From: Catellatospora sp. IY07-71 | Lineage (GTDB): Bacteria > Actinomycetota > Actinomycetes > Mycobacteriales > Micromonosporaceae | DNA length: 64,000 nt | NCBI RefSeq assembly: GCF_018326265.1 | Contig: NZ_AP023360.1 | Span: forward strand, 6,817,001-6,881,000 | Reading direction: 5' to 3' | Part shown: positions 1-64,000 of the stretch, in pieces | Layout of the letters: every line of letters begins with the position of its first letter | Position numbering within the stretch: the first letter of the stretch is position 1 | Translations under genes and position numbers: made by a program | The notes under the pieces: model-generated | Told to the model about the DNA's origin: nothing | The model's input: only the letters and a program-made list of their open reading frames with translations | The model's database searches: none

Positions 1-426
1 CGGCGCCGCGACCGGCCGCAACCCACTGACAGACCCCGTCACCACCGGCCACCACACACCTGCACCGGCCCAGCCAGACGCCCGCCACCGGCCCGCACCC
101 GAGCGACACCGGCCCCGCCGACGCCGCAGTCGCGCGACAGCCACGTTCCCGTGCACGGGTCCATGCGCAGGCGGCGCACCTGCACCACCAGCCCAACATG
201 CTCCATACAGGACACGAGCCCGAGCCTAAGGACCCGGTACGACAATCCGAAGCGCCGATGCCACCAGAACCACCCAGTGAACCTACCGAGCCGACCCCCA
301 GGCGGAACCGTCCATTTCGCCCAACCCCCGACAGCGGCCGTGGTCAGCGCACACTGACGAACGCTCGCGCACACCAGGATCCACTCACCGTCGAACAGTT
401 GCGAACCCCGGCGTCCTCGACAGGAG
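1..426. other. Left-edge region without a convincing gene
   Basis: This stretch is C- and A-rich with weak coding signal. One plus-strand frame, open from the window edge (base 2) to a TAA at 227-229, has mostly G/C third positions in its first hundred bases and could be the disordered Pro/Ala/His/Arg-rich tail of a gene that starts outside the window. Several other frames are open as well, so this is weak. From about 230 to 426 I see only low-complexity sequence upstream of the promoter at 427. Confidence 0.25.
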
Positions 427-480
427 TTGACAAGGGTCACTAACTTATCGATTATCGAGATATCGATTATCGATAAGGAG
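427..480 (+). promoter_or_regulatory. Promoter, palindromic operator and RBS of the DUF2975/XRE operon
   Basis: A consensus -35 box TTGACA (427-432) is followed after exactly 17 bp by GATTAT (450-455) as -10. From 445 to 474 the otherwise GC-rich sequence is made of repeats of TATCGAT: the 13-mer TATCGATTATCGA occurs at 446-458 and again at 461-473. ATCGAT centres make the block locally palindromic. It covers the -10 and start region, as expected for an operator. The Shine-Dalgarno AAGGAG (475-480) lies 8 bp before the GTG at 489. The likely ligand is the XRE protein encoded second in the operon (inference). Confidence 0.75.
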
Positions 481-488
481 ATGCCGCC

Positions 489-1082
489 GTGTCCCTGCGC
501 CGCCCCGACTGGCTCGCCGAGCTGCAGTCCGTGCTGCTCGCCGCGATGGTCCTGACCAGCGCCGTGATCGCCTTCGGCCTCATCGCGCCCGCCGTCGACG
601 ACACCGTCACGTTCACCGTGCCCGCCGTGTCCGTCGACGGCCTCACCGACGTGCACGGATCCCTGCGGCCGAACGCCGCCGTCGACCCCGACGGCGACGT
701 GGACGTGCTGGTCACCGGCCCGTCGGCATACCAGCGAGTGCTGCACGTGCTCACGGGGCTGCCGTCGTACGCGGTCGGGCTGGTCATGCTGGTGCTGCTC
801 TGGTCCACGGTGCGCCTGGCCCGGCGGACCGGGCCGTTCGAGCAGCCCGTCGTCCGGCGGCTGACCTGGCTCGGCTTCGTGGTGGTCGCCGGGGGGCTGC
901 TCGCCGACGCCGTCCAGCTCAGCGCCACGTTCCTGGCGTCGGAGACCCTGTTCGACGGATACCTGTCCGCGTCGTACGCCATGTCCTGGTGGTGGCTGCT
1001 GGCCGGCATCGGCTTCCTGGCCGTCGCCGAGCTGGTCAAGCGCGGTGCCGCGATGCGCGCCGAACTCGACGCGGTGGTGTGA
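489..1082 (+). CDS. DUF2975 family membrane protein
   Basis: A 197-residue integral membrane protein with four predicted helices at about residues 11-33, 88-110, 127-148 and 163-185. An extracytoplasmic loop with many Asp and Val residues lies between helices 1 and 2. The size, topology and immediate pairing with a small XRE regulator match the DUF2975 family, which in many Gram-positives is encoded together with a YozG-like HTH protein. Its biochemical role is unknown. The GTG start is supported by AAGGAG 8 bp upstream. Its TGA overlaps the GTG of the next gene (GTGA), so the two are translationally coupled. Confidence 0.8.
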   Translation: MSLRRPDWLAELQSVLLAAMVLTSAVIAFGLIAPAVDDTVTFTVPAVSVDGLTDVHGSLRPNAAVDPDGDVDVLVTGPSAYQRVLHVLTGLPSYAVGLVMLVLLWSTVRLARRTGPFEQPVVRRLTWLGFVVVAGGLLADAVQLSATFLASETLFDGYLSASYAMSWWWLLAGIGFLAVAELVKRGAAMRAELDAVV

Positions 1083-1312
1083 CGGTGCCACCCGAGGACG
1101 AGCACCGCGTCGAGGTGCACATCGACGCGCTGCTCGCGGCCCGCGGCATGACGCTCACCGAGCTGGCCGACCGGGTGGGCATCACCCTGGCCAACCTGTC
1201 GGTCCTCAAGAACGGCCGGGCCCGCGCGGTGCGCTTCAGCACCCTCACCGCCCTGTGCGAAGCCCTGGACTGCCAGCCCGGCGACCTGTTCACCGTCCGG
1301 AAAGAACAGTGA
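1079..1312 (+). CDS. Small XRE/Cro family transcriptional regulator (YozG-like)
   Basis: A 77-residue protein consisting almost entirely of one helix-turn-helix domain. The segment from MTLTELADRVGITLANLSVL through the Arg-rich recognition helix to FSTLTALCEALDCQPGDLF is the standard Cro/C1 five-helix fold, as in the regulator partner of DUF2975 proteins. The start is placed at GTG 1079, which forms a GTGA overlap with the stop of the upstream gene; GTG 1085 in the same frame is an alternative. It probably represses its own operon by binding the TATCGAT repeats at 445-474. The partner membrane protein may modulate this (inference). Confidence 0.85.
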   Translation: MTVPPEDEHRVEVHIDALLAARGMTLTELADRVGITLANLSVLKNGRARAVRFSTLTALCEALDCQPGDLFTVRKEQ

Positions 1313-1350
1313 GCACGGCCCGTGTCGGCGGCCGGTAGTAGGTTGCCGGG

Positions 1351-1794
1351 GTGACCAGCATCGACGCCAGCCGGTTCGCCGGGCTGCTGCACGCCTACGG
1401 CTGGGCCGTCGACACCTCGGGCCACCTGGCCGCGCTCGCGGAACGCGACCCGGCCGCCCGCGACGCGGCGCTGGACCACCTCTGGTCGGCTGTGCTCCAC
1501 CAGGGCACACCGTGGACGGCGACCCCACCGGCCGCCGTCGCGGTCGCCGGGCTGGTCGGCGACCCGCGACTGGCCGCTGCCGAGGACGCCGAGCTACGCG
1601 CGCGGCTGCACGCCCTCTTCGCCGACTGCTCCACCGGCGGACTGCCCCCGGTGCAACGTCGCTGCTTAAGCGCGCTTGTCGACAACGCCGACCTGTGGGG
1701 CTCAGGCAACGGCACCGTCGCCCTGGTTCTGCGCGACGCCGGACTGCCCTACGACCGGGATGCCTGCCGTCTGCTGGCGGACGGCCGGCCGTAG
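1351..1794 (+). CDS. Hypothetical alpha-helical protein
   Basis: A 147-residue protein starting with GTG at 1351. It is Ala/Leu/Asp-rich, with short helices separated by loops (for example near residues 35-55 and 60-85), suggesting a small HEAT-like alpha-helical solenoid. There is no signal peptide, membrane segment or recognisable catalytic motif. G/C third-position bias is strong throughout, supporting real coding. It lies 38 bp after the XRE gene and could be cotranscribed. I do not recognise the family beyond the general impression of a helical repeat protein. Confidence 0.6.
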   Translation: MTSIDASRFAGLLHAYGWAVDTSGHLAALAERDPAARDAALDHLWSAVLHQGTPWTATPPAAVAVAGLVGDPRLAAAEDAELRARLHALFADCSTGGLPPVQRRCLSALVDNADLWGSGNGTVALVLRDAGLPYDRDACRLLADGRP

Positions 1795-1837
1795 CCCCGC
1801 GCCCGTCAGCCGGAAGGCAGCCTGCAATGATCATCAT

Positions 1838-2527
1838 GTGGCACCGGCCGACATCGCGTACATCGTCGTCTCCGGGCTGCCCGGCAGCGGGAAGACCACG
1901 CTCGGGCGGCAGCTGGCCGAGCGGCTGGAGCTGCCGTTCGCCGACAAGGACGAGATCCTGGAAGCGCTGTTCGACTCCCTCGGCGTCGGCGACCAGGCAT
2001 GGCGCACCCGGCTCAGCCGTGCCGCCGACGAGGTGCTGCTCACGACGGCGCGGGGGATGCCCGGCGCGGTGCTGGTCAACTGGTGGCACCACGAATGGGC
2101 GGCGCGGCACCTGCCAGGCCTGGGCGGCCGCCTGATCGAGGTCCACTGCGCGTGCCCGGTGGAGACGGCCGCCGAACGCTTCCGGCGCAGACGCCGCCAT
2201 CCCGGTCACCTCGACGAGGAACTGACCGACGAGCAGGTCGCCGCACGGGTCGCCGCGATCCGTGCCACATACCGCGGCCCTCTGAAGCTCGGCGGTGCCG
2301 TGCTGAAGGTGGACACCACGCGGGCGGTCGACGTCGATGCCCTGCTGGCCGACCTGTCAGAGCTTGCTCCGCTCGCCGCCCGGTCAGGTCCTCAGTCGCC
2401 GGTGCCCGAGCTGTCGAAACGCACCTCGGAGGTCACCCACGCCGCCGGAAACAGCGACTGCCAGTGCGCCTTGGTGCCCTCGGCGCGGGTCCCGGTGGCG
2501 AAATCCCTTATGCGCCGACACCGGTAG
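1838..2527 (+). CDS. P-loop AAA-type kinase-like protein
   Basis: An approximately 229-residue protein with an early Walker A motif GLPGSGKTTLG (about residues 13-23), followed by a segment resembling small-molecule kinases of the AAA_33 / zeta-toxin-like group (PFADKDEILEALFDS). An Arg-rich lid follows at about residues 115-125 (ERFRRRRRHPGH). It probably phosphorylates a small metabolite or nucleotide; the substrate is unknown. GTG 1838 is chosen because the conserved beta strand before the P-loop (IAYIVVSGLPG) begins shortly after it. The last ~45 residues lack domain character and run 136 bp into a convergent gene, so the functional protein may end near residue 180. Confidence 0.7.
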   Translation: MAPADIAYIVVSGLPGSGKTTLGRQLAERLELPFADKDEILEALFDSLGVGDQAWRTRLSRAADEVLLTTARGMPGAVLVNWWHHEWAARHLPGLGGRLIEVHCACPVETAAERFRRRRRHPGHLDEELTDEQVAARVAAIRATYRGPLKLGGAVLKVDTTRAVDVDALLADLSELAPLAARSGPQSPVPELSKRTSEVTHAAGNSDCQCALVPSARVPVAKSLMRRHR

Positions 2528-2937
2528 GACCGCCCGCCCCCGCGCAGTTCGAGAGTGAGGGTCGTCCGGTAGGACCGGTATGGAATGTCCGGATCGTAAG
2601 GTGAGACCTTGGTGAGCAGACGGATGCTCCCGATGTCGGCCACGGCGACCTGGTCCACGCGACCGGTGACGGTGCGCAGGTGAAGCTCCGGCGCGTCGCC
2701 GCCGACCGACCGGATCTCGACGACCCTCGCCCGATCCCGGGCCCAGTATCCGAGCCCGAGCAGCGCGACGAGCGCGGCGCCGCCCGCCACCACCGAGCCG
2801 TGGACCGGCCAGCCGGCCACGGCCGCCAGCACGCCGCCCACGGCGACGAGCGCGGTCACGGCGGCGCGCAGGATCCAGCGCCGCCAGTTCCGGCCCTGGT
2901 CTTCGGCCTGCCACAGCAGCCCGTCGGTCAGCGTCAT
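2392..2937 (-). CDS. Hypothetical membrane protein with two TM helices
   Basis: A 181-residue protein from ATG at 2937. After about 22 mostly polar residues it has two closely spaced hydrophobic helices (about residues 25-45 and 48-66). A soluble beta-rich C-terminal region (RVVEIRSVGGDAPELHL onward) follows, resembling the PH-like domains of small actinobacterial membrane proteins. No catalytic motif is visible. Its 3' end overlaps the convergent kinase-like gene by 136 bp. Function unknown. Confidence 0.65.
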   Translation of the reverse strand: MTLTDGLLWQAEDQGRNWRRWILRAAVTALVAVGGVLAAVAGWPVHGSVVAGGAALVALLGLGYWARDRARVVEIRSVGGDAPELHLRTVTGRVDQVAVADIGSIRLLTKVSPYDPDIPYRSYRTTLTLELRGGGRSYRCRRIRDFATGTRAEGTKAHWQSLFPAAWVTSEVRFDSSGTGD

Positions 2938-3008
2938 GCGCCCATCGTCGCGAATGGAGTCAATCTAACGCCGCTGTCATGCGCAATGGTGGGACAGGAC
3001 ACGGGTGA

Positions 3009-4454
3009 TCACCCGGGACGGTGCCGCCGCCGTTCGGCGGGCACGTGTTCCAGCGCGACGGGCGGGACGAACTCGTCGACGAGGGTGCGGTGCCAGCGGT
3101 CGCCGGTGGCCCGTCGCTCGGCCCGGCTGGTGAAGCGGTAGCGGTACAGCAGCGCACGGACGTAGGTCGGCGGCGCGTCGGGGAACGGGTTGTGGCGCAG
3201 CAGGCGCAGCACCGGCCGGTCGTCGGCGAGCAGCCGCCCGAGCAGGGTGAGCAGCCACGGGTGGGCGTACAGCGGCGACATCGCGGCGAACCACATCAGC
3301 CAGTCCAGGCGCAGGTGGTACGGCGCGACCTGGGGTGGCAGCCGGCGCGGGTCGCCGGGTTTGCCCTTGAAGCCGTACTCCTGCCAGACGGTGTCGGGGC
3401 CGGGGAGGCGGTCGCGGGTGCCCTCGATGACGATCTCGTGCCGGACCTTGGTCACGCTGCCGAACGCGCCGTACGTGTTGACCAGGCGCAGCGAGTCGAA
3501 GCTGGTGTTCATCAGCTGGTGCCGCGAGAACAGGTTGCGGGCCGGACGGTAGCTGAGCACCAGCACCAGCACCACGGCGGCAGCGACGAGGGCCACGAAC
3601 CAGATCGGTCCGGGTCCGGCCGCCGGGGCCGCGCCCAGCAGCGGCGAGTAGTCGATCACCGAGGCGGCCAGGATGATCGCCATCCAGTTGAGCCAGGAGA
3701 AGTTGCCCGAGGCGACCAGCCAGAGCTGGGTGACCAGGATGATCCCGGCGGCCACGCTCGCCACGGGCTGCGGCAGGAACAGCCCGAACGGCACCACCAG
3801 CTGCGTGACATGGTTGGCCAGCACCTCGGCCCGGTGCAGCGGGCGGGGCAGCAGGTGGAACAGGCGGCTGAGCGGGCCGGGCATCGGCTGGGTCTGGTGG
3901 TGGTAGTAGAGGCAGGTCAGGTCGCGCCAGCACCGGTCGCCGCGCATCTTGATCAGCCCGGCGCCGAACTCCAGCCGGAACAGCAGCCACCGCAGCAGCC
4001 ACATCACCGCCACCGGCGCCCCGACCGAGGCGTTGCCGAGGAACACGGCGAGGAACCCGGCCTCGACCAGCAGGCTCTCCCAGCCGAAGGCGTACCAGAG
4101 CTGGCCGACGTTGACGATCGACAGGTACAGCGCCCAGAGCAGCAGCCAGAGCGCCATCGCGAGCCACAGCGGAACGTGGTCGCCCACCCCGGCCAGCAAC
4201 CCCGCGGACACGGCGGCCCCGGTCCAGGCCACCACGGACAGGAAACGGTCGGAGTAGTGCAGGTAGAAGATGCTCGGCGACTGCCGCCATGGGATGCGGG
4301 CCAGGAAGCGCGGCACCGGCGTGAGGCCGTGCTCGCCCAGCAGCGCCCGGAACTGGTTGACCGCCACCAGGAACGCGACCAGGTAGATCGCGGCCAGGCC
4401 GCGCTGGAACACCATCCGGCCCCACCACTGGTCCTGCGCGGTGAACCAGTCCAT
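3009..4454 (-). CDS. Lipase maturation factor family membrane protein
   Basis: A 481-residue polytopic protein. Multiple hydrophobic segments in the N-terminal ~330 residues surround the family-typical block FGAGLIKMRGDRCWRDL (about residue 175), followed by the aromatic stretch LTCLYYHHQTQPMP. A soluble C-terminal domain contains FGSVTKVRHEI and PWLLTLLGRLL. This matches the lipase maturation factor (LMF1) family; animal LMF1 helps fold secreted lipases in the ER, whereas the bacterial role is not established. The ATG lies 3 bp after the stop of the upstream FAD oxidoreductase gene, so the two form an operon. Confidence 0.85.
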   Translation of the reverse strand: MDWFTAQDQWWGRMVFQRGLAAIYLVAFLVAVNQFRALLGEHGLTPVPRFLARIPWRQSPSIFYLHYSDRFLSVVAWTGAAVSAGLLAGVGDHVPLWLAMALWLLLWALYLSIVNVGQLWYAFGWESLLVEAGFLAVFLGNASVGAPVAVMWLLRWLLFRLEFGAGLIKMRGDRCWRDLTCLYYHHQTQPMPGPLSRLFHLLPRPLHRAEVLANHVTQLVVPFGLFLPQPVASVAAGIILVTQLWLVASGNFSWLNWMAIILAASVIDYSPLLGAAPAAGPGPIWFVALVAAAVVLVLVLSYRPARNLFSRHQLMNTSFDSLRLVNTYGAFGSVTKVRHEIVIEGTRDRLPGPDTVWQEYGFKGKPGDPRRLPPQVAPYHLRLDWLMWFAAMSPLYAHPWLLTLLGRLLADDRPVLRLLRHNPFPDAPPTYVRALLYRYRFTSRAERRATGDRWHRTLVDEFVPPVALEHVPAERRRHRPG

Positions 4455-4457
4455 CGC

Positions 4458-5924
4458 TCACCCGTCCGCCGCCGGGGCCCGGATGCCGAACACGCGCCGC
4501 AGCGCCACCCGGGCGGCGTGGTAGCCGCACATCCCGTGTACGCCCGGGCCGGGCGGGGTCGCCGACGAGCAGAGGAACACCGCCGGGTGCGCGGTGGTGT
4601 ACGGCACGGGCGCGAGCGTCGGCCGCAGCAGCAGGTGCAGGCCGTCGCACCGGCCGCCGGCGATGTCGCCGCCGACGTAGTTCGGGTTGCGCCGCTGCAC
4701 CTCGGCGGGCCCGGCGACCGCGCGGGCCAGCACCAGGTCCCGGAAGCCGGGCGCGAACCGTTCCAGCTGCGCCTCGATCGCGGCGGTGAGGTCGCCGTCC
4801 CAGCCGTTCGGCACGTGCGCGTACGCCCAGAACACGTGCTGCCCGGCGGGGGCGCGGCCGGGGTCCCACCGGCCGGGCTGCGCGGTGATCAGGAAGGGAC
4901 GGTCCGCGGTCCTGCCCGCCCGCACCGCGCGCAGCGAGGCGTCGATCTCGGCCATGCTCGGCCCGAGGTGCACGGTGCCCGCCTCGCGGCAGGCGGGCGA
5001 GGTCCACGGCACCGGGCCGGACAGCGCGTAGTCGAGCTTGAACACGGCCGGACCGGGTTTCAGGGCCCGCAGCCGCCGCCGGTAGCCGTCCGGCAGCATC
5101 CCGGCAGCCAGCGCGGCGAGGTGCCGCGGCACCACGTCCAGCAGATACGCCCTGGCCCGGGGAAGTTCGTCCAGGTGGCTCACCGGGCAGCCGGTCACCA
5201 CCTGCCCGCCGAGTTCACGCAGGTACGCCGCGAGCGCGTCGGACAGGCGCTGCGATCCGCCCCGCGCCATCGGCCAGCTCACGGCGTGCGCGGCCAGCGC
5301 GAACATGAGCGCCACCCCGCCGGTGCCGATCGTGCGCAGCGGCGTGGGCACATGCGCGGCCAGCCCGGAGAGCAGCGCCCGCGCGTGGCGGCCGCGGAAC
5401 CGGTGCGCCAGCAGCGCCGCGGGCAGCGCCCCGGGCAGCCCGAACCGGGCCAGCAGCAGCGGGTGGCGGGGCGGGACGGCCAGCGGCGGCCGCATCACGT
5501 CCACCGACAGCTCGTCCCAGCGGCCCAGGAACGGCCCGACCAGCCGCCGGTACGCGGGCCCGTCCACCCCGAGCGAGGCGGCCGTCGCCGCGACGGAGCG
5601 GGTCAGCGTCGCCGCCGTGCCGTCGGGGAACGGGTGTGCCAGCGCCACGTCGGGCTCAAGCCAGTGCAGCCCGTGGCGCTCCAGCGGCCAGGTCCGGAAC
5701 ACGGGCGAGCCGGCGCCCAGCGGATGCACCGCCGAGCACGGGTCGTGCCAGAAGCCGGGCAGGGTCAGCTCCTCGGTGCGGGCGCCGCCCCCGACGGTGT
5801 CCCCGGCCTCGTACGCGATCACCCGCAGGCCCGCCCGGGCGAGCGTCACCGCGGCGGCGAGCCCGTTCGGGCCGGTGCCCACCACCACCGCGTCGACGTC
5901 GAACCTTCCGGCAGCGACCACCAC
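4458..5924 (-). CDS. FAD-dependent oxidoreductase, phytoene desaturase/PYROXD2-like
   Basis: A 488-residue flavoprotein with an N-terminal dinucleotide-binding motif [19 protein letters not shown] (about residues 14-32) and the following acidic residue in [16 protein letters not shown], typical of the carotenoid-desaturase-like amine-oxidase superfamily. The C-terminal [15 protein letters not shown] segment closes the FAD site. The substrate cannot be read from sequence; the family includes phytoene desaturases and PYROXD2-type proteins. No carotenoid genes lie nearby. GTG start (several in-frame GTGs at the 5' end). It is first in an operon with the lipase-maturation-factor gene, whose start lies 3 bp downstream. 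Confidence 0.8.
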
Positions 5925-5991
5925 GCTCCGCCCCGATACAAGTGCCCTCGGACGTGCCTCTTACCCGCCGGGGCCTGCTTCGACACCTCGG

Positions 5992-7320
5992 CTAGGCCGC
6001 CGCCGGGGTGCAGACCCGGTTGCGCCCGGCGCGTTTGGCGTCGTAGAGGGCGCCGTCAGCCTGCTCGACCAGCTCCCCGGCGGTCCGCCCGTGCTCGGGA
6101 TAGGCGGCCACCCCGAAGCTCGCGGTGACCGACAGCGACCGCTCCTGGTACACGGTCACCATGCGCGCGATCGCCAGCCGCAGCCGCTCGGCGATGGCCA
6201 TCGCCGTGTCGTGTCCGGCGCCGGGCAGCAGCACGCCGAACTCCTCGCCGCCGAGCCGGGCGGCCACGTCGTCGGCCCGCAGCTCCCGCTGCAGCACCGC
6301 GCCCACGTGGCGTAGCACCGCGTCGCCGCCGAGGTGCCCGTACTCGTCGTTGATCGACTTGAAGTGGTCGAGGTCCATGATCAACAGAGCCAGCGGATCG
6401 CCGCCGCGTTCGGCGCGCGCCAGGTCGCTGGCCAGGCTGGTGCGGAACGCGCGCCGGTTGTGCAGGCCGGTCAGCGCGTCGGTGGTGGCCAGGTCGGTGA
6501 GCACCGCGCGGCGCTCGGCGATACGCTCCGCCATCGTGTTGAACGCGGCGGCCAGCTCGCGCATCTCACCCCGAGAGGACACCTCCGCCCGCACGTCGTA
6601 TTCGCCCTCGGCGTAGCGGTGCGCCACCGCGGTCAGCCGCCGCAGATCGTGCACCAGGCCGCGGGACAGCGCCCAGCCGAGCGCCAGGGCCACAGCCATG
6701 CCGCCCAGCGCGGCGATGATCGTGTTACGCCGGGCGGAGGCGCTCGAGTCGAGCAGGTCGTCGGTGATGCCGGTGTAGTCCAGCAGCACCGCGCCGACGA
6801 TGCCGCCGTCGGTCCGGATCGGCACGACCATCAGGCTGAGCATGTCCTCGCCGGCGTCGTGGCTGATGACGCGGGGCAGGCCGTCGCGGACGGTGGCCGC
6901 GATCTGGCCACCGGCGTCCGCGCCGAGCTGCCGCGCCTGCGCCTCGGGCATGGTCGCCGCCAGCACGTTGCGCCGCAGGTCGACGATCTCGATGTCCCCG
7001 CCCACCTGGGCGCTCAGCTCTGCGACATGCTGCCGCAGTCGGGCCCGGTCAGCCCCCTGCCGACCGTCCGCGTCCTCGCTGACGTCATGCGCGATCACCT
7101 CGGCCAACTGCTGCGCCTCGGCGCGCGCCCCGCGCACCCCGGCAGCGCGCTGCTCCCGCTCGGCCAGCAGCCCCAGCAGCGGCAGCAGCGCCGACAGCAC
7201 CACGATGAGCAGGGTGAGCCGCGGGCCGACGCGGGCGAACCGGTCCCGCACGCTCGACCGCCGCGATGTGCCCGGAGACCAGGGCAGCCGGGTGAAATAG
7301 CGCCTGATGTCCGTTCTCAT
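5992..7320 (-). CDS. Membrane diguanylate cyclase with HAMP and GGDEF domains
   Basis: Predicted to make cyclic di-GMP from two GTP at the membrane. In the 442-residue form, TM1 lies at about residues 31-53. An extracytoplasmic sensor region of ~130 residues (possibly Cache-like) leads to TM2 at about 186-208, then a HAMP linker and a C-terminal GGDEF domain. The active-site motif is GGEEF near residue 356. The inhibitory I-site RxxD is present as RADD five residues upstream, so product feedback is expected. ATG 7320 is preferred because GGGGA precedes it; a longer TTG start at 7368 is possible. Monocistronic. Confidence 0.9.
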   Translation of the reverse strand: MRTDIRRYFTRLPWSPGTSRRSSVRDRFARVGPRLTLLIVVLSALLPLLGLLAEREQRAAGVRGARAEAQQLAEVIAHDVSEDADGRQGADRARLRQHVAELSAQVGGDIEIVDLRRNVLAATMPEAQARQLGADAGGQIAATVRDGLPRVISHDAGEDMLSLMVVPIRTDGGIVGAVLLDYTGITDDLLDSSASARRNTIIAALGGMAVALALGWALSRGLVHDLRRLTAVAHRYAEGEYDVRAEVSSRGEMRELAAAFNTMAERIAERRAVLTDLATTDALTGLHNRRAFRTSLASDLARAERGGDPLALLIMDLDHFKSINDEYGHLGGDAVLRHVGAVLQRELRADDVAARLGGEEFGVLLPGAGHDTAMAIAERLRLAIARMVTVYQERSLSVTASFGVAAYPEHGRTAGELVEQADGALYDAKRAGRNRVCTPAAA

Positions 7321-7480
7321 CGCGGGGTCCCCACCGCCGGGCACCGCGCTGAACAGCGCATACGGCAACAGTAGCGACCCGGCCCGCCCTCGGTGCCGGG
7401 AGCGCCGGGCGGATGACGCGCGCCCCGCCGATGGTTACCCTTCGTGAGGGTCAAGCCGTTCCCGGTGGGAGGTGACGACC

Positions 7481-7738
7481 ATGCGAGCCGACCTCGCCGA
7501 CGGGGCCGTCGGCACCGTGCCCGCCGCGCCCATGCCGCCGGCCGAGCCAGGCGAACTGCCGGCGTCAGCGGGCTCGGGACGCGGACCGTCCGGCGGCGCC
7601 GCCGGTCCTGATAGAACACGCGCACGTCACGCCGCATCCGCCGGGTTGATCTACCGGTTAGGAGGTCGGAAGTCCCGGTCGCGGCGGGCACTTCGCTCCT
7701 GGCCGCAGGAGCCGCCGTCGCGTGCACTGGAGCCATAG
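7481..7738 (+). CDS. Possible small Pro/Ala/Gly-rich ORF upstream of the Acg-like gene
   Basis: An 85-codon frame with a very good Shine-Dalgarno (GGGAGG at 7467-7472, 8 bp before ATG). Codons 1-42 have G/C-rich third positions, as in real genes of this window. From about codon 43 the third-position bias disappears (GGT CCT GAT AGA ACA), and a DosR-like motif lies in this second half. It may therefore be a truncated or decayed gene whose 3' half has become the promoter of the next gene. No homology is recognisable. The 385-bp interval between 7369 and 7754 otherwise holds no gene I can support. Confidence 0.3.
   Translation: MRADLADGAVGTVPAAPMPPAEPGELPASAGSGRGPSGGAAGPDRTRARHAASAGLIYRLGGRKSRSRRALRSWPQEPPSRALEP
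7664..7676 (-). promoter_or_regulatory. Possible DosR/DevR-like binding site upstream of the Acg-like gene
   Basis: Read on the minus strand the site is GGGACTTCCGACC, close to the GGGACTTTCGGCCC-like pattern reported for DevR/DosR-type regulators in actinomycetes. It lies about 80 bp upstream of an Acg-family gene. In Mycobacterium tuberculosis acg (Rv2032) belongs to the DosR dormancy regulon, so the location is sensible. A single 13-bp match in GC-rich DNA is weak evidence. Confidence 0.35.
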
Positions 7739-7754
7739 ACGTACGGAGGGACCG

Positions 7755-8744
7755 ATGACCACATCGCACGGCGCACCGGGCGCCGCGTACGCGCAGGCCG
7801 CCGAGGCGGCCGGGCACGCACCGTCGATCCACAACACCCAGCCGTGGCACTGGTCGGTCCACCCCGACCGGCTCGAACTGCGCACCGATCCCGCGCGCGC
7901 CCTGCCCGGCACCGACCCGGACGGCCGGATGCTGACCGTCAGCTGCGGTGCCGCGCTGCACCACGCGGAAGTCGCGCTGCGCGCCGCGGGGCAGGCCGTG
8001 GACGTGCGTATGCTGCCCGACCCCGCCGATCCCGGCCTGCTGGCCGTGCTGACCTCGACGGGCGACGTACCGGTCACGCCCGAGTCGATGCGGCTGATGC
8101 AGGCGCTGCGGCTGCGGCACACCGACCGGCGGCCCACCGTCGACGTCGCGGTCACCGCCGAGCAGGTCGACGAGCTGCGCGAGATCGCCGGCCGGTACGG
8201 CGTGCACCTGCACCGGCTCAATCCCGACCAGGTCACCGACCTGGTGGTCGCGGTGTCGCGGGCCGAGGACGCGGCCGCCGCCGAACCCGCGTGGCAGGCC
8301 GAGACGGCGCGCTGGACCGGGCCGGACCGCCCCGCGGGGACCGGGCTGCCCCCCGAGGTCATCCCCGACCGGCGGCCCGAGACCGACGTCGGCGAGCGGG
8401 ACTTCGGCACCCGCGGCACGCTGGAGGTCGGCGGCGGGCACGACAAGGCCTCCACCTACGTGGTGCTGTTCGGCGACGACGACGACCGGGCCGCCTGGCT
8501 GCGCGCCGGGCAGGCCCTGTCGGCGGTATGGCTGCACGCCACCGCGCAGGGGCTCGCCGTGCTGCCGTTCAGCCAGGTCGTCGAGATCGACGGCACCCGG
8601 GCCATGATGCGCCGGATCCTGTCCCAGCTCGGGCACGCGTACATCGTGCTGCGGCTGGGGATGGCCGACCCGGAGCACGGGCTGCCCGGTCGCACCCCGC
8701 GGCTGCCGTTCGACCAGACCACCAGCGTGGACGCCGACGACTGA
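7755..8744 (+). CDS. Acg family FMN-binding nitroreductase-like protein
   Basis: A 329-residue protein of the Acg family, which are degenerate, internally duplicated nitroreductase-fold proteins that bind FMN tightly. Diagnostic segments are APSIHNTQPWHW near the N-terminus, the Arg-rich LRLRHTDRRPTVD near residue 118, and the C-terminal WLHATAQGLAVLPFSQVVEI. The second nitroreductase half resembles a lid that may keep FMN from solvent, so it may store flavin rather than reduce substrates (known of the family). ATG 7755 follows GGAGGG (7745-7750). A putative DosR-like site lies upstream, suggesting hypoxia or dormancy control (inference). Confidence 0.85.
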   Translation: MTTSHGAPGAAYAQAAEAAGHAPSIHNTQPWHWSVHPDRLELRTDPARALPGTDPDGRMLTVSCGAALHHAEVALRAAGQAVDVRMLPDPADPGLLAVLTSTGDVPVTPESMRLMQALRLRHTDRRPTVDVAVTAEQVDELREIAGRYGVHLHRLNPDQVTDLVVAVSRAEDAAAAEPAWQAETARWTGPDRPAGTGLPPEVIPDRRPETDVGERDFGTRGTLEVGGGHDKASTYVVLFGDDDDRAAWLRAGQALSAVWLHATAQGLAVLPFSQVVEIDGTRAMMRRILSQLGHAYIVLRLGMADPEHGLPGRTPRLPFDQTTSVDADD

Positions 8745-8757
8745 GCCGATGCCGGGG

Positions 8758-9468
8758 TCAGCGCAGCGGGCCGTACACCGTGTCCCACGGAGCCGCCAGC
8801 AGCTCGCGGGCGGCTCCGTCCACGAGATGCGGCGCGCCGTAGGCGAGGGCTGCCTCGCGCAGCGCGCCGTAGGCGGAGCACCACGGCTCGGCGACCACGT
8901 TCTCGCCGTCGCCGTCCACGACCCACGCTCCGGGCCCGCCGCGCAGCCGGGCACTGGCCTGGACCACCGTGCCCAGCAGCCCGAGTCCGGATCCGACGGG
9001 CGAGTTCACCCCCCACCCGCGTGGCTCGGCCGACCAGCGGAGCCACGCGTGGACGTAGGCGCGCCCGGCCTCGGGTCTGCGGGCCTCGGCCAGCCGGTGC
9101 GCCGTCGGCTCGTCCAGCGCCTGCCCGGCCTCGACGACCCGTGCCACCGCATCGCCGTGCGCACCGAACGGCAGCGCCGGGGACACCTCGGCCACCACCT
9201 CGACGCGGCTCGCATGGGTGTACCCGGCGCCCGGCGCGATCCGCGCCGTGATCTCGGCCAGCGCCGCCCGCTCCGGCTCCGCCGCCGGGGGCATGATCTC
9301 CACCCGCCACAGCCGGCCCGGCCAGCCAGTCACCAGGACGCGGCCGGGTGCCGTGTACACGACCAGCCACGGCGGCCGGGGCGACGGCATCCGTACCAGC
9401 CCACCCGGCTCGGCCGAGCGCACGTGCGCCGGGGCCGTGTCGTCGGCCCACAGGTATCCCGAGCCCAT
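8758..9468 (-). CDS. Hypothetical actinobacterial protein
   Basis: A 236-residue soluble protein with no signal peptide or membrane segment. The N-terminal half contains beta-rich stretches (WLVVYTAPGRVLVTGWPGRL, LWRVEIMPPAAEPE). The C-terminal half has a helical segment (AHRLAEARRPEAGRAYVHAWL) and an aromatic end (AAPWDTVYGPLR). The ATG at 9468 is supported by GGGGAGG on the minus strand just upstream. It converges with the Acg-like gene, leaving 13 bp between stops. I do not recognise the family. Confidence 0.65.
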   Translation of the reverse strand: MGSGYLWADDTAPAHVRSAEPGGLVRMPSPRPPWLVVYTAPGRVLVTGWPGRLWRVEIMPPAAEPERAALAEITARIAPGAGYTHASRVEVVAEVSPALPFGAHGDAVARVVEAGQALDEPTAHRLAEARRPEAGRAYVHAWLRWSAEPRGWGVNSPVGSGLGLLGTVVQASARLRGGPGAWVVDGDGENVVAEPWCSAYGALREAALAYGAPHLVDGAARELLAAPWDTVYGPLR

Positions 9469-9646
9469 CAGCGCCTCCCCACTTCTCGCCGACCCTAGGC
9501 AGCGGGAGTGATCCGCGCTATCCGTTTGCAGGTCGCGGCGGACGCGGCGTATCTTGGTCGGCGATGTGAGCCACTGACGCCATCCCGCACCCGCGACCGA
9601 GGCACCGCCCGGCGGGTGATCGAATCGACCTCGTCGGTGGTGTCCC

Positions 9647-11251
<1,605 letters not shown>

Positions 11252-11272
11252 CCCGCCTCGGACCGTGGCGGG
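11252..11272. terminator. Short hairpin between convergent genes
   Basis: CCCGCC (11252-11257) and GGCGGG (11267-11272) form a 6-bp stem with a 9-nt loop directly after the ABC-F stop and before the convergent WYL gene. It is short and has no U-tract, so terminator activity is only plausible. Confidence 0.3.
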
Positions 11273-11283
11273 CGGGCCGGAGG

Positions 11284-12243
11284 TCAGCCGGCGGCGCGCT
11301 GGTAGCGGGCGGCCAGGTGGCGCAGGGCGGCGGAGAGTTCGGGGGCGTCCTGGACGGTGAAGTCGGCGTCCAGCAGGCCGATCCACATGGCCAGGCTCTC
11401 GGGGGTGTCCGAGCCGGTGGTGACGGCGCAGGTGTGCTCGTCGATCACCTCGACCGACCCTGCCGTGGCGGGCAGCCGCTGCGCGATGAGCTCGGCGGGC
11501 GCGTGCACCACGATGCGCGCCCGGTAGTGCCAGGTGGCGGTGGACACGCCGCGGGAGACGTAGGCGGCCAGGTCTTCGGCGGGCAGCGGGCGGGGTGCGA
11601 ATCGCGGCCCGCCCGGCGTGCGCGGCTCGATCCGGTCCACCCGGAACGTGCGCCAGTCGCCGCGCTGCACGTCGTAGGCGACCAGGTACCACTTGCGGCC
11701 CCAGTTGACCAGGCGGTAGGGCTCGGCCTCGCGGCGGGTCGCGGTGCCGTCGTGGGCGCGGTAGTCGAACCGGATCCGCTCTTGGTCGCGGCAGGCCGCC
11801 GCCAGCGTGGTGAGCACCTGCGGGTCCACCTCCGGCCCGCGCCGCCGGGCCGGCACCGCCACGGTGTACGTCTGCAGCGCGTTCACCCGCCGCCGTAGCC
11901 GCACCGGCAGCACCTGCTCCACTTTGGCCAGCGCCCGCAGCGAGGTCTCCTCCACTCCGGCGATGGATCCGCCCGCCGCGGTGCGCAGCCCGACCGCGAC
12001 CGCCACCGCCTCCTCGTCGTCGAGCAGCAGCGGGGGCAGGTTCGCCCCGGCACCGAGCCGGTAACCGCCGACGGCGCCGCGCGTGGCGTGCACGGGGTAA
12101 CCCAGGTTGCGCAGCCGGTCGACGTCGTTGCGCACGGTCCGGGTGCTCACCTCCAGGCGGCCGGCCAGTTCGGTGCCGGACCATTCGCGCGGGGTCTGCA
12201 GCAGGGACAGCAGTTTGAGCAGGCGGGCCGAGGTCTCCAACAT
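11284..12243 (-). CDS. WYL-domain HTH transcriptional regulator (YafY/DeoR-like)
   Basis: A 319-residue regulator. An N-terminal winged HTH (residues ~1-60, containing SARLLKLLSLLQTPREWSG and the recognition region VSTRTVRNDVDRL) is followed by a WYL domain with the eponymous triplet in GRKWYLVAYD. A C-terminal WCX-like region ends the protein. WYL proteins bind nucleotide or other small ligands, and many act as transcriptional switches. It is divergent from an MFS exporter gene with a perfect inverted repeat between them (12265-12287), so it probably controls both genes. Confidence 0.9.
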   Translation of the reverse strand: MLETSARLLKLLSLLQTPREWSGTELAGRLEVSTRTVRNDVDRLRNLGYPVHATRGAVGGYRLGAGANLPPLLLDDEEAVAVAVGLRTAAGGSIAGVEETSLRALAKVEQVLPVRLRRRVNALQTYTVAVPARRRGPEVDPQVLTTLAAACRDQERIRFDYRAHDGTATRREAEPYRLVNWGRKWYLVAYDVQRGDWRTFRVDRIEPRTPGGPRFAPRPLPAEDLAAYVSRGVSTATWHYRARIVVHAPAELIAQRLPATAGSVEVIDEHTCAVTTGSDTPESLAMWIGLLDADFTVQDAPELSAALRHLAARYQRAAG

Positions 12244-12264
12244 GTCTTCGATTCTGCCGTACGT

Positions 12265-12287
12265 ATTAGGAACGTATTGTTCCTAAT
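12265..12287. promoter_or_regulatory. Perfect inverted-repeat operator between WYL regulator and MFS gene
   Basis: ATTAGGAAC (12265-12273), a 5-bp spacer GTATT, then GTTCCTAAT (12279-12287): a perfect 9-bp-arm palindrome, AT-rich against a GC-rich background. It lies in the 64-bp gap between divergent start codons, 21 bp from the MFS ATG and 22 bp from the WYL ATG. The 14-bp centre-to-centre half-site spacing suits a dimer binding one DNA face. Confidence 0.8.
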
Positions 12288-12307
12288 GGCCTGACAGGGT
12301 CTACGGC

Positions 12308-13795
12308 ATGGAGAACATCAGCAACGGCCGCCGCTGGCTCGGCCTCATGGCGATCCTCGCCGCGACCCTCATGAACCTGCTCGACTCGACGGTCGTCAAC
12401 GTCGCCGCCCCCGCCATCCTGGCCGATCTGCACGGCACGTACGTCGACCTGCAGTGGATCGCCGCCGGCTACACCCTCGCCCTGGCCGTGGGCCTGCTCA
12501 CCGGCGGGCGCCTGGGCGACATGTTCGGCCGCCGCCGGGTCCTGCTCGTCGGGGTCGTCGGCTTCGTCGCCGCGTCCGCGCTGTGCGCCGCGGCCTGGTC
12601 GCCCGAGTCGCTCATCGCGGCCCGCATCGTGCAGGGACTGTTCGGCGCCGTGATGATCCCGCAGGGCTTCGGCCTGATCCGGGACCTGTTCGGCCCGGCG
12701 GAGGTCGGCAAGGCGTTCGGGGTGTTCGGCCCGGCCATCGGCCTGTCCACCATCCTCGGCCCGGTCGTGTCCGGACTGCTCGTCGACGCCGACGTATTCG
12801 GCACCGGCTGGCGCATGGTGTTCGCGATCAACCTGCCGCTCGGCGCGTTCGCGCTGATCGCGGGGCTGCGCGCGCTCCCGGCGGGGCACGGTGTGCTGCG
12901 GCCGCGGCGGCTGGACGCGGCCGGTGCGGTGCTCGCCGCGGTGGGCATGTTCCTGCTGGTGTTCCCGCTGATGCAGGGCCGCGAGCTGGGCTGGCCGGCC
13001 TGGGTCTGGGTCATGCTGGCCGCCTCGGTGGTGGTGCTCGCGCTGTTCACCGCCCACCAGCAGCGCCGCCGCGGCGCGGGCCGCACGCCGCTGGTCGAGC
13101 TGAGCGTGTTCGGCAAGCGCTCGTACACCTCGGGGGTGCTGTTCGTGCTGGTCTTCTTCGGCGCCATCGTCGGCTTCTCGCTCGCGGTCGGCCTGTTCCT
13201 GCAGCTCGGCCTCGGCCACAGCCCGCTGCGGGCGAGCGTGACCATGTCGGCGTGGGCGATCGGCGCGTTCCTCGGCTCCGGCTTCAGCGCCGGGACCATG
13301 GCGAAGCTCGGCCGGCGCATCCTGCACCTGGGCCTGTCCCTGATGGCGGTGGGCCTGATCCTGCTCTACGCCGTGTTCACCCAGTACGGCCTGGGCATCG
13401 GCGGCTGGACGCTGGCGCTGCCGCTGCTGGTGTACGGCCTGGGCATGGGCATGATCTTCGTGCCGCTGTTCGACGTCATCATGGGTGAGATCGCCGACCA
13501 CGAGGTGGGTTCGGCCTCGGGCATCCTGGAGTCGATCCAGCAGCTCGGCGCCTCGCTGGGGGTCGCGGTGCTGGGCACGGTGTTCTTCGCCGCGGCGGGC
13601 ACGACCGGCCAGGCGGCCGGGTTCCTGGTGGCCTCCGAGCGGGTCACCCTGGTCGCCATCGCGCTGACGGCGGTCGCCTTCGGCCTGGCGTTCCTGCTGC
13701 CGCGCCACGTCCGCCGCCACGAGCAGCCCGCCGCGGTCCCGCAGCAGGAGCCGGCGGCCGCCGAACTGCCGGAGCGGGAGCCCGCACTGGTCTGA
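12308..13795 (+). CDS. MFS drug:H+ antiporter, DHA2 (EmrB/QacA) family
   Basis: A 495-residue transporter with about 14 hydrophobic helices. The first helix carries the DHA2 signature LDSTVVNVAAPAIL, and the loop after helix 2 carries motif A (GRLGDMFGRRRVLLVG). The central cytoplasmic region and long hydrophobic C-terminal half fit 14-TM multidrug exporters. The last ~30 residues are a charged Pro/Glu tail. The substrate is unknown. It is likely repressed or activated through the palindrome at 12265-12287 by the divergent WYL regulator. Confidence 0.88.
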   Translation: MENISNGRRWLGLMAILAATLMNLLDSTVVNVAAPAILADLHGTYVDLQWIAAGYTLALAVGLLTGGRLGDMFGRRRVLLVGVVGFVAASALCAAAWSPESLIAARIVQGLFGAVMIPQGFGLIRDLFGPAEVGKAFGVFGPAIGLSTILGPVVSGLLVDADVFGTGWRMVFAINLPLGAFALIAGLRALPAGHGVLRPRRLDAAGAVLAAVGMFLLVFPLMQGRELGWPAWVWVMLAASVVVLALFTAHQQRRRGAGRTPLVELSVFGKRSYTSGVLFVLVFFGAIVGFSLAVGLFLQLGLGHSPLRASVTMSAWAIGAFLGSGFSAGTMAKLGRRILHLGLSLMAVGLILLYAVFTQYGLGIGGWTLALPLLVYGLGMGMIFVPLFDVIMGEIADHEVGSASGILESIQQLGASLGVAVLGTVFFAAAGTTGQAAGFLVASERVTLVAIALTAVAFGLAFLLPRHVRRHEQPAAVPQQEPAAAELPEREPALV

Positions 13796-13816
13796 CCACC
13801 GCGATCAACCCAGCCC

Positions 13817-13897
13817 AAGATCGACCGACTTGCCGGGCACACGGGCGTATGCGCGTTCAAGATACGCCCACCTGCCAGGCAAGTCGGTCGATCTTGA
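13817..13897. terminator. Long hairpin between convergent genes (bidirectional terminator)
   Basis: A perfect 19-bp stem (13817-13835 with 13879-13897) continues after one mismatch with 4 bp (13837-13840 / 13874-13877). After a small internal loop come a further 8 bp, GGGCGTAT/ATACGCCC (13844-13851 / 13863-13870), closing an 11-nt loop. There is no U-tract. The position between the stops of the MFS and XRE genes suits bidirectional termination. Confidence 0.75.
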
Positions 13898-13933
13898 AGG
13901 GGGGCGGCCCGCTCGGGCCGCCCCCCTTGCCGG

Positions 13934-14182
13934 TCAGACCGGGATGGCCAGGTCTGCGGCGAGGTCGTTGAGGTCGAGGTCGAGGACCCGGGCCAGGTTG
14001 GCGACGGTGAAGAAGGCGGGGGTGGCGATGACGCCCTGCTCGATCTTGCGCAGGGTGTCCAGCGAGATGCCCGCCAGCAGCGCCACCTCGGCGGCGCTGC
14101 GGTCGCCGCGGGCGCGTTGCAGCGTGCGGCCCAGCGCCAGCCCGCGCCGGCGCTCCTCCTCGGTCAGCGGTGTGCGTACCAT
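13934..14182 (-). CDS. XRE family transcriptional regulator
   Basis: An 82-residue HTH protein: a basic N-terminal helix (EERRRGLALGRTLQRARG) precedes a Cro/C1-type HTH with SAAEVALLAGISLDTLRKIE as helices 2-3 and FFTVANLARVLDLDLNDLA as helices 4-5. ATG 14182 is chosen over the in-frame ATG 14200 because a -10-like TAGAAT lies between them, exactly 7 nt before 14182, implying a leaderless transcript. It is divergent from a methionine aminopeptidase gene around the palindrome GGTATT-AA-AATACC and probably regulates both. Confidence 0.85.
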   Translation of the reverse strand: MVRTPLTEEERRRGLALGRTLQRARGDRSAAEVALLAGISLDTLRKIEQGVIATPAFFTVANLARVLDLDLNDLAADLAIPV

Positions 14183-14189
14183 GGCACCG

Positions 14190-14214
14190 ATTCTAATCAT
14201 GGTATTAAAATACC
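14190..14214. promoter_or_regulatory. Divergent leaderless promoters with palindromic operator
   Basis: On the plus strand TAAAAT (14206-14211) lies 7 nt before the ATG of the aminopeptidase gene (14219). On the minus strand TAGAAT (14195-14190) lies 7 nt before the ATG of the XRE gene (14182). In both cases transcription should begin at or within a base or two of the start codon. The palindrome GGTATT-AA-AATACC (14201-14214) overlaps both promoters and is the obvious operator. -35 matches are poor on both sides. Confidence 0.7.
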
Positions 14215-14218
14215 ACCC

Positions 14219-14986
14219 ATGGTCATCCTGAGAACCGCCGCGGAGATCGCCGCGATGCGCGAGTCGGGCCGCATCGTCGCCCGCACCCTGTCCGCCGTCT
14301 CCGCCGCCGCCCGGCCGGGGGTACGCCTCGACGAACTCGACCTGCTGGCCGCCGACCTGATCGCGGCCGAAGGCGCCAAACCCTCGTTCCTCGGCTACCA
14401 CCCGCGCTGGGCGCCCATGCCCTACCCCGCCGTGGTGTGCCTGTCGGTGAACGACCACATCGTGCACGGCATCCCCAGCCGCCATGTGCTCGCCGAGGGC
14501 GACCTGCTCTCCGTCGACTGCGGTGCCCACCTCGACGGTTACCACGCCGACGCGGCGGTCACCGTCGGCGTCGGCGCGATCGACGAGCGTGCCCGCACGC
14601 TGAAGGAGACCGCGCAGCGCGCGCTCGCCGCGGGCATCGCCGCGGCCGTGCCGGGCAACCGGATCGGCGACATCTCCCACGCCGTCGAGACCGTCGCCCG
14701 CGCCGCCGGATACGGCCTGCCCGAGGGCATGGGCGGGCACGGCATCGGCACCCGGATGCACGAGGACCCCTCGGTGCCGAACACCGGCCGGCCAGGGCGC
14801 GGACTGCTGCTGCGCGAGGGTCTGGTCATCGCGATCGAGCCGATGCTGGTGGAGAGCGGCAGCGACGACTCCGTCACCGCCGCCGACGGCTGGACCATCC
14901 GCACGGCCGACGGCAGCCGCGCCGCGCACGCCGAACACACCATCGCAGTCACCACCGACGGTCCGGTCGTGCTCACCACTGCGTGA
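14219..14986 (+). CDS. map: Type I methionine aminopeptidase
   Basis: Removes N-terminal methionine from nascent proteins. The 255-residue pita-bread fold is complete, with all five metal ligands visible: Asp in SVDCGAHLDGYHADAAVTVG (two Asp), His in GGHGIGTRMHEDP, Glu in AIEPML and the final Glu in AAHAEHT. The substrate-binding His of FLGYHPRWAP is also present. There is no N-terminal extension. It is probably a stand-alone paralogue, since no ribosomal protein or secY/adk genes are adjacent. It is transcribed divergently from an XRE regulator and probably from a leaderless promoter. Confidence 0.93.
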   Translation: MVILRTAAEIAAMRESGRIVARTLSAVSAAARPGVRLDELDLLAADLIAAEGAKPSFLGYHPRWAPMPYPAVVCLSVNDHIVHGIPSRHVLAEGDLLSVDCGAHLDGYHADAAVTVGVGAIDERARTLKETAQRALAAGIAAAVPGNRIGDISHAVETVARAAGYGLPEGMGGHGIGTRMHEDPSVPNTGRPGRGLLLREGLVIAIEPMLVESGSDDSVTAADGWTIRTADGSRAAHAEHTIAVTTDGPVVLTTA

Positions 14987-15002
14987 GCACGGCATACTCC
15001 GT

Positions 15003-15031
15003 TTGGCCGACAAGTTTCCCTGGAGTAGCTT
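15003..15031 (+). promoter_or_regulatory. Possible promoter of the H1-like gene
   Basis: TTGGCC (15003-15008), a 17-bp spacer, then TAGCTT (15026-15031). The spacing is ideal but the boxes are only partial matches to the vegetative consensus. The transcript would have a 5' leader of about 70 nt ending in a strong GGAGG eight bases before ATG 15109. Confidence 0.35.
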
Positions 15032-15108
15032 GAGCGGACACTCTCACGCTGGACCGGCCATACGACGGGGTTAACCGCACCGGCGGAGTCAGGCTTGGAG
15101 GCCGCGAC

Positions 15109-15942
15109 ATGACTTCGTACACCGTCACCATCACGCCCGACGACCCGCAGCTCGCCGTCACCACCGTCCGCCTCGACCTGGTGGACGGCGCGGCGACCGT
15201 ACGCGAGCTGCGCCTGCAGCCCGGCAGCGGGGGCGGCCTGCGGCCCGGCGACCTGCCCGTCCTGGACCTCAACCAGCTCGTGCAGACCGTCATCGCCGCG
15301 ACCGGCGGCTCGGCGGCGGGCGGCGGCTCGGCAGCGGGCGGGCACCCGGCCCCGGCAGGGCGGACGGCGAAGGCGCAGTCCGCACCGGCTGAGGCCACGC
15401 AGACGGGCGCGGGCACCGCGAAGGCACCCGCGAGCCCGGCTCCGGCCAAGCCCAGCACGACCGGCCGGGTGCCGGCGAAGGCCGCCAAGGCGGCCCGAAC
15501 CGCGGTCGCCCCCGCCAAGGCAGGCCGGGCTCCGGCCAAGCGGACCGCCGCGTCGGCCGGGTCGGCGGCCGAGGGCCGGGCGAAGGCCGACGCCGCGATG
15601 GCGGCCGTCACCAAGGCGAGCGCCGGTAAGGCGTCGCCGCGTCGCGCCCCTCGGACGGCGGACAGCCCCGCGAAGGCCACCCCGGCGAAGGCGGCTTCCG
15701 CGAAGACCACCGCCCGCAGCGCGGCACCGGCGAAGGCCACCCGCAAGGCGGTCGCGCCCGAGGCGTCCGGCAACGGCGCCGCGGGCGGCAGCCGGACCTA
15801 CCGGCGGCTGCCGGACGACTTCGCCGAGGTGCTGCGCCAGGCCGGCAGCAGCGCCAGCGTCATCGCCGACCACTACGGCGTGCCGCGGCACACCGCGTAC
15901 GGCTGGATCCGCACCGCGGGCCGCAAGACCACCGCGTCCTGA
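15109..15942 (+). CDS. Histone H1-like protein with C-terminal HTH domain
   Basis: A 277-residue protein in three parts. Residues ~1-65 form a compact beta-rich domain with no motif I recognise (begins MTSYTVTITPDDPQLAVTTV). Residues ~66-225 are almost only Ala, Lys, Pro, Gly, Thr and Ser, with repeated AKA/PAKA motifs like the tails of histone H1 and actinobacterial HupS. Residues ~230-277 form a short HTH (FAEVLRQAGSSASVIADHYG then VPRHTAYGWIRTAG). This suggests a nucleoid-associated or chromatin-bridging protein whose HTH supplies sequence preference. GGAGG precedes the ATG by 8 bp. Codon bias is even along the tail, so it is not a frameshift artefact. Confidence 0.75.
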   Translation: MTSYTVTITPDDPQLAVTTVRLDLVDGAATVRELRLQPGSGGGLRPGDLPVLDLNQLVQTVIAATGGSAAGGGSAAGGHPAPAGRTAKAQSAPAEATQTGAGTAKAPASPAPAKPSTTGRVPAKAAKAARTAVAPAKAGRAPAKRTAASAGSAAEGRAKADAAMAAVTKASAGKASPRRAPRTADSPAKATPAKAASAKTTARSAAPAKATRKAVAPEASGNGAAGGSRTYRRLPDDFAEVLRQAGSSASVIADHYGVPRHTAYGWIRTAGRKTTAS

Positions 15943-16178
15943 CGCAACCGCATTAACGCCCGGCGGGTCGGGAAAGTCGTCTCCCGGACACTTCCCGCAC
16001 CCGCCGCCGGCGCCGAATGGTAATAGTGCACACAACCGCCGTGGCGTCGTTCACAGCGCGATCCCGTCCGCACTGTCCAGGCAGGACGCTGTAATACATC
16101 CGTCATCGAAGGACGGTCGCCGGACCTGCGGATATTCGAGAGAATTCACTCCCGCGCACCTTCCAGAATTCCTTTCAC

Positions 16179-16193
16179 GCGCCACCGTGGCGC
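16179..16193. promoter_or_regulatory. Perfect 15-bp palindrome upstream of the secreted hydrolase-like gene
   Basis: GCGCCAC-C-GTGGCGC (7-bp arms, 1-bp centre) lies 31 bp before the GTG at 16225. It could be an operator or a 5'-leader hairpin. The rest of the 282-bp gap from 15943 shows nothing else I can support. Confidence 0.4.
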
Positions 16194-16224
16194 TCCCGAA
16201 AGGGCATACCGCGAAGGACTGGAC

Positions 16225-17067
16225 GTGCGGAACACCACCAGGCGGCTCGCGATCACGGCGACGACCGTCGTCGCGTCGCTCGCGCTCACGCTGACCCCGG
16301 CCGCGGCCGACGGCCCACAGGCCGATTCCGTCCAGGGCAGCCAGCTCGCCGCGAGCGCGACCGAGCTGATCACCAACCTCGACGCGATCGGCTGGCCGGC
16401 CGAGCGCGCCTACAACTACTACGGCACGCCGAGCCGCATCACGTTCGGCACCCCGAACCAGCCGACCACGTACCTCAACGTGAGCCAGTGCGCCACGTTC
16501 GTGCGGCGGCTGCTGTCGCACCGGTTCGGCTGGGCGACCAGCTCGTGGTTCACCGCCGAGTTCGGCGACAGCTTCCCCGACAGCGCGGAGTTCCACGACG
16601 CGTTCGCCGCCGATCTCGACCGGACCGACGACATCCCCGACATCCGGGGCTTCGAGCTGCACGTCTTCCCGTACTTCAACCTGGAGGCCGGGGACATCAT
16701 GGCGATCCGGTACGACGACGGCTCGTCCGGCGGCAGCGGCCACATGGCGATCATCGGCACCGGCAGCCACCTGGTCGACGACACCCACCCGAGCTACCGC
16801 GAGTGGGCGATCCGGGTCATGGACAGCACGTCGTCGCCGCACGGCGTACCGGCCGCGGGCCACGACTTCCCGGACAGCCGCTTCTACCGCGACCCGCAGA
16901 CCGGCCGCTGGACCGAGGCCGACGGCGCCGGGACGGGCTGGATGTTCATCCGCACCGCCCGCGCCGACGGCGGGATCATCTCGCACAGCTGGAGCGCGGA
17001 CGACGACACCTGGCACACCGTGGCCGACCGCCCGATCAACTTCGGCCGGATCGACCTGTACGCCTGA
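16225..17067 (+). CDS. Secreted NlpC/P60- or CHAP-like cysteine hydrolase candidate
   Basis: A 280-residue exported protein. A signal peptide (RRLAITATTVVASLALTL, then TPAAADG with cleavage expected after AAA near residue 28) precedes a mature domain. That domain has LNVSQCATFVRRLLSHRF, with a possible nucleophilic Cys at the start of a helix, and GGSGHMAIIGTGSHL, with a His at the start of a beta strand. This order is typical of papain-like NlpC/P60 and CHAP peptidoglycan hydrolases or amidases. An aromatic/Asp-rich C-terminal region follows. The family match is by motif only. GTG start with GAAGGA upstream. Confidence 0.6.
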   Translation: MRNTTRRLAITATTVVASLALTLTPAAADGPQADSVQGSQLAASATELITNLDAIGWPAERAYNYYGTPSRITFGTPNQPTTYLNVSQCATFVRRLLSHRFGWATSSWFTAEFGDSFPDSAEFHDAFAADLDRTDDIPDIRGFELHVFPYFNLEAGDIMAIRYDDGSSGGSGHMAIIGTGSHLVDDTHPSYREWAIRVMDSTSSPHGVPAAGHDFPDSRFYRDPQTGRWTEADGAGTGWMFIRTARADGGIISHSWSADDDTWHTVADRPINFGRIDLYA

Positions 17068-17082
17068 CCGCCCTGGCACGCG

Positions 17083-17122
17083 AAGCGCCCGCCAAGCCGT
17101 TACCGCGGCCCGGCGGGCGCTT
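17083..17122. terminator. Hairpin between convergent genes
   Basis: AAGCGCCCGCC (17083-17093) and GGCGGGCGCTT (17112-17122) form a perfect 11-bp stem with an 18-nt loop. It lies between the stop of the secreted protein and the stop of the PaaI thioesterase, and is likely a bidirectional terminator closing the lipid operon. Confidence 0.65.
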
Positions 17123-17131
17123 GGCGCATGG

Positions 17132-17578
17132 TCACTCCTTGGCGCGCGGCGGCCTGCCCACCGGCATGATGGTGGCCAGCATCGTCGCGACGTGGCGCTC
17201 CTTGCCGTCCTTGACCGCGTACACATCGGAGCTCGCGGTCACCAGCCGCGACGACGCCCGGATCACCCGGCCGCGCCCGATCAGCCTGTCCCCGATCGCG
17301 GGGGCGAGCAGGTGCAGCTTGTACTCCGCGGTCACCACGTCGCCGACGACCGAGGCCGCGGCCCAGGCGCAGGCGTTGTCGGCCACGCACCCGACCACCG
17401 CGCCGTGCGCGAAGCCGTGGTGCTGGGTCAGCTCGGGGCGGATCGGCAGCTGCAGCTCGGCGATCCCCTTGCCGCACTCCAGGATCTCCGCGCCGAGCAG
17501 CGCGTTGAACGGGGACGCCTTGATGACCTCGCGCATGATCTCCAAGGTGGCGACAGGGCGGTCGTCGATCGGTTCCAT
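17132..17578 (-). CDS. PaaI-family hotdog thioesterase
   Basis: A 148-residue single hotdog-fold protein of the PaaI group, which hydrolyse acyl-CoA or acyl-carrier-protein thioesters. The central helix carries the family-type segment LTQHHGFAHGAVVGCVADNA. Later strands are VTAEYKLHLLAPAIGDRL and IRASSRLVTASSDVYAV. ATG 17578 is supported by GGAGGACCG just upstream on the minus strand. It is the last gene of the lipid operon, 40 bp after the FAAL stop, and may serve as a second release or editing thioesterase (inference). Confidence 0.85.
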   Translation of the reverse strand: MEPIDDRPVATLEIMREVIKASPFNALLGAEILECGKGIAELQLPIRPELTQHHGFAHGAVVGCVADNACAWAAASVVGDVVTAEYKLHLLAPAIGDRLIGRGRVIRASSRLVTASSDVYAVKDGKERHVATMLATIMPVGRPPRAKE

Positions 17579-17618
17579 CGGTCCTCCGGGCAGGTCGAGG
17601 GGCGGGTTTCGGGGCAGG

Positions 17619-19328
17619 TCAGGCCGTGACGGGCGCGGGCGGCGCCCATACGTCGAAGTCGGCGTCGAGGTAGCGGCGCCGGGCCGCGGCACGCATGATC
17701 TTGCCGCTGCTGGTCTTCTGCAGCTGGACGGGCTTGGTCAGCACGATGTCGCCGAGCGCCACGTCGTGCTCGCGGGTCACCGCGGCACGGATCGACGAGA
17801 CGACATCCATCCGGTCAGCTTCCCACAGCCGTTCGCGCCTGATCTCCTGGACCACGACCAGCCGTTCCCCGTCCGGTCCGGGGACCGAGAACGCGGCGCA
17901 GCCGCCCTCCTGCAGGGCCTCGTGCGCGGCCTGGACGGTGTACTCGATGTCCTGCGGGTAGTGGTTGCGGCCCCGAATGATGATCATGTCCTTGAGCCGG
18001 CCCACCACGTACAGCTCGCCGTCGAGCAGGAAACCCAGGTCTCCGGTACGCAGATACGCGTGCTCGTCGCCCGCGAGCCGGCCCTGGAACGCCGCCGCCG
18101 TGGCGACCTCGTTGCGCCAGTACCCCTGGGTGACGTTGCCGCCGCTGACCCAGATCTCGCCGATGTCCCCGTCGTCGCGCGGCAGCCCGGTCTCCGGGTC
18201 GACGATGCGCACCCGCTGCCCCGGCGCGACCGTGCCCGACCCCACGAGCGTCTGACCGCGGCCCGGCTCGCCAGGCTCGTAACGGCGGGCGGCGAGCGCG
18301 TCCACATCGGCCTCGCACGTCCGCGCACCCCGCCCGGCACCCGCACCGGCGACCATCAGCGTGGCCTCGGCGAGCCCGTAGCAGGGGAAGTGCGCCTCCG
18401 CGCGGAAGCCGACCGGCGCGAACGTCTCGGTGAACCGCCGCAGGGTCTCGTGCCGCACCGGCTCGGCGCCGTTGAACGCGATCCGCCAGCTGCTCAGGTC
18501 CACGTCCGGCAGGCCCTGCTTCTGGGCACGGGCCACGCACGCGTCGTAGGCGAAGTTCGGGCCGCCGCTGGTGTGCGCGCCGTATCGGGAGACGGCCGTC
18601 AGCCAGCGCAGCGGCCAGCGGATGAACACCAGCGGCGACATCAGGACGCTGGTCGAGCCGACGAAGAGCGGGTTGAGCACGTTCCCGATCAGGCCCTGGT
18701 CGTGGTAGAGCGGCGCCCAGCCGACGACGGTGGAGTCCGCGTCGTGGCCGAAGGCGCGGGTCATGTGCTCCTGGTTGGCGATGAGGTTGCCGTGGCTCAC
18801 CATCACGCCCTTGGGCGCGGCCGTCGAGCCGGACGTGTACTGCAGGAACGCGATGTCCCCGGGGTCGCACGCGATCGGCTCGAAACCGCCGCCGGGGGCC
18901 GGGTCCAGCCGGTCGATCTCCAGCCAGGCCGCCGATGCGGCCAGCTCCGGCAGGTTGCGGCGGGCCGACTCGGCCAGGGTGCTGTCGGTGAGCACCACGG
19001 CGGGCGCGCAGTCGGCGATGATGCTGAGCGTCGCGTCCTGGATGCGGTGCTTGCGGGGCCGGTTCACCGGCACGGCGATCACACGGGCCAGCAGGCAGCC
19101 GAAGTATCCGACGACGAAGTCGAGCCCCGGCGGGAACAGCAGCAGTGCCCGGTCGCCCGGCGCGCACAGCCCGGTCAGGTGCACGGCCACCGTGAGCGCC
19201 CGCCGGTGCAGCTCGCCGTAGGTGAGCACGGCGGCCTCGGTCTCGTCCTCGCCGAGGAAGACGTACGCCCGGCGGTCGGGCGTCCGTGCCGCGCGGGCGG
19301 CCAGGATCTCAGGAAACAACGGCGGCAC
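17619..19328 (-). CDS. Fatty acyl-AMP ligase (FAAL)
   Basis: A 569-residue adenylating enzyme that should activate a free fatty acid as acyl-adenylate and pass it to the neighbouring ACP. The P-loop motif LQYTSGSTAAPKG lies near residue 163. The FAAL-typical GWAPLYHDQGLIG follows, then FNGAEPV and CYGLAEATL. The hinge region is LRTGDLGFLLDGELYVVGRL, and the C-terminal catalytic Lys is likely in LQKTSSGKIMRAAARR. The PLYHDxGLIG motif and ACP neighbour favour FAAL over fatty acyl-CoA ligase. The GTG start overlaps the thioesterase stop by 20 bp. Confidence 0.92.
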   Translation of the reverse strand: MPPLFPEILAARAARTPDRRAYVFLGEDETEAAVLTYGELHRRALTVAVHLTGLCAPGDRALLLFPPGLDFVVGYFGCLLARVIAVPVNRPRKHRIQDATLSIIADCAPAVVLTDSTLAESARRNLPELAASAAWLEIDRLDPAPGGGFEPIACDPGDIAFLQYTSGSTAAPKGVMVSHGNLIANQEHMTRAFGHDADSTVVGWAPLYHDQGLIGNVLNPLFVGSTSVLMSPLVFIRWPLRWLTAVSRYGAHTSGGPNFAYDACVARAQKQGLPDVDLSSWRIAFNGAEPVRHETLRRFTETFAPVGFRAEAHFPCYGLAEATLMVAGAGAGRGARTCEADVDALAARRYEPGEPGRGQTLVGSGTVAPGQRVRIVDPETGLPRDDGDIGEIWVSGGNVTQGYWRNEVATAAAFQGRLAGDEHAYLRTGDLGFLLDGELYVVGRLKDMIIIRGRNHYPQDIEYTVQAAHEALQEGGCAAFSVPGPDGERLVVVQEIRRERLWEADRMDVVSSIRAAVTREHDVALGDIVLTKPVQLQKTSSGKIMRAAARRRYLDADFDVWAPPAPVTA

Positions 19329-20049
19329 GCGCGCGGATCCCTTCGGCGATCGTCGCCGCGATCGCGACCCGGTGCTGCTGGTGGAAGAAGTGGTCGCCGG
19401 AGAAGGCGTGCACCCGGAACGGGCCGTCGGTGTGCTCGCCCCAGGCGTGCACCTCGTCGGCGTCGACCACCGGGTCCTCGGTGCCGACGAACGCGTCGAC
19501 CGGGCAGCCGAGCCGGGGCAGCGGCTGGAAGACGTACTCCTCGGTCAGCTCCAGGTCCGCTTTGATCAGCGGAACGGCGTACCGCAGGAAGGATCTGCCG
19601 CCCGCGCCGCTGAGGGTGCCGCCGGAGGTCTCCAGCGCGGCGGCGAACTCGTCGTCGGGCAGGCGGTGGATCTGCGGGCGGCGGGCTGGCAGCTGCGGCG
19701 CGCGGCGTCCGGACAGGAACAGGTGCACCGGCGGGGTGCCTGCCGCGGTCAGGTGCCGGGCCAGCTCGAACGCGATGATCGCGCCCATGCTGTGCCCGTA
19801 GAGGGCCAGCGGCCGGTCCAGCTCCGCGCGCAGCTGTGCGGCCAGCCCGGTCACGGCCGCCGCGACGGTCCGCAGCGCGGGCAGCGCGGCCAGGTCCTCC
19901 CGGCCCGGCAGCTGCGCCCGCACCGGCAGCACCGACGGCGGGAACAGCCCGAGCCAGCGGCTGAACGACGCGGCGCCGCCGCCCGCGTGGGGCAGGCAGA
20001 GCAGCGCGACGGGCGCGTCCGACGGCTCGTAGCGCAGCCAGCCCTTCAC
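19309..20049 (-). CDS. Type II thioesterase
   Basis: A 246-residue alpha/beta hydrolase of the type II thioesterase family, which clear or release acyl chains from carrier proteins. The first motif LLCLPHAGGGAASFSRW gives the oxyanion region. The nucleophile Ser lies in LYGHSMGAIIAFEL, the Asp in FVGTEDPVVD and the His in FSGDHFFHQQH. It starts with GTG 20049, overlapping the P450 stop as GTGA. In this operon it may release the finished acyl product from the ACP or edit stalled chains. Confidence 0.9.
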   Translation of the reverse strand: MKGWLRYEPSDAPVALLCLPHAGGGAASFSRWLGLFPPSVLPVRAQLPGREDLAALPALRTVAAAVTGLAAQLRAELDRPLALYGHSMGAIIAFELARHLTAAGTPPVHLFLSGRRAPQLPARRPQIHRLPDDEFAAALETSGGTLSGAGGRSFLRYAVPLIKADLELTEEYVFQPLPRLGCPVDAFVGTEDPVVDADEVHAWGEHTDGPFRVHAFSGDHFFHQQHRVAIAATIAEGIRARAAVVS

Positions 20050-21281
20050 CGGGTGCCCCGCACCGTGACCGGCAGCGCCTTGAGGCCGCGGATGATGAAG
20101 CTGTGGTCCTGCCAGTCGAGGCCGCCCGAGCCCAGCTCGAAGCGCTCCGGCCGCTGACCGAGGGTCTCGAACACGATCGCGGCCTGCGCCTCGGCCAGCA
20201 GGCCGCCCAGGCAGCCGTGCATGCCGTGGCCGAAGGCCAGGTGCCGCCGGGCGTCGCGGGTGATGTCGAACTCGTCGGGCCGGGCGAAGACCTCCGGGTC
20301 GCGGTTGGCCGCGCCCAGGCACACCAGCACCTGGTCGCCCGGCGCGATGCGCTGGCCGCCGAGTTCGACCTCGCGGGTGGCCAGGCGCTTTGTCTGCTGC
20401 AGCGGGCAGTCGTAGCGCAGCGCCTCGTCGACCATGCGCGGCACCAGCTCGGGCTCGCGGCGCAGCAGCTCGTCCTGGTCCGGATGCTGGAGCAGGGCCA
20501 GCAGCGCGTTGCCGATGAGCGACTTGGTGGTCTCGTTGCCCGCGACGAAGCACATGACGCAGACGAAGACCAGCTCCTCGTCGGTGAGCCGGTCGCCGCC
20601 CGCGGTGGTCGTGGCCAGCAGCCGGCTGATCAGGTCGTCACCGGGCTCGGCGCGGCGGGCGGCGACGACCTCGTCCAGGGCCTTGGCGAAGGTGGCGACG
20701 ACCTCGCGGACGTGCGCGAAGTCCTCGCTCTTCATCAGTCCGGGTTCGAGCAGGAAGCGCACGTCGTGGGTCCACTGCCCGACCTGGGCGCGCAGGCTGT
20801 CCGGCAGCGCCATCCAGTCGCACATGACGTCGACGGGCAGCCGCGCGGCGACGTCGGCGACGAAGTCCCCGCCGCCGTGCCGCCACACCCCGTCGATCAG
20901 CTCCGCGGCACGGGCGGCGATGCGCGGGCGCAGCTGCGCCACGGCGGGCGCGGTGAAGACCCGGTTGACGATGCCGCGCAGCCGGGCGTGCTCCGGGTTG
21001 TCGGTGAAGACCAGCGACTTCTCGCCCAGCCGCTCGAGCTGGCCGACGTCGTCGAAGCCGAAGCGGCTCGCGTGCTGGCGGACCAGGGCCGGGATGAGCC
21101 CGGCGCCGAAGGTGCGGTCGTGCAGCACCTCGCGCACCTCGGCATGCCGGGTCAGCACCCACATGCCCATCGTCCGGTGCACCGGTTTCGTCTCGCGCAG
21201 CTGCCGGTACGCCGGATACGGGTCGCGCCGGAACTCGGCGCTGAACGGGTTGAACCGGGCCTGGGCCGCCTGCACGCTCAT
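20046..21281 (-). CDS. Cytochrome P450
   Basis: A 411-residue soluble bacterial P450. The I-helix oxygen-activation motif is FVAGNETT, the K-helix ExxR is EALR, and the heme-binding loop is AFGHGMHGCLGG with the axial Cys near residue 357. It is expected to hydroxylate or otherwise oxidise an acyl chain, plausibly as an acyl-ACP given the ACP and FAAL in the same operon (inference). No ferredoxin or reductase gene is adjacent. Its ATG overlaps the methyltransferase stop (ATGA), and its TGA overlaps the thioesterase GTG. Confidence 0.93.
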   Translation of the reverse strand: MSVQAAQARFNPFSAEFRRDPYPAYRQLRETKPVHRTMGMWVLTRHAEVREVLHDRTFGAGLIPALVRQHASRFGFDDVGQLERLGEKSLVFTDNPEHARLRGIVNRVFTAPAVAQLRPRIAARAAELIDGVWRHGGGDFVADVAARLPVDVMCDWMALPDSLRAQVGQWTHDVRFLLEPGLMKSEDFAHVREVVATFAKALDEVVAARRAEPGDDLISRLLATTTAGGDRLTDEELVFVCVMCFVAGNETTKSLIGNALLALLQHPDQDELLRREPELVPRMVDEALRYDCPLQQTKRLATREVELGGQRIAPGDQVLVCLGAANRDPEVFARPDEFDITRDARRHLAFGHGMHGCLGGLLAEAQAAIVFETLGQRPERFELGSGGLDWQDHSFIIRGLKALPVTVRGTR

Positions 21282-22186
21282 CGTGGCGTCACCCCTCGCG
21301 CGTCGAACAGCCTGGCGCTGTACGGCCGGAACACCAGGCGCAGCAGGCACAGCTTGCCCATCCGGAAGCCGAGCGCGGAGAGCTTGAGGTAGCGCGTGTA
21401 CCGGGCGACCGTCTCCGGCCCGGCCACCTCGACGGCCAGCTCGCGGTTGGCGCGCAGCCGCCGGCCCCACTCCTCCAGCGTGCGCGCGTAGTCCAGCCGC
21501 CCGTTGCCGACCGACTCGATCTCGAACACGCCCTCGGCGGCCTGCGCGATCTCGGCGAACGTGGGCAGGTCGGCGTTGGGGAAGATCTCCTGCTGGATGA
21601 AGCTGCTCGCGTCCGAGGGCGACATGTTCGCGTACGCGATGGTCTGCAGCGACAGGGCGCCGCCGTCGTGCAGCCAGCCGCGACAGCGCTCGAAGAACTC
21701 GCGGTAGATCCGCGCCTTCTCGGCCGGGGACTCGTCGGGCCGGGCGAAGTGCTCGAACGCGCCGATCGAGATGATGCCGTCGTACGGCTCGGCCGGCTGG
21801 TGGTGCATCCAGTTCTCGATGCGGACCTCGACTCCGGGCAGGCCCTGCGCCCGCACGTACGCCGCCTGCTCCTCGCTGAGGGTCAGCCCGACCGACTGAC
21901 CCACCCGGTGCTGCACCGCCAGCCGGTCCAGGATCGCGCCCCAGCCGCAGCCGATGTCGAGCACCCGCCGGGCGCCGTCAGCGCGCACCGCGTCCAGGTG
22001 GTGGCGCAGCTTGCGCTCCTGCGCCCGCTCCAGCGTGTCGTCTGGGCCGTCCCACAGCGCGCAGGAGTAGCTCAGCGAGTCGTCCAGCCAGAGCCGGTAG
22101 AAGTCGTTGCCCACGTCGTAGTGGTGGCGGATCGCGGCCGCCGCCTCGTCGGCGCGCTGCTCCTGCGTCTGCACCGCCACGGTCAC
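21278..22186 (-). CDS. SAM-dependent methyltransferase, cyclopropane-fatty-acid synthase type
   Basis: A 302-residue protein of the CFAS/mycolic-acid methyltransferase-like family. The N-terminal IRHHYDVGNDFYRLWLDDSL and SYSCALW segments are the family hallmark. The SAM motif VLDIGCGWGAILD and the EHFARP region follow (IISIGAFEHF). These enzymes transfer methylene or methyl to a double bond in a lipid chain. Here the substrate would logically be the bond made by the operon's desaturase, though the family is also used on non-lipid substrates. The GTG start overlaps the ACP stop (GTGA). Confidence 0.87.
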   Translation of the reverse strand: MTVAVQTQEQRADEAAAAIRHHYDVGNDFYRLWLDDSLSYSCALWDGPDDTLERAQERKLRHHLDAVRADGARRVLDIGCGWGAILDRLAVQHRVGQSVGLTLSEEQAAYVRAQGLPGVEVRIENWMHHQPAEPYDGIISIGAFEHFARPDESPAEKARIYREFFERCRGWLHDGGALSLQTIAYANMSPSDASSFIQQEIFPNADLPTFAEIAQAAEGVFEIESVGNGRLDYARTLEEWGRRLRANRELAVEVAGPETVARYTRYLKLSALGFRMGKLCLLRLVFRPYSARLFDARGVTPR

Positions 22187-22461
22187 TGCCCGCGTTGCTG
22201 CTGGATGGCCGTGTGCAGGTACGCGCTCACGGCGTTGAGGGTCGGGTTCTCGAACAGCGCCTCCGGCGGCAGGTCCACGCCGTAGCGCTCCTCGATGTCG
22301 ATCAGCAGCGACACGGCCAGCGCCGAGTCGAGGCCGAGGCGGTCGAAGTCGGCGGCCGGGTCCACGTCGGCCACCGGGATCTCCAGCAGTTCCGCCACGG
22401 CCTGGCGGCACCACGCGGTGAGGTCGTCCTGGGTCAGGCTGGCGATGTCGCTTGTGGTCAT
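22183..22461 (-). CDS. Acyl carrier protein
   Basis: A 92-residue stand-alone carrier protein with the phosphopantetheine attachment Ser in DRLGLDSALAVSLL. Helix III/IV is of PKS/NRPS type (YGVDLPPEALFENPTLNAVS) rather than the highly acidic FAS ACP type. It should be loaded by the FAAL and presented to the desaturase, methyltransferase and P450. AAGGAA lies upstream of the ATG, which is 10 bp after the desaturase stop. Its TGA overlaps the methyltransferase start. Confidence 0.93.
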   Translation of the reverse strand: MTTSDIASLTQDDLTAWCRQAVAELLEIPVADVDPAADFDRLGLDSALAVSLLIDIEERYGVDLPPEALFENPTLNAVSAYLHTAIQQQRGQ

Positions 22462-22471
22462 CTGCGGTTCC

Positions 22472-23473
22472 TTAGGCTGCGGCGTTGGCGGAGGCGGCAC
22501 GGCGGTCGAGGCGCTTGGCCACCCGCCGGTCCTTGGTCGGCAGTTTCAGATCGGTGGCCAGCCCGGCCACGGCGAGCATGCGGATCACCCAGTAGCCGGG
22601 GTCCAGCCGATACCAGTCCAGGCCGAACGAGGGCGACTCGGGGAACGCGTGGTGGTTGTTGTGCCACGATTCGCCGAGGGTGAGCAGGGCGAACACCCCG
22701 CCGTTGCGGCTGTTCTCGCGGGAGTCGTAGGGGCGGGTGCCGAACATGTGCAGGAAGGAGTTGATCGCCCAGACGATGTGCTCCAGGATGAAGATCCGCG
22801 CCAGGCCGCCCCAGAGCAGGCCGCTGACCGCGCCCTGCCAGCTTCCGTAGACCAGCCCGCCGATGACGCCCGGCAGGATCAGGCCGAGCACGACCCAGTA
22901 GTAGTAGAGCCGGGCGACCCGGATCAGCGGCTTGTTCTTCAGCAGGTCCGGTGCGTAGTGGACGATGTTCGGGTACTCGTGGCGGCGCATCCACAGGAAG
23001 TGGGAGTGCACCAGCCCGCGCAGCCGGCCCGTGAAGCCGCCGCCGGACAGGTTGGGCGAGTGCGGGTCGCCCTCGCGGTCGCTGCACTCGTGGTGGCGGC
23101 GGTGCAGCGCCACCCAGGAGACCATGCCGCCCTGCCCGGCCATCGAGCCGAGGATCGCCAGCGCCGCGGCCACCCAGGGCTTGGCCCGGAAGGTGCGGTG
23201 GGTGAACAGGCGGTGGTAGCCGACGGTCACCCCGATGCCGGTGAGCAGCCACATGCCGAACAGCAGCGCCAGCTCGACCGCGCCGAACGGGTGGACCCAC
23301 AGGAACGCGATCGCGGCCGCCATCCCGAAGAACGGAAGGACGTCGAAGAGTAGGAAGTGGCGCCTTTGCAGGCGGTGGATATAAGGATTGCTGATTGCTT
23401 TCTTACGGTGGTCCGCTCCGCTCTCGACCACGAAGTCGGCATTGTGGGTGGCGAACACCGAACCGTCCTGCGC
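22472..23473 (-). CDS. Membrane-bound acyl desaturase (di-iron, three His boxes)
   Basis: A 333-residue polytopic desaturase of the stearoyl-CoA desaturase superfamily. It has three canonical histidine boxes: HRLFTH (residues 88-93), HRRHH (125-129) and, near the C-terminus, HNNHH in ESWHNNHHAFP. Two hydrophobic hairpins surround them. It would introduce a double bond into a long-chain acyl group, here probably on the co-encoded ACP, as JamB/TtuB-type desaturases do in terminal-alkyne pathways (inference). The start is uncertain: ATG 23473 is preferred, with ATG 23485 and TTG 23527 upstream. First gene of the seven-gene operon. Confidence 0.88.
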   Translation of the reverse strand, partial: AQDGSVFATHNADFVVESGADHRKKAISNPYIHRLQRRHFLLFDVLPFFGMAAAIAFLWVHPFGAVELALLFGMWLLTGIGVTVGYHRLFTHRTFRAKPWVAAALAILGSMAGQGGMVSWVALHRRHHECSDREGDPHSPNLSGGGFTGRLRGLVHSHFLWMRRHEYPNIVHYAPDLLKNKPLIRVARLYYYWVVLGLILPGVIGGLVYGSWQGAVSGLLWGGLARIFILEHIVWAINSFLHMFGTRPYDSRENSRNGGVFALLTLGESWHNNHHAFPESPSFGLDWYRLDPGYWVIRMLAVAGLATDLKLPTKDRRVAKRLDRRAASANAAA

Positions 23474-23812
23474 CATCTCAACCCCCATCCTTGAGGCAGC
23501 CTTGAATATTGAGATGTTTGAGTGCAACAGGGAGCCATGCTAGGCGAGCCCTCGGGGCACCGCAAGACGGTGCACGGCCCTCAGCGTGCAAATATGTCGT
23601 GAACAAACTCTCACCGAGGACGTACAACCATAGACATCAGCTGATGGCATGCCTGGTCATCGTGCGTGTCGACGGTCCGCCGCCGAGGCACGGTAAACCA
23701 TCCGACAGCGACCGTCCACGTTGGACGCGTGATTCACGCAGAATTCACCGGAGCGGCGATCCGGGCGCTGGTTCCCCAGGCGATGAATCGTCACATGCGC
23801 ATACCGCGGGCA
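23474..23812. other. Intergenic region upstream of the lipid operon
   Basis: About 340 bp that must hold the promoter of the desaturase operon (minus strand). It is noticeably less GC-rich than the flanking genes. I could not pick one convincing -35/-10 pair, and no RNA gene, terminator hairpin or reading frame with coding bias is visible. Confidence 0.5.
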
Positions 23813-24433
23813 CTATTCGAAACGGGACGGGTCCCCGGCCCCGACGCGCAGGATCTCCGGCTCGCCCTCGGACAGGTCGACCACGGTGGTCGGCTCGGTG
23901 CCGCACTCCCCGGAGTCGATCACCGCGTCGACCAGGTGGTCGAGGCGTTCCTTGATCTCCCAGCCCTGCGTCATCGGCTCCTCGTCGCCGGGCAGCAGCA
24001 GCGTGCTGGAGACCAGCGGCTCGCCCAGCTCCTCCAGCAGCGCGAGCGCGACCGGGTGGTCGGGGATGCGCACCCCGACGGTGTGCTTCTTCGGGTGCAG
24101 CATGCGCCGGGGCACCTCGCGCAGCGCCGGCAGGATGAACGTGTACCGGCCCGGCGTCGCCGCCTTGACCAGCCGGAACACCGAGTTGTCCACCTTGACG
24201 AACTGGCCCAGCTGCGCGAAGTCGCGGCAGACCAGGGTGAAGTGGTGCCGCTCGTCCAGCTTCCGGATGTCGCGGATGCGGTCGAGCCCCGCCTTGTCGC
24301 TCAGCTTGCAGCCGAAGGCGAAACAGGAGTCGGTGGGGTAGGCGATCAGCCCGCCCTCGCGCACGATGTCGACGACCTGACGGATCGCACGGGGTTGCGG
24401 GTTGTCCGGGTGCACGTCGAAATACCTGGCCAC
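23813..24433 (-). CDS. yciO: YciO-type Sua5/YrdC/YwlC family protein
   Basis: A 206-residue protein with the Sua5/YrdC fold. Its sequence closely follows the YciO subgroup: it opens with FDVHPDNPQPRAIRQ, then GLIAYPTDSCFAFGCKL, HHFTLVCRD, the Lys/Arg patch VPRRMLHPKKHTVGVRIPDHP, and ends with TTVVDLSEGEPEILRVGAGD. YrdC/Sua5 make threonylcarbamoyl-AMP for tRNA t6A. YciO members bind nucleotides and RNA, but their physiological role is less settled. GTG start. It is probably monocistronic, and the essential tsaC copy is likely elsewhere. Confidence 0.85.
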   Translation of the reverse strand: MARYFDVHPDNPQPRAIRQVVDIVREGGLIAYPTDSCFAFGCKLSDKAGLDRIRDIRKLDERHHFTLVCRDFAQLGQFVKVDNSVFRLVKAATPGRYTFILPALREVPRRMLHPKKHTVGVRIPDHPVALALLEELGEPLVSSTLLLPGDEEPMTQGWEIKERLDHLVDAVIDSGECGTEPTTVVDLSEGEPEILRVGAGDPSRFE

Positions 24434-24487
24434 ACGCCGAGGGTAGTACGCCGCGCGGCCACCGCGGGTGTCCGACGCGAAGCGGCT

Positions 24488-24871
24488 TCAGCCCACCGGC
24501 GGCGGCACGTGCTCGCCGACGCGGCGCGCCTCCTCCAGGTGCGGCCACGCGGACAGGATGAACTCGTCCACGCCCAGCGCGGCGTATTCGCTCAGCCGCG
24601 CGGCGACCTCGGCGTAGCTGCCCACCAGCGCGGTGCCCGCACCCTCGCGGACCAGGCCCACACCCGCCCACGGGTTCGGGGCGACGACCAGGCTGTCGGC
24701 CCGGCCGCCGTGCAGCGCGGCCATGCGCGCCTGGCCGACGGACTCCATCTGGGCGAAGCGCTGCTGGGCAGCGGCGATACGCGCCGGGTCCATTCCCAAC
24801 AGCAGCCGGCCCGCCTCGGCCCACGCCTCGTCGGCGGTCGGCCGGGCGATGACGTGGAGAAGCCCGACTGC
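24488..24871 (-). pseudogene. C-terminal remnant of a luciferase-like FMN monooxygenase (SsuD-like)
   Basis: Only the last ~127 codons of an LLM-class flavin-dependent monooxygenase remain. The frame opens right after an in-frame TGA at 24872-24874 and reads [20 protein letters not shown]. It continues to the conserved end-of-barrel segment ([29 protein letters not shown]) and a normal C-terminus. The N-terminal two-thirds with the FMN and substrate residues are absent, and there is no ATG/GTG near the 5' end of the remnant. G/C third-position bias is still strong, so the truncation looks recent. Whether a TTG at 24799 gives any product is doubtful. Confidence 0.7.
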
Positions 24872-25210
24872 TCACTCAGCCCGGCACGCCATTCCTGTAT
24901 TTCCGACCGGAACGCTAGCTTATGCGCCGGGCAGCGGCGGCGGCGGACCGCCCCGGGCCCGGATCACCGCCACGCGAAGAGCACAGGTGAGCCCCGCGCG
25001 CCGACAAACCGCGAATTGGTGAAGAGCGCCACCAATGCCGCAGCTCACACTCAATATGCAGCCGAAAACGGACACCCACCGCGAGACGTCGCCATTGGCC
25101 TGCCGCGATGCGGCAAAATGCATGGATATCCGGCGAGCGGCCGGGAAACGGGGCGCTGACCAGGGAAAACCTTTTCCAAAGTCGTTAGCCTGGGATACGA
25201 CCCCGACCTG
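24872..25210. other. Intergenic region, promoter side of the GGDEF-EAL gene
   Basis: About 340 bp without coding bias. It probably contains the breakpoint that removed the N-terminal part of the monooxygenase gene and, on its right side, the promoter of the c-di-GMP gene. A strong AGGAGGG (25211-25217) stands 3 bp before GTG 25221. No repeats or insertion-sequence ends were found at the breakpoint. Confidence 0.4.
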
Positions 25211-25220
25211 AGGAGGGACC

Positions 25221-26945
25221 GTGCCCCACGCTTCCCCACTCGACACGCTGGCCCGCGAGCTCGCGGTGGTCGACGCGAAAGCCGGCTGCGACCGCATCGC
25301 GGCGATCCTGCGACCCGACCCGCAGGCGACCTCCGTCGCCGTCGCCGACGGCGACCGGCTGGGCCTGGTGATGCGCCACCGCTTCGACGCCGCGGCCGCG
25401 GCCGGCCAGGCGGGCCCCGGCGTCCCTGCCGCCGCGATCGCCTACTGGCACCCGCTGCGGCTGCCCGGACGGACCACCGCCGTCGCCGCCTCGGAGGAGA
25501 TGCACGCACGCCCGCGCGAGCACCGCTACGACGACGTGCTGGTCGATCTGGAGGGCGGCGGCCTCGGCGTGATCCCGGCGGTCCGGCTGTTCGACGTCGT
25601 CGCCACGCAGTTCGCCGAGCGCGCCCACTACGACGACCTGACCGGCCTGATCAACCGTGCCAAGTTCCTCGACCTGCTGATGGCCGCCTGCGCCGCCACC
25701 GAGCAGGACGGCGACGAGGTTGCGGTGGCGTTCATCGACCTGGACGGGATGAAACGTATCAACGACCGGCTCGGGCACCGCCAGGGCGACGCCGCCCTGG
25801 CCCAGGTCGGGCGGCGGCTGCGCGAGGCGACCCGGCCCGGCGAGGTGGCCGCCCGCCTCGGCGGCGACGAGTTCGCCGTGCTCTCGCGATTCCCCCGCGA
25901 CGGCGACCCCGCCGCCGTCGCCGAAGACCTCGGCCGCAGGTGCCTGCTCGCCATCACCGCCCGCGACGGCCACGCGGGCGCCGTGCCCCGGATGCGGGCC
26001 AGCATCGGCGTGGCGGTCACCGCCCGGTGCGCCGATCCGCAGGCCCTCGTCGACACGGCAGACGCTCTGATGTACCGCGCCAAGCAGGCCGGCGGCAACC
26101 GCGTCGAGCTCGAAGCGGACACCTGTGCGGCGTCGGCCCGCCCGTCGGCGGCCGCGGGCCGCGACCGGCTGGAAGCCGCGCTGGAACAGGGCGAGCTGCG
26201 GCTGCACTACCAGCCGATCGTGCGGCTCAGCGACCACCGCGTCCAGTCGATCGAGGCGCTCATCCGCTGGCAGCATCCCGAACACGGCCTGCTCGGCCCG
26301 GGACGCTTCCTGCCGGCGGTGCACCAGGCAGGGCTGATGCCGCTGCTGGACACGTGGGTGCTGCGGCGCGCCTGCACCGACCTGGCCGAGCTGATCAGCT
26401 CGCTCGGCCACGCGGCGGCGCCCGACCAGGTCAACGTGAACCTCTCCACGTCCACGCTGGCCACCGCGTTCGACGACACGGTGCTCGCCGTGCTGCGCGA
26501 GACCGGCCTGGCCGCGCACCGGCTGCGGATCGAGCTGCCGGAGGACGCCGAGCTGGAGGCCCTGTCGGCGGCCCGCGCGCGGCTGGAGCGGCTGACCCGG
26601 CACGGGGTGCTGCTCACCCTCGACGACATGGGCGCGGGCTCCACCAACCTGCGCTACCTGTCCTCGCTCACCGTGCAGGGCATGAAGATCGACCAGGGGT
26701 TCGTGGACGGGATGCTGCACAACTCCCGCGACCACGCCGTGGTCAAGCTGCTCACCGACCTCGGCCACGGCCTGGGCATGCGGGTGACCGCCGAGGGCGT
26801 GGAGAACGGCGCGCAGCTCGCGGCGCTGACCGAACTCGGCGTGCCGTTCGCCCAGGGATACCACCTGGGTATGCCGCTGCCGCTGCCGGAGCTGCGGCAG
26901 CGGCTGGCCCGCGCAGGCGCGGCGTCAGGTCCAGCGGTCGCCTAG
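25221..26945 (+). CDS. GGDEF-EAL cyclic di-GMP turnover protein
   Basis: A 574-residue cytosolic protein with an N-terminal ~135-residue region (no clear domain), a GGDEF domain with intact RLGGDEF near residue 214, and an EAL domain with SIEALIRWQHP near residue 344. The EAL catalytic set looks largely present: Asn in VNVNLS, Glu in IELPEDAE, DD in LTLDDMGAG, Lys in MKIDQGF and AEGVEN. Loop 6 reads DDMGAGSTNL instead of the usual DDFGTGYSSL, so phosphodiesterase activity is uncertain. It could make or degrade c-di-GMP. AGGAGGG precedes the GTG. Its 3' end overlaps the convergent PMT gene by 21 bp. Confidence 0.9.
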   Translation: MPHASPLDTLARELAVVDAKAGCDRIAAILRPDPQATSVAVADGDRLGLVMRHRFDAAAAAGQAGPGVPAAAIAYWHPLRLPGRTTAVAASEEMHARPREHRYDDVLVDLEGGGLGVIPAVRLFDVVATQFAERAHYDDLTGLINRAKFLDLLMAACAATEQDGDEVAVAFIDLDGMKRINDRLGHRQGDAALAQVGRRLREATRPGEVAARLGGDEFAVLSRFPRDGDPAAVAEDLGRRCLLAITARDGHAGAVPRMRASIGVAVTARCADPQALVDTADALMYRAKQAGGNRVELEADTCAASARPSAAAGRDRLEAALEQGELRLHYQPIVRLSDHRVQSIEALIRWQHPEHGLLGPGRFLPAVHQAGLMPLLDTWVLRRACTDLAELISSLGHAAAPDQVNVNLSTSTLATAFDDTVLAVLRETGLAAHRLRIELPEDAELEALSAARARLERLTRHGVLLTLDDMGAGSTNLRYLSSLTVQGMKIDQGFVDGMLHNSRDHAVVKLLTDLGHGLGMRVTAEGVENGAQLAALTELGVPFAQGYHLGMPLPLPELRQRLARAGAASGPAVA

Positions 26946-28487
26946 CAGCAGGCGCCTGCCCCAGTCGTCGTACGGGATCGACTCGCCCGTGTACAGCGGG
27001 TGGAACCACGCGAACGCGAGAACCACCAGCAGCACGTACGCGCCCGCGATGACCGCCCCGGCCAGCCGCCGGTTCTCGTCCGGCGGCCGGCCCGGCGGGC
27101 TCGTCATGATCGCGCCGAGCACGAACACCACGGCCAGGATCAGGAACGGCTCGGCGGGCATGGCGTAGAAGTAGAACATCGTGCGCTGGGGGTAGAAGAA
27201 CCACGGGATCAGCGCCGCGCCCGCCATGGCCAGGATCGCCGCGGCCCGCCAGTCGCGCCGCGCGATGCCGAACCAGAGCGCCGCGCCCAGCGCGGGCAGG
27301 AAGCTCCACCACAGCAGCGGCGTGCCCAGCAGCAGCACGTCGGCCATGCACTTGTCGGCCCCGCACAGCGCGTCGCCGTTGCGGTAGAACAGCACCGGGC
27401 GCCCCAGCAGCAGCCACTGGATCGGCGCCCACTCGCCCGCCGACTGGTAGGTGTGCGGGTTCGTGGCCGTCGTGATCGCCTGGTGCGAACCGTACGCCAG
27501 CTCGTGGTACTGCATGAGGTTGCGCAGCGCGCCCCACACGGGCGGCTCGTCCTGGCCGCTGTCGCGCAGCCAGTGCCGGGCGTAGCCGCCGTCGCCGGCC
27601 AGCCAGCCGCTCCACGACGCCAGGTACACGGCCAGCATGATCGGCAGGCCCGCCAGCAGCCAGCCGATCTCGTCGAGGAAGGTGTCGCGGATCGGGTTGC
27701 GGACCCCCGCGCTGCGCCGCGCGCCGACCTCCCACCACAGGATCAGCAGCACGAACACCGGCACGAACGCCAGCGCCGACCACTTGACCGCCAGCGCGCA
27801 GCCCAGCAGCGCGGCGGTGGCCAGCCGCCACCACGGCACCGCGTGCGGCGGGCGGCTGCCGCGTCCCCGCCCGGCCGGGTCGCCGCCGCTCTCGACGAAC
27901 CGCAGCCACCTGGCCCGGCGCTGGTCCCGGTCGCGCAGCAGCGTGCCGAACGCGGCCAGCACGAAGAACATCAGGAAGATGTCGAGCAGCGCGGTGCGCG
28001 ACAGCACGAAGTGCATGCCGTCGAACGCCATCAGGATGCCGGCCGCGCAGCCCAGCATCATCGAGCCGAACAGGCGCATCGCGATGCGGGTGAACATCAG
28101 CACGGAGAGGGTGCCGAAGACGGCTGCGGCCAGGCGCCAGCCCGCCTCGCTATAGCCGAGGACCTGCTCGCCGAGGCCGATGATCCATTTGCCGAGGGGC
28201 GGGTGCACCACGTACCCGGCGGTGTTCTCGTTCTCGTTCCACTCGAAGCCCTTTTCCCACAGCCAGTGGGCGTCGGTGGCGTAGTAGGTCTCGTCGAAGA
28301 TCTTGCCCGGCGGCTTGGCCAGGTTGTTCAGCCGCAGCAGGCCCGCGAGCAGGGTCACCAGGAGCGCGGCGGGCCAGGCGTACGGGTCCAGCACCGGTGG
28401 CGCGAGACGGCGGCGCAGCACATCGGACACGGGCGTCGCGGAGGTGCCCGCCTGTCGGGGGGGCGGCAGCAGGACCGTACGGGGCAT
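26925..28487 (-). CDS. Dolichyl-/polyprenyl-phosphate-mannose protein mannosyltransferase (PMT)
   Basis: A 520-residue polytopic GT-C glycosyltransferase that transfers mannose from polyprenyl-phosphate-mannose to exported proteins in actinobacteria. The first extracytoplasmic loop contains the essential acidic motif FDETYYATDAHWLWEKG. The conserved YVVHPPLGKWII follows, as does SRTALLDIFLMFF. About ten hydrophobic helices are visible. The C-terminus ends in the motif-like WFHPLYTGESIPYDDW. ATG 28487 sits at the start of the conserved region. It is convergent with the GGDEF-EAL gene and appears monocistronic. Confidence 0.92.
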   Translation of the reverse strand: MPRTVLLPPPRQAGTSATPVSDVLRRRLAPPVLDPYAWPAALLVTLLAGLLRLNNLAKPPGKIFDETYYATDAHWLWEKGFEWNENENTAGYVVHPPLGKWIIGLGEQVLGYSEAGWRLAAAVFGTLSVLMFTRIAMRLFGSMMLGCAAGILMAFDGMHFVLSRTALLDIFLMFFVLAAFGTLLRDRDQRRARWLRFVESGGDPAGRGRGSRPPHAVPWWRLATAALLGCALAVKWSALAFVPVFVLLILWWEVGARRSAGVRNPIRDTFLDEIGWLLAGLPIMLAVYLASWSGWLAGDGGYARHWLRDSGQDEPPVWGALRNLMQYHELAYGSHQAITTATNPHTYQSAGEWAPIQWLLLGRPVLFYRNGDALCGADKCMADVLLLGTPLLWWSFLPALGAALWFGIARRDWRAAAILAMAGAALIPWFFYPQRTMFYFYAMPAEPFLILAVVFVLGAIMTSPPGRPPDENRRLAGAVIAGAYVLLVVLAFAWFHPLYTGESIPYDDWGRRLLLGDRWT

Positions 28488-28624
28488 GGCCGCATGGTAG
28501 GCGCTCGTGATCGCGCCCGCCGCCCGACACCTCCCGCCGCCCGGTAGAGAACGGTTACGCGGAACGGGTCGTGTTATCGCGGACACGTGCACCATGCCGG
28601 TGGGACGGCGGGCATGCCGAGCGA

Positions 28625-29749
28625 TCAGGTCGTGGCGACGCGCTGCGGCTGGGTACGCCGCGAGGGCAGCAGCGTGAGCGCGAGCCCGAGCAGGGCGCTG
28701 ACACAGCCCGCCACCAGGAACAGCGAGAACACCGGCTGGCCCAGCCACTCCCACAGCGGATGCCAGCGCGGATGCGGCTCGCCGAGGTGGTGTTCGACCA
28801 TGAACGGCACCGTGAAGAGCACGGGCAGCCACCACAACCCCATCGTCACGCCGAACAGGACGTCGACCGGGACGCGCGCCGGATGCGGGGCCTGCGTGCG
28901 GCGGCTGGCCCAGCCGAACAGCAGCCAGCCCACGGCCGCGCCGAGCAGCCCCGCGGCGATGGCGGCGGGCCACACGGCGGCCGGGGTCGTCCGGCTCAGG
29001 CTGACCGCCAGGTAGGTGCTGTCGGCCTGCTGCTGCGGGTAGAGGTCCAGTTCGAGCGTGAGGTCACCGCGCTTGGCGAACAGCCTGGTGTCCTGCGGGA
29101 TCGTGGCCGGATCGCACGGCGGTCCGGCGCACCCGTACATCTCGTTGTGCGTCGCCGGGTACACCGTCCAGCCGCCGTCTCGCAGACTCTGCTCGGCCGC
29201 GGCCGCGGTCTGCTCCAGCGGCACGGGCGGGAAGCCGGTGCGGTAGGCCGTGGTCGCCGTCAGCGCGTACTCGCCGCCGTCGCCGAACAGCAGATCGTTG
29301 ACGGAGTCGAGGCTCAGCGGCTCGCCGTAGATCGCGAACAGGGCCTCCGCGGTGTTGACGTCGCCGGGCGGGAACCGGTGTCCGGGCAGCACCTCGGCCA
29401 GGATCGCGGCGGCCTCCGCGCGGTCCGGCATCGGCGGCGAGGTCTCCCAGGCGAGCCGGGTGGCCAGCGCCGCGGTGAACAGCCCGCAGATGACGGCGGT
29501 GAACACGGCCCAGGTGACCACGGAGCGGCTCCTCGGCCGGCCGAGCCGGGCGCGCAGGCCGTGGCCGATCAGGTTGGCGGCCTCGCGGGCCGCGGGCCGG
29601 GTGCGGCCGGGCGGCGCCGCTTCGAGCAGCGTCGCGAGCAGCTCCTCGCCGCGCTCGCGGCGGTAGGCGCGGGGGTAGCCCAGCAGCAGCCGCCGGTAGC
29701 GGCGTGCCAGCGGGTCGGAGGTCACCGGCATGGTCTGCCTCTCGGACAT
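28625..29749 (-). CDS. Membrane protein with permease-prefix-like N-terminus, PadR operon
   Basis: A 374-residue protein. Residues ~14-45 (RRYRRLLLGYPRAYRRERGEE) form the basic helix seen at the start of many PadR-linked membrane proteins. One TM follows (about 78-98), then a ~160-residue extracytoplasmic region with two Cys close together (MYGCAGPPCD). The C-terminal half has four further hydrophobic helices. Function unknown; pairing with PadR suggests a membrane-stress or transport-related role. It lies 6 bp after the PadR stop, so it is cotranscribed. Confidence 0.75.
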   Translation of the reverse strand: MSERQTMPVTSDPLARRYRRLLLGYPRAYRRERGEELLATLLEAAPPGRTRPAAREAANLIGHGLRARLGRPRSRSVVTWAVFTAVICGLFTAALATRLAWETSPPMPDRAEAAAILAEVLPGHRFPPGDVNTAEALFAIYGEPLSLDSVNDLLFGDGGEYALTATTAYRTGFPPVPLEQTAAAAEQSLRDGGWTVYPATHNEMYGCAGPPCDPATIPQDTRLFAKRGDLTLELDLYPQQQADSTYLAVSLSRTTPAAVWPAAIAAGLLGAAVGWLLFGWASRRTQAPHPARVPVDVLFGVTMGLWWLPVLFTVPFMVEHHLGEPHPRWHPLWEWLGQPVFSLFLVAGCVSALLGLALTLLPSRRTQPQRVATT

Positions 29750-29755
29750 GGCCGG

Positions 29756-30085
29756 TCAGGCCGTCTGGGGTCGCAGGGTGCGCAGCCGGGTCTCGGCCGC
29801 GGTGGTGAGCCGGCGCATGCGGGCGGTCTCGGCCTCCAGCGCCGTGACGCCGCCGGGGGTGAGCCGGTAGTAGCGGCGCAGGCGGCCGTCGACGGTCTCC
29901 TCGCGGTCCAGCTCGACGAGCCCCTCGGCGGCGAGCCGGTCCAGTGCGGTGTAGAGGGTGCCGGGCAGCAGCGACGTCCGGCCCCCGGACAGCTCCGCGA
30001 CGTCCTGGATGATGGCGTATCCGTACCGCGGCCCGGCGGCCAGTGCGGTGAGGATCAGGTAGCTGGGCTCACGCATCGGCGGCAT
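29756..30085 (-). CDS. PadR family transcriptional regulator
   Basis: A 109-residue PadR winged-helix protein: SYLILTALAAGPRYGYAIIQ, then LLPGTLYTALDRLAAEGLVE as recognition helix and wing region, RLRRYYRLTPGG as the wing, and a C-terminal dimerisation helix. PadR proteins are usually autorepressors that respond to toxic small molecules. The start is set by the promoter: -10 TATGGT ends 6 nt before ATG 30085, implying a leaderless mRNA. It regulates, and is cotranscribed with, the downstream membrane protein. Confidence 0.9.
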   Translation of the reverse strand: MPPMREPSYLILTALAAGPRYGYAIIQDVAELSGGRTSLLPGTLYTALDRLAAEGLVELDREETVDGRLRRYYRLTPGGVTALEAETARMRRLTTAAETRLRTLRPQTA

Positions 30086-30091
30086 GCACGG

Positions 30092-30120
30092 ACCATAGTT
30101 AAATGATCAATACATGTCAA
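30092..30120 (-). promoter_or_regulatory. Promoter of the PadR operon
   Basis: On the minus strand a consensus -35 TTGACA (30120-30115), 17-bp spacer, then TATGGT (30097-30092). The spacer is AT-rich and contains the palindrome TGATCA, a plausible operator core for the PadR protein. The -10 box is only 6 nt from the start codon. Confidence 0.7.
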
Positions 30121-30164
30121 GATCCGGGACAGCCTGCGCACCCCGCGGCCACTAGGCTCCCTCC

Positions 30165-30806
30165 ATGACCGAGCCCACCTTCGTGACCACCACCCGCCAG
30201 TCCTACGACGCCTTCGCCGCCGACTACACCGAGCGCTTCCGGGACGAGTACGAGGCCATCCCCATCGAGCGCGCCATGATGTCGGCGTTCGCAGCGCTGG
30301 TGCAGGCGGACGGCGGTGGCGAGGTGGTCGACGCCGGGTGCGGCGGCGGCATGAGCACGAACTATCTGCACAGCCTGGGCCTCGACGTCCGGGGCGTCGA
30401 CGTCTCCCCCGGCATGCTCGCCCAGGGCCGCAAGGAATACCCGCACCTGCGCCTGGACGAGCGCAGCATGACCGACCTCGGCGTGCCCGACGGCTCGCTC
30501 GCCGGGATCACCGCCGTCTACTCCGTGATCCACATCCCGGACGAGGTGCTCCCGGCCCTGTTCGCCGGGTTCAAGCGGGCCCTGCGGCCGGGCGGGCACC
30601 TGCTGCTGATCTTCATGAACCTGGACGAGCACATCGTGCGCACCGAGGCCTTCGGGTACACGATCCACCTGGAGTACCACATGCGCACGCCGGGACGGAT
30701 GGCCGGTTTCCTGGAAGCGGCCGGGTTCGACGTGCACACCGAGGTCACCCGCAAGACCCAGGCGGGCGAGAACCTGCCGCGCGCCATGCTGCTCGCGCGG
30801 AGCTGA
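30165..30806 (+). CDS. Class I SAM-dependent methyltransferase
   Basis: A 213-residue Methyltransf_11/25-type enzyme. Motif I is VVDAGCGGGMSTNYLHSLG, the following acidic residue lies in RGVDVSPGMLAQ, and motif II/III is SLAGITAVYSVIHIPDE followed by LRPGGHLLLIF. An N-terminal lid helix (TRQSYDAFAADYTERF) is typical of small-molecule methyltransferases. The substrate is unknown. It is divergent from the PadR operon (79 bp between starts) and convergent with the next membrane protein gene. Confidence 0.85.
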   Translation: MTEPTFVTTTRQSYDAFAADYTERFRDEYEAIPIERAMMSAFAALVQADGGGEVVDAGCGGGMSTNYLHSLGLDVRGVDVSPGMLAQGRKEYPHLRLDERSMTDLGVPDGSLAGITAVYSVIHIPDEVLPALFAGFKRALRPGGHLLLIFMNLDEHIVRTEAFGYTIHLEYHMRTPGRMAGFLEAAGFDVHTEVTRKTQAGENLPRAMLLARS

Positions 30807-30853
30807 CCGGCGTCAGCGCAGCAGCGACCAGGCCGGCCCCGCCAGCTGCCGCC

Positions 30854-31756
30854 TCATGGCGCCTCCTCCCGCTGTCCTGCCGCCAGGCCGGGCCGGTACG
30901 CCCAGGTGGCGCGGACGGCGGTCTCCGGCGGCAGGGCCATGTCGCCGGCGGGGACGGTGATCGGGTCGCGGCCGCGTACGCTCCAGCGCACCGCGAGCGG
31001 GCTGTCGGGCTGCTCGGGTGTCGGCCCGACCAGCTCGACGGCGTACACCTCGGACCACGGCACCGGCTCGCGCCACCCGCGCGGGCGCAGCCCGTCCGCG
31101 TCGAGCGTGATCGGAGCGCCCGGGGCCGGATCGTCCCGGGGCACGCCGCGCAGGCGGCGGGTCAGCGCGCCCGCCGCCACCACCAGCAGCAGCACCAGCC
31201 AGACCAGCGCGCTCACGCCGAAACTGCTCAATCCCTCGACGAGGTCGGCTGGGACGCCGAGGTGATACCAGGTCAGCCAGCCGACCGCGGCGACGGCTGG
31301 AACGAGCAGCGGCCACCAGGCACGCAGCCCACGCCGGCGCGGAATCGTCAGCGGCACCGCGGGGAGCGGACCGGCCCGGTGCAGCAGCAGCAGCAGGTTC
31401 GGCGTCTGGGCGTGCGGCGGCAGGCCGCCCCGGAACACCCGCGGCGTGTACTCCCCGTTCATGATCACAAACCCGGGCGCCACCGGAAGCACCAGCAGCA
31501 AGATCCAGCCGGGGACATCCTGGACGGAGCCGCCCGCGATGAACATGGCCAGGCAGAGGCCGTAGAAAGCGGTCATCGCCACGCCGAGCAGCAGCTCCCG
31601 GGTGTTCTGGTCGCGCCGGTCGAGGCGGCGTACCCGGTCGACGATCGCGGCCGCCACGGCCGGATCGGGAAACGGCCGCCCCTGCGCGGCCAGCGCCACG
31701 GCTTCCGCGCGCTCCTGCGCGGACAGCGACGCCCAGTCCCTCGTGCTCCCGTTCAC
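30854..31756 (-). CDS. Hypothetical membrane protein
   Basis: A 300-residue protein beginning with GTG 31756. The N-terminal 50 residues are helical and charged (LSAQERAEAVALAAQGRPFP). Two hydrophobic pairs follow (about residues 57-100 and 150-210), then a beta-rich soluble C-terminus (ITLDADGLRPRGWREPVPWS) resembling the PH-like domain found after TM pairs in actinobacterial proteins of unknown function. No catalytic motif is visible. Confidence 0.65.
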   Translation of the reverse strand: MNGSTRDWASLSAQERAEAVALAAQGRPFPDPAVAAAIVDRVRRLDRRDQNTRELLLGVAMTAFYGLCLAMFIAGGSVQDVPGWILLLVLPVAPGFVIMNGEYTPRVFRGGLPPHAQTPNLLLLLHRAGPLPAVPLTIPRRRGLRAWWPLLVPAVAAVGWLTWYHLGVPADLVEGLSSFGVSALVWLVLLLVVAAGALTRRLRGVPRDDPAPGAPITLDADGLRPRGWREPVPWSEVYAVELVGPTPEQPDSPLAVRWSVRGRDPITVPAGDMALPPETAVRATWAYRPGLAAGQREEAP

Positions 31757-31820
31757 GCACCGGACGGTAGCCGGGGCGCGCGAATCCCGCGGTACCGGTT
31801 GCGCGCCACCGTGCCCTTCT

Positions 31821-31873
31821 CGTGATCGAGGTCCCGCCGGGCCCGGGAACGGCTCGGCGGGACCTCGATCACG
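31821..31873. terminator. Perfect 19-bp hairpin downstream of the AzoR-like gene
   Basis: Arms 31821-31839 and 31855-31873 are perfectly complementary over 19 bp with a 15-nt loop. It begins 6 bp beyond the stop of the azoreductase-like gene and contains no U-tract. Confidence 0.75.
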
Positions 31874-31878
31874 GGCGG

Positions 31879-32532
31879 TCAAGCCGGCACGGCCGCCGGG
31901 CCGGTCCGGAAGCCCTCGCCCAGGTCGCGCGCCCGCCCGATGGCCTCGCTCAGGGCGGCCTCACGCTGGTGCGGGGTGATGTCCATGGGCTGGGCGTGGA
32001 TGAACCGGATGTCGGTGACGCCGACGAACCCGAAGATCGCCCGCAGGTACGGCTCCTGGAAGTCGTACGGCGCCAGGAAGCTGCCCGCCGAGTAGTCGGC
32101 GCCCCGGGCGGTGACGCACACCATGCGCTTGCCGTTCACCAGCGGCACGACCTGGCCGGTCTCGTCGTACCGGAACAGGTAGCCCGGCTGCACGATGCAG
32201 TCGATGTAGTACTTCAGCGCGTACGGCACGCCGAAGTTCCACATCGGAGCCGTGACCAGGTACATGTCGGCCGCCAGGAACTGCTCGATCAGCGACTCGA
32301 CCTGCCGCCACGAGTCGTGGTGGTTCCGGTCGATCGGGCGGCCGACCATCAGCGAGTACTTCGCCTCGATGTTGTCGCCGGCCACCGGCGGCAGCTCGTG
32401 CCGGTAGAGGTCGATCACGTCGAGCTCGACGTCGCCCTCCCGCGCGGCCAGGCCCTTGAGAAAGGCCTCCGAAACACGAAGCGAATGCGATTCGGAACCA
32501 CGGGGCGTGGCGACGATGTGCAGAATGCGCAT
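31879..32532 (-). CDS. FMN-dependent NADH:quinone/azo reductase (AzoR-like)
   Basis: A 217-residue flavodoxin-fold reductase. The N-terminal FMN phosphate loop lies in ILHIVATPRGSESHSLRVSE. The second FMN motif is APMWNFGVPYALKYYIDCIV (MWNFGxPxxLKxxID is the AzoR signature), and the third is TARGADYSAGSF. These homodimeric enzymes reduce quinones and azo compounds with NADH, protecting against electrophile stress. AAGGAA precedes the ATG. A perfect 19-bp hairpin terminator follows. An ArsR-type gene lies upstream in the same direction, 136 bp away, with no evidence of cotranscription. Confidence 0.9.
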   Translation of the reverse strand: MRILHIVATPRGSESHSLRVSEAFLKGLAAREGDVELDVIDLYRHELPPVAGDNIEAKYSLMVGRPIDRNHHDSWRQVESLIEQFLAADMYLVTAPMWNFGVPYALKYYIDCIVQPGYLFRYDETGQVVPLVNGKRMVCVTARGADYSAGSFLAPYDFQEPYLRAIFGFVGVTDIRFIHAQPMDITPHQREAALSEAIGRARDLGEGFRTGPAAVPA

Positions 32533-32668
32533 GCCGTTCCTTCATCGGGGGAATGAGACGTCCAATGTAGGCATGACCTGTGCATATGCGGATCGCACTG
32601 TCGGATTATGGCGCTCTTCAGGTGGACGGCGGAATGAATTGTGAAGGTCGCCCGCATACTGCCTGGTA

Positions 32669-33454
32669 TCAGCCGGCCTCGGCCATGGTGCGGCCGGTCT
32701 CCAGGAGCGTCTTGAGGTCCGAGAGCAGGTGCGGCCAGCCCTGGCTCACCATGCCGGGCAGGGCGCTGCCGGGGGCGAAGCCGTCGTGCACGACGGTCAG
32801 CTTCACCAGGTCGCCGACCTGCTCCAGGTCGAAGGTCACCTTCGACCGCTGCTCGGCGGCCAGCTGGACGCGCAGGTCCTCGGCCAGGTCCACCGACTTG
32901 GCGAACTCCGGCGTGAAGGTGTGCCACGTGTAGGACAGCCGCGTGTAGGGCTCGGCCACCAGCACCACCTGCGCCGGGTCGGCCATGACCACGCCGTGCC
33001 GCTCCCAGCTCATGGTCGAGCCGGGCTGCCAGTCCGTGTCGAAGGTGACCTCCCAGTACCGGCTGGTGAACGCCGGGTCGGTGATCGCCTGCCACAGCTT
33101 CTCGGGTGTGGTGCGGATGTAGGTCGTGTAGACGAACTCGTCCATGGGTTGCTGCTCCAATGCCGTCTTGAGGTCCGCGAGCGCCTGCACCCGCCCGCGG
33201 TGGTAGCGGTCGATCCAGCGGTCGGCGATGGCGTTGATCGGCTCGGCGTTGAGGAAGTGCAGCTTCTCCCGGCCCCGCCACACGGTGGTGACCAGGTTCG
33301 CCGCCTCCAGCACCGCCAGGTGCTTGCTCACCGACTGCCGTGCCATGTCCAGCCCCGCGCACAGCTCGCGCAGGGTCTGCCCGCCGCGCGCCTCCAGGCT
33401 GTCCAGCAGCGCCCGGCGGCTCGGATCCGCCAGCGCCTTGAAGACCTCGTCCAT
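32669..33454 (-). CDS. ArsR-type HTH fused to SRPBCC (AHSA1-like) domain
   Basis: A 261-residue two-domain protein. Residues 1-~90 are an ArsR winged helix (MDEVFKALADPSRRALLDSL, then LCAGLDMARQSVSKHLAVLE as recognition helix). Residues ~105-245 form an SRPBCC/AHSA1 hydrophobic-ligand domain (YTTYIRTTPEKLWQAITDPA, then RLSYTWHTF and VTFDLEQVGDLVKLTVVHDG). Usually these are two adjacent genes; here they are one polypeptide, probably a regulator sensing a hydrophobic ligand directly. ATG 33454 gives the canonical N-terminus; a GTG 4 codons upstream is possible. Two operators overlap its promoter and start. Confidence 0.87.
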   Translation of the reverse strand: MDEVFKALADPSRRALLDSLEARGGQTLRELCAGLDMARQSVSKHLAVLEAANLVTTVWRGREKLHFLNAEPINAIADRWIDRYHRGRVQALADLKTALEQQPMDEFVYTTYIRTTPEKLWQAITDPAFTSRYWEVTFDTDWQPGSTMSWERHGVVMADPAQVVLVAEPYTRLSYTWHTFTPEFAKSVDLAEDLRVQLAAEQRSKVTFDLEQVGDLVKLTVVHDGFAPGSALPGMVSQGWPHLLSDLKTLLETGRTMAEAG

Positions 33455-33464
33455 CCCCGTCCCC

Positions 33465-33522
33465 ACATGCAGCCATTCGGCTGCCTTTCCTCACGATAGG
33501 CAGCCGAATGGCTGCATGTCAA
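33465..33522 (-). promoter_or_regulatory. Promoter with two palindromic operators of the ArsR-SRPBCC gene
   Basis: -35 TTGACA (33522-33517) and -10 TATCGT (33498-33493) are 18 bp apart. The palindrome GCAGCC-GAAT-GGCTGC (33500-33515) fills the spacer exactly. A second copy, GCAGCC-ATTC-GGCTGC (33469-33484), lies just before the start codon. The copies are 31 bp apart (about three helical turns) and inverted, so the whole block also forms a perfect 21-bp inverted repeat (33465-33485 / 33499-33519). This is a strong autorepression layout. Confidence 0.8.
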
Positions 33523-33607
33523 GTCGGCCCGCTGTCCGTCAGAGATGTGGTGCAACGCCAGCCGGACCACCCGGCCTCCCCCGACACCCCTGACCCGATG
33601 AGGAGCG

Positions 33608-33709
33608 ATGCGTACTCCATCCACATCGGACGCTGTCTTCCTGTGGCGAGCAGCCACCACGTCGACGAGTCCTGACCACCCGGCGCCCCCGTACCCGGGG
33701 AGGTGGTGA
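33608..33709 (+). CDS. Possible 33-residue leader peptide coupled to the envelope module
   Basis: A small frame with its own Shine-Dalgarno (AGGAG, 33601-33605) and ATG at 33608. Its TGA overlaps the ATG of the next gene (TGATG, 33707-33711). The peptide begins MRTPSTSDAVFLWRAA and ends PAPPYPGRW. Third-position bias is mixed, so protein function is doubtful, but the exact overlap suggests translational coupling or attenuation. Could be chance. Confidence 0.35.
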   Translation: MRTPSTSDAVFLWRAATTSTSPDHPAPPYPGRW

Positions 33710-34458
33710 TGTCCCGACGCGACACGTCCGCCCCCGGCAGCTCCCTGGAGCGCGCGGACCGCAGCCGGTCGCTGCCCGCGACGCCGTACGGCGGTTTCAA
33801 ACGGCGCCGGGACCGCTTCCACGGCTGGTGGGACGGGCGGCTCGGGCGGCCCGACGTCGCCTCCGAGGACCTCAAGACCGCCTACTGGCGGGGCCTGGAG
33901 AACCTCGCGCTGAAGATGTACCAGCAGGAGCGCGTCGCGTTCCAGGAGGAGTTCGGCCCCGCGCTGCGCCGCGCCGCCGCCGCGAAGACCGAGCTGCAGC
34001 AGTGCCACGAAGCCCTGCCCGAGCAGCGGCTCGCGGTCGAGGTCGCGCAGGCCGAGTTCAGCGACGAGAAGCTGCGCCAGGAGAAGCTGCGCGAGTCACG
34101 CGCCCCGGGCGTGCCCGACGACGTGCTCGCCCGCAACCGCGCGCTGGCCAGGCAACGCGAGCAGCTGGCGGCCGCGAGAGGCCGCTTCGACAAGACCCGC
34201 GAGCGCGGCGACCGCCTCGAGATCGAGATCAAGGACCTGGAGGTCCGGATCCGGCTCGGCATGGAGCAGGCCCAGTCCCGGGCGGACCTCGCCTGGCGGC
34301 ACGTGTCCGAGCGCATCAACGTGTACCGCCAGTCGCTGTGCCGGTCCCACGAGTACGGCGACGAGATCGACGCCCGGCTCGGCGACATGGCCGGCCCTCC
34401 GCCGTTCCCGGACGGCGGAGCCGACCACCCCGCGCAGACCCCCTCGGACAGGAGCTGA
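33709..34458 (+). CDS. Cytosolic coiled-coil protein of the OmpA module
   Basis: A 249-residue protein, basic at the N-terminus (SRRDTSAPGSSLERADRSRS, then GGFKRRRDRFHGWW). From about residue 60 to 215 it is almost entirely helical with heptad-like Leu/Ala/Glu/Arg patterning (EEFGPALRRAAAAKTELQQC, LARNRALARQREQLAAARG, DRLEIEIKDLEVRI). It has no membrane segment. GGGGAGG lies 5 bp before ATG 33709. It is followed after 7 bp by the membrane protein gene and then the OmpA lipoprotein, so it is probably the cytosolic part of one envelope-spanning complex. No named family recognised. Confidence 0.7.
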   Translation: MSRRDTSAPGSSLERADRSRSLPATPYGGFKRRRDRFHGWWDGRLGRPDVASEDLKTAYWRGLENLALKMYQQERVAFQEEFGPALRRAAAAKTELQQCHEALPEQRLAVEVAQAEFSDEKLRQEKLRESRAPGVPDDVLARNRALARQREQLAAARGRFDKTRERGDRLEIEIKDLEVRIRLGMEQAQSRADLAWRHVSERINVYRQSLCRSHEYGDEIDARLGDMAGPPPFPDGGADHPAQTPSDRS

Positions 34459-34465
34459 AGCACCC

Positions 34466-35752
34466 ATGGCCCGCAACCACGCAGACCCCGGCGCGCCTGC
34501 CGGATACTACGGCTCGCTTCGGCCGCCGGACCAGGACGCCCTGCTCAGGGAAGTGGAGAGCGACCTCGCCAGGATGCCGGCCCTGGACGAGGGCCTCGGC
34601 GGCGTGCTCGACCCCGCCATCGACGCCAAGGCCGCCGGCTGGGACCACGACATCGACCTGGAGTACAAGCGGCAGGTCCAGCTCGCCAAGGACGAGCTGG
34701 CCCGCATCGCGCCGGACGCCGCCGCGCGCCAGCGGCTGGTCGACGACGCCACCGCCGAGCAGGAGACCGCCCGGCAGATGTACGACAAGGCCCACCGCGA
34801 GGCCGTCGACCCTGCGTCCCGCCCCAGCAGCGCCCTCGTGCCGGCGCAGGCCAAGCAGTCCGGGCCGGCCCACCTCGTCATGGCGCACACCCCGCCCGGC
34901 ACCGCGCTCACCCCGCACGACCCCGCCGCGGCCGCCCGCGCCCCCCGCCGGAACCCCCGGCGCGGCTACGGACCCGGCCGCGTCGACGGGCTCTCAGCCG
35001 GCGACCTGGCCCACTATGGCGTGCTCACGCTGGCCATGCTCGCCGACTTCGTCGCGTTCTACCAGGTGCTCGCCCTGATCCTGGGCAGCCTGCCGGAGCT
35101 GCTCTACGTCGCGGTGCTCGCGGTCACCCTCATGGCGGTGTACCTGATGCACAAGGCGGGTGAGACGTTCCGCGACTTCGTCGCGCGCCACCACCCCGGT
35201 GGGGACCTCTGGATCGTCGTGGTGTGCGTGCTCGGCTGGGCGCTGCTCGGCGCGGGCGCCTACTGGCTGCGGCTGACCGTCGAGGACGACGAGGGCGCCA
35301 GCACGTCGCTGCTCAACTTCGGCGGCTTCGAGGTCGGCGAGGACGACACCTCGACGGCCACCAAGGCGATGGTCTTCCTCATCGTGTACGTGACCACCGG
35401 CGTCCTGGCCATGGTCGGCGCGTACCTGGCGCGTCACCCGTACACCAGCGCCTACCGCGCAGCGCGCCGCAACCTGCGCCGCAAGACCCGGCGGCTGCGC
35501 CGGGTCTCCCGCCGCGCAGCCAAGCTGCTCGCCCGCCAGCGCACCCTGAACGAGCGGCTGGAGGCCGAGGCCGCGGTCGCCGACGGGCACCGCGGGCAGC
35601 GCCGGGCGCTGGCCTGCGTGCTGAAGACGCACGTGCGCACCCAGATCGCCCAGCGGCTGCACGATCCGGAGCAGCTGCAGTACCTGCTCGGGCAGCCCAT
35701 CCCCGGGTGCTCCACCCGGCCCGCGGAGAGGAACTCGGATGCGGCTGTCTGA
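34466..35752 (+). CDS. Four-helix membrane protein with long cytosolic flanks, OmpA module
   Basis: A 428-residue protein. The first ~170 residues are soluble, helical and charged (EVESDLARMPALDEGLGG, LEYKRQVQLAKDELARIAPD). Four TM helices lie at about 180-205, 210-230, 247-268 and 300-325. An acidic loop before the last (VEDDEGASTSLLNFGGFEVG) should face outward. A very basic coiled-coil tail follows (AARRNLRRKTRRLRRVSRRA, residues ~333-410). The layout loosely recalls MotA/ZorA-type proteins with large cytosolic parts, but no conserved MotA residues could be identified. It overlaps the next gene by 14 bp. Confidence 0.75.
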   Translation: MARNHADPGAPAGYYGSLRPPDQDALLREVESDLARMPALDEGLGGVLDPAIDAKAAGWDHDIDLEYKRQVQLAKDELARIAPDAAARQRLVDDATAEQETARQMYDKAHREAVDPASRPSSALVPAQAKQSGPAHLVMAHTPPGTALTPHDPAAAARAPRRNPRRGYGPGRVDGLSAGDLAHYGVLTLAMLADFVAFYQVLALILGSLPELLYVAVLAVTLMAVYLMHKAGETFRDFVARHHPGGDLWIVVVCVLGWALLGAGAYWLRLTVEDDEGASTSLLNFGGFEVGEDDTSTATKAMVFLIVYVTTGVLAMVGAYLARHPYTSAYRAARRNLRRKTRRLRRVSRRAAKLLARQRTLNERLEAEAAVADGHRGQRRALACVLKTHVRTQIAQRLHDPEQLQYLLGQPIPGCSTRPAERNSDAAV

Positions 35753-36959
35753 TCGCACCCGCCGGGGGCGCGCCCTCGCCCGCGCCGCGTCGATGGGCGT
35801 CCTGCTCGCCACCGCCCTGCCCGCCGCCGCCTGCTCCGAGGCCTGCTGCCCGCCGGAGATGACCTTCGCGGCGCTGCCGGGCTGTCTGGAGCAGGGCGGC
35901 GAGGTGGCGCTCGCGGTCGGGGCGCGGGCCAACCAGCCCGCCCCGGTGCTGCCCGCCGAGGTGCAGACCCTGCTGCAGCGCACCGCGTACGACGGCGACC
36001 GGATCAGCGTGTTCCGGGTCGACGGCGATCCCAAGCCGACCGGCGACGCCAAGTTCGGCAGCGGCGCGCAGAACAAGGTGCGCTGGGACAAGGACCTGGA
36101 GAACTTCCAGCTGAGCCTCGGCAAGGCGATCAGCGCGGTGAAGGCGGAGCAGCCCGAGGCCAACCCGCTGGAGGCGGTCGCCCGTGCCAGCGAGGCGGCG
36201 GCCGGCCAGGGCACGGTCGTCCTGATCGACTCGGGCCTGCAGACGCTGGCCCCGCTCGACTTCCGCCAGGACGGCATGATCGACGCCGACCCGGTGGAGC
36301 TGGTCGACTTCCTGGAGAAGGAGGGCCAGCTGCCCAAGCTGGACGGCAAGGCCCTGGTCCTGGTGGGCATCGGCACGACCGCCGAGCCGCAGCGGTCGCT
36401 CGACACGGCCCGCCGGGACAACCTGCTGGCGATCTGGCGTGAGATCGGCAAGCGGGGCGGTGCCCGGTGCGTCGAGTCCTACGCCACCGCGCAGCAGGCG
36501 GCCGCGCCGGACGGGCTGCCCGCCGTGGGCGCCGTCACGATCCCGCCGCCGCCGAACCCGCCCCAGGGCTGCGACAGTGTCAGCATCCGCGACGCCGGGC
36601 GGGTGAAGTTCCGGCCCAACTCGGCCGACTTCGTCAGCGAATCGGACGCCGCCGCCGAGCTGAAGGCCTACGCCGACACCGCGCTCGCGAAGAAGTATCG
36701 GGTCAAGCTGACCGGCACCACGTCCTCGGCCGGCGAGAACCGCAACACCGAGAGCAAGCGGAAGCTGTCCCGCGACCGTGCCGAGGCGGTCAAGCGGATC
36801 CTGGTGGGACATGGTGTCCCCGCCGGCGACGTCGAGACGCTCGGGGCGGGCATGGACTTCCCCGGCTTCGCCGACGACCGGGACCGCGGCGGCAACCTCG
36901 TGCCGCAGCTCGCCGCGCGCAATCGGCAGGTGATCCTGGAGTTCACCGGCTGCGCGTAG
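35739..36959 (+). CDS. Lipoprotein with vWA-like and C-terminal OmpA-like domain
   Basis: A 406-residue exported protein. A basic N-terminus and hydrophobic stretch end in ALPAAAC, with Cys32 as likely lipidation site. A middle Rossmann-like region contains GTVVLIDSGLQTLAPLDF and KALVLVGIGTT (vWA-like, weak). The C-terminal ~115 residues are an OmpA/MotB peptidoglycan-binding fold: FRPNSADFVSESDAAAELK, KLSRDRAEAVKRILVGHGV and AARNRQVILEF. The usual peptidoglycan-binding Asp of GxTD is replaced (GTTSSAGENRN), while the Arg of the RNRxV motif is kept. It is the third gene of the module, overlapping the membrane protein gene by 14 bp. Confidence 0.82.
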   Translation: MRLSDRTRRGRALARAASMGVLLATALPAAACSEACCPPEMTFAALPGCLEQGGEVALAVGARANQPAPVLPAEVQTLLQRTAYDGDRISVFRVDGDPKPTGDAKFGSGAQNKVRWDKDLENFQLSLGKAISAVKAEQPEANPLEAVARASEAAAGQGTVVLIDSGLQTLAPLDFRQDGMIDADPVELVDFLEKEGQLPKLDGKALVLVGIGTTAEPQRSLDTARRDNLLAIWREIGKRGGARCVESYATAQQAAAPDGLPAVGAVTIPPPPNPPQGCDSVSIRDAGRVKFRPNSADFVSESDAAAELKAYADTALAKKYRVKLTGTTSSAGENRNTESKRKLSRDRAEAVKRILVGHGVPAGDVETLGAGMDFPGFADDRDRGGNLVPQLAARNRQVILEFTGCA

Positions 36960-36971
36960 GCACCACGGACA

Positions 36972-37003
36972 CCGGGACCGGCCGCGCACTCGGCCGGTCC
37001 CGG
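36972..37003 (+). terminator. Hairpin terminator of the OmpA module
   Basis: CCGGGACCGGCCG (36972-36984) and CGGCCGGTCCCGG (36991-37003) form a perfect 13-bp stem with a 6-nt loop, 12 bp after the OmpA gene stop. No U-tract. Confidence 0.75.
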
Positions 37004-37054
37004 CCCGCTGGATCGGCGCGGCGTAGGGTGGGCGGAGATCATCAGGAGGTACGG

Positions 37055-37825
37055 ATGAAGAGCGTCTTCGTCACCGGATCCGCCGACGGCATCGGGCTGC
37101 AGACGGCACGTGACCTGATCGCGGCCGGGCACCGGGTGGTGCTGCACGCCCGCGACGAGCAGCGCGCGGCGCAGGTGCGCGACGCGGTCCCCACCGCCGC
37201 GGCCGTCGTCGCCGGGGACGTGTCGTCCCTGGCGCAGACCAGGTCACTGGCCGCGGCCGCCGCCGCGCACGGCCCGTATGACGTGGTCGTGCACAACGTC
37301 GGCATCGGCAGCAGCAGCGAGCGCGTGGTGACCGAGGACGGCATCGAGCGCATCTTCGCCGTGAACGTGCTCGCGCCGTACTTGCTGACGGCTCTGCTGC
37401 CGCTGCCGGAACGGCTGATCTATCTGACGTCCGGGCTGGAGTCGGGCGGCCGGGCCGACTTCGCCGACCTGCAGTTCGAGCGCAAGCCGTGGCAGGGCAT
37501 GCAGGCGTACAGCGACTCGAAGCTGCACGACGTGACGCTGGCGTTCGCGGTTGCCCGCCTGTTCCCGGCGGTGCTGAGCAACGCCGTCGACCCCGGCTGG
37601 ATCAAGACGCGGATGGGCGGGCCGAACGCGCCGGACAGCCTGCCGGAGGGTGCCGAGACGCAGGTCTGGCTGGCCACCGCCGACCCGGCCGAGGTCGGGT
37701 TCAGTGGGCGCTACCTCAAGCGGCGGCAGGACCTGCGCGCCAACCCGGCCGCCTACGACGTGAGCGTGCAGGACCGGCTGCTGGCCGCGTGCGCGCAGCT
37801 GACCGGCGAGAAGTTCCCCGCCTGA
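37055..37825 (+). CDS. Short-chain dehydrogenase/reductase
   Basis: A 256-residue SDR with the cofactor motif VTGSADGIGLQTA (residues ~5-17), an Asp-rich second strand (GDVSSLAQTR), NVGIGSS in place of NNAG, and the catalytic pair in AYSDSKLHDVTLAF (Tyr and Lys of YxxxK). The expected active-site Ser lies in IYLTSGLESGG. The product and substrate are unknown. AGGAGG (37044-37049) precedes ATG 37055. It is followed by a convergent VanY-like gene 3 bp away. Confidence 0.87.
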   Translation: MKSVFVTGSADGIGLQTARDLIAAGHRVVLHARDEQRAAQVRDAVPTAAAVVAGDVSSLAQTRSLAAAAAAHGPYDVVVHNVGIGSSSERVVTEDGIERIFAVNVLAPYLLTALLPLPERLIYLTSGLESGGRADFADLQFERKPWQGMQAYSDSKLHDVTLAFAVARLFPAVLSNAVDPGWIKTRMGGPNAPDSLPEGAETQVWLATADPAEVGFSGRYLKRRQDLRANPAAYDVSVQDRLLAACAQLTGEKFPA

Positions 37826-37828
37826 GCG

Positions 37829-38377
37829 TCAGCTCGCGGAGGCGTCCGGCAGCGGAGGCGGGCAGGGCTGCGACCGCAGCTCGAAGTGCCAGATCTCGTT
37901 GGCGTAGATCTGGCACAGTCCGTACGCCGCGCCGTGCCGCTGGAGCCACCGGTCGGCGTCGACCGGTCCCACGTCGACGGCGTCGCCGGTGACGTGGGTG
38001 GACCGGTCCGGGGTGTTGACCAGGCGGCGCGCCTCCTCCGGCCCGTGTTCCGCGACGGCCTCCTTCAGCAGGTGCTCCTGGTGGTCGCGGCTGCGCCAGC
38101 CGGAGTTGATCACAAGGGTGACGCCGTCGCCCCGGGCGTCCACGGCGGCCTTGCGGACGGCGTCGCGCAGCGCGGGGTCGAGCCCGGTGATCGCCGGGTG
38201 GTCGTCGTCGAACGGCGACACCGGCTCGGCCAGGTAACCGTCCGCGGCGGTCAGGGCGCCGGCCGCCGACGCGTCCTGCGCGAAGGCCGTGTACGTCGGC
38301 ACCGCGACCGCGAGGGCGGCGGCGGCACCGACACCGGCTCGCCAGGGCAGCCGGGGACGCGGGGCTGGGCAGGTCAT
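37829..38377 (-). CDS. Secreted D-alanyl-D-alanine carboxypeptidase, VanY/M15 family
   Basis: A 182-residue exported metallo-peptidase. After MTCPAPRPRLPWRAG a hydrophobic segment to AVPTYTAFAQDASA is a signal peptide or N-terminal anchor. The M15 motifs are present: SGWRSRDHQEHLL (substrate pocket), STHVTGDAVDVGP (zinc ligands His and Asp in HxxGxAxD) and EIWHFEL (third His). It trims the terminal D-Ala of peptidoglycan stem peptides. GAGAGGAGC precedes the ATG. An inverted repeat GGTCACCG/CGGTGACC (38395-38402 / 38412-38419) lies in the leader. Confidence 0.88.
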   Translation of the reverse strand: MTCPAPRPRLPWRAGVGAAAALAVAVPTYTAFAQDASAAGALTAADGYLAEPVSPFDDDHPAITGLDPALRDAVRKAAVDARGDGVTLVINSGWRSRDHQEHLLKEAVAEHGPEEARRLVNTPDRSTHVTGDAVDVGPVDADRWLQRHGAAYGLCQIYANEIWHFELRSQPCPPPLPDASAS

Positions 38378-38524
38378 CTCGAAGCTCCTCTCCCGGTCAC
38401 CGCGACGATCACGGTGACCCGCGAGGAACCACTCCACCACTCAGCGTGTTACCGCAGGGTGAGCCGATACCCACACATGCTGTTAACACCCACCACAGTC
38501 TCTTGAAAGGCGCGAATCGGGCGC

Positions 38525-39610
38525 TCAGCCCTGCCAGGGCTCCACCCCGACCTCGACCAGCTCGCCCGTGCGGGCGGACTCGTCGATGGCGAGGCTGATC
38601 GCGTGGTCCTGGCACGCCGCGGCGAGCGGATACGGGGCCGGTCCCTGCTCGCGTACCCACCGGCCGGTGGCCTCCAGGATGGTCGCGATGGCGATCTCCT
38701 CATCGGACAGCCGCGCGCCCGCGTACGGGTTGGTGTAGAGCACCTCGCCGTCGAATCCGATGTGGTCCAGGTCGAAGCCCTCCAGGTTGAGGTCGCGGCC
38801 GGTCTGGCGGCGGCGCAGCTGCGACTCCACGAACGTGCGGGTGCCCTGCAGGCGCACCACCCGGTCGTCGGTCAGCTCGCCGAGGCTGCCGCGCACCACG
38901 ATGCGGCGGCTGCGCAGCGGGTTCCACCACTGGTTGTCGGTGAAGTCGTAGAGGCCGCTGCGCCCGCCGCCGAAGTCGACGGTGGCCAGCGTCGTCGTCG
39001 CCGGGCGCGGGGTGGCGTCGTCGCGCCAGCCCGCCGGGGTCAGCGGGTCGGCCAGCGGCGCGGTGAAGGTACGCGCGTGCACGCTCGCCGGGCCCAGGCC
39101 GACGCCGAGCATGCCCCGCAGCATCGACACCGCGTGGTAGCCGTGGGTGGACGACACCTGCGCCGAGGTGGGCTCCCCGATCACGCCGGTACGCAGCACC
39201 GCCAGCCGGGCGGCGTGGTCGGGCAGCAGCAGGTACTGCTCGGCGACCTGGACGCGCTCGGCCCTGCCGACCTGCTCCCAGAGGCGGCGCAGCCCGGCCA
39301 GGTCCGGTGCGGGCGGCGTCTCGGACAGCACGGGCATGCCGCGCTCGCACAGCGCCTCGACCAGGCCGGGGTTGACGCCCCACGGCACGGAGGTGATCAC
39401 GTACTCGGGGTCGCCGGTGCGCAGCAGGGCGTCCAGGTCCTGGGTGACGGGCAGCCGCCAGCGGCCGGCCACCTCGGCGGCGGCCTCGGGCGAGCGCGTC
39501 AGCACGCCGGTCACCGTGAACCGCTCGGGCATCAGCTCGGCGAGCTTGAAGAAGAACTGCGCACGCCAGCCGCGCCCGACCACCGCGTACCGCACCGGGT
39601 TGTGAGTCAC
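38525..39610 (-). CDS. Gfo/Idh/MocA family oxidoreductase
   Basis: A 361-residue protein with an N-terminal Rossmann fold (RYAVVGRGWRAQFFFKLAEL), then ITSVPWGVNPGLVEALCERG and a C-terminal alpha/beta domain. The position that normally reads EKP, whose Lys contacts cofactor and substrate, is ETPPAPD here, so the catalytic Lys is missing. The protein may bind NAD(P) without classical dehydrogenase activity or use another residue. GTG start. No sugar transport or catabolic genes are adjacent, so the substrate is unknown. Confidence 0.82.
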   Translation of the reverse strand: MTHNPVRYAVVGRGWRAQFFFKLAELMPERFTVTGVLTRSPEAAAEVAGRWRLPVTQDLDALLRTGDPEYVITSVPWGVNPGLVEALCERGMPVLSETPPAPDLAGLRRLWEQVGRAERVQVAEQYLLLPDHAARLAVLRTGVIGEPTSAQVSSTHGYHAVSMLRGMLGVGLGPASVHARTFTAPLADPLTPAGWRDDATPRPATTTLATVDFGGGRSGLYDFTDNQWWNPLRSRRIVVRGSLGELTDDRVVRLQGTRTFVESQLRRRQTGRDLNLEGFDLDHIGFDGEVLYTNPYAGARLSDEEIAIATILEATGRWVREQGPAPYPLAAACQDHAISLAIDESARTGELVEVGVEPWQG

Positions 39611-39674
39611 AGCGGTACCGTACGGCAGCGGCGGGACCCCGCGCAGTGCGAGATCCCGCCGTGGACGGTGCCGG

Positions 39675-42053
<2,379 letters not shown>

Positions 42054-42118
42054 CGTGTCTCCATCCATGGCTTCGAGCGGCACCTGCGGCTCTGCAACGT
42101 CGGCACGGTCGCCGCAAC

Positions 42119-42143
42119 GGTACACGTACCGTACGACGTACGG
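42119..42143. promoter_or_regulatory. Tandem palindromic operator upstream of the UvrA2 gene
   Basis: GGTAC-AC-GTACC (42119-42130) is immediately followed, overlapping by two bases, by CCGTACG-A-CGTACGG (42129-42143), a perfect 15-bp palindrome typical of TetR-family sites. It sits 66-90 bp upstream of the UvrA2 ATG. No TetR gene is nearby, so the regulator acts from elsewhere. Confidence 0.65.
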
Positions 42144-42256
42144 TTGCAACCGCGGCGGGTGCCCGTCGCATTTCCGCGCGCAGGGTGACGGTGCTCACGG
42201 CGCCTCACCCTAACCAGGGCGGCGTGAGCTGCGCTTCTCGAATCCTGACCGGTTCC

Positions 42257-42349
42257 GCGAGGGCGGCCGGTGAGCTGCCGGGCGGCGGGGCGGGGTGGCA
42301 CGCCGGATACGCCCGGCCGCCCGGCAGCTGCGCCGGTCACCGCCCTCGC
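42257..42349. repeat. Long imperfect hairpin in a 550-bp divergent intergenic region
   Basis: GCGAGGGCGG (42257-42266) pairs with CCGCCCTCGC (42340-42349), and AGCTGCCGGGCGGC (42273-42286) pairs perfectly with GCCGCCCGGCAGCT (42316-42329). A few unpaired bases separate the two helices, giving a stem of ~25 bp with a 29-nt loop. It lies between divergent genes (UvrA2 and the response regulator), so it is not an ordinary terminator for either. The rest of 42144-42606 has no gene with coding bias. Confidence 0.55.
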
Positions 42350-42460
42350 CCCACCGACGGACGCGGACGGTGACCGGCGGCACGCAGGCGGCCTTCTCCC
42401 CCAGCCGGCCAGGCGTGCCATGACGCGGCGGCGCGAGCGTGCCGCCGCGGGTCCAAATGA

Positions 42461-42477
42461 TTAGGAAACTTTCTTAA
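42461..42477. promoter_or_regulatory. AT-rich palindrome upstream of the response regulator gene
   Basis: TTAGGAAA-C-TTTCTTAA (42461-42477) is a 17-bp palindrome with a single mismatch in a GC-rich context. It lies about 130 bp before the response-regulator ATG. It is probably an operator, either for the response regulator itself or for another factor. Confidence 0.5.
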
Positions 42478-42606
42478 AGACAGATCGAGTCAACCACTGG
42501 CGGTGGTCCAAGTCAAGGCATCCGTCGATGCACCCGGGCCACCTGGTGCCCGCGTGCGGCCATGACGCATCATCGAAGGCCGCGAGGCACCGAGGGGAGG
42601 CACGGC

Positions 42607-43263
42607 ATGCGGATCCTGCTGGTCGAGGATGACCTGCGGGTGGCCACGGCGATGACCGCCGCGCTGACCCGCCGGGGGTACGAGGTCGAGCACGCCGCCA
42701 CCGCGGCCGCCGCCCTGTCCGCCGCCCCCTGCGACCTCGCCCTGCTCGACCTCTCGCTGCCCGACGGCGACGGCCTGGACGTGTGCCGCCGGTTGCGGGC
42801 GCGCAGCCCCCAGCTGGGCATCATCGCGGTCACCGCCCGCGGCGAGGAGCGCGACCGGGTCACCGGGCTCCGCGTCGGCGCCGACGACTACGTGGTCAAG
42901 CCGTTCTCCATGGTCGAGCTGCAGGCGCGGATCGAGGCGGTGCTGCGCCGCGCGGCGTACGCCTCCCCCGAGCTGATGGTGATCGTGGCCGGGCGGCTGC
43001 GTATCGACGTGCCCGCCCGCACCGTCACCCTCGACGGCGCCGAGGTCGCGCTCACCCGCAAGGAGTTCGACATCCTGCTGTCCCTGGCCCGCCACCCCGG
43101 CGCGGTGATCACCCGCGACCGCATCCTGCTCGACGCCTGGCAGACCACCTGGGTCGCCAAGCACACCGTCGAGGTCCACGTCGGCTCGCTGCGCGGCAAG
43201 CTCGGCGACCCTCGCCTCATCGAGTCGGTCCGCGGCGTCGGCTACCGTCTGCGCACCGAGTAG
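42607..43263 (+). CDS. OmpR/PhoB-family response regulator
   Basis: A 218-residue response regulator. The receiver domain has the acidic pair in LLVEDDLRV, phosphoacceptor Asp48 in LALLDLSLPD, conserved Thr in AVTARG and Lys in YVVKPFS. The C-terminal winged helix has LTRKEFDILLSLARHPGAVI and the recognition helix in VAKHTVEVHVGSLRGKL, ending GVGYRLRTE. GGGGAGG precedes ATG 42607. The kinase gene starts 6 bp downstream, so they form one operon. Given the convergent TAXI gene, the pair may sense the ligand of that lipoprotein. Confidence 0.94.
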   Translation: MRILLVEDDLRVATAMTAALTRRGYEVEHAATAAAALSAAPCDLALLDLSLPDGDGLDVCRRLRARSPQLGIIAVTARGEERDRVTGLRVGADDYVVKPFSMVELQARIEAVLRRAAYASPELMVIVAGRLRIDVPARTVTLDGAEVALTRKEFDILLSLARHPGAVITRDRILLDAWQTTWVAKHTVEVHVGSLRGKLGDPRLIESVRGVGYRLRTE

Positions 43264-43269
43264 CCACCC

Positions 43270-44652
43270 GTGCGCCGCCGCCTCGCCGCCAGCTACCTGC
43301 TGCTGATGACCCTGGTCCTGCTGGCCCTGGAGATCCCGCTCGCGGTCACCCTGGCCAGCCGCGAGTCCGACCTGGTCCGCGCCGACCGGCTGGCCGACGC
43401 CACCCGCTTCGCCGCGCTGGCCCGCCCCGGCCTGCGCACCGACAGCGTCGGCACGGTCCGCGACGAGCTCACCCGCTACGACGAGCTGTACGGCATCGGC
43501 GCGGCCGTGCTCGACCGGGACCGCAACGTCTTCACCAGCTCGGCCGGTTACCGGCTCGACGCGGAACGCCGGGACGCCGCGATGCGCGCCGCGTTCGCCG
43601 GGCAGCAGTACAGCTCGGCCGAGTCGGTGCTGCCGTGGAGCGGCGAGCCGATCGTGGTCGCCGTGCCGGTCAACGACAACGGCGAGGTCCTCGGCATGGT
43701 CGTCATCGTGTCGCCGGCCGGCCGGGTGCGCGACGCGGTGACCTTCTGGTGGCTGGCGCTGGGCGGCATCGGGCTGCTCGCCGCGCTGGCCGCCGTGCTG
43801 ACCGCGCGCAGCCTGGCCAACTGGGTGTTACGCCCGGTCACCGTGCTCGACGCGATGACGCACGAGGTCGCCGCCGGGGACAGCGGCACCCGCATCTCCG
43901 ACCAGGCCGGGCCGCCCGAGCTGCGCCGCCTCACCCGCAGCTTCAACGACATGGCGTACGCCGTCGCGGACGCGATGGAACGCCAGCGCGCGTTCGTCGC
44001 CCACGCCAGCCACCAGTTGCGCAACCCGCTGACCGCGCTGCGGCTGCGCGTAGAGGAGCTGGGGCCAAGCCTGGCCGACGAGGACGGCCGCGCCGAGCAC
44101 CGGATCGCGCTGGAGGAGACCGACCGGCTGGCCACGGTGCTCGACGGCCTGCTCACCCTCGCCCGCGCCGAACGCGGCCAGCACCGCCCCGTCACCGTCG
44201 ACGCCGTCGCGGTGGCGCAGGCCCGGGTCGCGGCCTGGGAGCCGCTGGCCCGCCGCACCGGCACGGCCCTCACCCTGCGCGCCGACCGGGCCGTGGTGCT
44301 GATGCAGGCCGTGCCCACCGCCCTGGACCAGGCCCTGGACGCGCTGATCGACAACGCGGTGAAGTTCAGCGGCCCCGGCGGCCGGGTCGAGGTGTCGGTG
44401 GGTGCCGCCGACGGAGGTGTGGCCGTGCACGTGCGCGACGACGGGCCCGGCATGACCGACGAGCAGCTCGCCCAGGCCACCGAGCGCTTCTGGCGTGCCC
44501 CGCACGCGCAGAACATCGACGGCTCCGGCCTCGGCCTGGCCATCGTCGCGGTCCTGGTGGACGCCTCCGGCGGCCGCTTGACCATGTCCCGCGCCGACGA
44601 CCACGGCCTCGACGCCCGCCTCTGGTTCCGCGCCCTCGTCAGCCCGGAGTGA
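43270..44652 (+). CDS. Sensor histidine kinase
   Basis: A 460-residue kinase with TM1 at about residues 7-29, an extracytoplasmic sensor of ~130 residues, TM2 at about 158-180 and a HAMP region (RPVTVLDAMTHEVAAGD). The HisKA motif is AFVAHASHQLRNPLTALRL, with the phospho-His before QLRNP. The HATPase domain has N-box ALIDNAVKFS, G1 VRDDGPGM, F-box RFWRA and G2 GSGLGLAIV. It is cotranscribed with the response regulator. The extracytoplasmic domain could contact the TAXI lipoprotein encoded convergently downstream (inference). GTG start. Confidence 0.94.
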   Translation: MRRRLAASYLLLMTLVLLALEIPLAVTLASRESDLVRADRLADATRFAALARPGLRTDSVGTVRDELTRYDELYGIGAAVLDRDRNVFTSSAGYRLDAERRDAAMRAAFAGQQYSSAESVLPWSGEPIVVAVPVNDNGEVLGMVVIVSPAGRVRDAVTFWWLALGGIGLLAALAAVLTARSLANWVLRPVTVLDAMTHEVAAGDSGTRISDQAGPPELRRLTRSFNDMAYAVADAMERQRAFVAHASHQLRNPLTALRLRVEELGPSLADEDGRAEHRIALEETDRLATVLDGLLTLARAERGQHRPVTVDAVAVAQARVAAWEPLARRTGTALTLRADRAVVLMQAVPTALDQALDALIDNAVKFSGPGGRVEVSVGAADGGVAVHVRDDGPGMTDEQLAQATERFWRAPHAQNIDGSGLGLAIVAVLVDASGGRLTMSRADDHGLDARLWFRALVSPE

Positions 44653-44666
44653 AGATGGCCCCGGTG

Positions 44667-44710
44667 GTCGGCAACCCCAGGGATGCACCGGCAACACCAG
44701 GATTGCCGAC
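44667..44710 (+). terminator. Small hairpin after the kinase gene
   Basis: GTCGGCAA (44667-44674) and TTGCCGAC (44703-44710) form a perfect 8-bp stem 15 bp after the kinase stop, with a 28-nt loop. A weaker first terminator ahead of the larger hairpin at 44817. Confidence 0.4.
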
Positions 44711-44816
44711 GGCGACGGCACCGCTGTCGTGGTCGGCACGCCCGGCCCCGACCCTCGCCGACATCGAGGCGGCCCCACGCGACCGGACCCCGACCCGGCA
44801 GCACTGCTCGGGAGGT

Positions 44817-44854
44817 CACAACTTCTGGGTTGTAGGTACAACCTAGAAGTTGTG
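44817..44854. terminator. 18-bp hairpin between convergent kinase and TAXI genes
   Basis: Arms 44817-44834 and 44837-44854 pair over 18 bp with one mismatch that can be a G-U pair, and only 2 nt between them. It is AT-richer than its surroundings. It probably terminates both the two-component operon and the TAXI gene. Nothing else is seen in the 240-bp gap. Confidence 0.75.
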
Positions 44855-44892
44855 GCTGCGGCAGGCATGGTCTGGACCCGGCCGCGCCACGG

Positions 44893-45816
44893 CTAAGGCT
44901 TGATCGACTGGTAGTAGCGGGCCGCGCCGGGATGCAGCGGCAGCGGGGCGGTCGCGATCGCCGACTGCGGGTTCATGCGGCCGGCCGCGGGGTGGGCCAC
45001 GCCCAGCTCGTCGCGGTGCTCCATGAGCATCCGGGTCAGCTCGAAGACCAGGTCCTCGTCCATGCCCGCCGGGACGACGAGGTAGTTCGGGTCGGCGACG
45101 GTGCTGATCGGGTCGAGGCCGTAGACGGAGTACGGCACGTCGCGGCTGACGTAGACCTCGCTGTAGCGCACGCGCAGCGCGTCGGTCCACTCACCCAGGT
45201 CCACGAGCCGGATCGGCAGGTCGGCCACGAGCTGCTCGACCGCACGGACCGGCGGGCCGCCGGAGAAGAAGAACGCGTCGATCTCGCCCTTGCGCAGCGC
45301 CGCCGCCGAGGCGTCCAGGCCGAGCTGGTGCACCTCGACCCGGTCGCCGGCCAGCTCGGCGACGTCCAGCAGCCGGTTCGCGGTGATCGCCGTGCCCGAG
45401 CCCGGCGCGCCGACCGACACCCGCCGTCCCTTGAGGTCGGCGAGGTCGCGTACGGGCCCGTCCGCGCGGGTCACCAGGTGCAGCAGGTCGTCGTACACCC
45501 GGGCCACGGCCATGACCTTGTTGCCGGTGGACGGCAGGATGTCGGCCTGGGTGAAGCCGAGCTGCGCCCGGCCGTCGCCGACCAGCTCCACGTTCTGCGC
45601 CGAGGCCGTGGTGATCAGGACGTTGGTCTCCACGTACGGCAGCTCCCGCTCCACGATCGCCGCGTACGCCTTGCCGAAGACGTAGTAGACGCCCGTCTGG
45701 CTGCCGGTGGCGATGCTCAGGCGCACCGGCTCGGGCGCGGGCTCGGTGCACCCGCCCACGCCGAGCAGGACCGCCACGGCCAGCGCGGCGGCCGGGAACA
45801 CACGCCGCCGGACCAC
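44893..45816 (-). CDS. TAXI-family TRAP-type solute-binding lipoprotein
   Basis: A 307-residue lipoprotein. The signal is MVRRRVFPAAALAVAVLLG ending in VGGC, with Cys23 as lipidation site. The mature part is a TAXI periplasmic binding protein: LSIATGSQTGVYYVFGKAYA, ASAQNVELVGDGRAQLGFTQ and GSGTAITANRLLDVA are family hallmarks. TAXI proteins bind glutamate-like or other small ligands and normally feed a fused TRAP permease, but no TRAP membrane subunit is present here. It faces a two-component system, so it may act as its ligand sensor (inference). Confidence 0.9.
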   Translation of the reverse strand: MVRRRVFPAAALAVAVLLGVGGCTEPAPEPVRLSIATGSQTGVYYVFGKAYAAIVERELPYVETNVLITTASAQNVELVGDGRAQLGFTQADILPSTGNKVMAVARVYDDLLHLVTRADGPVRDLADLKGRRVSVGAPGSGTAITANRLLDVAELAGDRVEVHQLGLDASAAALRKGEIDAFFFSGGPPVRAVEQLVADLPIRLVDLGEWTDALRVRYSEVYVSRDVPYSVYGLDPISTVADPNYLVVPAGMDEDLVFELTRMLMEHRDELGVAHPAAGRMNPQSAIATAPLPLHPGAARYYQSIKP

Positions 45817-45834
45817 GCGCCAGAAACTACCCGG

Positions 45835-46494
45835 TCAGGCTGGCAGCGCGCCCGCCCCCTGCAGGATGCGGCACGCGGCGGAGCCCGGCACGCTGACCAG
45901 GAGACTGCCTGCCTGCGGGGAGAGCGTCGCCTGCGCGCCGAGCAGGTGCGCCCCGCGGACCAGCACGGTCGCCAGGTCCGGCTCGCTGACGCGTACCCCC
46001 AGGATGTGCTTGCGCATGTGGCGGCCGGCCGAGAGCAGCACGGCCCGCCAGGCGGCCCCGGCCAGGCGCAGCCGCTCGGCGTGCGCGGGGGCGGAGGCGC
46101 CGACGGCCGCGGTGCTGAGCACGCTGGCCCGGCCCTGCCGCCAGGCCGCCGCGCTCAGCTCGGCGTACGCGTCGCGGTGCGCGCCGGGCACGCTCACCCG
46201 GTGCAGGCGGTAGCGGCGGCGCAGGCCCGCCTCGGCGACGTCGTGCGCGAAGGGCAGCTGCAGCGCGCGCATGAGCTGGCCCATGCGGCGGGCCGCGGCC
46301 TCGCCGTTGAACTCGACCATCCCCGCCGGCAGCGCCGCCCGGCGGGGATGGACCGCCCGCACCCCCCCGTTCGCCGCCGGCGAGGTCGCCCGGACCAGGC
46401 AGGCCAGCTCGAACGCGTCCTCCAGCCGAGCCCGGTCGAGCCGGGCGGCCGGCGCGCACGTGGCGGCGGGCAGCAGGTCGAGGGTGGCCCGCAT
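45835..46494 (-). CDS. WhiA-like protein (LAGLIDADG-type region without recognisable HTH)
   Basis: A 219-residue protein. Its order of motifs follows the N-terminal region of the sporulation regulator WhiA: an early helix after a Cys (LEDAFELACLVRATSP), GMVEFNGEAAARRMGQLMRA, then LRRRYRLHRVSV, then AERLRLAGAAWRAVLLSAGR and a second half VSEPDLATVLVRGAHLLGAQ. WhiA is ~310-330 residues with a C-terminal HTH; that part is absent. GGGAGATGCC precedes ATG 46494. It may modulate WhiA by heterodimerisation or have a separate role. The homology call is by eye and needs a profile search. Confidence 0.55.
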   Translation of the reverse strand: MRATLDLLPAATCAPAARLDRARLEDAFELACLVRATSPAANGGVRAVHPRRAALPAGMVEFNGEAAARRMGQLMRALQLPFAHDVAEAGLRRRYRLHRVSVPGAHRDAYAELSAAAWRQGRASVLSTAAVGASAPAHAERLRLAGAAWRAVLLSAGRHMRKHILGVRVSEPDLATVLVRGAHLLGAQATLSPQAGSLLVSVPGSAACRILQGAGALPA

Positions 46495-46642
46495 GGCATC
46501 TCCCGTCGTCAGCGTCGTTGGTGCGGCGGAACACGCCCGGCCCCCCAGGTACGGCGGGGCGTGTTCCGTCGGTGTACCCACGGTGAGGGGTTCGCGCGCC
46601 CGCGCGGAATACGTACGGCGCAGCCTTGAGGAAAACTTGCGC

Positions 46643-48049
46643 TTAGACCGAGTCCTCCAGCGGCGGCGGGCCGGCCGCGCTGCCGTCGCGCGGCGGCAGG
46701 TGCCGGATCACCAGCCGGTTCAGCGCCCACAGCGCGACGCCGCCCAGGAGCAGCCAGAACGCCAGCAGGTAGATGTTCGCCTCGCGGACGAACGGCAGCA
46801 GGAACACCGCCGACACGATCGCGCCGAGCACCGGGACGATCGTCGGGGCGTGGAAGTGGCGGTGCGCGACGTGGTCGCGGCGCAGCACCAGCGCGGCGAT
46901 GTTGACCAGCATGAACACCGCGGTGAGCAGCAGCACGGTGGTGTCGGACAGGTTGGTGAGGTCGTTGACGGTCATCAGCAGCAGGATCGACAGGGCGGTG
47001 GTGAACAGGATCGCGATCCAGGGGGTACGCCGCGGCGACAGCACCGCGAAGGGCCGGGGCAGCACGTCGCGCCGCGCCATGCCGTAGAGCAGCCGGGACG
47101 CCATCAGCATGTTGATCAGCATGGTGTTCGACACCGCGATCATGGAGATGGCCGAGAAGATCCGCGAGACGGGCAGGTCCGGCGCGCCGATGCGCACCAC
47201 CTCCAGCAGCGGCCCGCTGGACTTGGTCAGCACGTCGAGCGGCACCACCATGGCCGCGGTGAACGCCACCAGCAGGTAGATGATCCCGGCGGCGAGCAGG
47301 CCGGTGATCATCGCGGGCGGGAAGTTGCGCGGCGGGTCGGTGGTCTCCTCGGCGAGGTTCACCGAGTCCTCGAAGCCGAGGAAGGCGTAGAAGGCGGTCG
47401 CGGCCCCGGCCATGATCCCGGTGAACACGCCGAACCCGGTCCCGGCGAAGTCGAACGCGGCCGCCGGGTCACCCGAGCCCTTGGACAGCACGCTGGCGCC
47501 CACCCCGATGATGAACAGCAGGCCGGACAGCTCGATGCAGGTGATGACGATGTTCACCTTGATCGACTCGGAGATGCCCCAGTAGTTGATCGCCGCCACC
47601 AGCAGGATCGCCAGGATGCCGATCAGCACCATGGGCGGGTCGACCACTCCGGTCAGGCCGGTGAAGTAACGCCCGCCGACGCGGGTCGCCGCGAAGCTGG
47701 CCGAGGTCACCCCGGACGCCATGATCGCGAAGGTGACCAGGAAGCTCAGGAACTTGATCCGGTACGCCCGGTCGCAGTACAGCGCCCCGCCCGCCGCCTG
47801 CGGATACTTCGTGACCAGCTCCATGTACGCGAACGCGGTCAGGAACGCGAGCACGAACGCGACCAGGAACGACGCCCAGATCGCCCCGCCCACCTTCGCG
47901 CCGACCTGGCCGGTCAGCGAGTAGATCCCGGCGCCGAGGATGTCGCCCAGGATGAAGAAGATCAGCATGGGCCGGGTGATGATCCGTTTCAGCGCGTGCG
48001 GATCGTCATGCGAGTGCGGAGCGGGCGCGCTGGAGACGTCGGCGCTCAT
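46643..48049 (-). CDS. APC-family amino acid permease
   Basis: A 468-residue transporter with about 12 hydrophobic helices. TM1 has the APC motif ILGAGIYSLTGQVGAKVGG. TM6 and the following loop contain YAFLGFEDSVNLAEETTDPP, the family-typical segment. Loop 8 carries RLLYGMARRDVLPR. It is expected to be an amino acid:H+ symporter or exchanger; the exact substrate is unclear. Charged tails lie on both ends. It is followed on the same strand by no close partner; the Trk genes upstream end 85 bp before its start. Confidence 0.9.
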   Translation of the reverse strand: MSADVSSAPAPHSHDDPHALKRIITRPMLIFFILGDILGAGIYSLTGQVGAKVGGAIWASFLVAFVLAFLTAFAYMELVTKYPQAAGGALYCDRAYRIKFLSFLVTFAIMASGVTSASFAATRVGGRYFTGLTGVVDPPMVLIGILAILLVAAINYWGISESIKVNIVITCIELSGLLFIIGVGASVLSKGSGDPAAAFDFAGTGFGVFTGIMAGAATAFYAFLGFEDSVNLAEETTDPPRNFPPAMITGLLAAGIIYLLVAFTAAMVVPLDVLTKSSGPLLEVVRIGAPDLPVSRIFSAISMIAVSNTMLINMLMASRLLYGMARRDVLPRPFAVLSPRRTPWIAILFTTALSILLLMTVNDLTNLSDTTVLLLTAVFMLVNIAALVLRRDHVAHRHFHAPTIVPVLGAIVSAVFLLPFVREANIYLLAFWLLLGGVALWALNRLVIRHLPPRDGSAAGPPPLEDSV

Positions 48050-48134
48050 GGGCAGGCCTCCCGAGACCGAGCGGCGGCCAGGTGCCGCTGCTCCTCATCC
48101 TCCTCTCTTTCCGGGACGCGGCTGACCAATACGG

Positions 48135-48797
48135 TCAGGGCAGCTCGGCGAAGCGCTCCACCCGGTCCACCGGCCCCGCCACCACGATGATGTCGCCGTA
48201 CTGCAGCACGGTCTGCGCGTCGGCGTAGGTGAACTCCTGGTCCGGCGCCTTCACGCACACGATGGTCACCCCGTGCTTGCGGCGCAGCCGGGTCTCCCCC
48301 AGCGGCACGCCCACGTACTCGTGCGGCGGGCGCGTCTTGACCAGCGCGAAGTTGGAGTCGATCTCCATGTAGTCGAGCATCCGCCCGGACACCAGGTGCG
48401 CGACCCGCTCGCCCATGTCGTGCTCGGGCAGCACGATGTGCTTGGCGCCGATCCGCTCCAGGATCCGCCCGTGCTGGCGGCTGACCGCCTTGGCCCAGAT
48501 GTCGGCGACCTCCAGCTCGACCAGCAGCGACGTGGTCAGGATGCTGGCCTCCAGGTCGCTGCCGATGGCCACCACGCCCCGGCTGAACTCGCCCACCCCG
48601 AGCTGGCGCAGCGCCTCGATGTCCGTCGAGTCGGCCGCCACCACGTGGGTGAGCTGCCCCGACAGGCTCTGCACCACCTTGGGCCGGTTGTCGATGGCCA
48701 GCACCTCGGTGCCGCGGCGCATCAGCTCGATCGCCAGCGAGCTGCCGAACCGGCCCAGCCCGATGACGACTACGGGATCGTTCTTCTCAGCCGACAA
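48135..48797 (-). CDS. trkA: Potassium uptake regulatory subunit TrkA/KtrA
   Basis: A 220-residue RCK protein. The RCK-N Rossmann domain begins VVVIGLGRFGSSLAIELMRR with the nucleotide-binding Asp in VLAIDNRP. The RCK-C domain covers the last ~85 residues (RRKHGVTIVCVKAPDQEF, LQYGDIIVVAGPVDRVERF). It gates the TrkH/KtrB pore by binding ATP/ADP or NADH and often c-di-AMP. Its start overlaps the 3' end of the TrkH gene by 11 bp, so the two are coupled and should form the K+ uptake complex. Confidence 0.93.
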   Translation of the reverse strand: MSAEKNDPVVVIGLGRFGSSLAIELMRRGTEVLAIDNRPKVVQSLSGQLTHVVAADSTDIEALRQLGVGEFSRGVVAIGSDLEASILTTSLLVELEVADIWAKAVSRQHGRILERIGAKHIVLPEHDMGERVAHLVSGRMLDYMEIDSNFALVKTRPPHEYVGVPLGETRLRRKHGVTIVCVKAPDQEFTYADAQTVLQYGDIIVVAGPVDRVERFAELP

Positions 48798-50214
48798 GGA
48801 GGCGCTCCTCGGGTAGCTCGTAATGACGGGTCTTGGCGCGCAGCGCCAGCGCGGTGCCCAGGGTCAGCGGGCCGACCCGGCCCACGAACATCAGGATCGC
48901 CAGCAGCGCGTGGCTGGCGGCGTCGAGCTGCGGCGTGATGCCGGTGGACACGCCCACGGTGGCGAACGCGGAGATCGCCTCGAACAGCACCTGGTCCAGC
49001 CGGTGCGGGTTGAGCACCAGCAGCAGGTACGTCGACGCGGCGACCGTGCCCACGCCGACCAGGGCGATGGTCAGCGCCTGGCGCTGCAGCTGCACCGGCA
49101 CCCGGCGCCGCCCGACGTTGACCGACGGCTCGCCCCGCAGCTCGGCCCAGATGACGTACGCCAGCAGCCCGAACGTGGTGACCTTGATGCCACCCGCGGT
49201 GCCCGCGCTGCCCCCGCCGATGAACATCAGCGCGTCGTAGGCAAGCCAGCTCGACGGGTACATCGCCGCGATGTCGATCGAGTTGAACCCGCCGCTGCGC
49301 GGCATCACCGCGCCGAAGAACGCGTTGAGCAGCTGATCGGCGCCCGACATCGGGCCGAGCGTGCGCGGGTTGCGCCCCTCCGTGGCCAGCAGCAGGATCG
49401 TGCCGATCACCAGCAGCGCGACGGTCAGCGTCAGCGTGATCCGGGTGAGCACCGACCACCGGCTCGGCCGCCGCCAGCCGTGGCGCAGCTCGAACAGCAC
49501 CGGGAAGCCCAGCCCGCCGATGATCACTCCGGCGGCCAGGGTCAGGCAGATCCACGGGTCGGTGTTGAACCGCACCACGCTGTCGGGCCACAGCGCGAAC
49601 CCGGCGTTGTTGAACGCCGAGATCGAGTGGAACGCGCCCAGGTAGAGCGAGCGCCCGAACGACTCCCCATACCCGATCATGAAACGGGCGCCCAGCAGCA
49701 GCGTGAGCAGCAGCTCCGTGCCGAGGCTGAGGATGAGCACGTTGCGGACCACCCGGCGCAGGTCGGTCATCTGCAGCGTCTTCGTCTCGACCTGCACCAG
49801 CATGCGGGCGCGCAGCCCCATCCGGCCGGACAGCGCGACCGCGAACAGCGTCGCCATCGTCATGATGCCCAGGCCGCCGGCCTGCACCAGAGCCATGATG
49901 ATCAGCTCACCGGCCACCGACCAGTGCGTCTCGCTGTCCACCAGCACCAGCCCGGTCAGGCATACCGCCGAGGTCGCCGTGAACAGCGCGTCCAGGAACC
50001 GGGCGGACTCGCCCGACTCGGTGGCCAGCGGCAGCGACAACAGCCCGGTCCCCACCAGGACCGCCGTCGCGAACCCGCCGACGATCACCTGCGTGGGGTG
50101 GTGGAACTGGTCGAGGATGACCGTCGAGACGCTCCTGCGCACGTCGGCGACCCTACCAACTGCCGCCCAATCCGGTGATCCACCTCCGGCGCGAAGACGG
50201 TCCGCATTGGGCAC
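48787..50214 (-). CDS. trkH: Potassium transporter TrkH/KtrB
   Basis: A 475-residue K+ channel-like transporter with four pore repeats. Each has a selectivity Gly: TSAVCLTGLVLVD, SAFNNAGFALW, AVMPRSGGFNSIDIA and ATVGVSTGITP. Ten to twelve hydrophobic segments surround them. The short length and TrkA partner favour KtrB-like function. The N-terminal ~25 residues before the first TM are not conserved, so a later start (for example near RVADVRRSVSTV) is possible. It is first in the trkH-trkA operon. The gap to the divergent sthA gene (56 bp) must hold both promoters. Confidence 0.93.
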   Translation of the reverse strand: MPNADRLRAGGGSPDWAAVGRVADVRRSVSTVILDQFHHPTQVIVGGFATAVLVGTGLLSLPLATESGESARFLDALFTATSAVCLTGLVLVDSETHWSVAGELIIMALVQAGGLGIMTMATLFAVALSGRMGLRARMLVQVETKTLQMTDLRRVVRNVLILSLGTELLLTLLLGARFMIGYGESFGRSLYLGAFHSISAFNNAGFALWPDSVVRFNTDPWICLTLAAGVIIGGLGFPVLFELRHGWRRPSRWSVLTRITLTLTVALLVIGTILLLATEGRNPRTLGPMSGADQLLNAFFGAVMPRSGGFNSIDIAAMYPSSWLAYDALMFIGGGSAGTAGGIKVTTFGLLAYVIWAELRGEPSVNVGRRRVPVQLQRQALTIALVGVGTVAASTYLLLVLNPHRLDQVLFEAISAFATVGVSTGITPQLDAASHALLAILMFVGRVGPLTLGTALALRAKTRHYELPEERLLVG

Positions 50215-50270
50215 CGCCCGGACCGTTCGGGGGTCACCGCTGTTAACGCAGCCGTGCCAAGGTATGCCCC

Positions 50271-51674
50271 ATGCGTGATGCGGACGTCCTCGTCATCGGT
50301 TCCGGGCCCGGCGGGCAGAAGGCCGCCATCGCCGCCGCCAAGCTGGGCCGCCGCGTCGCGGTGGTCGAACGCGGCGACATGATCGGCGGGGTCAGCGTCA
50401 ACACCGGCACCATCCCGTCGAAGACCCTGCGCGAGGCGGTCGTCTACCTGACCGGCCTGAGCCAGCGCGAGCTGTACGGCCAGAGCTACCGGCTCAAGGA
50501 AGACATCACCGTCGCCGACCTCACCGCGCGCACCCACCACGTGATCAGCCGCGAGGTGGACGTGGTCCGCGGCCAGCTCGCGCGCAACGGCGTACGCCTG
50601 CACAGCGGCACCGCCCGCTTCCTCGACCCGCACACCGTGCACGTCACCGGCGAGCGCGGCCGCGACTTCACCGTCACCGCCGATCACATCGTGATCGCCG
50701 CGGGCAGCCGCCCGGCCCGGCCCGCGACGGTCGAGTTCGACGACCTGACCATCGTCGACTCCGACGGCATCCTCAAGCTCGACCGCGTTCCCCGCTCCAT
50801 GGTCGTCGTCGGCGCGGGCGTCATCGGCATCGAGTACGCCTCGATGTTCGCCGCGCTCGGCACCAAGGTCACGGTCGTCGAGAAGCGCGCCCGCATGCTG
50901 GACTTCTGCGACCTGGAGGTGGTCGAGGCGCTCAAGTACCACCTGCGCGACCTGGCCGTGACGTTCCGGTTCAGCGAGGCCGTGGCCCGGGTCGAGAAGC
51001 ACGCCCGGGGCGCGATCGCCGTGCTGGAGAGCGGCAAGACCATCGCCGCCGACACCGTCATGTACTCCGCCGGCCGCCAGGGCATGGGCGACACCCTCGA
51101 CCTGGCCGCCGCCGGGCTGCAGGCCGACGACCGGGGGCGCATCCCCGTCGACGAGTACTTCCGCACCAGCGTGCCGCACATCTACGCCGTCGGCGACATC
51201 ATCGGCTTCCCCGCGCTGGCCGCGACCTCGATGGAGCAGGGCCGGCTGGCCGCCCACCACGCCTGCGGCGAGCCCGTGGGCACCATGTCGGCGCTGCAGC
51301 CCATCGGCATCTACACCATCCCCGAGATCAGCTACGTGGGGCGCACCGAGGACGAGCTGACCGACCAGCGGGTCCCGTTCGAGGTCGGCGTCTCCCGTTA
51401 CCGCGAGCTGGCCCGGGGCCAGATCATCGGCGACTCGCACGGCATGTTGAAGATCCTGGTCTCCCCGGAGGACCGTAAGCTGCTCGGCGTGCACGTCTTC
51501 GGCACCGGCGCCACCGAACTGCTCCACATCGGCCAGTCCGTGATGGGCTGTGACGGCACCGTCGACTACCTGGTCGACGCGGTGTTCAATTACCCGACGC
51601 TGGCCGAGTCGTACAAGGTCGCCGCCCTGGACGCGACCAACAAGATGCGGCACATCGCGAGCCTGCGCGATTGA
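50271..51674 (+). CDS. sthA: Soluble NAD(P) transhydrogenase, SthA-like
   Basis: A 467-residue flavoprotein of the pyridine nucleotide-disulfide oxidoreductase family. FAD motif: [24 protein letters not shown](P) motif: [20 protein letters not shown] with following Glu in VEKRARM. The second FAD motif is [16 protein letters not shown]. The active-site segment is [19 protein letters not shown], which contains no Cys at all, so it cannot be a dihydrolipoamide dehydrogenase and fits SthA, which interconverts NADPH and NADH. Its TGA overlaps the ATG of the next gene (TGATG). Confidence 0.9.
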
Positions 51675-52672
51675 TGACGGGCTTCGTGACCGTGCCGGAC
51701 CCGCAGCCCACGGCGTTGCGTCCGGCCGTGCCGCCGCGCGCCCTGCGGCCGGGCCGCCGCCGCGGCCGGCTGCTCACCGCGCTGTCCGTGCTGGTCGCCT
51801 GCCTGCTGCTGTTCCACCGCGCCGTCCCGAACGTGTTCGCGCACCTGGGCAGCCTGCTGGAGTCGCTGCTGCCCTGGCTGGGCCTGGCCGTGCCGGTGCT
51901 GGCCGGGCTGGCGCTGCTACGCCGCTCCGCGGTCGCGCTGGCCGCCGCCGCGCTGCCCGCCGCCGCGTGGCTGCACGCCTTCGGCGGGGTGCTGCCGCCC
52001 GACCCGGCCGCCGCGCACGACCTCACCGTCGTGCAGCACAACGTCAGCGACGAGAACCCAGACCCGGCGGGCACCGCGCGGGCGCTGCTCGCGGCCGGGC
52101 CGGACCTGGTCGCGCTGGAGGAGGTCACCCCGGCCGCGCTGGACGCGTACGCCACCGTGCTCGGCCGGGAGCTGCCGCACACGGCCCTGGAGGGCACCGT
52201 CGGGCTGTGGTCCCGCTACCCGGTCGGCGACGTGCGGCTGGTCGAGATCCGGCCCCGGGCGATCGTCGCCGACTGGAGCCGGGGCATGCGGGCCACCGTG
52301 CACACCCCGCGCGGCGACGTCGCCGTGTACGTGGCGCACCTGCCGTCGCTGCGGCTGCGCCCCACCGACGGGTTCGGCTCCACCATCCGCGACGAGAGCG
52401 CCGCCAAGCTGGGCGCGGCGCTGGCCGCCGAGCCGCTCGACCGGCTGATCCTGATCGGCGACCTCAACGGCACGGTCGACGACCGAGGGCTGGGGCCTGT
52501 CACCGAACAGGTGCGCACCGACCGCTCCGACTTCGCCTTCAGCTGGCCCGCCGCCGCGCCGGTCGCCCGGATCGACCACGTCATGGCCCGCACCGCGGCG
52601 GTCGTCCGGGCCTGGTCCCTGCCCCGCACCGGCAGCGACCACCTGCCGCTCGCCGCCCGGATCAGGATCTGA
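51674..52672 (+). CDS. Membrane-anchored endonuclease/exonuclease/phosphatase family protein, VanJ-like
   Basis: A 332-residue protein. A basic N-terminus (PRALRPGRRRGRLLTAL) leads to about three hydrophobic helices (residues ~32-110). An extracytoplasmic EEP domain follows with LTVVQHNVSDEN, VALEEVTPAAL, LILIGDLNGTVDD, RIDHVMAR and the catalytic His in TGSDHLPLAARI. VanJ from Streptomyces, of this type, confers teicoplanin resistance and is thought to dephosphorylate undecaprenyl-linked lipid. Coupled to the sthA stop by TGATG. Its 3' end overlaps the convergent gene by 11 bp. Confidence 0.85.
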   Translation: MTGFVTVPDPQPTALRPAVPPRALRPGRRRGRLLTALSVLVACLLLFHRAVPNVFAHLGSLLESLLPWLGLAVPVLAGLALLRRSAVALAAAALPAAAWLHAFGGVLPPDPAAAHDLTVVQHNVSDENPDPAGTARALLAAGPDLVALEEVTPAALDAYATVLGRELPHTALEGTVGLWSRYPVGDVRLVEIRPRAIVADWSRGMRATVHTPRGDVAVYVAHLPSLRLRPTDGFGSTIRDESAAKLGAALAAEPLDRLILIGDLNGTVDDRGLGPVTEQVRTDRSDFAFSWPAAAPVARIDHVMARTAAVVRAWSLPRTGSDHLPLAARIRI

Positions 52673-53141
52673 CCGTGTTTGCCAGAGTGATCCGGAAGGT
52701 CCCGGTCAGCTGCAGCGGGAGCTGCTCCCGCAGCACGGCCGCCGAGTAGATCTGCGGCGGCTCGTTCATGCCCGGCAGCACGACCCCGTAGGCGACATGC
52801 CCGCCCGGCACCTCGGTGACGGTGAAGGGGTAGGCGCAGCTGGTGCCCTGCAGCTGGCGGTTGGCCGCTTCCTTCTTGAGGTGCCCCACCGCGATGATCA
52901 CCCCGGTCTCGCTGAGCACATGGACCCTGTCGTCGGGCAGGTCCGGGCAGAGCTCGCCCTCCCGCTTCGCTCCGGTCACGGTCGCCGTCCCGTCCACGGT
53001 GAACGGGTCGCCCACCTCTGAACCGCCGATCAGCGCGACGACACCGCCCCCGAGTAGCATCCCCGCCATTGCGGCCACGGCGGGAACGGCGATCCGGTCG
53101 ACGCGGCGACGGGTATTCGAGGAGCTGTGCGGTTCAGTCAT
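52662..53141 (-). CDS. Hypothetical exported or membrane-anchored protein
   Basis: A 159-residue protein. A basic start (SSSNTRRRVDRIAVPAVAAM) precedes a hydrophobic stretch AGMLLGGGVVALIGG, acting as signal anchor near residues 17-40. A beta-rich domain follows with two Cys (GELCPDLPDDRVHVL, GTSCAYPFTVTEVPGGHVAY) that could form a disulfide outside the cell. No known family recognised. A GTG 3 codons upstream is an alternative start. Confidence 0.65.
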   Translation of the reverse strand: MTEPHSSSNTRRRVDRIAVPAVAAMAGMLLGGGVVALIGGSEVGDPFTVDGTATVTGAKREGELCPDLPDDRVHVLSETGVIIAVGHLKKEAANRQLQGTSCAYPFTVTEVPGGHVAYGVVLPGMNEPPQIYSAAVLREQLPLQLTGTFRITLANTVRS

Positions 53142-53401
53142 GGCGCGCACAGTAGTCGACTCAGTCCATCACGTGGGGCGGGCGCGAGCGGCGCAGTTCC
53201 GCCACGTCGGCTCGGCGCGCCCGGCCGTCGGGCAGGATGGGATCGGGAGCCGCCCGGCGATCACCAGGCAGGACTTCTCGATCAATAGGACACCGCCGCC
53301 CCGAGCGTGCGCGAGGGCGCTCGCCGTGGTGGGGTATGAGTGACAAGGGACGCAGCGGCGCGGCCGTTTCACATCGGGCTTTCACGACCAGGAGTCACAT
53401 C

Positions 53402-54829
53402 ATGGCAGCACAGATCGGTGTCACGGGGCTGGCGGTGATGGGCGCGAACCTCGCCCGCAACCTGGCCCGCAACGGCTACACCGTCGCGGTGCACAACCGC
53501 AGCCGCGCCCGCACCGACGCGCTGATCGCCGAGCACGGCCACGAGGGCGACTTCGTCCCGGCGGAGACGCTGCAGGAGCTGGTCGGCGCGCTGGAGAAGC
53601 CGCGCCGCGTCCTGATCATGGTCAAGGCCGGCAAGCCGGTCGACGACGTGATCGACGACCTGGTGCCGCTGCTCGACGCCGACGACATCATCATCGACGC
53701 GGGCAACTCCCACTACACCGACACCCGCCGCCGCGAGGCCGCGCTGGCCGAGAAGGGCCTGCACTTCGTCGGCGTGGGCGTGTCCGGTGGCGAGGAGGGC
53801 GCGCTCAAGGGCCCGTCGATCATGCCGGGCGGGTCGAAGAAGTCGTACGAGTCGCTCGGGCCCATGCTTGAGAAGATCTCCGCCCACGTCGACGGCGAGC
53901 CGTGCTGCTCCTGGATCGGCACCGACGGCGCCGGCCACTTCGTGAAGATGGTCCACAACGGCATCGAGTACGCCGACATGCAGGTCATCGGCGAGGCGTT
54001 CGACCTGCTGCGCGCAGGCGCGGGCATCGAGCCGGCCGAGCAGTCGAAGATCTTCGCCGAGTGGAACAAGGGCGACCTGTCGTCCTTCCTGATCGAGATC
54101 ACCGCCGAGGTGCTCGGGCACGTCGACGCCAAGACCGGCAAGCCGTTCGTGGACGTCGTGGTCGACGCCGCGGGCATGAAGGGCACCGGCGGCTGGACCG
54201 TCATCGCGGCGCTGGAGCTGGGCTCGCCGGTCACCGGCATCGCCGAGTCGGTGTTCGCCCGCGCCCTGTCGTCGCAGGCCGCGCAGCGTCCCGTGGCGCA
54301 GAGCCTGCTGCCCGGGCACGAGGTGAAGCTGGACCTGCCGGACACCTTCGTCGAGGACGTGCGCCAGGCGCTGTACGCGTCGAAGCTGGTCAGCTACGCC
54401 CAGGGCCTGGACATGCTGGTCGCGGCGGCCAAGGAGTACGGCTGGGAGCTGGACCTGGCCGCGATCGCGTCGCTGTGGCGGGCCGGCTGCATCATCCGGG
54501 CCTCGCTGCTGCGCGACATCACCGAGGCGTACCGGAGCGACAACCCGCCCGCCAACCTGCTGTTCGCGCCGGCGTTCACCGAGGCGATCGGGGCGGCCGT
54601 GCCGGCCTGGCGCCGGGTCGTGGCCACCGCCGCGCAGCTGGGCATCCCCGCCCCGGTGTTCTCGTCCTCCCTGGCGTACTACGACGGCCTGCGCCGCGAG
54701 CGCCTGCCCGCCGCGCTGACCCAGGGCCTGCGCGACCTGTTCGGGGCGCACACCTACAAGCGGGTCGACGCCGACGGCGTGTTCCACACCCTGTGGTCGG
54801 GCGACAAGACCGAGCGCCAGGAGTCCTGA
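53402..54829 (+). CDS. gnd: 6-phosphogluconate dehydrogenase (decarboxylating)
   Basis: The oxidative pentose-phosphate enzyme converting 6-phosphogluconate to ribulose 5-phosphate with NADP. 475 residues, the long form. The cofactor motif is IGVTGLAVMGANLARNLARN. The substrate loop is GVGVSGGEEGALKGPSIMPG with catalytic Ser/Gly residues, and the catalytic Lys and Asn lie in HFVKMVHNGIEYADMQ. The C-terminus TYKRVDADGVFHTLWSGDK is standard. The Shine-Dalgarno CAGGAG lies about 10 bp before ATG 53402. It is followed by a perfect hairpin terminator and stands alone here. Confidence 0.96.
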   Translation: MAAQIGVTGLAVMGANLARNLARNGYTVAVHNRSRARTDALIAEHGHEGDFVPAETLQELVGALEKPRRVLIMVKAGKPVDDVIDDLVPLLDADDIIIDAGNSHYTDTRRREAALAEKGLHFVGVGVSGGEEGALKGPSIMPGGSKKSYESLGPMLEKISAHVDGEPCCSWIGTDGAGHFVKMVHNGIEYADMQVIGEAFDLLRAGAGIEPAEQSKIFAEWNKGDLSSFLIEITAEVLGHVDAKTGKPFVDVVVDAAGMKGTGGWTVIAALELGSPVTGIAESVFARALSSQAAQRPVAQSLLPGHEVKLDLPDTFVEDVRQALYASKLVSYAQGLDMLVAAAKEYGWELDLAAIASLWRAGCIIRASLLRDITEAYRSDNPPANLLFAPAFTEAIGAAVPAWRRVVATAAQLGIPAPVFSSSLAYYDGLRRERLPAALTQGLRDLFGAHTYKRVDADGVFHTLWSGDKTERQES

Positions 54830-54840
54830 CGTCTTTGCGA

Positions 54841-54885
54841 ACAAAGCTCCGTTCATGCCGCTTTGCTGCGTGAACGGAGCTTTGT
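54841..54885 (+). terminator. Hairpin terminator after gnd
   Basis: ACAAAGCTCCGTTCA (54841-54855) and TGAACGGAGCTTTGT (54871-54885) form a perfect 15-bp stem with a 15-nt loop, 11 bp after the stop. An alternative small stem CTTTG-CGAA-CAAAG (54833-54846) competes with its base. Confidence 0.8.
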
Positions 54886-54965
54886 GCTTGCCGCCCCGTG
54901 CGATGCGGGCAGGACGACCCCGATACGGTGTTGATTCAACTTTGAGCTCCGAGGAGTGAACGCCT

Positions 54966-56261
54966 GTGGGCGGCTACGGCACCCAGATCCTGCTGGTGCT
55001 TGTCCTGATGTTGATCAACGGAGCCCTGTCGGGCAGCGAGATGGCACTCATCTCGCTCCGCGAGTCGCAGATCCAGCGGCTCGAGCGCTCCTCCTCCGGC
55101 GGCCGGGTGCTCGCCCGCCTGTCCCGGGACCCGAACCGGTTCCTGGCCACCATCCAGATCGGCATCACCCTGGCCGGCTTCCTGGCCTCGGCCTTCGCCG
55201 CCACCTCGCTGGCCCAGCCGCTCGTGCCCGCACTCGCGTTCCTCGGCTCCGCCGCCGAGGTCGTCGCCATCGTCCTGGTGACCCTGGTCCTGACGTTCCT
55301 GACCCTGGTGCTGGGCGAACTGGCCCCCAAGCGCATCGCCATGCAGCGCGCCGAGGGCTGGGCGCTGCTCGCGGCCCGGCCGCTGGACTGGATGGCCACC
55401 GCGTCGCGGCCCATCGTCTGGCTGCTCGGCAAGGCCACCGACGTGATCGTGCGGATCGCCGGCGTCGACCCGCGGGCCGGGCGCGAGGAGATCTCCGCCG
55501 AGGAGATCCGCGACCTGGTCGTCGCGCAGCGCGGCTTCAGCGCCCAGCAACGCGAGATCATCTCCGGTGCGTTCGAGATCACCGAACGGGACATCCGGGA
55601 GATCCTCATCCCGCGGCGCGAGGTGTTCGCCCTGGCCGCCGACCTGACCGTCGAGGAGGGCCTGCGCGAGCTGGCGAACTCCGGCCACAGCCGGGCCCCC
55701 GTGGTCCGCGACGGCGACCTGGACACGGTCGTCGGCGTGGTGCACCTGCGCGACCTGCTCGACGCCGAGGGCGAGGTCGGCGAGCGCGCCCGGCCCGCGA
55801 TCTTCCTGCCGGAGACGCTGTCGGTGTCGGACGCCATGCGCCAGCTGCGCTCGCAGCGCGAGCAGTTCGCCCTGGTGGTGGACGAGCACGGCTCGATCGA
55901 CGGCATCCTCACCATGGAAGACCTGGTGGAGGAGGTCGTCGGCGAGATCTACGACGAGACCGACCGGGACATCGTCGCGGTGGTCCGCGAGGACGACGAC
56001 GTGTTCCTGCTGCCCGGCTCGTTCCCGCTGCACGACCTGCCCGATCTCGGCATCGACGTGGACCGGCTGGGCGAGGTGGACTACACCACCGTCGCGGGCC
56101 TGGTGCTGGACCGGCTGGGCCGCATCCCGACCGAGCCCGGCGACGTCGTGAAGGCGCCCGGCTTCACCGCCGAGGTGGTCGAGGTCGCCGAGCGCAGCAT
56201 CACCAAGATCCGCCTGCGCCTGGTCCGCGACCGCGACCGGCACACCGACCGGACCGCCTGA
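54966..56261 (+). CDS. CNNM/CorC (HlyC-type) family membrane protein
   Basis: A 431-residue protein with an N-terminal CNNM (DUF21) membrane domain (LINGALSGSEMALISLRESQ, then FLTLVLGELAPKRIAMQRAE). Two CBS domains follow (EILIPRREVFALAADLTVEE and SQREQFALVVDEHGSIDGIL), then a C-terminal CorC/HlyC domain (LPGSFPLHDLPDLGIDV). Proteins of this kind function in Mg2+ or Co2+ efflux; hemolysin is a historic name. AGGAG precedes the GTG. It may be followed by the methyltransferase gene after a hairpin. Confidence 0.93.
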   Translation: MGGYGTQILLVLVLMLINGALSGSEMALISLRESQIQRLERSSSGGRVLARLSRDPNRFLATIQIGITLAGFLASAFAATSLAQPLVPALAFLGSAAEVVAIVLVTLVLTFLTLVLGELAPKRIAMQRAEGWALLAARPLDWMATASRPIVWLLGKATDVIVRIAGVDPRAGREEISAEEIRDLVVAQRGFSAQQREIISGAFEITERDIREILIPRREVFALAADLTVEEGLRELANSGHSRAPVVRDGDLDTVVGVVHLRDLLDAEGEVGERARPAIFLPETLSVSDAMRQLRSQREQFALVVDEHGSIDGILTMEDLVEEVVGEIYDETDRDIVAVVREDDDVFLLPGSFPLHDLPDLGIDVDRLGEVDYTTVAGLVLDRLGRIPTEPGDVVKAPGFTAEVVEVAERSITKIRLRLVRDRDRHTDRTA

Positions 56262-56367
56262 CCGCCACCGCGGCCCGTGCCGCCGGGGCAAGATCGCTGC
56301 TGGGGTCGTCTGTGGGACCCGTCCTCGCCTGCGCCCCCGCAACGGCCGCCTGCCCTGCTGACTTCCT

Positions 56368-56409
56368 GATCCTGGTCCCGTGCCGGCGCGGCGGCGCGGG
56401 ACCAAGATC
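56368..56409 (+). terminator. Hairpin after the CNNM gene
   Basis: GATCCTGGTCCCG (56368-56380) and CGGGACCAAGATC (56397-56409) form a 13-bp stem with one mismatch and a 16-nt loop. It lies between two plus-strand genes, so the methyltransferase probably has its own promoter. Confidence 0.6.
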
Positions 56410-56442
56410 CGGCGTCGCGGCGTCCGCGGGTAACGTGAACGG

Positions 56443-57153
56443 GTGACCGACCAGGACCTCAAGCCGTTCTTCGCGGCGGCAGCCGCCGGGCTCACCTTCA
56501 ACGCTCCGCTCGGCGAGCTGCGCGCCGCCGACCTGATCCGGCGGCTGGCCCCGGCCGGCCCCGGCTGGCGTGCTCTCGACCTCGGCTGCGGCAACGGCGA
56601 GCTGCTGATGCGCCTTTGCGACGCGTACGGCATCAGCGGCGACGGCGTCGAACGGGAGCCGCAGGACAAGCCCCACGCGGACGAACGCGCCCGGGTGCTC
56701 GGACTGGCCGACCGGGTCACCTTCCACACCGCCGACGCGACCACCTGGGACACCCCGGCTGAGCTGGTGCTCAACGTCGGCGCGAGCCACATCTGGGGCG
56801 GCGCCGAGCAGGCCCTGACCGTGCTGCACCGGCTGACCGCACCCGGCGGCCTCCTGCTGTTCGGCGAAGGCTGCTACGAGACCGACCCGGCCACCGCGAT
56901 CCGGGAGATCTTCGGCGACCTGCCCGACCTCCTCGGATTGGCGCGGCTGTGCGTCGCGGCCGGATTCCGCCCGCTGCACGTCGCGGTGTCCACGATCGGC
57001 GAGTGGGACGACTTCGAGTCCGACTGGCGTGCCGGCATCGAGCGGCTCGGCACCCCGGAGGCCCGCGCGTTCGCCGACCAGCGACGCGACGAGTATCTCG
57101 GCGGCTACCGCGGCACGGTCGGGTTCGCCTGGCTGATCCTCACCCCGGCCTGA
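56443..57153 (+). CDS. SAM-dependent methyltransferase
   Basis: A 236-residue class I methyltransferase. Motif I is RALDLGCGNGELLMRLCDAY, the acidic motif II residue lies in DGVEREPQDK, and VTFHTADATTWDTPAELVL and TAPGGLLLFGEGCYETD cover motifs III/IV. The N-terminus (LKPFFAAAAAGLTFNAPLGE) matches methyltransferases annotated for small polar substrates. GTG start. The PPOX gene follows after 41 bp. Substrate unknown. Confidence 0.85.
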   Translation: MTDQDLKPFFAAAAAGLTFNAPLGELRAADLIRRLAPAGPGWRALDLGCGNGELLMRLCDAYGISGDGVEREPQDKPHADERARVLGLADRVTFHTADATTWDTPAELVLNVGASHIWGGAEQALTVLHRLTAPGGLLLFGEGCYETDPATAIREIFGDLPDLLGLARLCVAAGFRPLHVAVSTIGEWDDFESDWRAGIERLGTPEARAFADQRRDEYLGGYRGTVGFAWLILTPA

Positions 57154-57194
57154 GCCTGCCGGGTTTCCGGCCGGCGGCTGGTTACGGTGGGCCG

Positions 57195-57713
57195 ATGCGT
57201 GAAACGGCATCCGAACTCGACGAACTCCAGGCCCTGCTCGACGCCTCGCTGTCCCGCTCCACGGCCCACCTGCAATCGATCTTCACCGCACGTACGATCG
57301 ACGCGGTGCAGCTGACCCGGATCCTGACCGGCATGTGCACGCTCGCCCTGTCCACCGTGACCGCGAAGGGCGAGCCGCGGATCAGCGGCGTGGACGGGCA
57401 CTTCCTGCACGGGCGGTGGCACTTCGGCACGGCGCGCACCGCCGCCAAGGCCCGGCATCTGGCCGCGCGCCCGGCCGCCAGCGCGGCACACATGAGAGGC
57501 GAGGACCTGGGCGTGTTCACCCACGGCACGGTCGAGATCCTCAACCCGGAGGACGGCGCACCCGCCGCAGACTGGCCGGAACTGCTGGCGTACTTCAAAG
57601 ACTGCTACGGCGCCGACGCCTTCGACTGGGAGCGCGAGGTCGTCTACTACCGGCTGCATCCGCACTGGATGACCGTGTACGCACCCGACGTGGCCAAGCT
57701 CCTGCCCGAGTGA
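57195..57713 (+). CDS. Pyridoxamine 5'-phosphate oxidase-like (PPOX) flavin/F420 protein
   Basis: A 172-residue split-barrel protein. TCTLALSTVTAKGEPRISG-type segment (LALSTVTAKGEPRISGVDGH), WHFGTARTAAKARHLAARP and EILNPEDGAPAADW are the strands and phosphate-binding residues of the PPOX fold, which binds FMN, F420 or heme. True PNPOx activity is not implied; actinobacteria have many F420-dependent or heme-related members. It is likely cotranscribed with the upstream methyltransferase. Confidence 0.82.
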   Translation: MRETASELDELQALLDASLSRSTAHLQSIFTARTIDAVQLTRILTGMCTLALSTVTAKGEPRISGVDGHFLHGRWHFGTARTAAKARHLAARPAASAAHMRGEDLGVFTHGTVEILNPEDGAPAADWPELLAYFKDCYGADAFDWEREVVYYRLHPHWMTVYAPDVAKLLPE

Positions 57714-57812
57714 GCGTGAGCGGCCCGCTTCTTGATCAGCCGTTCGGTGCGGTGCGACCGGCCGATCCGGGGGCGAGCGGGGTGCCGGATGCGACTAATC
57801 TTCGCGTTCATT

Positions 57813-60533
57813 ATGACGGAACTCACCTCACCGGCCCCCGCGTCATGGCTGCGGCGTCCCGCCGCCCGCGCCGCCGCCGCCGCGATCATCGTGCTCGTGC
57901 TCGTCGTCGCGGCCAGCGCCGCCTGGGACCCGTCCGGCCTGCTGGCCCCGGTCGGCGGGCGCGGCCTGCCACTGCTGGACACTGGCGGCGCCTACCAGTG
58001 GGCGCCGCTGCTCGTCGGGCTGCCGGTGCTGCTCGCCGCCACGGCCCTACCGCTGCTGCTGCTCGCGGGTGACCGGCCCCGGCGCTCGGCGTGGTGGGTC
58101 TTCCTCGTCACCTGGGCCACGGTTCTCGGCGCGGGGGCACTGGCGACCGCCGCGACCGGGCTGGTCACCGCGGCACCCCTGGTCGGCCCGCACCTGACCG
58201 CCGGTGCGGCGCTGCGCTTCGCCTTCGCCGTCAGCGGTTTCGCCGCGATCAAGTTCCTCCTGGTCGGCCCCCTGGTCGCCGCCCCCGCCGCACTAGCCTT
58301 CCGCCTCAGCCCGCCCCCCACGACCACGGCCACTGCAACGGCCAACTTCGGGGAAACTGCAGGTGAGCAGGCCGGGATTCGTGCAGTTTCCCCGAAAGCG
58401 GTCGATGACACGGCGCTCGATGACACGGCGCTCGATGACACGGCGCCCGCCGACGTGGCGGCCGGGCTGCCGGAGACCGGGGGCGGGCGACAGGCGGTGG
58501 TCGGGAGCGGGATCGGGCTTGCCGTGGTGGGCATGTTCGTCCTGGTGACGGTCGTGGCGGCCGTGTTCGGGGAGCGGTGGTGGCGGGGCGGGCCGGTCGG
58601 TTACGCGTTCGCCGGTCCGCTGCTCGCACCGACCGCCGCCGCCGGAGTGGTCGGGTTCGTCTGCGGTACGGCCGTGTTCCTCGGGATCTTCGGCATGACC
58701 TTGCAGGCGCTGCGACGGCGGCCGGCCCACAGCACGCTGCCGGCCGTCGCCGTGACGGTCTGGCTGGCCGCGACCGTGGCGGGGCTCGGCCTCGGCGTGC
58801 TCGGCGCGGTGACCGCCGCGCTGGCCCCCCGGCCGTCCGACGGCGGCCCGGACAGCTGGTGGATCGCCACCACCCTGCTGAGTGTCGCGACCGGTATCGG
58901 GTACGGCGTCACCACCGGCCTCATCGGCGCGCTCGGCGCGGCCGCGGCGTGGCGGTGGCGCGCGGCGCTCGTCGCGGCAGGCCGGTTCCCGCGGCTGCGG
59001 GTGGCCGCCGTGCCCGCCGTCGCGGTCCTGGTGGCGCTGCCGCTGCTGGTCGCGTCCCCGGGCGTGCCCGGCCCACAGCCGGTGACGCCGGTGCCCGCGT
59101 CCGGCGGGCTGGAGCGGCTGCACCTGCTGCCCGCCTCGGGCGAGGGCACGCTGCCGGTCATCGGGGACGTGACCGGCCGCCAGGTGATCCTGCGCGGTGT
59201 CAACGTGAACCAGCTGATCGACTACCACCTGCGCGATCCCGCGATCCCGGCGACCGCGCCGCTGACCGACGCCGACTTCGCCGACATCTCCGCGCTGGGC
59301 TTCAACGTCGTACGCCTCGGCATGTCCTGGTCGCGGCTGGAGCCGCGGCGTGGCGAGTTCGACCAGGGCTACCTGGGACAGATCCGGGCGGCGGTCGCGT
59401 CGGCCAAGGCGCACGGCGTCTACGTCGTGCTGGACATGCACCAGGACGCCTGGGGCAACGCCCTGGCCCGGCCGGATGAGCAGTGCGGCGGGGGCACCAC
59501 CCCCACCACGGGCTGGGACGGCGCGCCGGCCTGGGCGACGATCACCGACGGGACGCTGCACTGCCAGTTCCTGGCACGCGACCTGGCCCCGGCGGTGGCG
59601 ACGGCGTACACCAGCTTCTACACCGACCGGGACGGGATCCAGACCGAGCTGGTCCGCGCCTGGGCGTTCGTCGCGCAGGCGTTCGCGAACGAGCCCGCGG
59701 TCGCTGGATACGACCTGCTCAACGAACCCGGCATCGGCGCGAACCCGCCGATCAGCTCCGGGCTGCTGCTGGGCCGGTACTACGACGCGGCCATCACCGC
59801 GATCCGCGCCGCCGAGCGGGCCGGGCAGGGCTTCCCGCACCTGGTCTTCTTCGAGCCGAGTGTGCTCTGGTCCGGGCTCGCCTTCGACGTCACGCCGCCG
59901 CCCGGCTTCACCGACGACCGGCTGCTGGTCTTCGCACCGCACCCGTACAGCGAGTCGATCTCGATGGACCAGGGGTTCGGCCTGACCATCGCCACGATCG
60001 AGCGCAACCTGACGGTGTCGTCGCGCGCGGCGGCGGCGTACGGCGCGGCGCTCTGGCCCGGCGAGTGGGGCTGGTTCGGCGACCCGGCGGTGGACGGCGC
60101 GAAGGTGGCCCGGTTCGGCGCGGCGCAGGACCGGCGCGGCCTGGGCGGCGCGTTCTGGGTGTGGAAGCAGGGCTGCGGCTCGCCGGAGACCGGCCCCGAT
60201 GCGAAGACCTCCGGCAATCTCGCCAAGGTCGACTGCGTCACCGGCGCCCCCATCGCCCCGCCGGACGGCTTCGCCAGGCCGCTGACCAGGGCGTATCCAA
60301 AGGCGTTCCCCGGCCGCCTGGACACGCTGGCCGCCGCCGACGGAGGCCTGACGTTCGGCGCGACGGCCGCCGCCGACGGAGCGAGCTGCCGCCTCGACAT
60401 CTGGGTGCCCGGCGACGCGCAGCCCGTGCTCAAGACCGAGAACGTCAGTGACGCGGCAACGCTGCGGGTGCCCGGCGGCTGGCAGGTCACCGGCTGCGCG
60501 CGCGGCACCTACACGGTGGCGGTCACCCGGTAG
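57813..60533 (+). CDS. Polytopic membrane protein fused to a GH5 endoglycosylceramidase-like domain
   Basis: A 906-residue fusion. Residues ~1-440 hold about nine hydrophobic helices in two blocks separated by a polar linker (~residues 165-225) that contains an inverted repeat and a tandem repeat at DNA level. From ~450 a GH5 (cellulase-type) barrel begins (QVILRGVNVNQLIDYHLRDP). The acid/base Glu638 lies in YDLLNEPG, the nucleophile Glu751 in WPGEWGW, and conserved VVLDMHQDAWGN and FAPHPYSES segments are present. The catalytic part resembles endoglycosylceramidase-related enzymes. A C-terminal beta domain follows. ATG 57813 lies 11 nt after TAATCT; an earlier ATG 57789 is possible. Confidence 0.85.
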   Translation: MTELTSPAPASWLRRPAARAAAAAIIVLVLVVAASAAWDPSGLLAPVGGRGLPLLDTGGAYQWAPLLVGLPVLLAATALPLLLLAGDRPRRSAWWVFLVTWATVLGAGALATAATGLVTAAPLVGPHLTAGAALRFAFAVSGFAAIKFLLVGPLVAAPAALAFRLSPPPTTTATATANFGETAGEQAGIRAVSPKAVDDTALDDTALDDTAPADVAAGLPETGGGRQAVVGSGIGLAVVGMFVLVTVVAAVFGERWWRGGPVGYAFAGPLLAPTAAAGVVGFVCGTAVFLGIFGMTLQALRRRPAHSTLPAVAVTVWLAATVAGLGLGVLGAVTAALAPRPSDGGPDSWWIATTLLSVATGIGYGVTTGLIGALGAAAAWRWRAALVAAGRFPRLRVAAVPAVAVLVALPLLVASPGVPGPQPVTPVPASGGLERLHLLPASGEGTLPVIGDVTGRQVILRGVNVNQLIDYHLRDPAIPATAPLTDADFADISALGFNVVRLGMSWSRLEPRRGEFDQGYLGQIRAAVASAKAHGVYVVLDMHQDAWGNALARPDEQCGGGTTPTTGWDGAPAWATITDGTLHCQFLARDLAPAVATAYTSFYTDRDGIQTELVRAWAFVAQAFANEPAVAGYDLLNEPGIGANPPISSGLLLGRYYDAAITAIRAAERAGQGFPHLVFFEPSVLWSGLAFDVTPPPGFTDDRLLVFAPHPYSESISMDQGFGLTIATIERNLTVSSRAAAAYGAALWPGEWGWFGDPAVDGAKVARFGAAQDRRGLGGAFWVWKQGCGSPETGPDAKTSGNLAKVDCVTGAPIAPPDGFARPLTRAYPKAFPGRLDTLAAADGGLTFGATAAADGASCRLDIWVPGDAQPVLKTENVSDAATLRVPGGWQVTGCARGTYTVAVTR
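58347..58396. repeat. Perfect inverted repeat inside the GH5 gene
   Basis: TTCGGGGAAACTGCA (58347-58361) and TGCAGTTTCCCCGAA (58382-58396) are perfect 15-bp arms with a 20-nt loop. They lie in the region encoding the cytosolic or extracytoplasmic linker between the two membrane blocks and are read in frame. It resembles the intergenic terminator-like repeats of this window. Confidence 0.8.
58404..58448 (+). repeat. Three-copy 15-bp tandem repeat in the GH5 gene
   Basis: GATGACACGGCGCTC occurs at 58404-58418 and 58419-58433, and once more with a single change (58434-58448, ...GCCC). It encodes DDTAL, DDTAL and DDTAP in the polar linker. The count could vary by slippage without shifting the frame. 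Confidence 0.9.
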
Positions 60534-60539
60534 TACGGC

Positions 60540-60593
60540 ATGAACGAAGCTCCCGCCCTGCTGCCGGAACAGCATCGCGGGAGCTTCGTTCAT
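60540..60593. terminator. Perfect 17-bp hairpin between convergent GH5 and SDR genes
   Basis: Arms 60540-60556 and 60577-60593 are perfectly complementary over 17 bp with a 20-nt loop. They sit 6 bp after the GH5 stop and 12 bp before the SDR stop, so termination in both directions is likely. Confidence 0.8.
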
Positions 60594-60605
60594 GAAGACG
60601 GTGCG

Positions 60606-61376
60606 TCAGGCGAGGAACGAGTGGCGGATCAGCGAGCCGCCGTCCACGACGAGCGTCTGCCCGGTCATCCAGGAGGACTGCTGTCCGACCAGGAACACCA
60701 CCGCGTTGGCGATGTCGACGGGCTCGCCGATGCGGCCCAGCGGCGTGTGCTGGTTGATCAGCTCCTCGTTGTTCTCCCACAGCGCCTGGGCGAGCTTGGT
60801 CCGCACGATGCCCGGCGCGATGCCGTTGACCCGCACCTTAGGGGCCAGCTCGGCGGCGAACTGCCGGGTGAGGTGGATGACCGCGGCCTTGGTCGCGTTG
60901 TAGTAGCCGATGCCGGGCTCGGTGGCCAGACCGCCGACCGAGGCGATGTTCACGACGGCGCCGCCGTGCGCGGCCATCGAGGCGTGCCACACCGCCTGCG
61001 TCCACAGCACGATGGACAGCTGGTTGACCTGCACGGTCTTCTCGGCGCGGGACACGTCGAGATCGACCATGGGCCCGAAGTACGGATTGGTGCCGGCGTT
61101 GTTGACCAGCACGTCGACCGAGCCGAACTCGGCGACGGCGGCGGCGACGCAGGCTTCGGCCTGGTCCTTCTCCCCCACGTGCGCGGCCTTGGCGAGGAAG
61201 CCCGCCTTCGGGTACGCCTGGCGCAGCTCCTCGGCGACCGCGTCCAGCGCCTCCTGCCGCCGGGAGGTGAGCACGACGTTGCAGCCCTCGGCGGCCAGCG
61301 CGGCCGCGGTGGCCAGGCCGATGCCCCGGGAGGCGCCGGTGACCAGCGCGGTACGACCTTCCAGACCTGTGCGCAC
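60606..61376 (-). CDS. SDR family oxidoreductase (FabG-like)
   Basis: A 256-residue classical SDR. The cofactor loop is LVTGASRGIGLATAAALAAE with Arg-rich second strand (LTSRRQEALD), then NNAGTNPYFG, catalytic Ser in NIASVGGLATEPG and YxxxK in YYNATKAAVIHL. The C-terminus SSWMTGQTLVVDGGSLIR is standard. It likely acts on a 3-hydroxyacyl-CoA or similar, given the divergent acyl-CoA dehydrogenase. Its upstream region shares two TetR-type palindromes with that gene, so all three genes probably form one regulon. Confidence 0.9.
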   Translation of the reverse strand: MRTGLEGRTALVTGASRGIGLATAAALAAEGCNVVLTSRRQEALDAVAEELRQAYPKAGFLAKAAHVGEKDQAEACVAAAVAEFGSVDVLVNNAGTNPYFGPMVDLDVSRAEKTVQVNQLSIVLWTQAVWHASMAAHGGAVVNIASVGGLATEPGIGYYNATKAAVIHLTRQFAAELAPKVRVNGIAPGIVRTKLAQALWENNEELINQHTPLGRIGEPVDIANAVVFLVGQQSSWMTGQTLVVDGGSLIRHSFLA

Positions 61377-61429
61377 AGTTGCCCCTTAGGAATCGTTCAT
61401 GCAGTGGCTGTGCACACATTAGCGATCCG

Positions 61430-61480
61430 ACCGACCGGTCGGTAGGGTTGGTGAAAGACAACATACCAACCGGTCGGTAT
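61430..61480. promoter_or_regulatory. Two TetR-type operators between SDR and acyl-CoA dehydrogenase genes
   Basis: ACCGACCGGTCGGT (61430-61443) is a perfect 14-bp palindrome. A second site, ATACCAACCGGTCGGTAT (61463-61480), shares the ACCGGTCGGT core with one mismatch in its left arm. TTGACA at 61480-61485 could be a -35 element for the plus-strand operon. The TetR gene at 63345 is the natural candidate to bind here. Confidence 0.75.
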
Positions 61481-61540
61481 TGACAGGGTGAGGCGCCGCG
61501 CAGTGTCATGGGGCACCTCGGAGACGACGAAAGGGCGGCC

Positions 61541-63358
61541 ATGAGCCACTACCGGAGCAACCTGCGCGACCTGCGATTCAACCTGTTCGAGGTGTTCGGC
61601 CTCGGCGAGCAGCTGGGCGCCGGGCGCTTCGCCGACCTCGACACCGAGACCGTCGAGCACATGCTCGCCGAGGTCGAGCGGCTGTCGGTCGGGCCGATCG
61701 CCGCGTCGTACGCCGAGGCCGACCGGACTCCGCCCGTCTACGACCCGCGTACGTTCTCGGTGGCCATGCCCGAGGGCTTCTGCCGGTCGTACCAGGCGTG
61801 GATGGACGCCGAGTGGTGGCGGCTGGACATGCCCGCCGAGGCGGGCGGCGTGGTCGCCCCGCGCGCGCTGTGGTGGGCGCTGATCGAGCTGGTGCAGGGC
61901 GCGCAGGCGCCGGTGTACATGTACGGCGGCGGCCCCGGCTTCGGCGGCCTGCTGCACCGCATGGGCACCCCGGAGCAGCAGCGCATCGCCGAGATCATGA
62001 TCGACCGCCGGTGGGGTGCGACCATGGTGCTGACCGAGCCGGACGCCGGCTCCGACGTCGGCGCGGGCCGCACCCGGGCGCTGCCGCAGGCCGACGGCTC
62101 CTGGCACATCGAGGGCGTCAAGCGGTTCATCACCTCGGGCGAGCACGACCTGAGCGAGAACATCATGCACTTCGTGCTGGCCCGGCCGGTGGACACGCCC
62201 GGTGCGGGCGGGCCGGGCACCAAGGGTCTGTCCATGTTCCTGGTGCCGAAGTTCCACTTCGACCACACCACCGGCGAGCTGGGCGAGCGCAACGGCGTCT
62301 ACGCCACCAACGTCGAGAAGAAGATGGGCCTCAAGGTCTCCAGCACCTGCGAGCTGACCTTCGGCCAGCACGGTGCCCCGGCGGTGGGCTGGCTGGTCGG
62401 CGAGGTGCACGACGGCATCGCGCAGATGTTCAAGGTGATCGAGTCGGCGCGCATGCAGGTCGGCGTGAAGGCCATCGCGACGCTGTCGACGGGCTACCTC
62501 AACGCGCTCGACTACGCCCGCCAGCGGGTGCAGGGCCCGGACCTGACCCAGGCCGCCGACAAGACCGCGCCGCGCGTCACCATCGACCGCCACCCCGACG
62601 TGCGCCGCATCCTGATGCTGCAGAAGTCGTACGCCGAGGGCCTGCGCGCCGTCTACCTCTACACCGCCGGCTGGCTGGACCGCGACCACGCCCAGGGCTC
62701 CAACGTCAACGACCTGCTGCTGCCGATCGTGAAGGGCGTCGGCTCGGAGCGCTCCTACGAGATGCTGGCACTGTCCCTGCAGACCCTCGGCGGCTCGGGC
62801 TACCTGCAGGACTACCCGATGGAGCAGTACATCCGGGACACGAAGATCGACACCCTGTACGAGGGCACCACCGCGATCCAGGGCCTGGACTTCTTCTTCC
62901 GCAAGATCGCCCGGGACCGCCGGGTGGCGCTGGACCTGCTGCTCGGCGAGATGACCGACTTCTGCGACGCCACCGAATCGAACGCCGACCTGAAGCTGGA
63001 GTGCGAGTCGCTGCGCGAGGGCATCGACGACGTGCGCGACATGGTCGACACGATGCTCGGCTGGCTGAAGGACTCCGGCGGCGACCCGAGCGAGGTCTAC
63101 AAGATCGGGCAGAACTCGACCCGGCTGCTGATGAGCGTCGGCGACCTGCTCATCGGCTGGCTGCTGACCCGCCAGGCGGCGGTGGCCCTCGACGCGCTGG
63201 CCGGGTCGCCCTCCGCCGACGACACCGGCTTCTACCAGGGCAAGCTCGCCGTGGCGCGGTTCTTCGCGCGTACCGTGCTGCCGGAGCTGACCGCCCGGCG
63301 ACGGGTGCTGCAGCAGACCGACAACGCCCTGATGGAGATCCCCGATGGGGCGTTCTAG
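61541..63358 (+). CDS. Acyl-CoA dehydrogenase (long FadE type)
   Basis: A 605-residue acyl-CoA dehydrogenase with the ~150-residue C-terminal extension typical of mycobacterial FadE5-like proteins. [20 protein letters not shown] is the family N-terminus and fixes the start at 61541. FAD-binding: [17 protein letters not shown] and [13 protein letters not shown]. Catalytic Glu in [19 protein letters not shown]. It should oxidise acyl-CoA to enoyl-CoA in beta-oxidation. Its end overlaps the TetR gene by 14 bp, so the two are cotranscribed. Controlled through the operators at 61430-61480. Confidence 0.92.
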
Positions 63359-63941
63359 GACGGTCGCGGGGGCGGCCGGGGTGCGCGAGCGCGTCCTGGC
63401 CGCCGCCACCGAGCTGTTCGCCGAGCAGGGGTATGCCGCGACGTCGGTGCAGCAGGTCGTCGACCGCGCCGGCGTCACCAAGGGCGGCCTCTACCACTAC
63501 TTCGGCGCCAAGGAGGACCTGCTCATCGAGATGTACCGGGCGGTCTTCGGCGAACGGCTGGCCGCGCTGGACCGCATCATCGGGCAGGGCCGCGATCCGG
63601 AGTGGACGCTGCGCGCGATCATCGACGACATCGTGGTCGGCACCGCGGCCATGATCAAGGAGTCGGCGGCCGTCTCCCGCGAGCTGGCCGCCATGGACAG
63701 CGAGCGCACGCAGCGCCTACAGGCCGACTGGCGCCGCTACCAGGAGACGGTGCGCGGCCTGATCCGGGACGCGCAGGAGGCCGGGGTCTTCGCCGCCGTC
63801 GCCTCCCCGGAGATCGTCTCCTGGTCCATCTTCGGGGTGACCAACTCCCTGCACACCTGGTACCGCCCCGACGGGCCCAAGGCCGCCGCGGCGATCGCCA
63901 AGGAACTCGCCGACCTGGTCCTCACCGGGCTGCGCCGCTGA
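63345..63941 (+). CDS. TetR/AcrR family regulator
   Basis: A 198-residue TetR repressor. The N-terminal HTH spans ~residues 12-60 ([40 protein letters not shown]). The C-terminal ligand/dimer domain has helices such as [20 protein letters not shown]. Being coupled to the acyl-CoA dehydrogenase gene, it probably senses an acyl-CoA and represses the SDR and dehydrogenase promoters via the ACCGACCGGTCGGT sites. ATG 63345 overlaps the end of the dehydrogenase gene. Confidence 0.92.
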
Positions 63942-63948
63942 CCCGCCG

Positions 63949-64000
63949 TCAGCCGTGCACACACCGGCCGTCGACGAGGCGGATGTGGGTCTCCACGTGA
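63949..64000 (-). CDS. Partial CDS: C-terminal end of a minus-strand gene
   Basis: Sixteen codons up to a TGA (63951-63949) read HVETHIRLVDGRCVHG, with G/C at nearly every third position as in real genes here. The gene enters from the right edge and converges with the TetR gene. Too short to name. Confidence 0.5.
   Translation of the reverse strand, partial: HVETHIRLVDGRCVHG

Follow-up and report, generated by a model that had tools for sequence, protein, structure and literature searches.

The seven-gene operon on the minus strand of Catellatospora sp. IY07-71, at 23476-17132 of the window (by which we mean the whole 64-kb stretch of DNA analysed), is probably a conserved, transferable unit for acyl-ACP tailoring. 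A fatty acid would be loaded by a fatty acyl-AMP ligase (FAAL), desaturated, methylated, oxidised and released by a thioesterase, the likely product being a methyl-branched or cyclopropanated, oxygenated acid. Acyl-ACP tailoring with FAAL loading and thioesterase release was already proposed in the preliminary description of this DNA, and it is still the best reading; the same set of genes, in the same order, is found in several families and in a second phylum.

Layout and distribution of the operon

The gene order is desaturase-ACP-CMAS/CFA-type methyltransferase (MT)-P450-type II thioesterase (TE II)-FAAL-PaaI thioesterase, and the Pfam matches of all seven genes exceed the gathering cut-offs. 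The SCD/DesC-like membrane fatty-acyl desaturase (23476-22472, 334 aa, PF00487, 3.5e-26), for which an in-frame ATG at 23488 is an alternative start, is separated by 10 bp from the stand-alone ACP (22461-22183, 92 aa, PF00550, 2.7e-19), with its Ser in a DSA motif. Then come the MT, a CMAS/CFA-family SAM methyltransferase with Gln181 at the bicarbonate-His site (22186-21278, 302 aa, PF02353, 2.4e-64), the P450, with GHGMHGC haem-ligand and AGNETT I-helix motifs (21281-20046, 411 aa, PF00067, 3.7e-28), and the RifR-like TE II, with a GHSMG nucleophile motif (20049-19309, 246 aa, PF00975, 4.5e-39). The FAAL (19328-17619, 569 aa) matches PF00501 with PF23024, as well as NCBIfam fatty-acid--AMP ligase models, and is followed after 40 bp by the PaaI-type hotdog thioesterase (17578-17132, 148 aa, PF03061, TIGR00369 of NCBIfam). 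The preliminary description had reported seven co-directional genes, and all are present, open and on one strand. The sequence also bears out the overlaps it had listed, of 4 bp at ACP/MT (GTGA), MT/P450 (ATGA) and P450/TE II (GTGA), and of 20 bp at TE II/FAAL. Its end at 17132 was exact, while the other, 23473, was 3 bp short of the desaturase start at 23476.

Compared with the close relative C. bangladeshensis, each gene is under purifying selection (dN/dS 0.05-0.23). The operon is accessory in Catellatospora, being found in 2 of 11 genomes, and its insertion site is variable. The genes that border it, at 15109-15942 and 23813-24433, flank this variable site, and in the window their membership of the pathway is unsupported.

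To follow the operon in other genomes, P450 and MT were found to be specific markers. The FAAL was dropped as a marker, as it was swamped by FAALs at 38-50% identity, many of them in long multidomain frames: at E 1e-100, matches were found in 86 of the 300 genomes of the family, with more than 50% identity only in the window and its close relative. No other operon gene adjoins the short FAAL loci, save in C. bangladeshensis, for stray P450 matches and for one MT (L065). Among the FAAL loci of other phyla, none of 79 (80 loci minus C. bangladeshensis) has the full set; some combine FAAL with desaturase and ACP, or with P450, and an MT match occurs only in L148 (29%).

We compared 38 further loci, namely 17 from P450 matches, that of the sister species C. 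bangladeshensis, and 20 from g46, a genus of Mycobacteriales that is probably Nocardia. Order and strand are identical in all 38, as far as each contig extends. The P450 is seen in 38 of them, the MT in 37, and desaturase, ACP and FAAL in 36 each; gaps in L178, L182 and L207 fall at contig ends. The order recurs in Frankiaceae (MT in 16 of 35 genomes) and in g46 (40 of 150), both the names Frankiaceae (for f92) and Nocardia being given on the basis of kinship. It is also present on plasmids of Rhodococcus opacus and Pseudonocardia alni, and the full seven-gene order is found, gene for gene, on plasmid pCSC3H3 of Thalassospira, a marine alphaproteobacterium and thus of a second phylum, with 37-52% identity to the window over the six genes scored, the ACP being taken from annotation. 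With order and strand unchanged in 38 loci and in plasmid copies from three further genera, the operon is a conserved cassette, and not a chance cluster. The genome search proposed in the preliminary description thus finds the gene set in more than one family and in two phyla.

Reduced sets exist as well. Two Sphingobium plasmids carry autoinducer synthase-ACP-MT-FAAL (the ACP of Sphingobium TomMM15 is annotated as hypothetical only), and a FAAL-MT set adjoins KS genes in Polaromonas. Some of the genes seem to be damaged: matches to the L219 desaturase and to the L225 FAAL each fall in two frames, and the MT of genome G888 has two internal stops. In an unrooted tree, the window and C. bangladeshensis form a deep branch of their own (placement support 0.83), so that a recent transfer into Catellatospora from the sampled Frankiaceae or g46 genomes is not supported.

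Predicted enzymes and the glutamine of the methyltransferase

By sequence, the FAAL is nearer to FAALs than to acyl-CoA ligases. Its best PDB matches are 7r7e (deposited as a polyketide synthase) and 3kxw, then FadD23, FadD32 and FadD28, ahead of CoA ligases, and fatty-acid--AMP ligases lead among the named single-enzyme NCBIfam models, at scores below the curated cut-offs. It would adenylate a free fatty acid and load the stand-alone ACP, whose gene is part of the same operon and whose DSA motif is invariant in an 18-row alignment. Loading by a FAAL is not universal, since one locus (L215, genome G1131) has the operon without it. The desaturase, which would introduce a double bond, has the His boxes HRLFTH, HRRHH and HNNHH, whose histidines are invariant in 32 aligned sequences (window included), and at E 0.01 it matches just two PDB entries, the acyl-CoA desaturases 4ymk and 4zyo. 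The P450, whose PDB matches include the P450 BioI entry 3ejb, would oxidise the chain.

TE II (PDB matches 6vap and RifR 3fla) and/or the PaaI-type enzyme (3e1e) would release or proofread the chain. At least one of the two is found in 29 of the 33 complete loci (PaaI only in 17, both in 7, TE II only in 5), one of the 7, L208, having only an 82-aa fragment of TE II; neither was found in the remaining 4 at the thresholds used. In three relatives (L212, L220, L221), the FAAL carries a PaaI-type domain as a C-terminal fusion. Leaving the sister species aside, PaaI copies are only 34-43% identical to that of the window, and the gene may therefore have been replaced independently.

The MT would pass a methyl group to the ACP-bound chain. 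It belongs to the CMAS family (PF02353 matched over positions 3-270 of 273, in the longer frame), and its AlphaFold2 model has a mean pLDDT of 89.2. Among PDB entries, cyclopropane and mycolate synthases match it best, the top score being 140 bits for the window protein and 149 for a Frankiaceae orthologue. In this family, the roles of the residues of the bicarbonate pocket, C, E, H, I and Y, are known from CmaA1 and E. coli Cfa. In 36 aligned sequences, C42, E145, Q181, I183 and Y233 are invariant, meaning that four of the five pocket residues are kept and that Gln replaces His in all 36. An LQTI motif with this Gln is present in 37 of 37 orthologues, and a second table of 19 FAAL-linked proteins, made up of 11 operon members and 8 further relatives, shows the Gln in all 19. 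The equivalent site is His in 5 of 5 PDB relatives among the matches listed (10 matched), and the genome's own CFA-type protein (L185) has C, E, H, I and Y at the corresponding positions of the alignment. The MT thus has family PF02353 and four pocket residues in common with the mycolate and CFA cyclopropane synthases CmaA2, PcaA, MmaA2 and Cfa, but differs by its Gln and by its setting in a FAAL/ACP operon. As judged from these alignments, Gln for the bicarbonate His across the whole FAAL-linked MT clade is a new feature. The preliminary description had the chain methylated or cyclopropanated; the second term has to be qualified, as the MT is without the bicarbonate-binding His of cyclopropane synthases, and the conserved Gln loosely favours a methyl transfer in which no ring is closed, or one that uses an altered base.

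That these steps take place on the operon ACP, as well as their order, the chain length, the regiochemistry and the product, belongs to our reconstruction. The substrates of desaturase and P450 could instead be CoA esters, phospholipids or the acid after its release, so that clustering is not proof of one common ACP. LuxI enzymes take acyl-ACP donors, and the Sphingobium sets with their autoinducer synthase therefore fit an ACP-bound product. The likely product, a methyl-branched or cyclopropanated, oxygenated fatty acid, would be free in Catellatospora and passed to a partner synthase in other hosts. More tentatively, an acyl-ACP module that is widespread and passed on horizontally (FAAL, ACP, in most cases a desaturase, and a Gln-type CMAS MT) might make a methyl-branched or exo-methylene chain on a carrier protein, by a form of cyclopropane-synthase chemistry that does not depend on the bicarbonate His. 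Its terminators would differ: P450 and thioesterases in the window, a LuxI-type enzyme in Sphingobium, PUFA-type synthase or type I PKS in g46, Polaromonas and Pseudonocardia, NRPS in Thalassospira.

Alternative readings and neighbouring synthases

Families of this desaturase and this MT modify bulk lipids, and the operon might be devoted to ordinary membrane-lipid modification, by desaturation and cyclopropane formation, its clustering with a FAAL meaning little. We regard this as most improbable, given the separate CFA-type protein with canonical His, the accessory status of the operon, and the fact that FAAL, ACP and thioesterases travel along across families and into a second phylum. O- and N-methyltransferases are also known inside the CMAS family (MmaA3, coclaurine N-methyltransferase), and the MT might in this way methylate the hydroxyl that the P450 would introduce, or some other acceptor. 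The loss of the bicarbonate His agrees with this, as does the presence of a plant coclaurine N-methyltransferase in the list of 11 PDB matches to the window MT. We find it rather unlikely, however, since the other four pocket residues are kept, Glu included, cyclopropane and mycolate synthases are the top PDB matches, and the MT is retained in the Sphingobium and Tistrella sets, which have no P450 in the operon (a divergent P450 lies near the Sphingobium set). Another alternative is a jamABC-like pathway to a terminal alkyne or polyyne, in which the desaturase would be an acetylenase on ACP-bound chains and the other genes would decorate the alkyne; the preliminary description had named FAAL, ACP and desaturase as the core of terminal-alkyne pathways (JamABC, TtuABC). 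The operon does share the trio of FAAL, stand-alone ACP and membrane desaturase with the jamABC/ttuABC alkyne cassettes, where the desaturase works on acyl-ACP according to the sections available of PMC8406139 and PMC11837247, and in 10 actinobacterial polyyne clusters a P450 replaces thioesterase and rubredoxin (PMC8406139, same sections). As proposed for the operon, the polyyne clusters for caryoynencin, protegencin, collimonin and cepacin follow a FAAL-ACP-desaturase-thioesterase route to a modified fatty acid, with a P450 in a subset, but they have three desaturases and a rubredoxin (PMC8406139, same sections). The operon, by contrast, includes an MT. It has a single desaturase, and no rubredoxin was recognised by motif in the window at 10-32 kb or in nine relatives; on these two grounds we reject membership of the polyyne clusters. 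Two loose matches to the rubredoxin motif in the window are, judged by eye, alternate frames of other genes. Compared to jamABC/ttuABC, the gene order is different (cyanobacterial loci such as L097 read FAAL-Des-ACP), and the operon adds MT, P450 and thioesterases, with no sign of alkyne formation; the MT is missing from one of the 38 loci, which ends at a contig edge, and the word methyltransferase is absent from PMC8406139. Operon desaturases also fall outside a group of five found near cyanobacterial FAALs (42-48% identity; unrooted tree, without the characterised JamB). Of the earlier comparison the shared trio stands, and an alkyne product is very unlikely.

The operon might also be the starter-unit or tailoring arm of a PUFA-type iterative synthase, a PKS or an NRPS, located elsewhere in the window genome, in which case the free acid would not be the product. 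This is a serious possibility, short of probable. In g46, a PUFA-type synthase is present in 35 of 36 operon-positive genomes tested (40 known) versus 12 of 20 operon-negative ones tested (110 known; Fisher p 0.0006), counts that ignore relatedness, and of the 21 genomes with both on one contig, 18 have it no more than 50 kb from the operon (for G1064, the nearest of three synthase matches was taken, not the best). A single MFS-type gene separates the two in G1120, G1103 and G1144, and in G1131 the synthase is about 7 kb away, on the opposite strand. Type I PKS genes adjoin the operon in some Frankiaceae and Pseudonocardia (upstream in Frankiaceae G986), and in Thalassospira an NRPS gene is found downstream. 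Both operon-positive Catellatospora genomes have a PUFA-type synthase, against 0 of 9 negatives (E 1e-80), but these two are close relatives. On the other side, the 64-kb window gave no KS or NRPS match (tblastn at 1e-3, with a PUFA-type synthase, two PKS and one KS-AT as queries); a PfaA/PfaC-like synthase, present in the cluster in some g46 relatives, is thus lacking there, and the nearest PUFA-type homologue is 3.3 Mb away, at 40% identity. The distance is 1.5 Mb in G767 and 0.27 Mb in G725, G1051 has the operon and no synthase match, and co-occurrence in Frankiaceae is not significant (11/12 versus 7/10, p 0.29). As 12 of the 20 negative g46 genomes have it, the synthase does not need the operon. 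The preliminary description, which had the pathway run without PKS or NRPS, was correct for the window, but not for the family, some members of which have PUFA-type, type I PKS or NRPS genes as neighbours. Since many relatives have synthase genes near by, the free acid of the tailoring pathway that we favour may not be the end product but an intermediate.

Relation to described pathways

No description of the gene set or of its product was found in the open-access literature searched, among the matches listed, in agreement with the earlier statement that no described pathway has exactly this set. In the FAAL-dependent natural product clusters tabulated in PMC11837247, a FAAL with its cognate ACP starts the pathway, as in the operon, and in the part of the table available no product was recognised that would need the operon gene set, judging by products and not by cluster genes. 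Many g46 genomes have, close to the operon, a synthase of the same broad type as in the actinobacterial secondary lipid (PUFA-type) clusters, such as Frankia type M (PMC3098273, in the portion available); the operon is nevertheless a separate unit, which in the window and in other genomes has no synthase beside it. For Nocardia cluster families, the available portion of PMC7413640 suggests that mono-modular PKS-like ketosynthases may modify fatty acids.

If our reading holds, a new family of small acyl-ACP tailoring pathways would join the known FAAL routes, with members in soil actinomycetes, among them probably the nitrogen-fixing Frankia, and in another phylum. Since the whole FAAL-linked clade carries Gln at that site, it would provide a natural test of the role of the bicarbonate His in cyclopropane synthases. 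Finally, the frequent nearness of the operon to PUFA-type synthases would offer a way into secondary-lipid clusters that have as yet no characterised product.

The seven-gene operon and its conservation

On the minus strand of the window, from 23476 to 17132, seven genes follow each other in the order desaturase, ACP, CMAS-type methyltransferase, P450, type II thioesterase, FAAL and PaaI-type thioesterase. The desaturase and ACP genes are separated by 10 bp and the FAAL and PaaI genes by 40 bp, while overlaps are found at the four other joints: GTGA (ACP/methyltransferase), ATGA (methyltransferase/P450), GTGA (P450/thioesterase) and 20 bp between the type II thioesterase and FAAL. All seven frames are open and contain the expected motifs, and the operon with overlapping joints announced in the preliminary description is borne out. 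An adjoining gene (16225-17067) encodes a 280-aa protein whose N-terminus suggests secretion, and for which no match was found in Pfam, NCBIfam or PHROGs.

A search with the P450 among 394 genomes of the class (E 1e-80) gave 18 matches including the window. The 17 others, at 62-72% identity, were found in a family that is probably Frankiaceae (f92, 16 matches) and a genus that is probably Nocardia (g46, one match). With the methyltransferase as query (E 1e-90), matches were obtained in 40 of 150 genomes of g46 and 16 of 35 genomes of f92; the f92 match in G888 contains two internal stops. We inspected 38 loci: those of the 17 P450 matches and of Catellatospora bangladeshensis (18 together), plus 20 from the 39 additional loci of g46. 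The preliminary description had proposed to look for the conserved set across genomes; the order desaturase-ACP-methyltransferase-P450-(type II thioesterase)-FAAL-(PaaI) and the strand were the same in 38 of 38, up to contig limits. The desaturase was detected in 36 loci, the ACP in 36, the methyltransferase in 37, the P450 in 38 and the FAAL in 36. The genes missing from loci L178, L182 and L207 fall at contig ends; in L215 (genome G1131), FAAL is absent between P450 and PaaI. Two-frame matches were found for the L219 desaturase and the L225 FAAL.

Among 33 complete loci, 17 had PaaI only, 7 both, 5 the type II enzyme only and 4 neither, the type II gene of L208 being an 82-aa fragment. The FAAL C-terminus carries a fused PaaI domain in L212, L220 and L221, and the PaaI-type thioesterase is therefore tied to the pathway. 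In 13 of the 33, an additional P450 was detected together with an alpha/beta hydrolase. The window PaaI (17132-17578) is nearer to that of Thalassospira (49%) than to the f92 and g46 ones (34-43%), whereas the opposite holds for the other scored genes.

Within Catellatospora, two genomes out of 11 carry a FAAL orthologue: that of the window and that of its nearest named record, C. bangladeshensis, whose proteins are 95-99% identical; a third genome has a FAAL at 45%. Between the two carriers, dN/dS of the seven genes is 0.05-0.23. The operon is flanked by a gene at 15109-15942 and a Sua5-like gene at 23813-24433. In six other Catellatospora genomes these two lie 0.13 to 4.4 kb apart, with different contents or almost none (about 130 bp in genome G004) between them, and no operon remnant was detected there by tblastn (1e-4). 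No equivalent of the 15109-15942 gene was found in the remaining three. Since carriers are few and the flanking genes are near neighbours without the operon in other genomes, it is accessory, at a variable site. Across several Catellatospora (loci L227-L232), this site differs in content and looks like a small hotspot.

The methyltransferase pocket

Aligned with cyclopropane synthases, the window methyltransferase keeps C42, E145, I183 and Y233, and has Gln181 where these enzymes have a His; we take these positions to form their bicarbonate pocket. Gln181 was invariant in 36 aligned sequences, and the LQTI motif was present in 37 of 37 orthologues. Among PDB relatives, His was found in all 5 displayed, of 10 matched. 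A second comparison covered 19 proteins linked to a FAAL, of which 11 belong to the operon and 8 do not (among the latter those of Sphingobium, Polaromonas, Tistrella and one genome of another genus, g45). Gln occupied the position in all 19, as against His in the window genome's own CFA-type protein, His in a Streptomyces relative (no FAAL match within 12 kb; AMP-binding and carrier-protein genes about 7 kb away) and Ser in a third, distant protein. On this alignment evidence, with few non-linked proteins compared, the FAAL-linked methyltransferases have a distinct pocket. Ser replaces C42 in the Thalassospira and both Sphingobium methyltransferases, and Phe replaces I183 in that of Thalassospira. 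The AlphaFold2 model of the window enzyme is confident (pLDDT 89.2).

Plasmid copies, reduced sets and partner synthases

Whole operons are carried by plasmids of Rhodococcus opacus (pRho-G13; identity to the window: desaturase 75%, ACP 61%, methyltransferase 67%, P450 63%, type II thioesterase 35%, FAAL 59%, PaaI 39%) and Pseudonocardia alni (pPaSha1; 48-70%). On pPaSha1 no PaaI directly follows FAAL, two being located elsewhere, and further along lie genes for acetyl-CoA carboxylase and for a type I PKS. The alphaproteobacterial plasmid pCSC3H3 of Thalassospira marina has all seven genes in identical order at 37-52% identity, the ACP, missed by tblastn, being known from annotation. A divergent LysR gene precedes this operon, and a dioxygenase, an aldolase, a LnmK-like protein and an NRPS follow it. 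Reduced sets were found in Polaromonas JS666 (FAAL, transposase, desaturase-ACP-methyltransferase, second desaturase, two KS genes), in Tistrella mobilis (desaturase-methyltransferase-FAAL, in an unannotated record) and on two Sphingobium plasmids (L262:10908-14788 and L264:10872-14633), where a LuxI-type autoinducer synthase (PF00765), a carrier-protein gene, the Gln-type methyltransferase and FAAL follow each other. In locus L226 (genome G690, g45), a FAAL gene lies immediately 3′ of a Gln-type methyltransferase, and three long ORFs further downstream resemble ABC exporters by eye; neither a desaturase nor a P450 of the operon type was matched there. The presence of this functional unit in two phyla and on several replicons argues for its horizontal spread.

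A PUFA-type synthase fragment (L212:2800-4662) was used as query in 89 genomes. It matched in 35 of 36 operon-positive g46 genomes versus 12 of 20 operon-negative ones tested (Fisher p 0.0006), and in 11 of 12 versus 7 of 10 in f92 (p 0.29). In Catellatospora (E 1e-80), the 2 positives, which are close relatives, had it versus 0 of 9 negatives (p 0.018). All these counts ignore relatedness. Synthase and operon share a contig in 21 g46 genomes: 18 have them 6.5-43 kb apart, and the distances in the other three are 442 kb, 567 kb and 2.8 Mb (for genome G1064, we used the closest among three hits). The run in genome G1120, mostly co-directional, begins with LysR, hydrolase, AMP ligase, FAD oxidoreductase and GDSL hydrolase; two genes for the synthase and one for an MFS transporter come next, followed by the operon, another P450 and a hydrolase; the AMP ligase/FAD oxidoreductase/synthase block recurs among the stretches compared, at varying distance and orientation. 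Near L215, the operon without FAAL, the opposite strand carries a PUFA-type synthase at a distance of about 7 kb. In the window genome, a homologue (G000:C1:3529594-3531279, about 14600-16300 of locus L255) is located 3.3 Mb away from the operon, and very long frames with AMP-binding matches are found some 10-18 kb from this homologue. We read the PUFA-type synthase as a frequent, non-obligatory partner of the operon.

The pathway had been supposed to work without PKS or NRPS. This holds in the 64-kb window, where tblastn with two PKS proteins, one KS-AT protein, one PUFA-type synthase and one NRPS matched nothing but the FAAL's own AMP-binding domain; it fails in some relatives, with the synthase often nearby in g46, the PKS on pPaSha1 and the NRPS on pCSC3H3.

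Predicted route and novelty

The most likely route, predicted from the gene content, is that FAAL would load a fatty acid onto the ACP, the desaturase would introduce an alkene, the methyltransferase would methylate it, the P450 would oxidise the chain and the thioesterases would serve in release or editing. Among the PDB matches of the P450 is 3ejb, P450 BioI complexed with ACP, a precedent that makes acyl-ACP plausible as P450 substrate. LuxI enzymes take acyl-ACP as well; this and the LuxI-linked sets support an ACP-bound product as the probable working form.

No description of the operon was found among the papers listed by full-text searches of the open-access literature, nor in the available part of a FAAL review (PMC11837247), in agreement with the initial statement that no described pathway with exactly this set was known. 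The parts belong to known kinds, the FAAL-ACP-desaturase logic being already known from alkynes and polyynes (PMC8406139, available part). What is new is the constant association of these parts with a P450 and a CMAS methyltransferase of the Gln type, as well as the breadth of the operon and the diversity of its terminal partners, among which the LuxI-linked sets of Sphingobium suggest an unusual methylated acyl signal.
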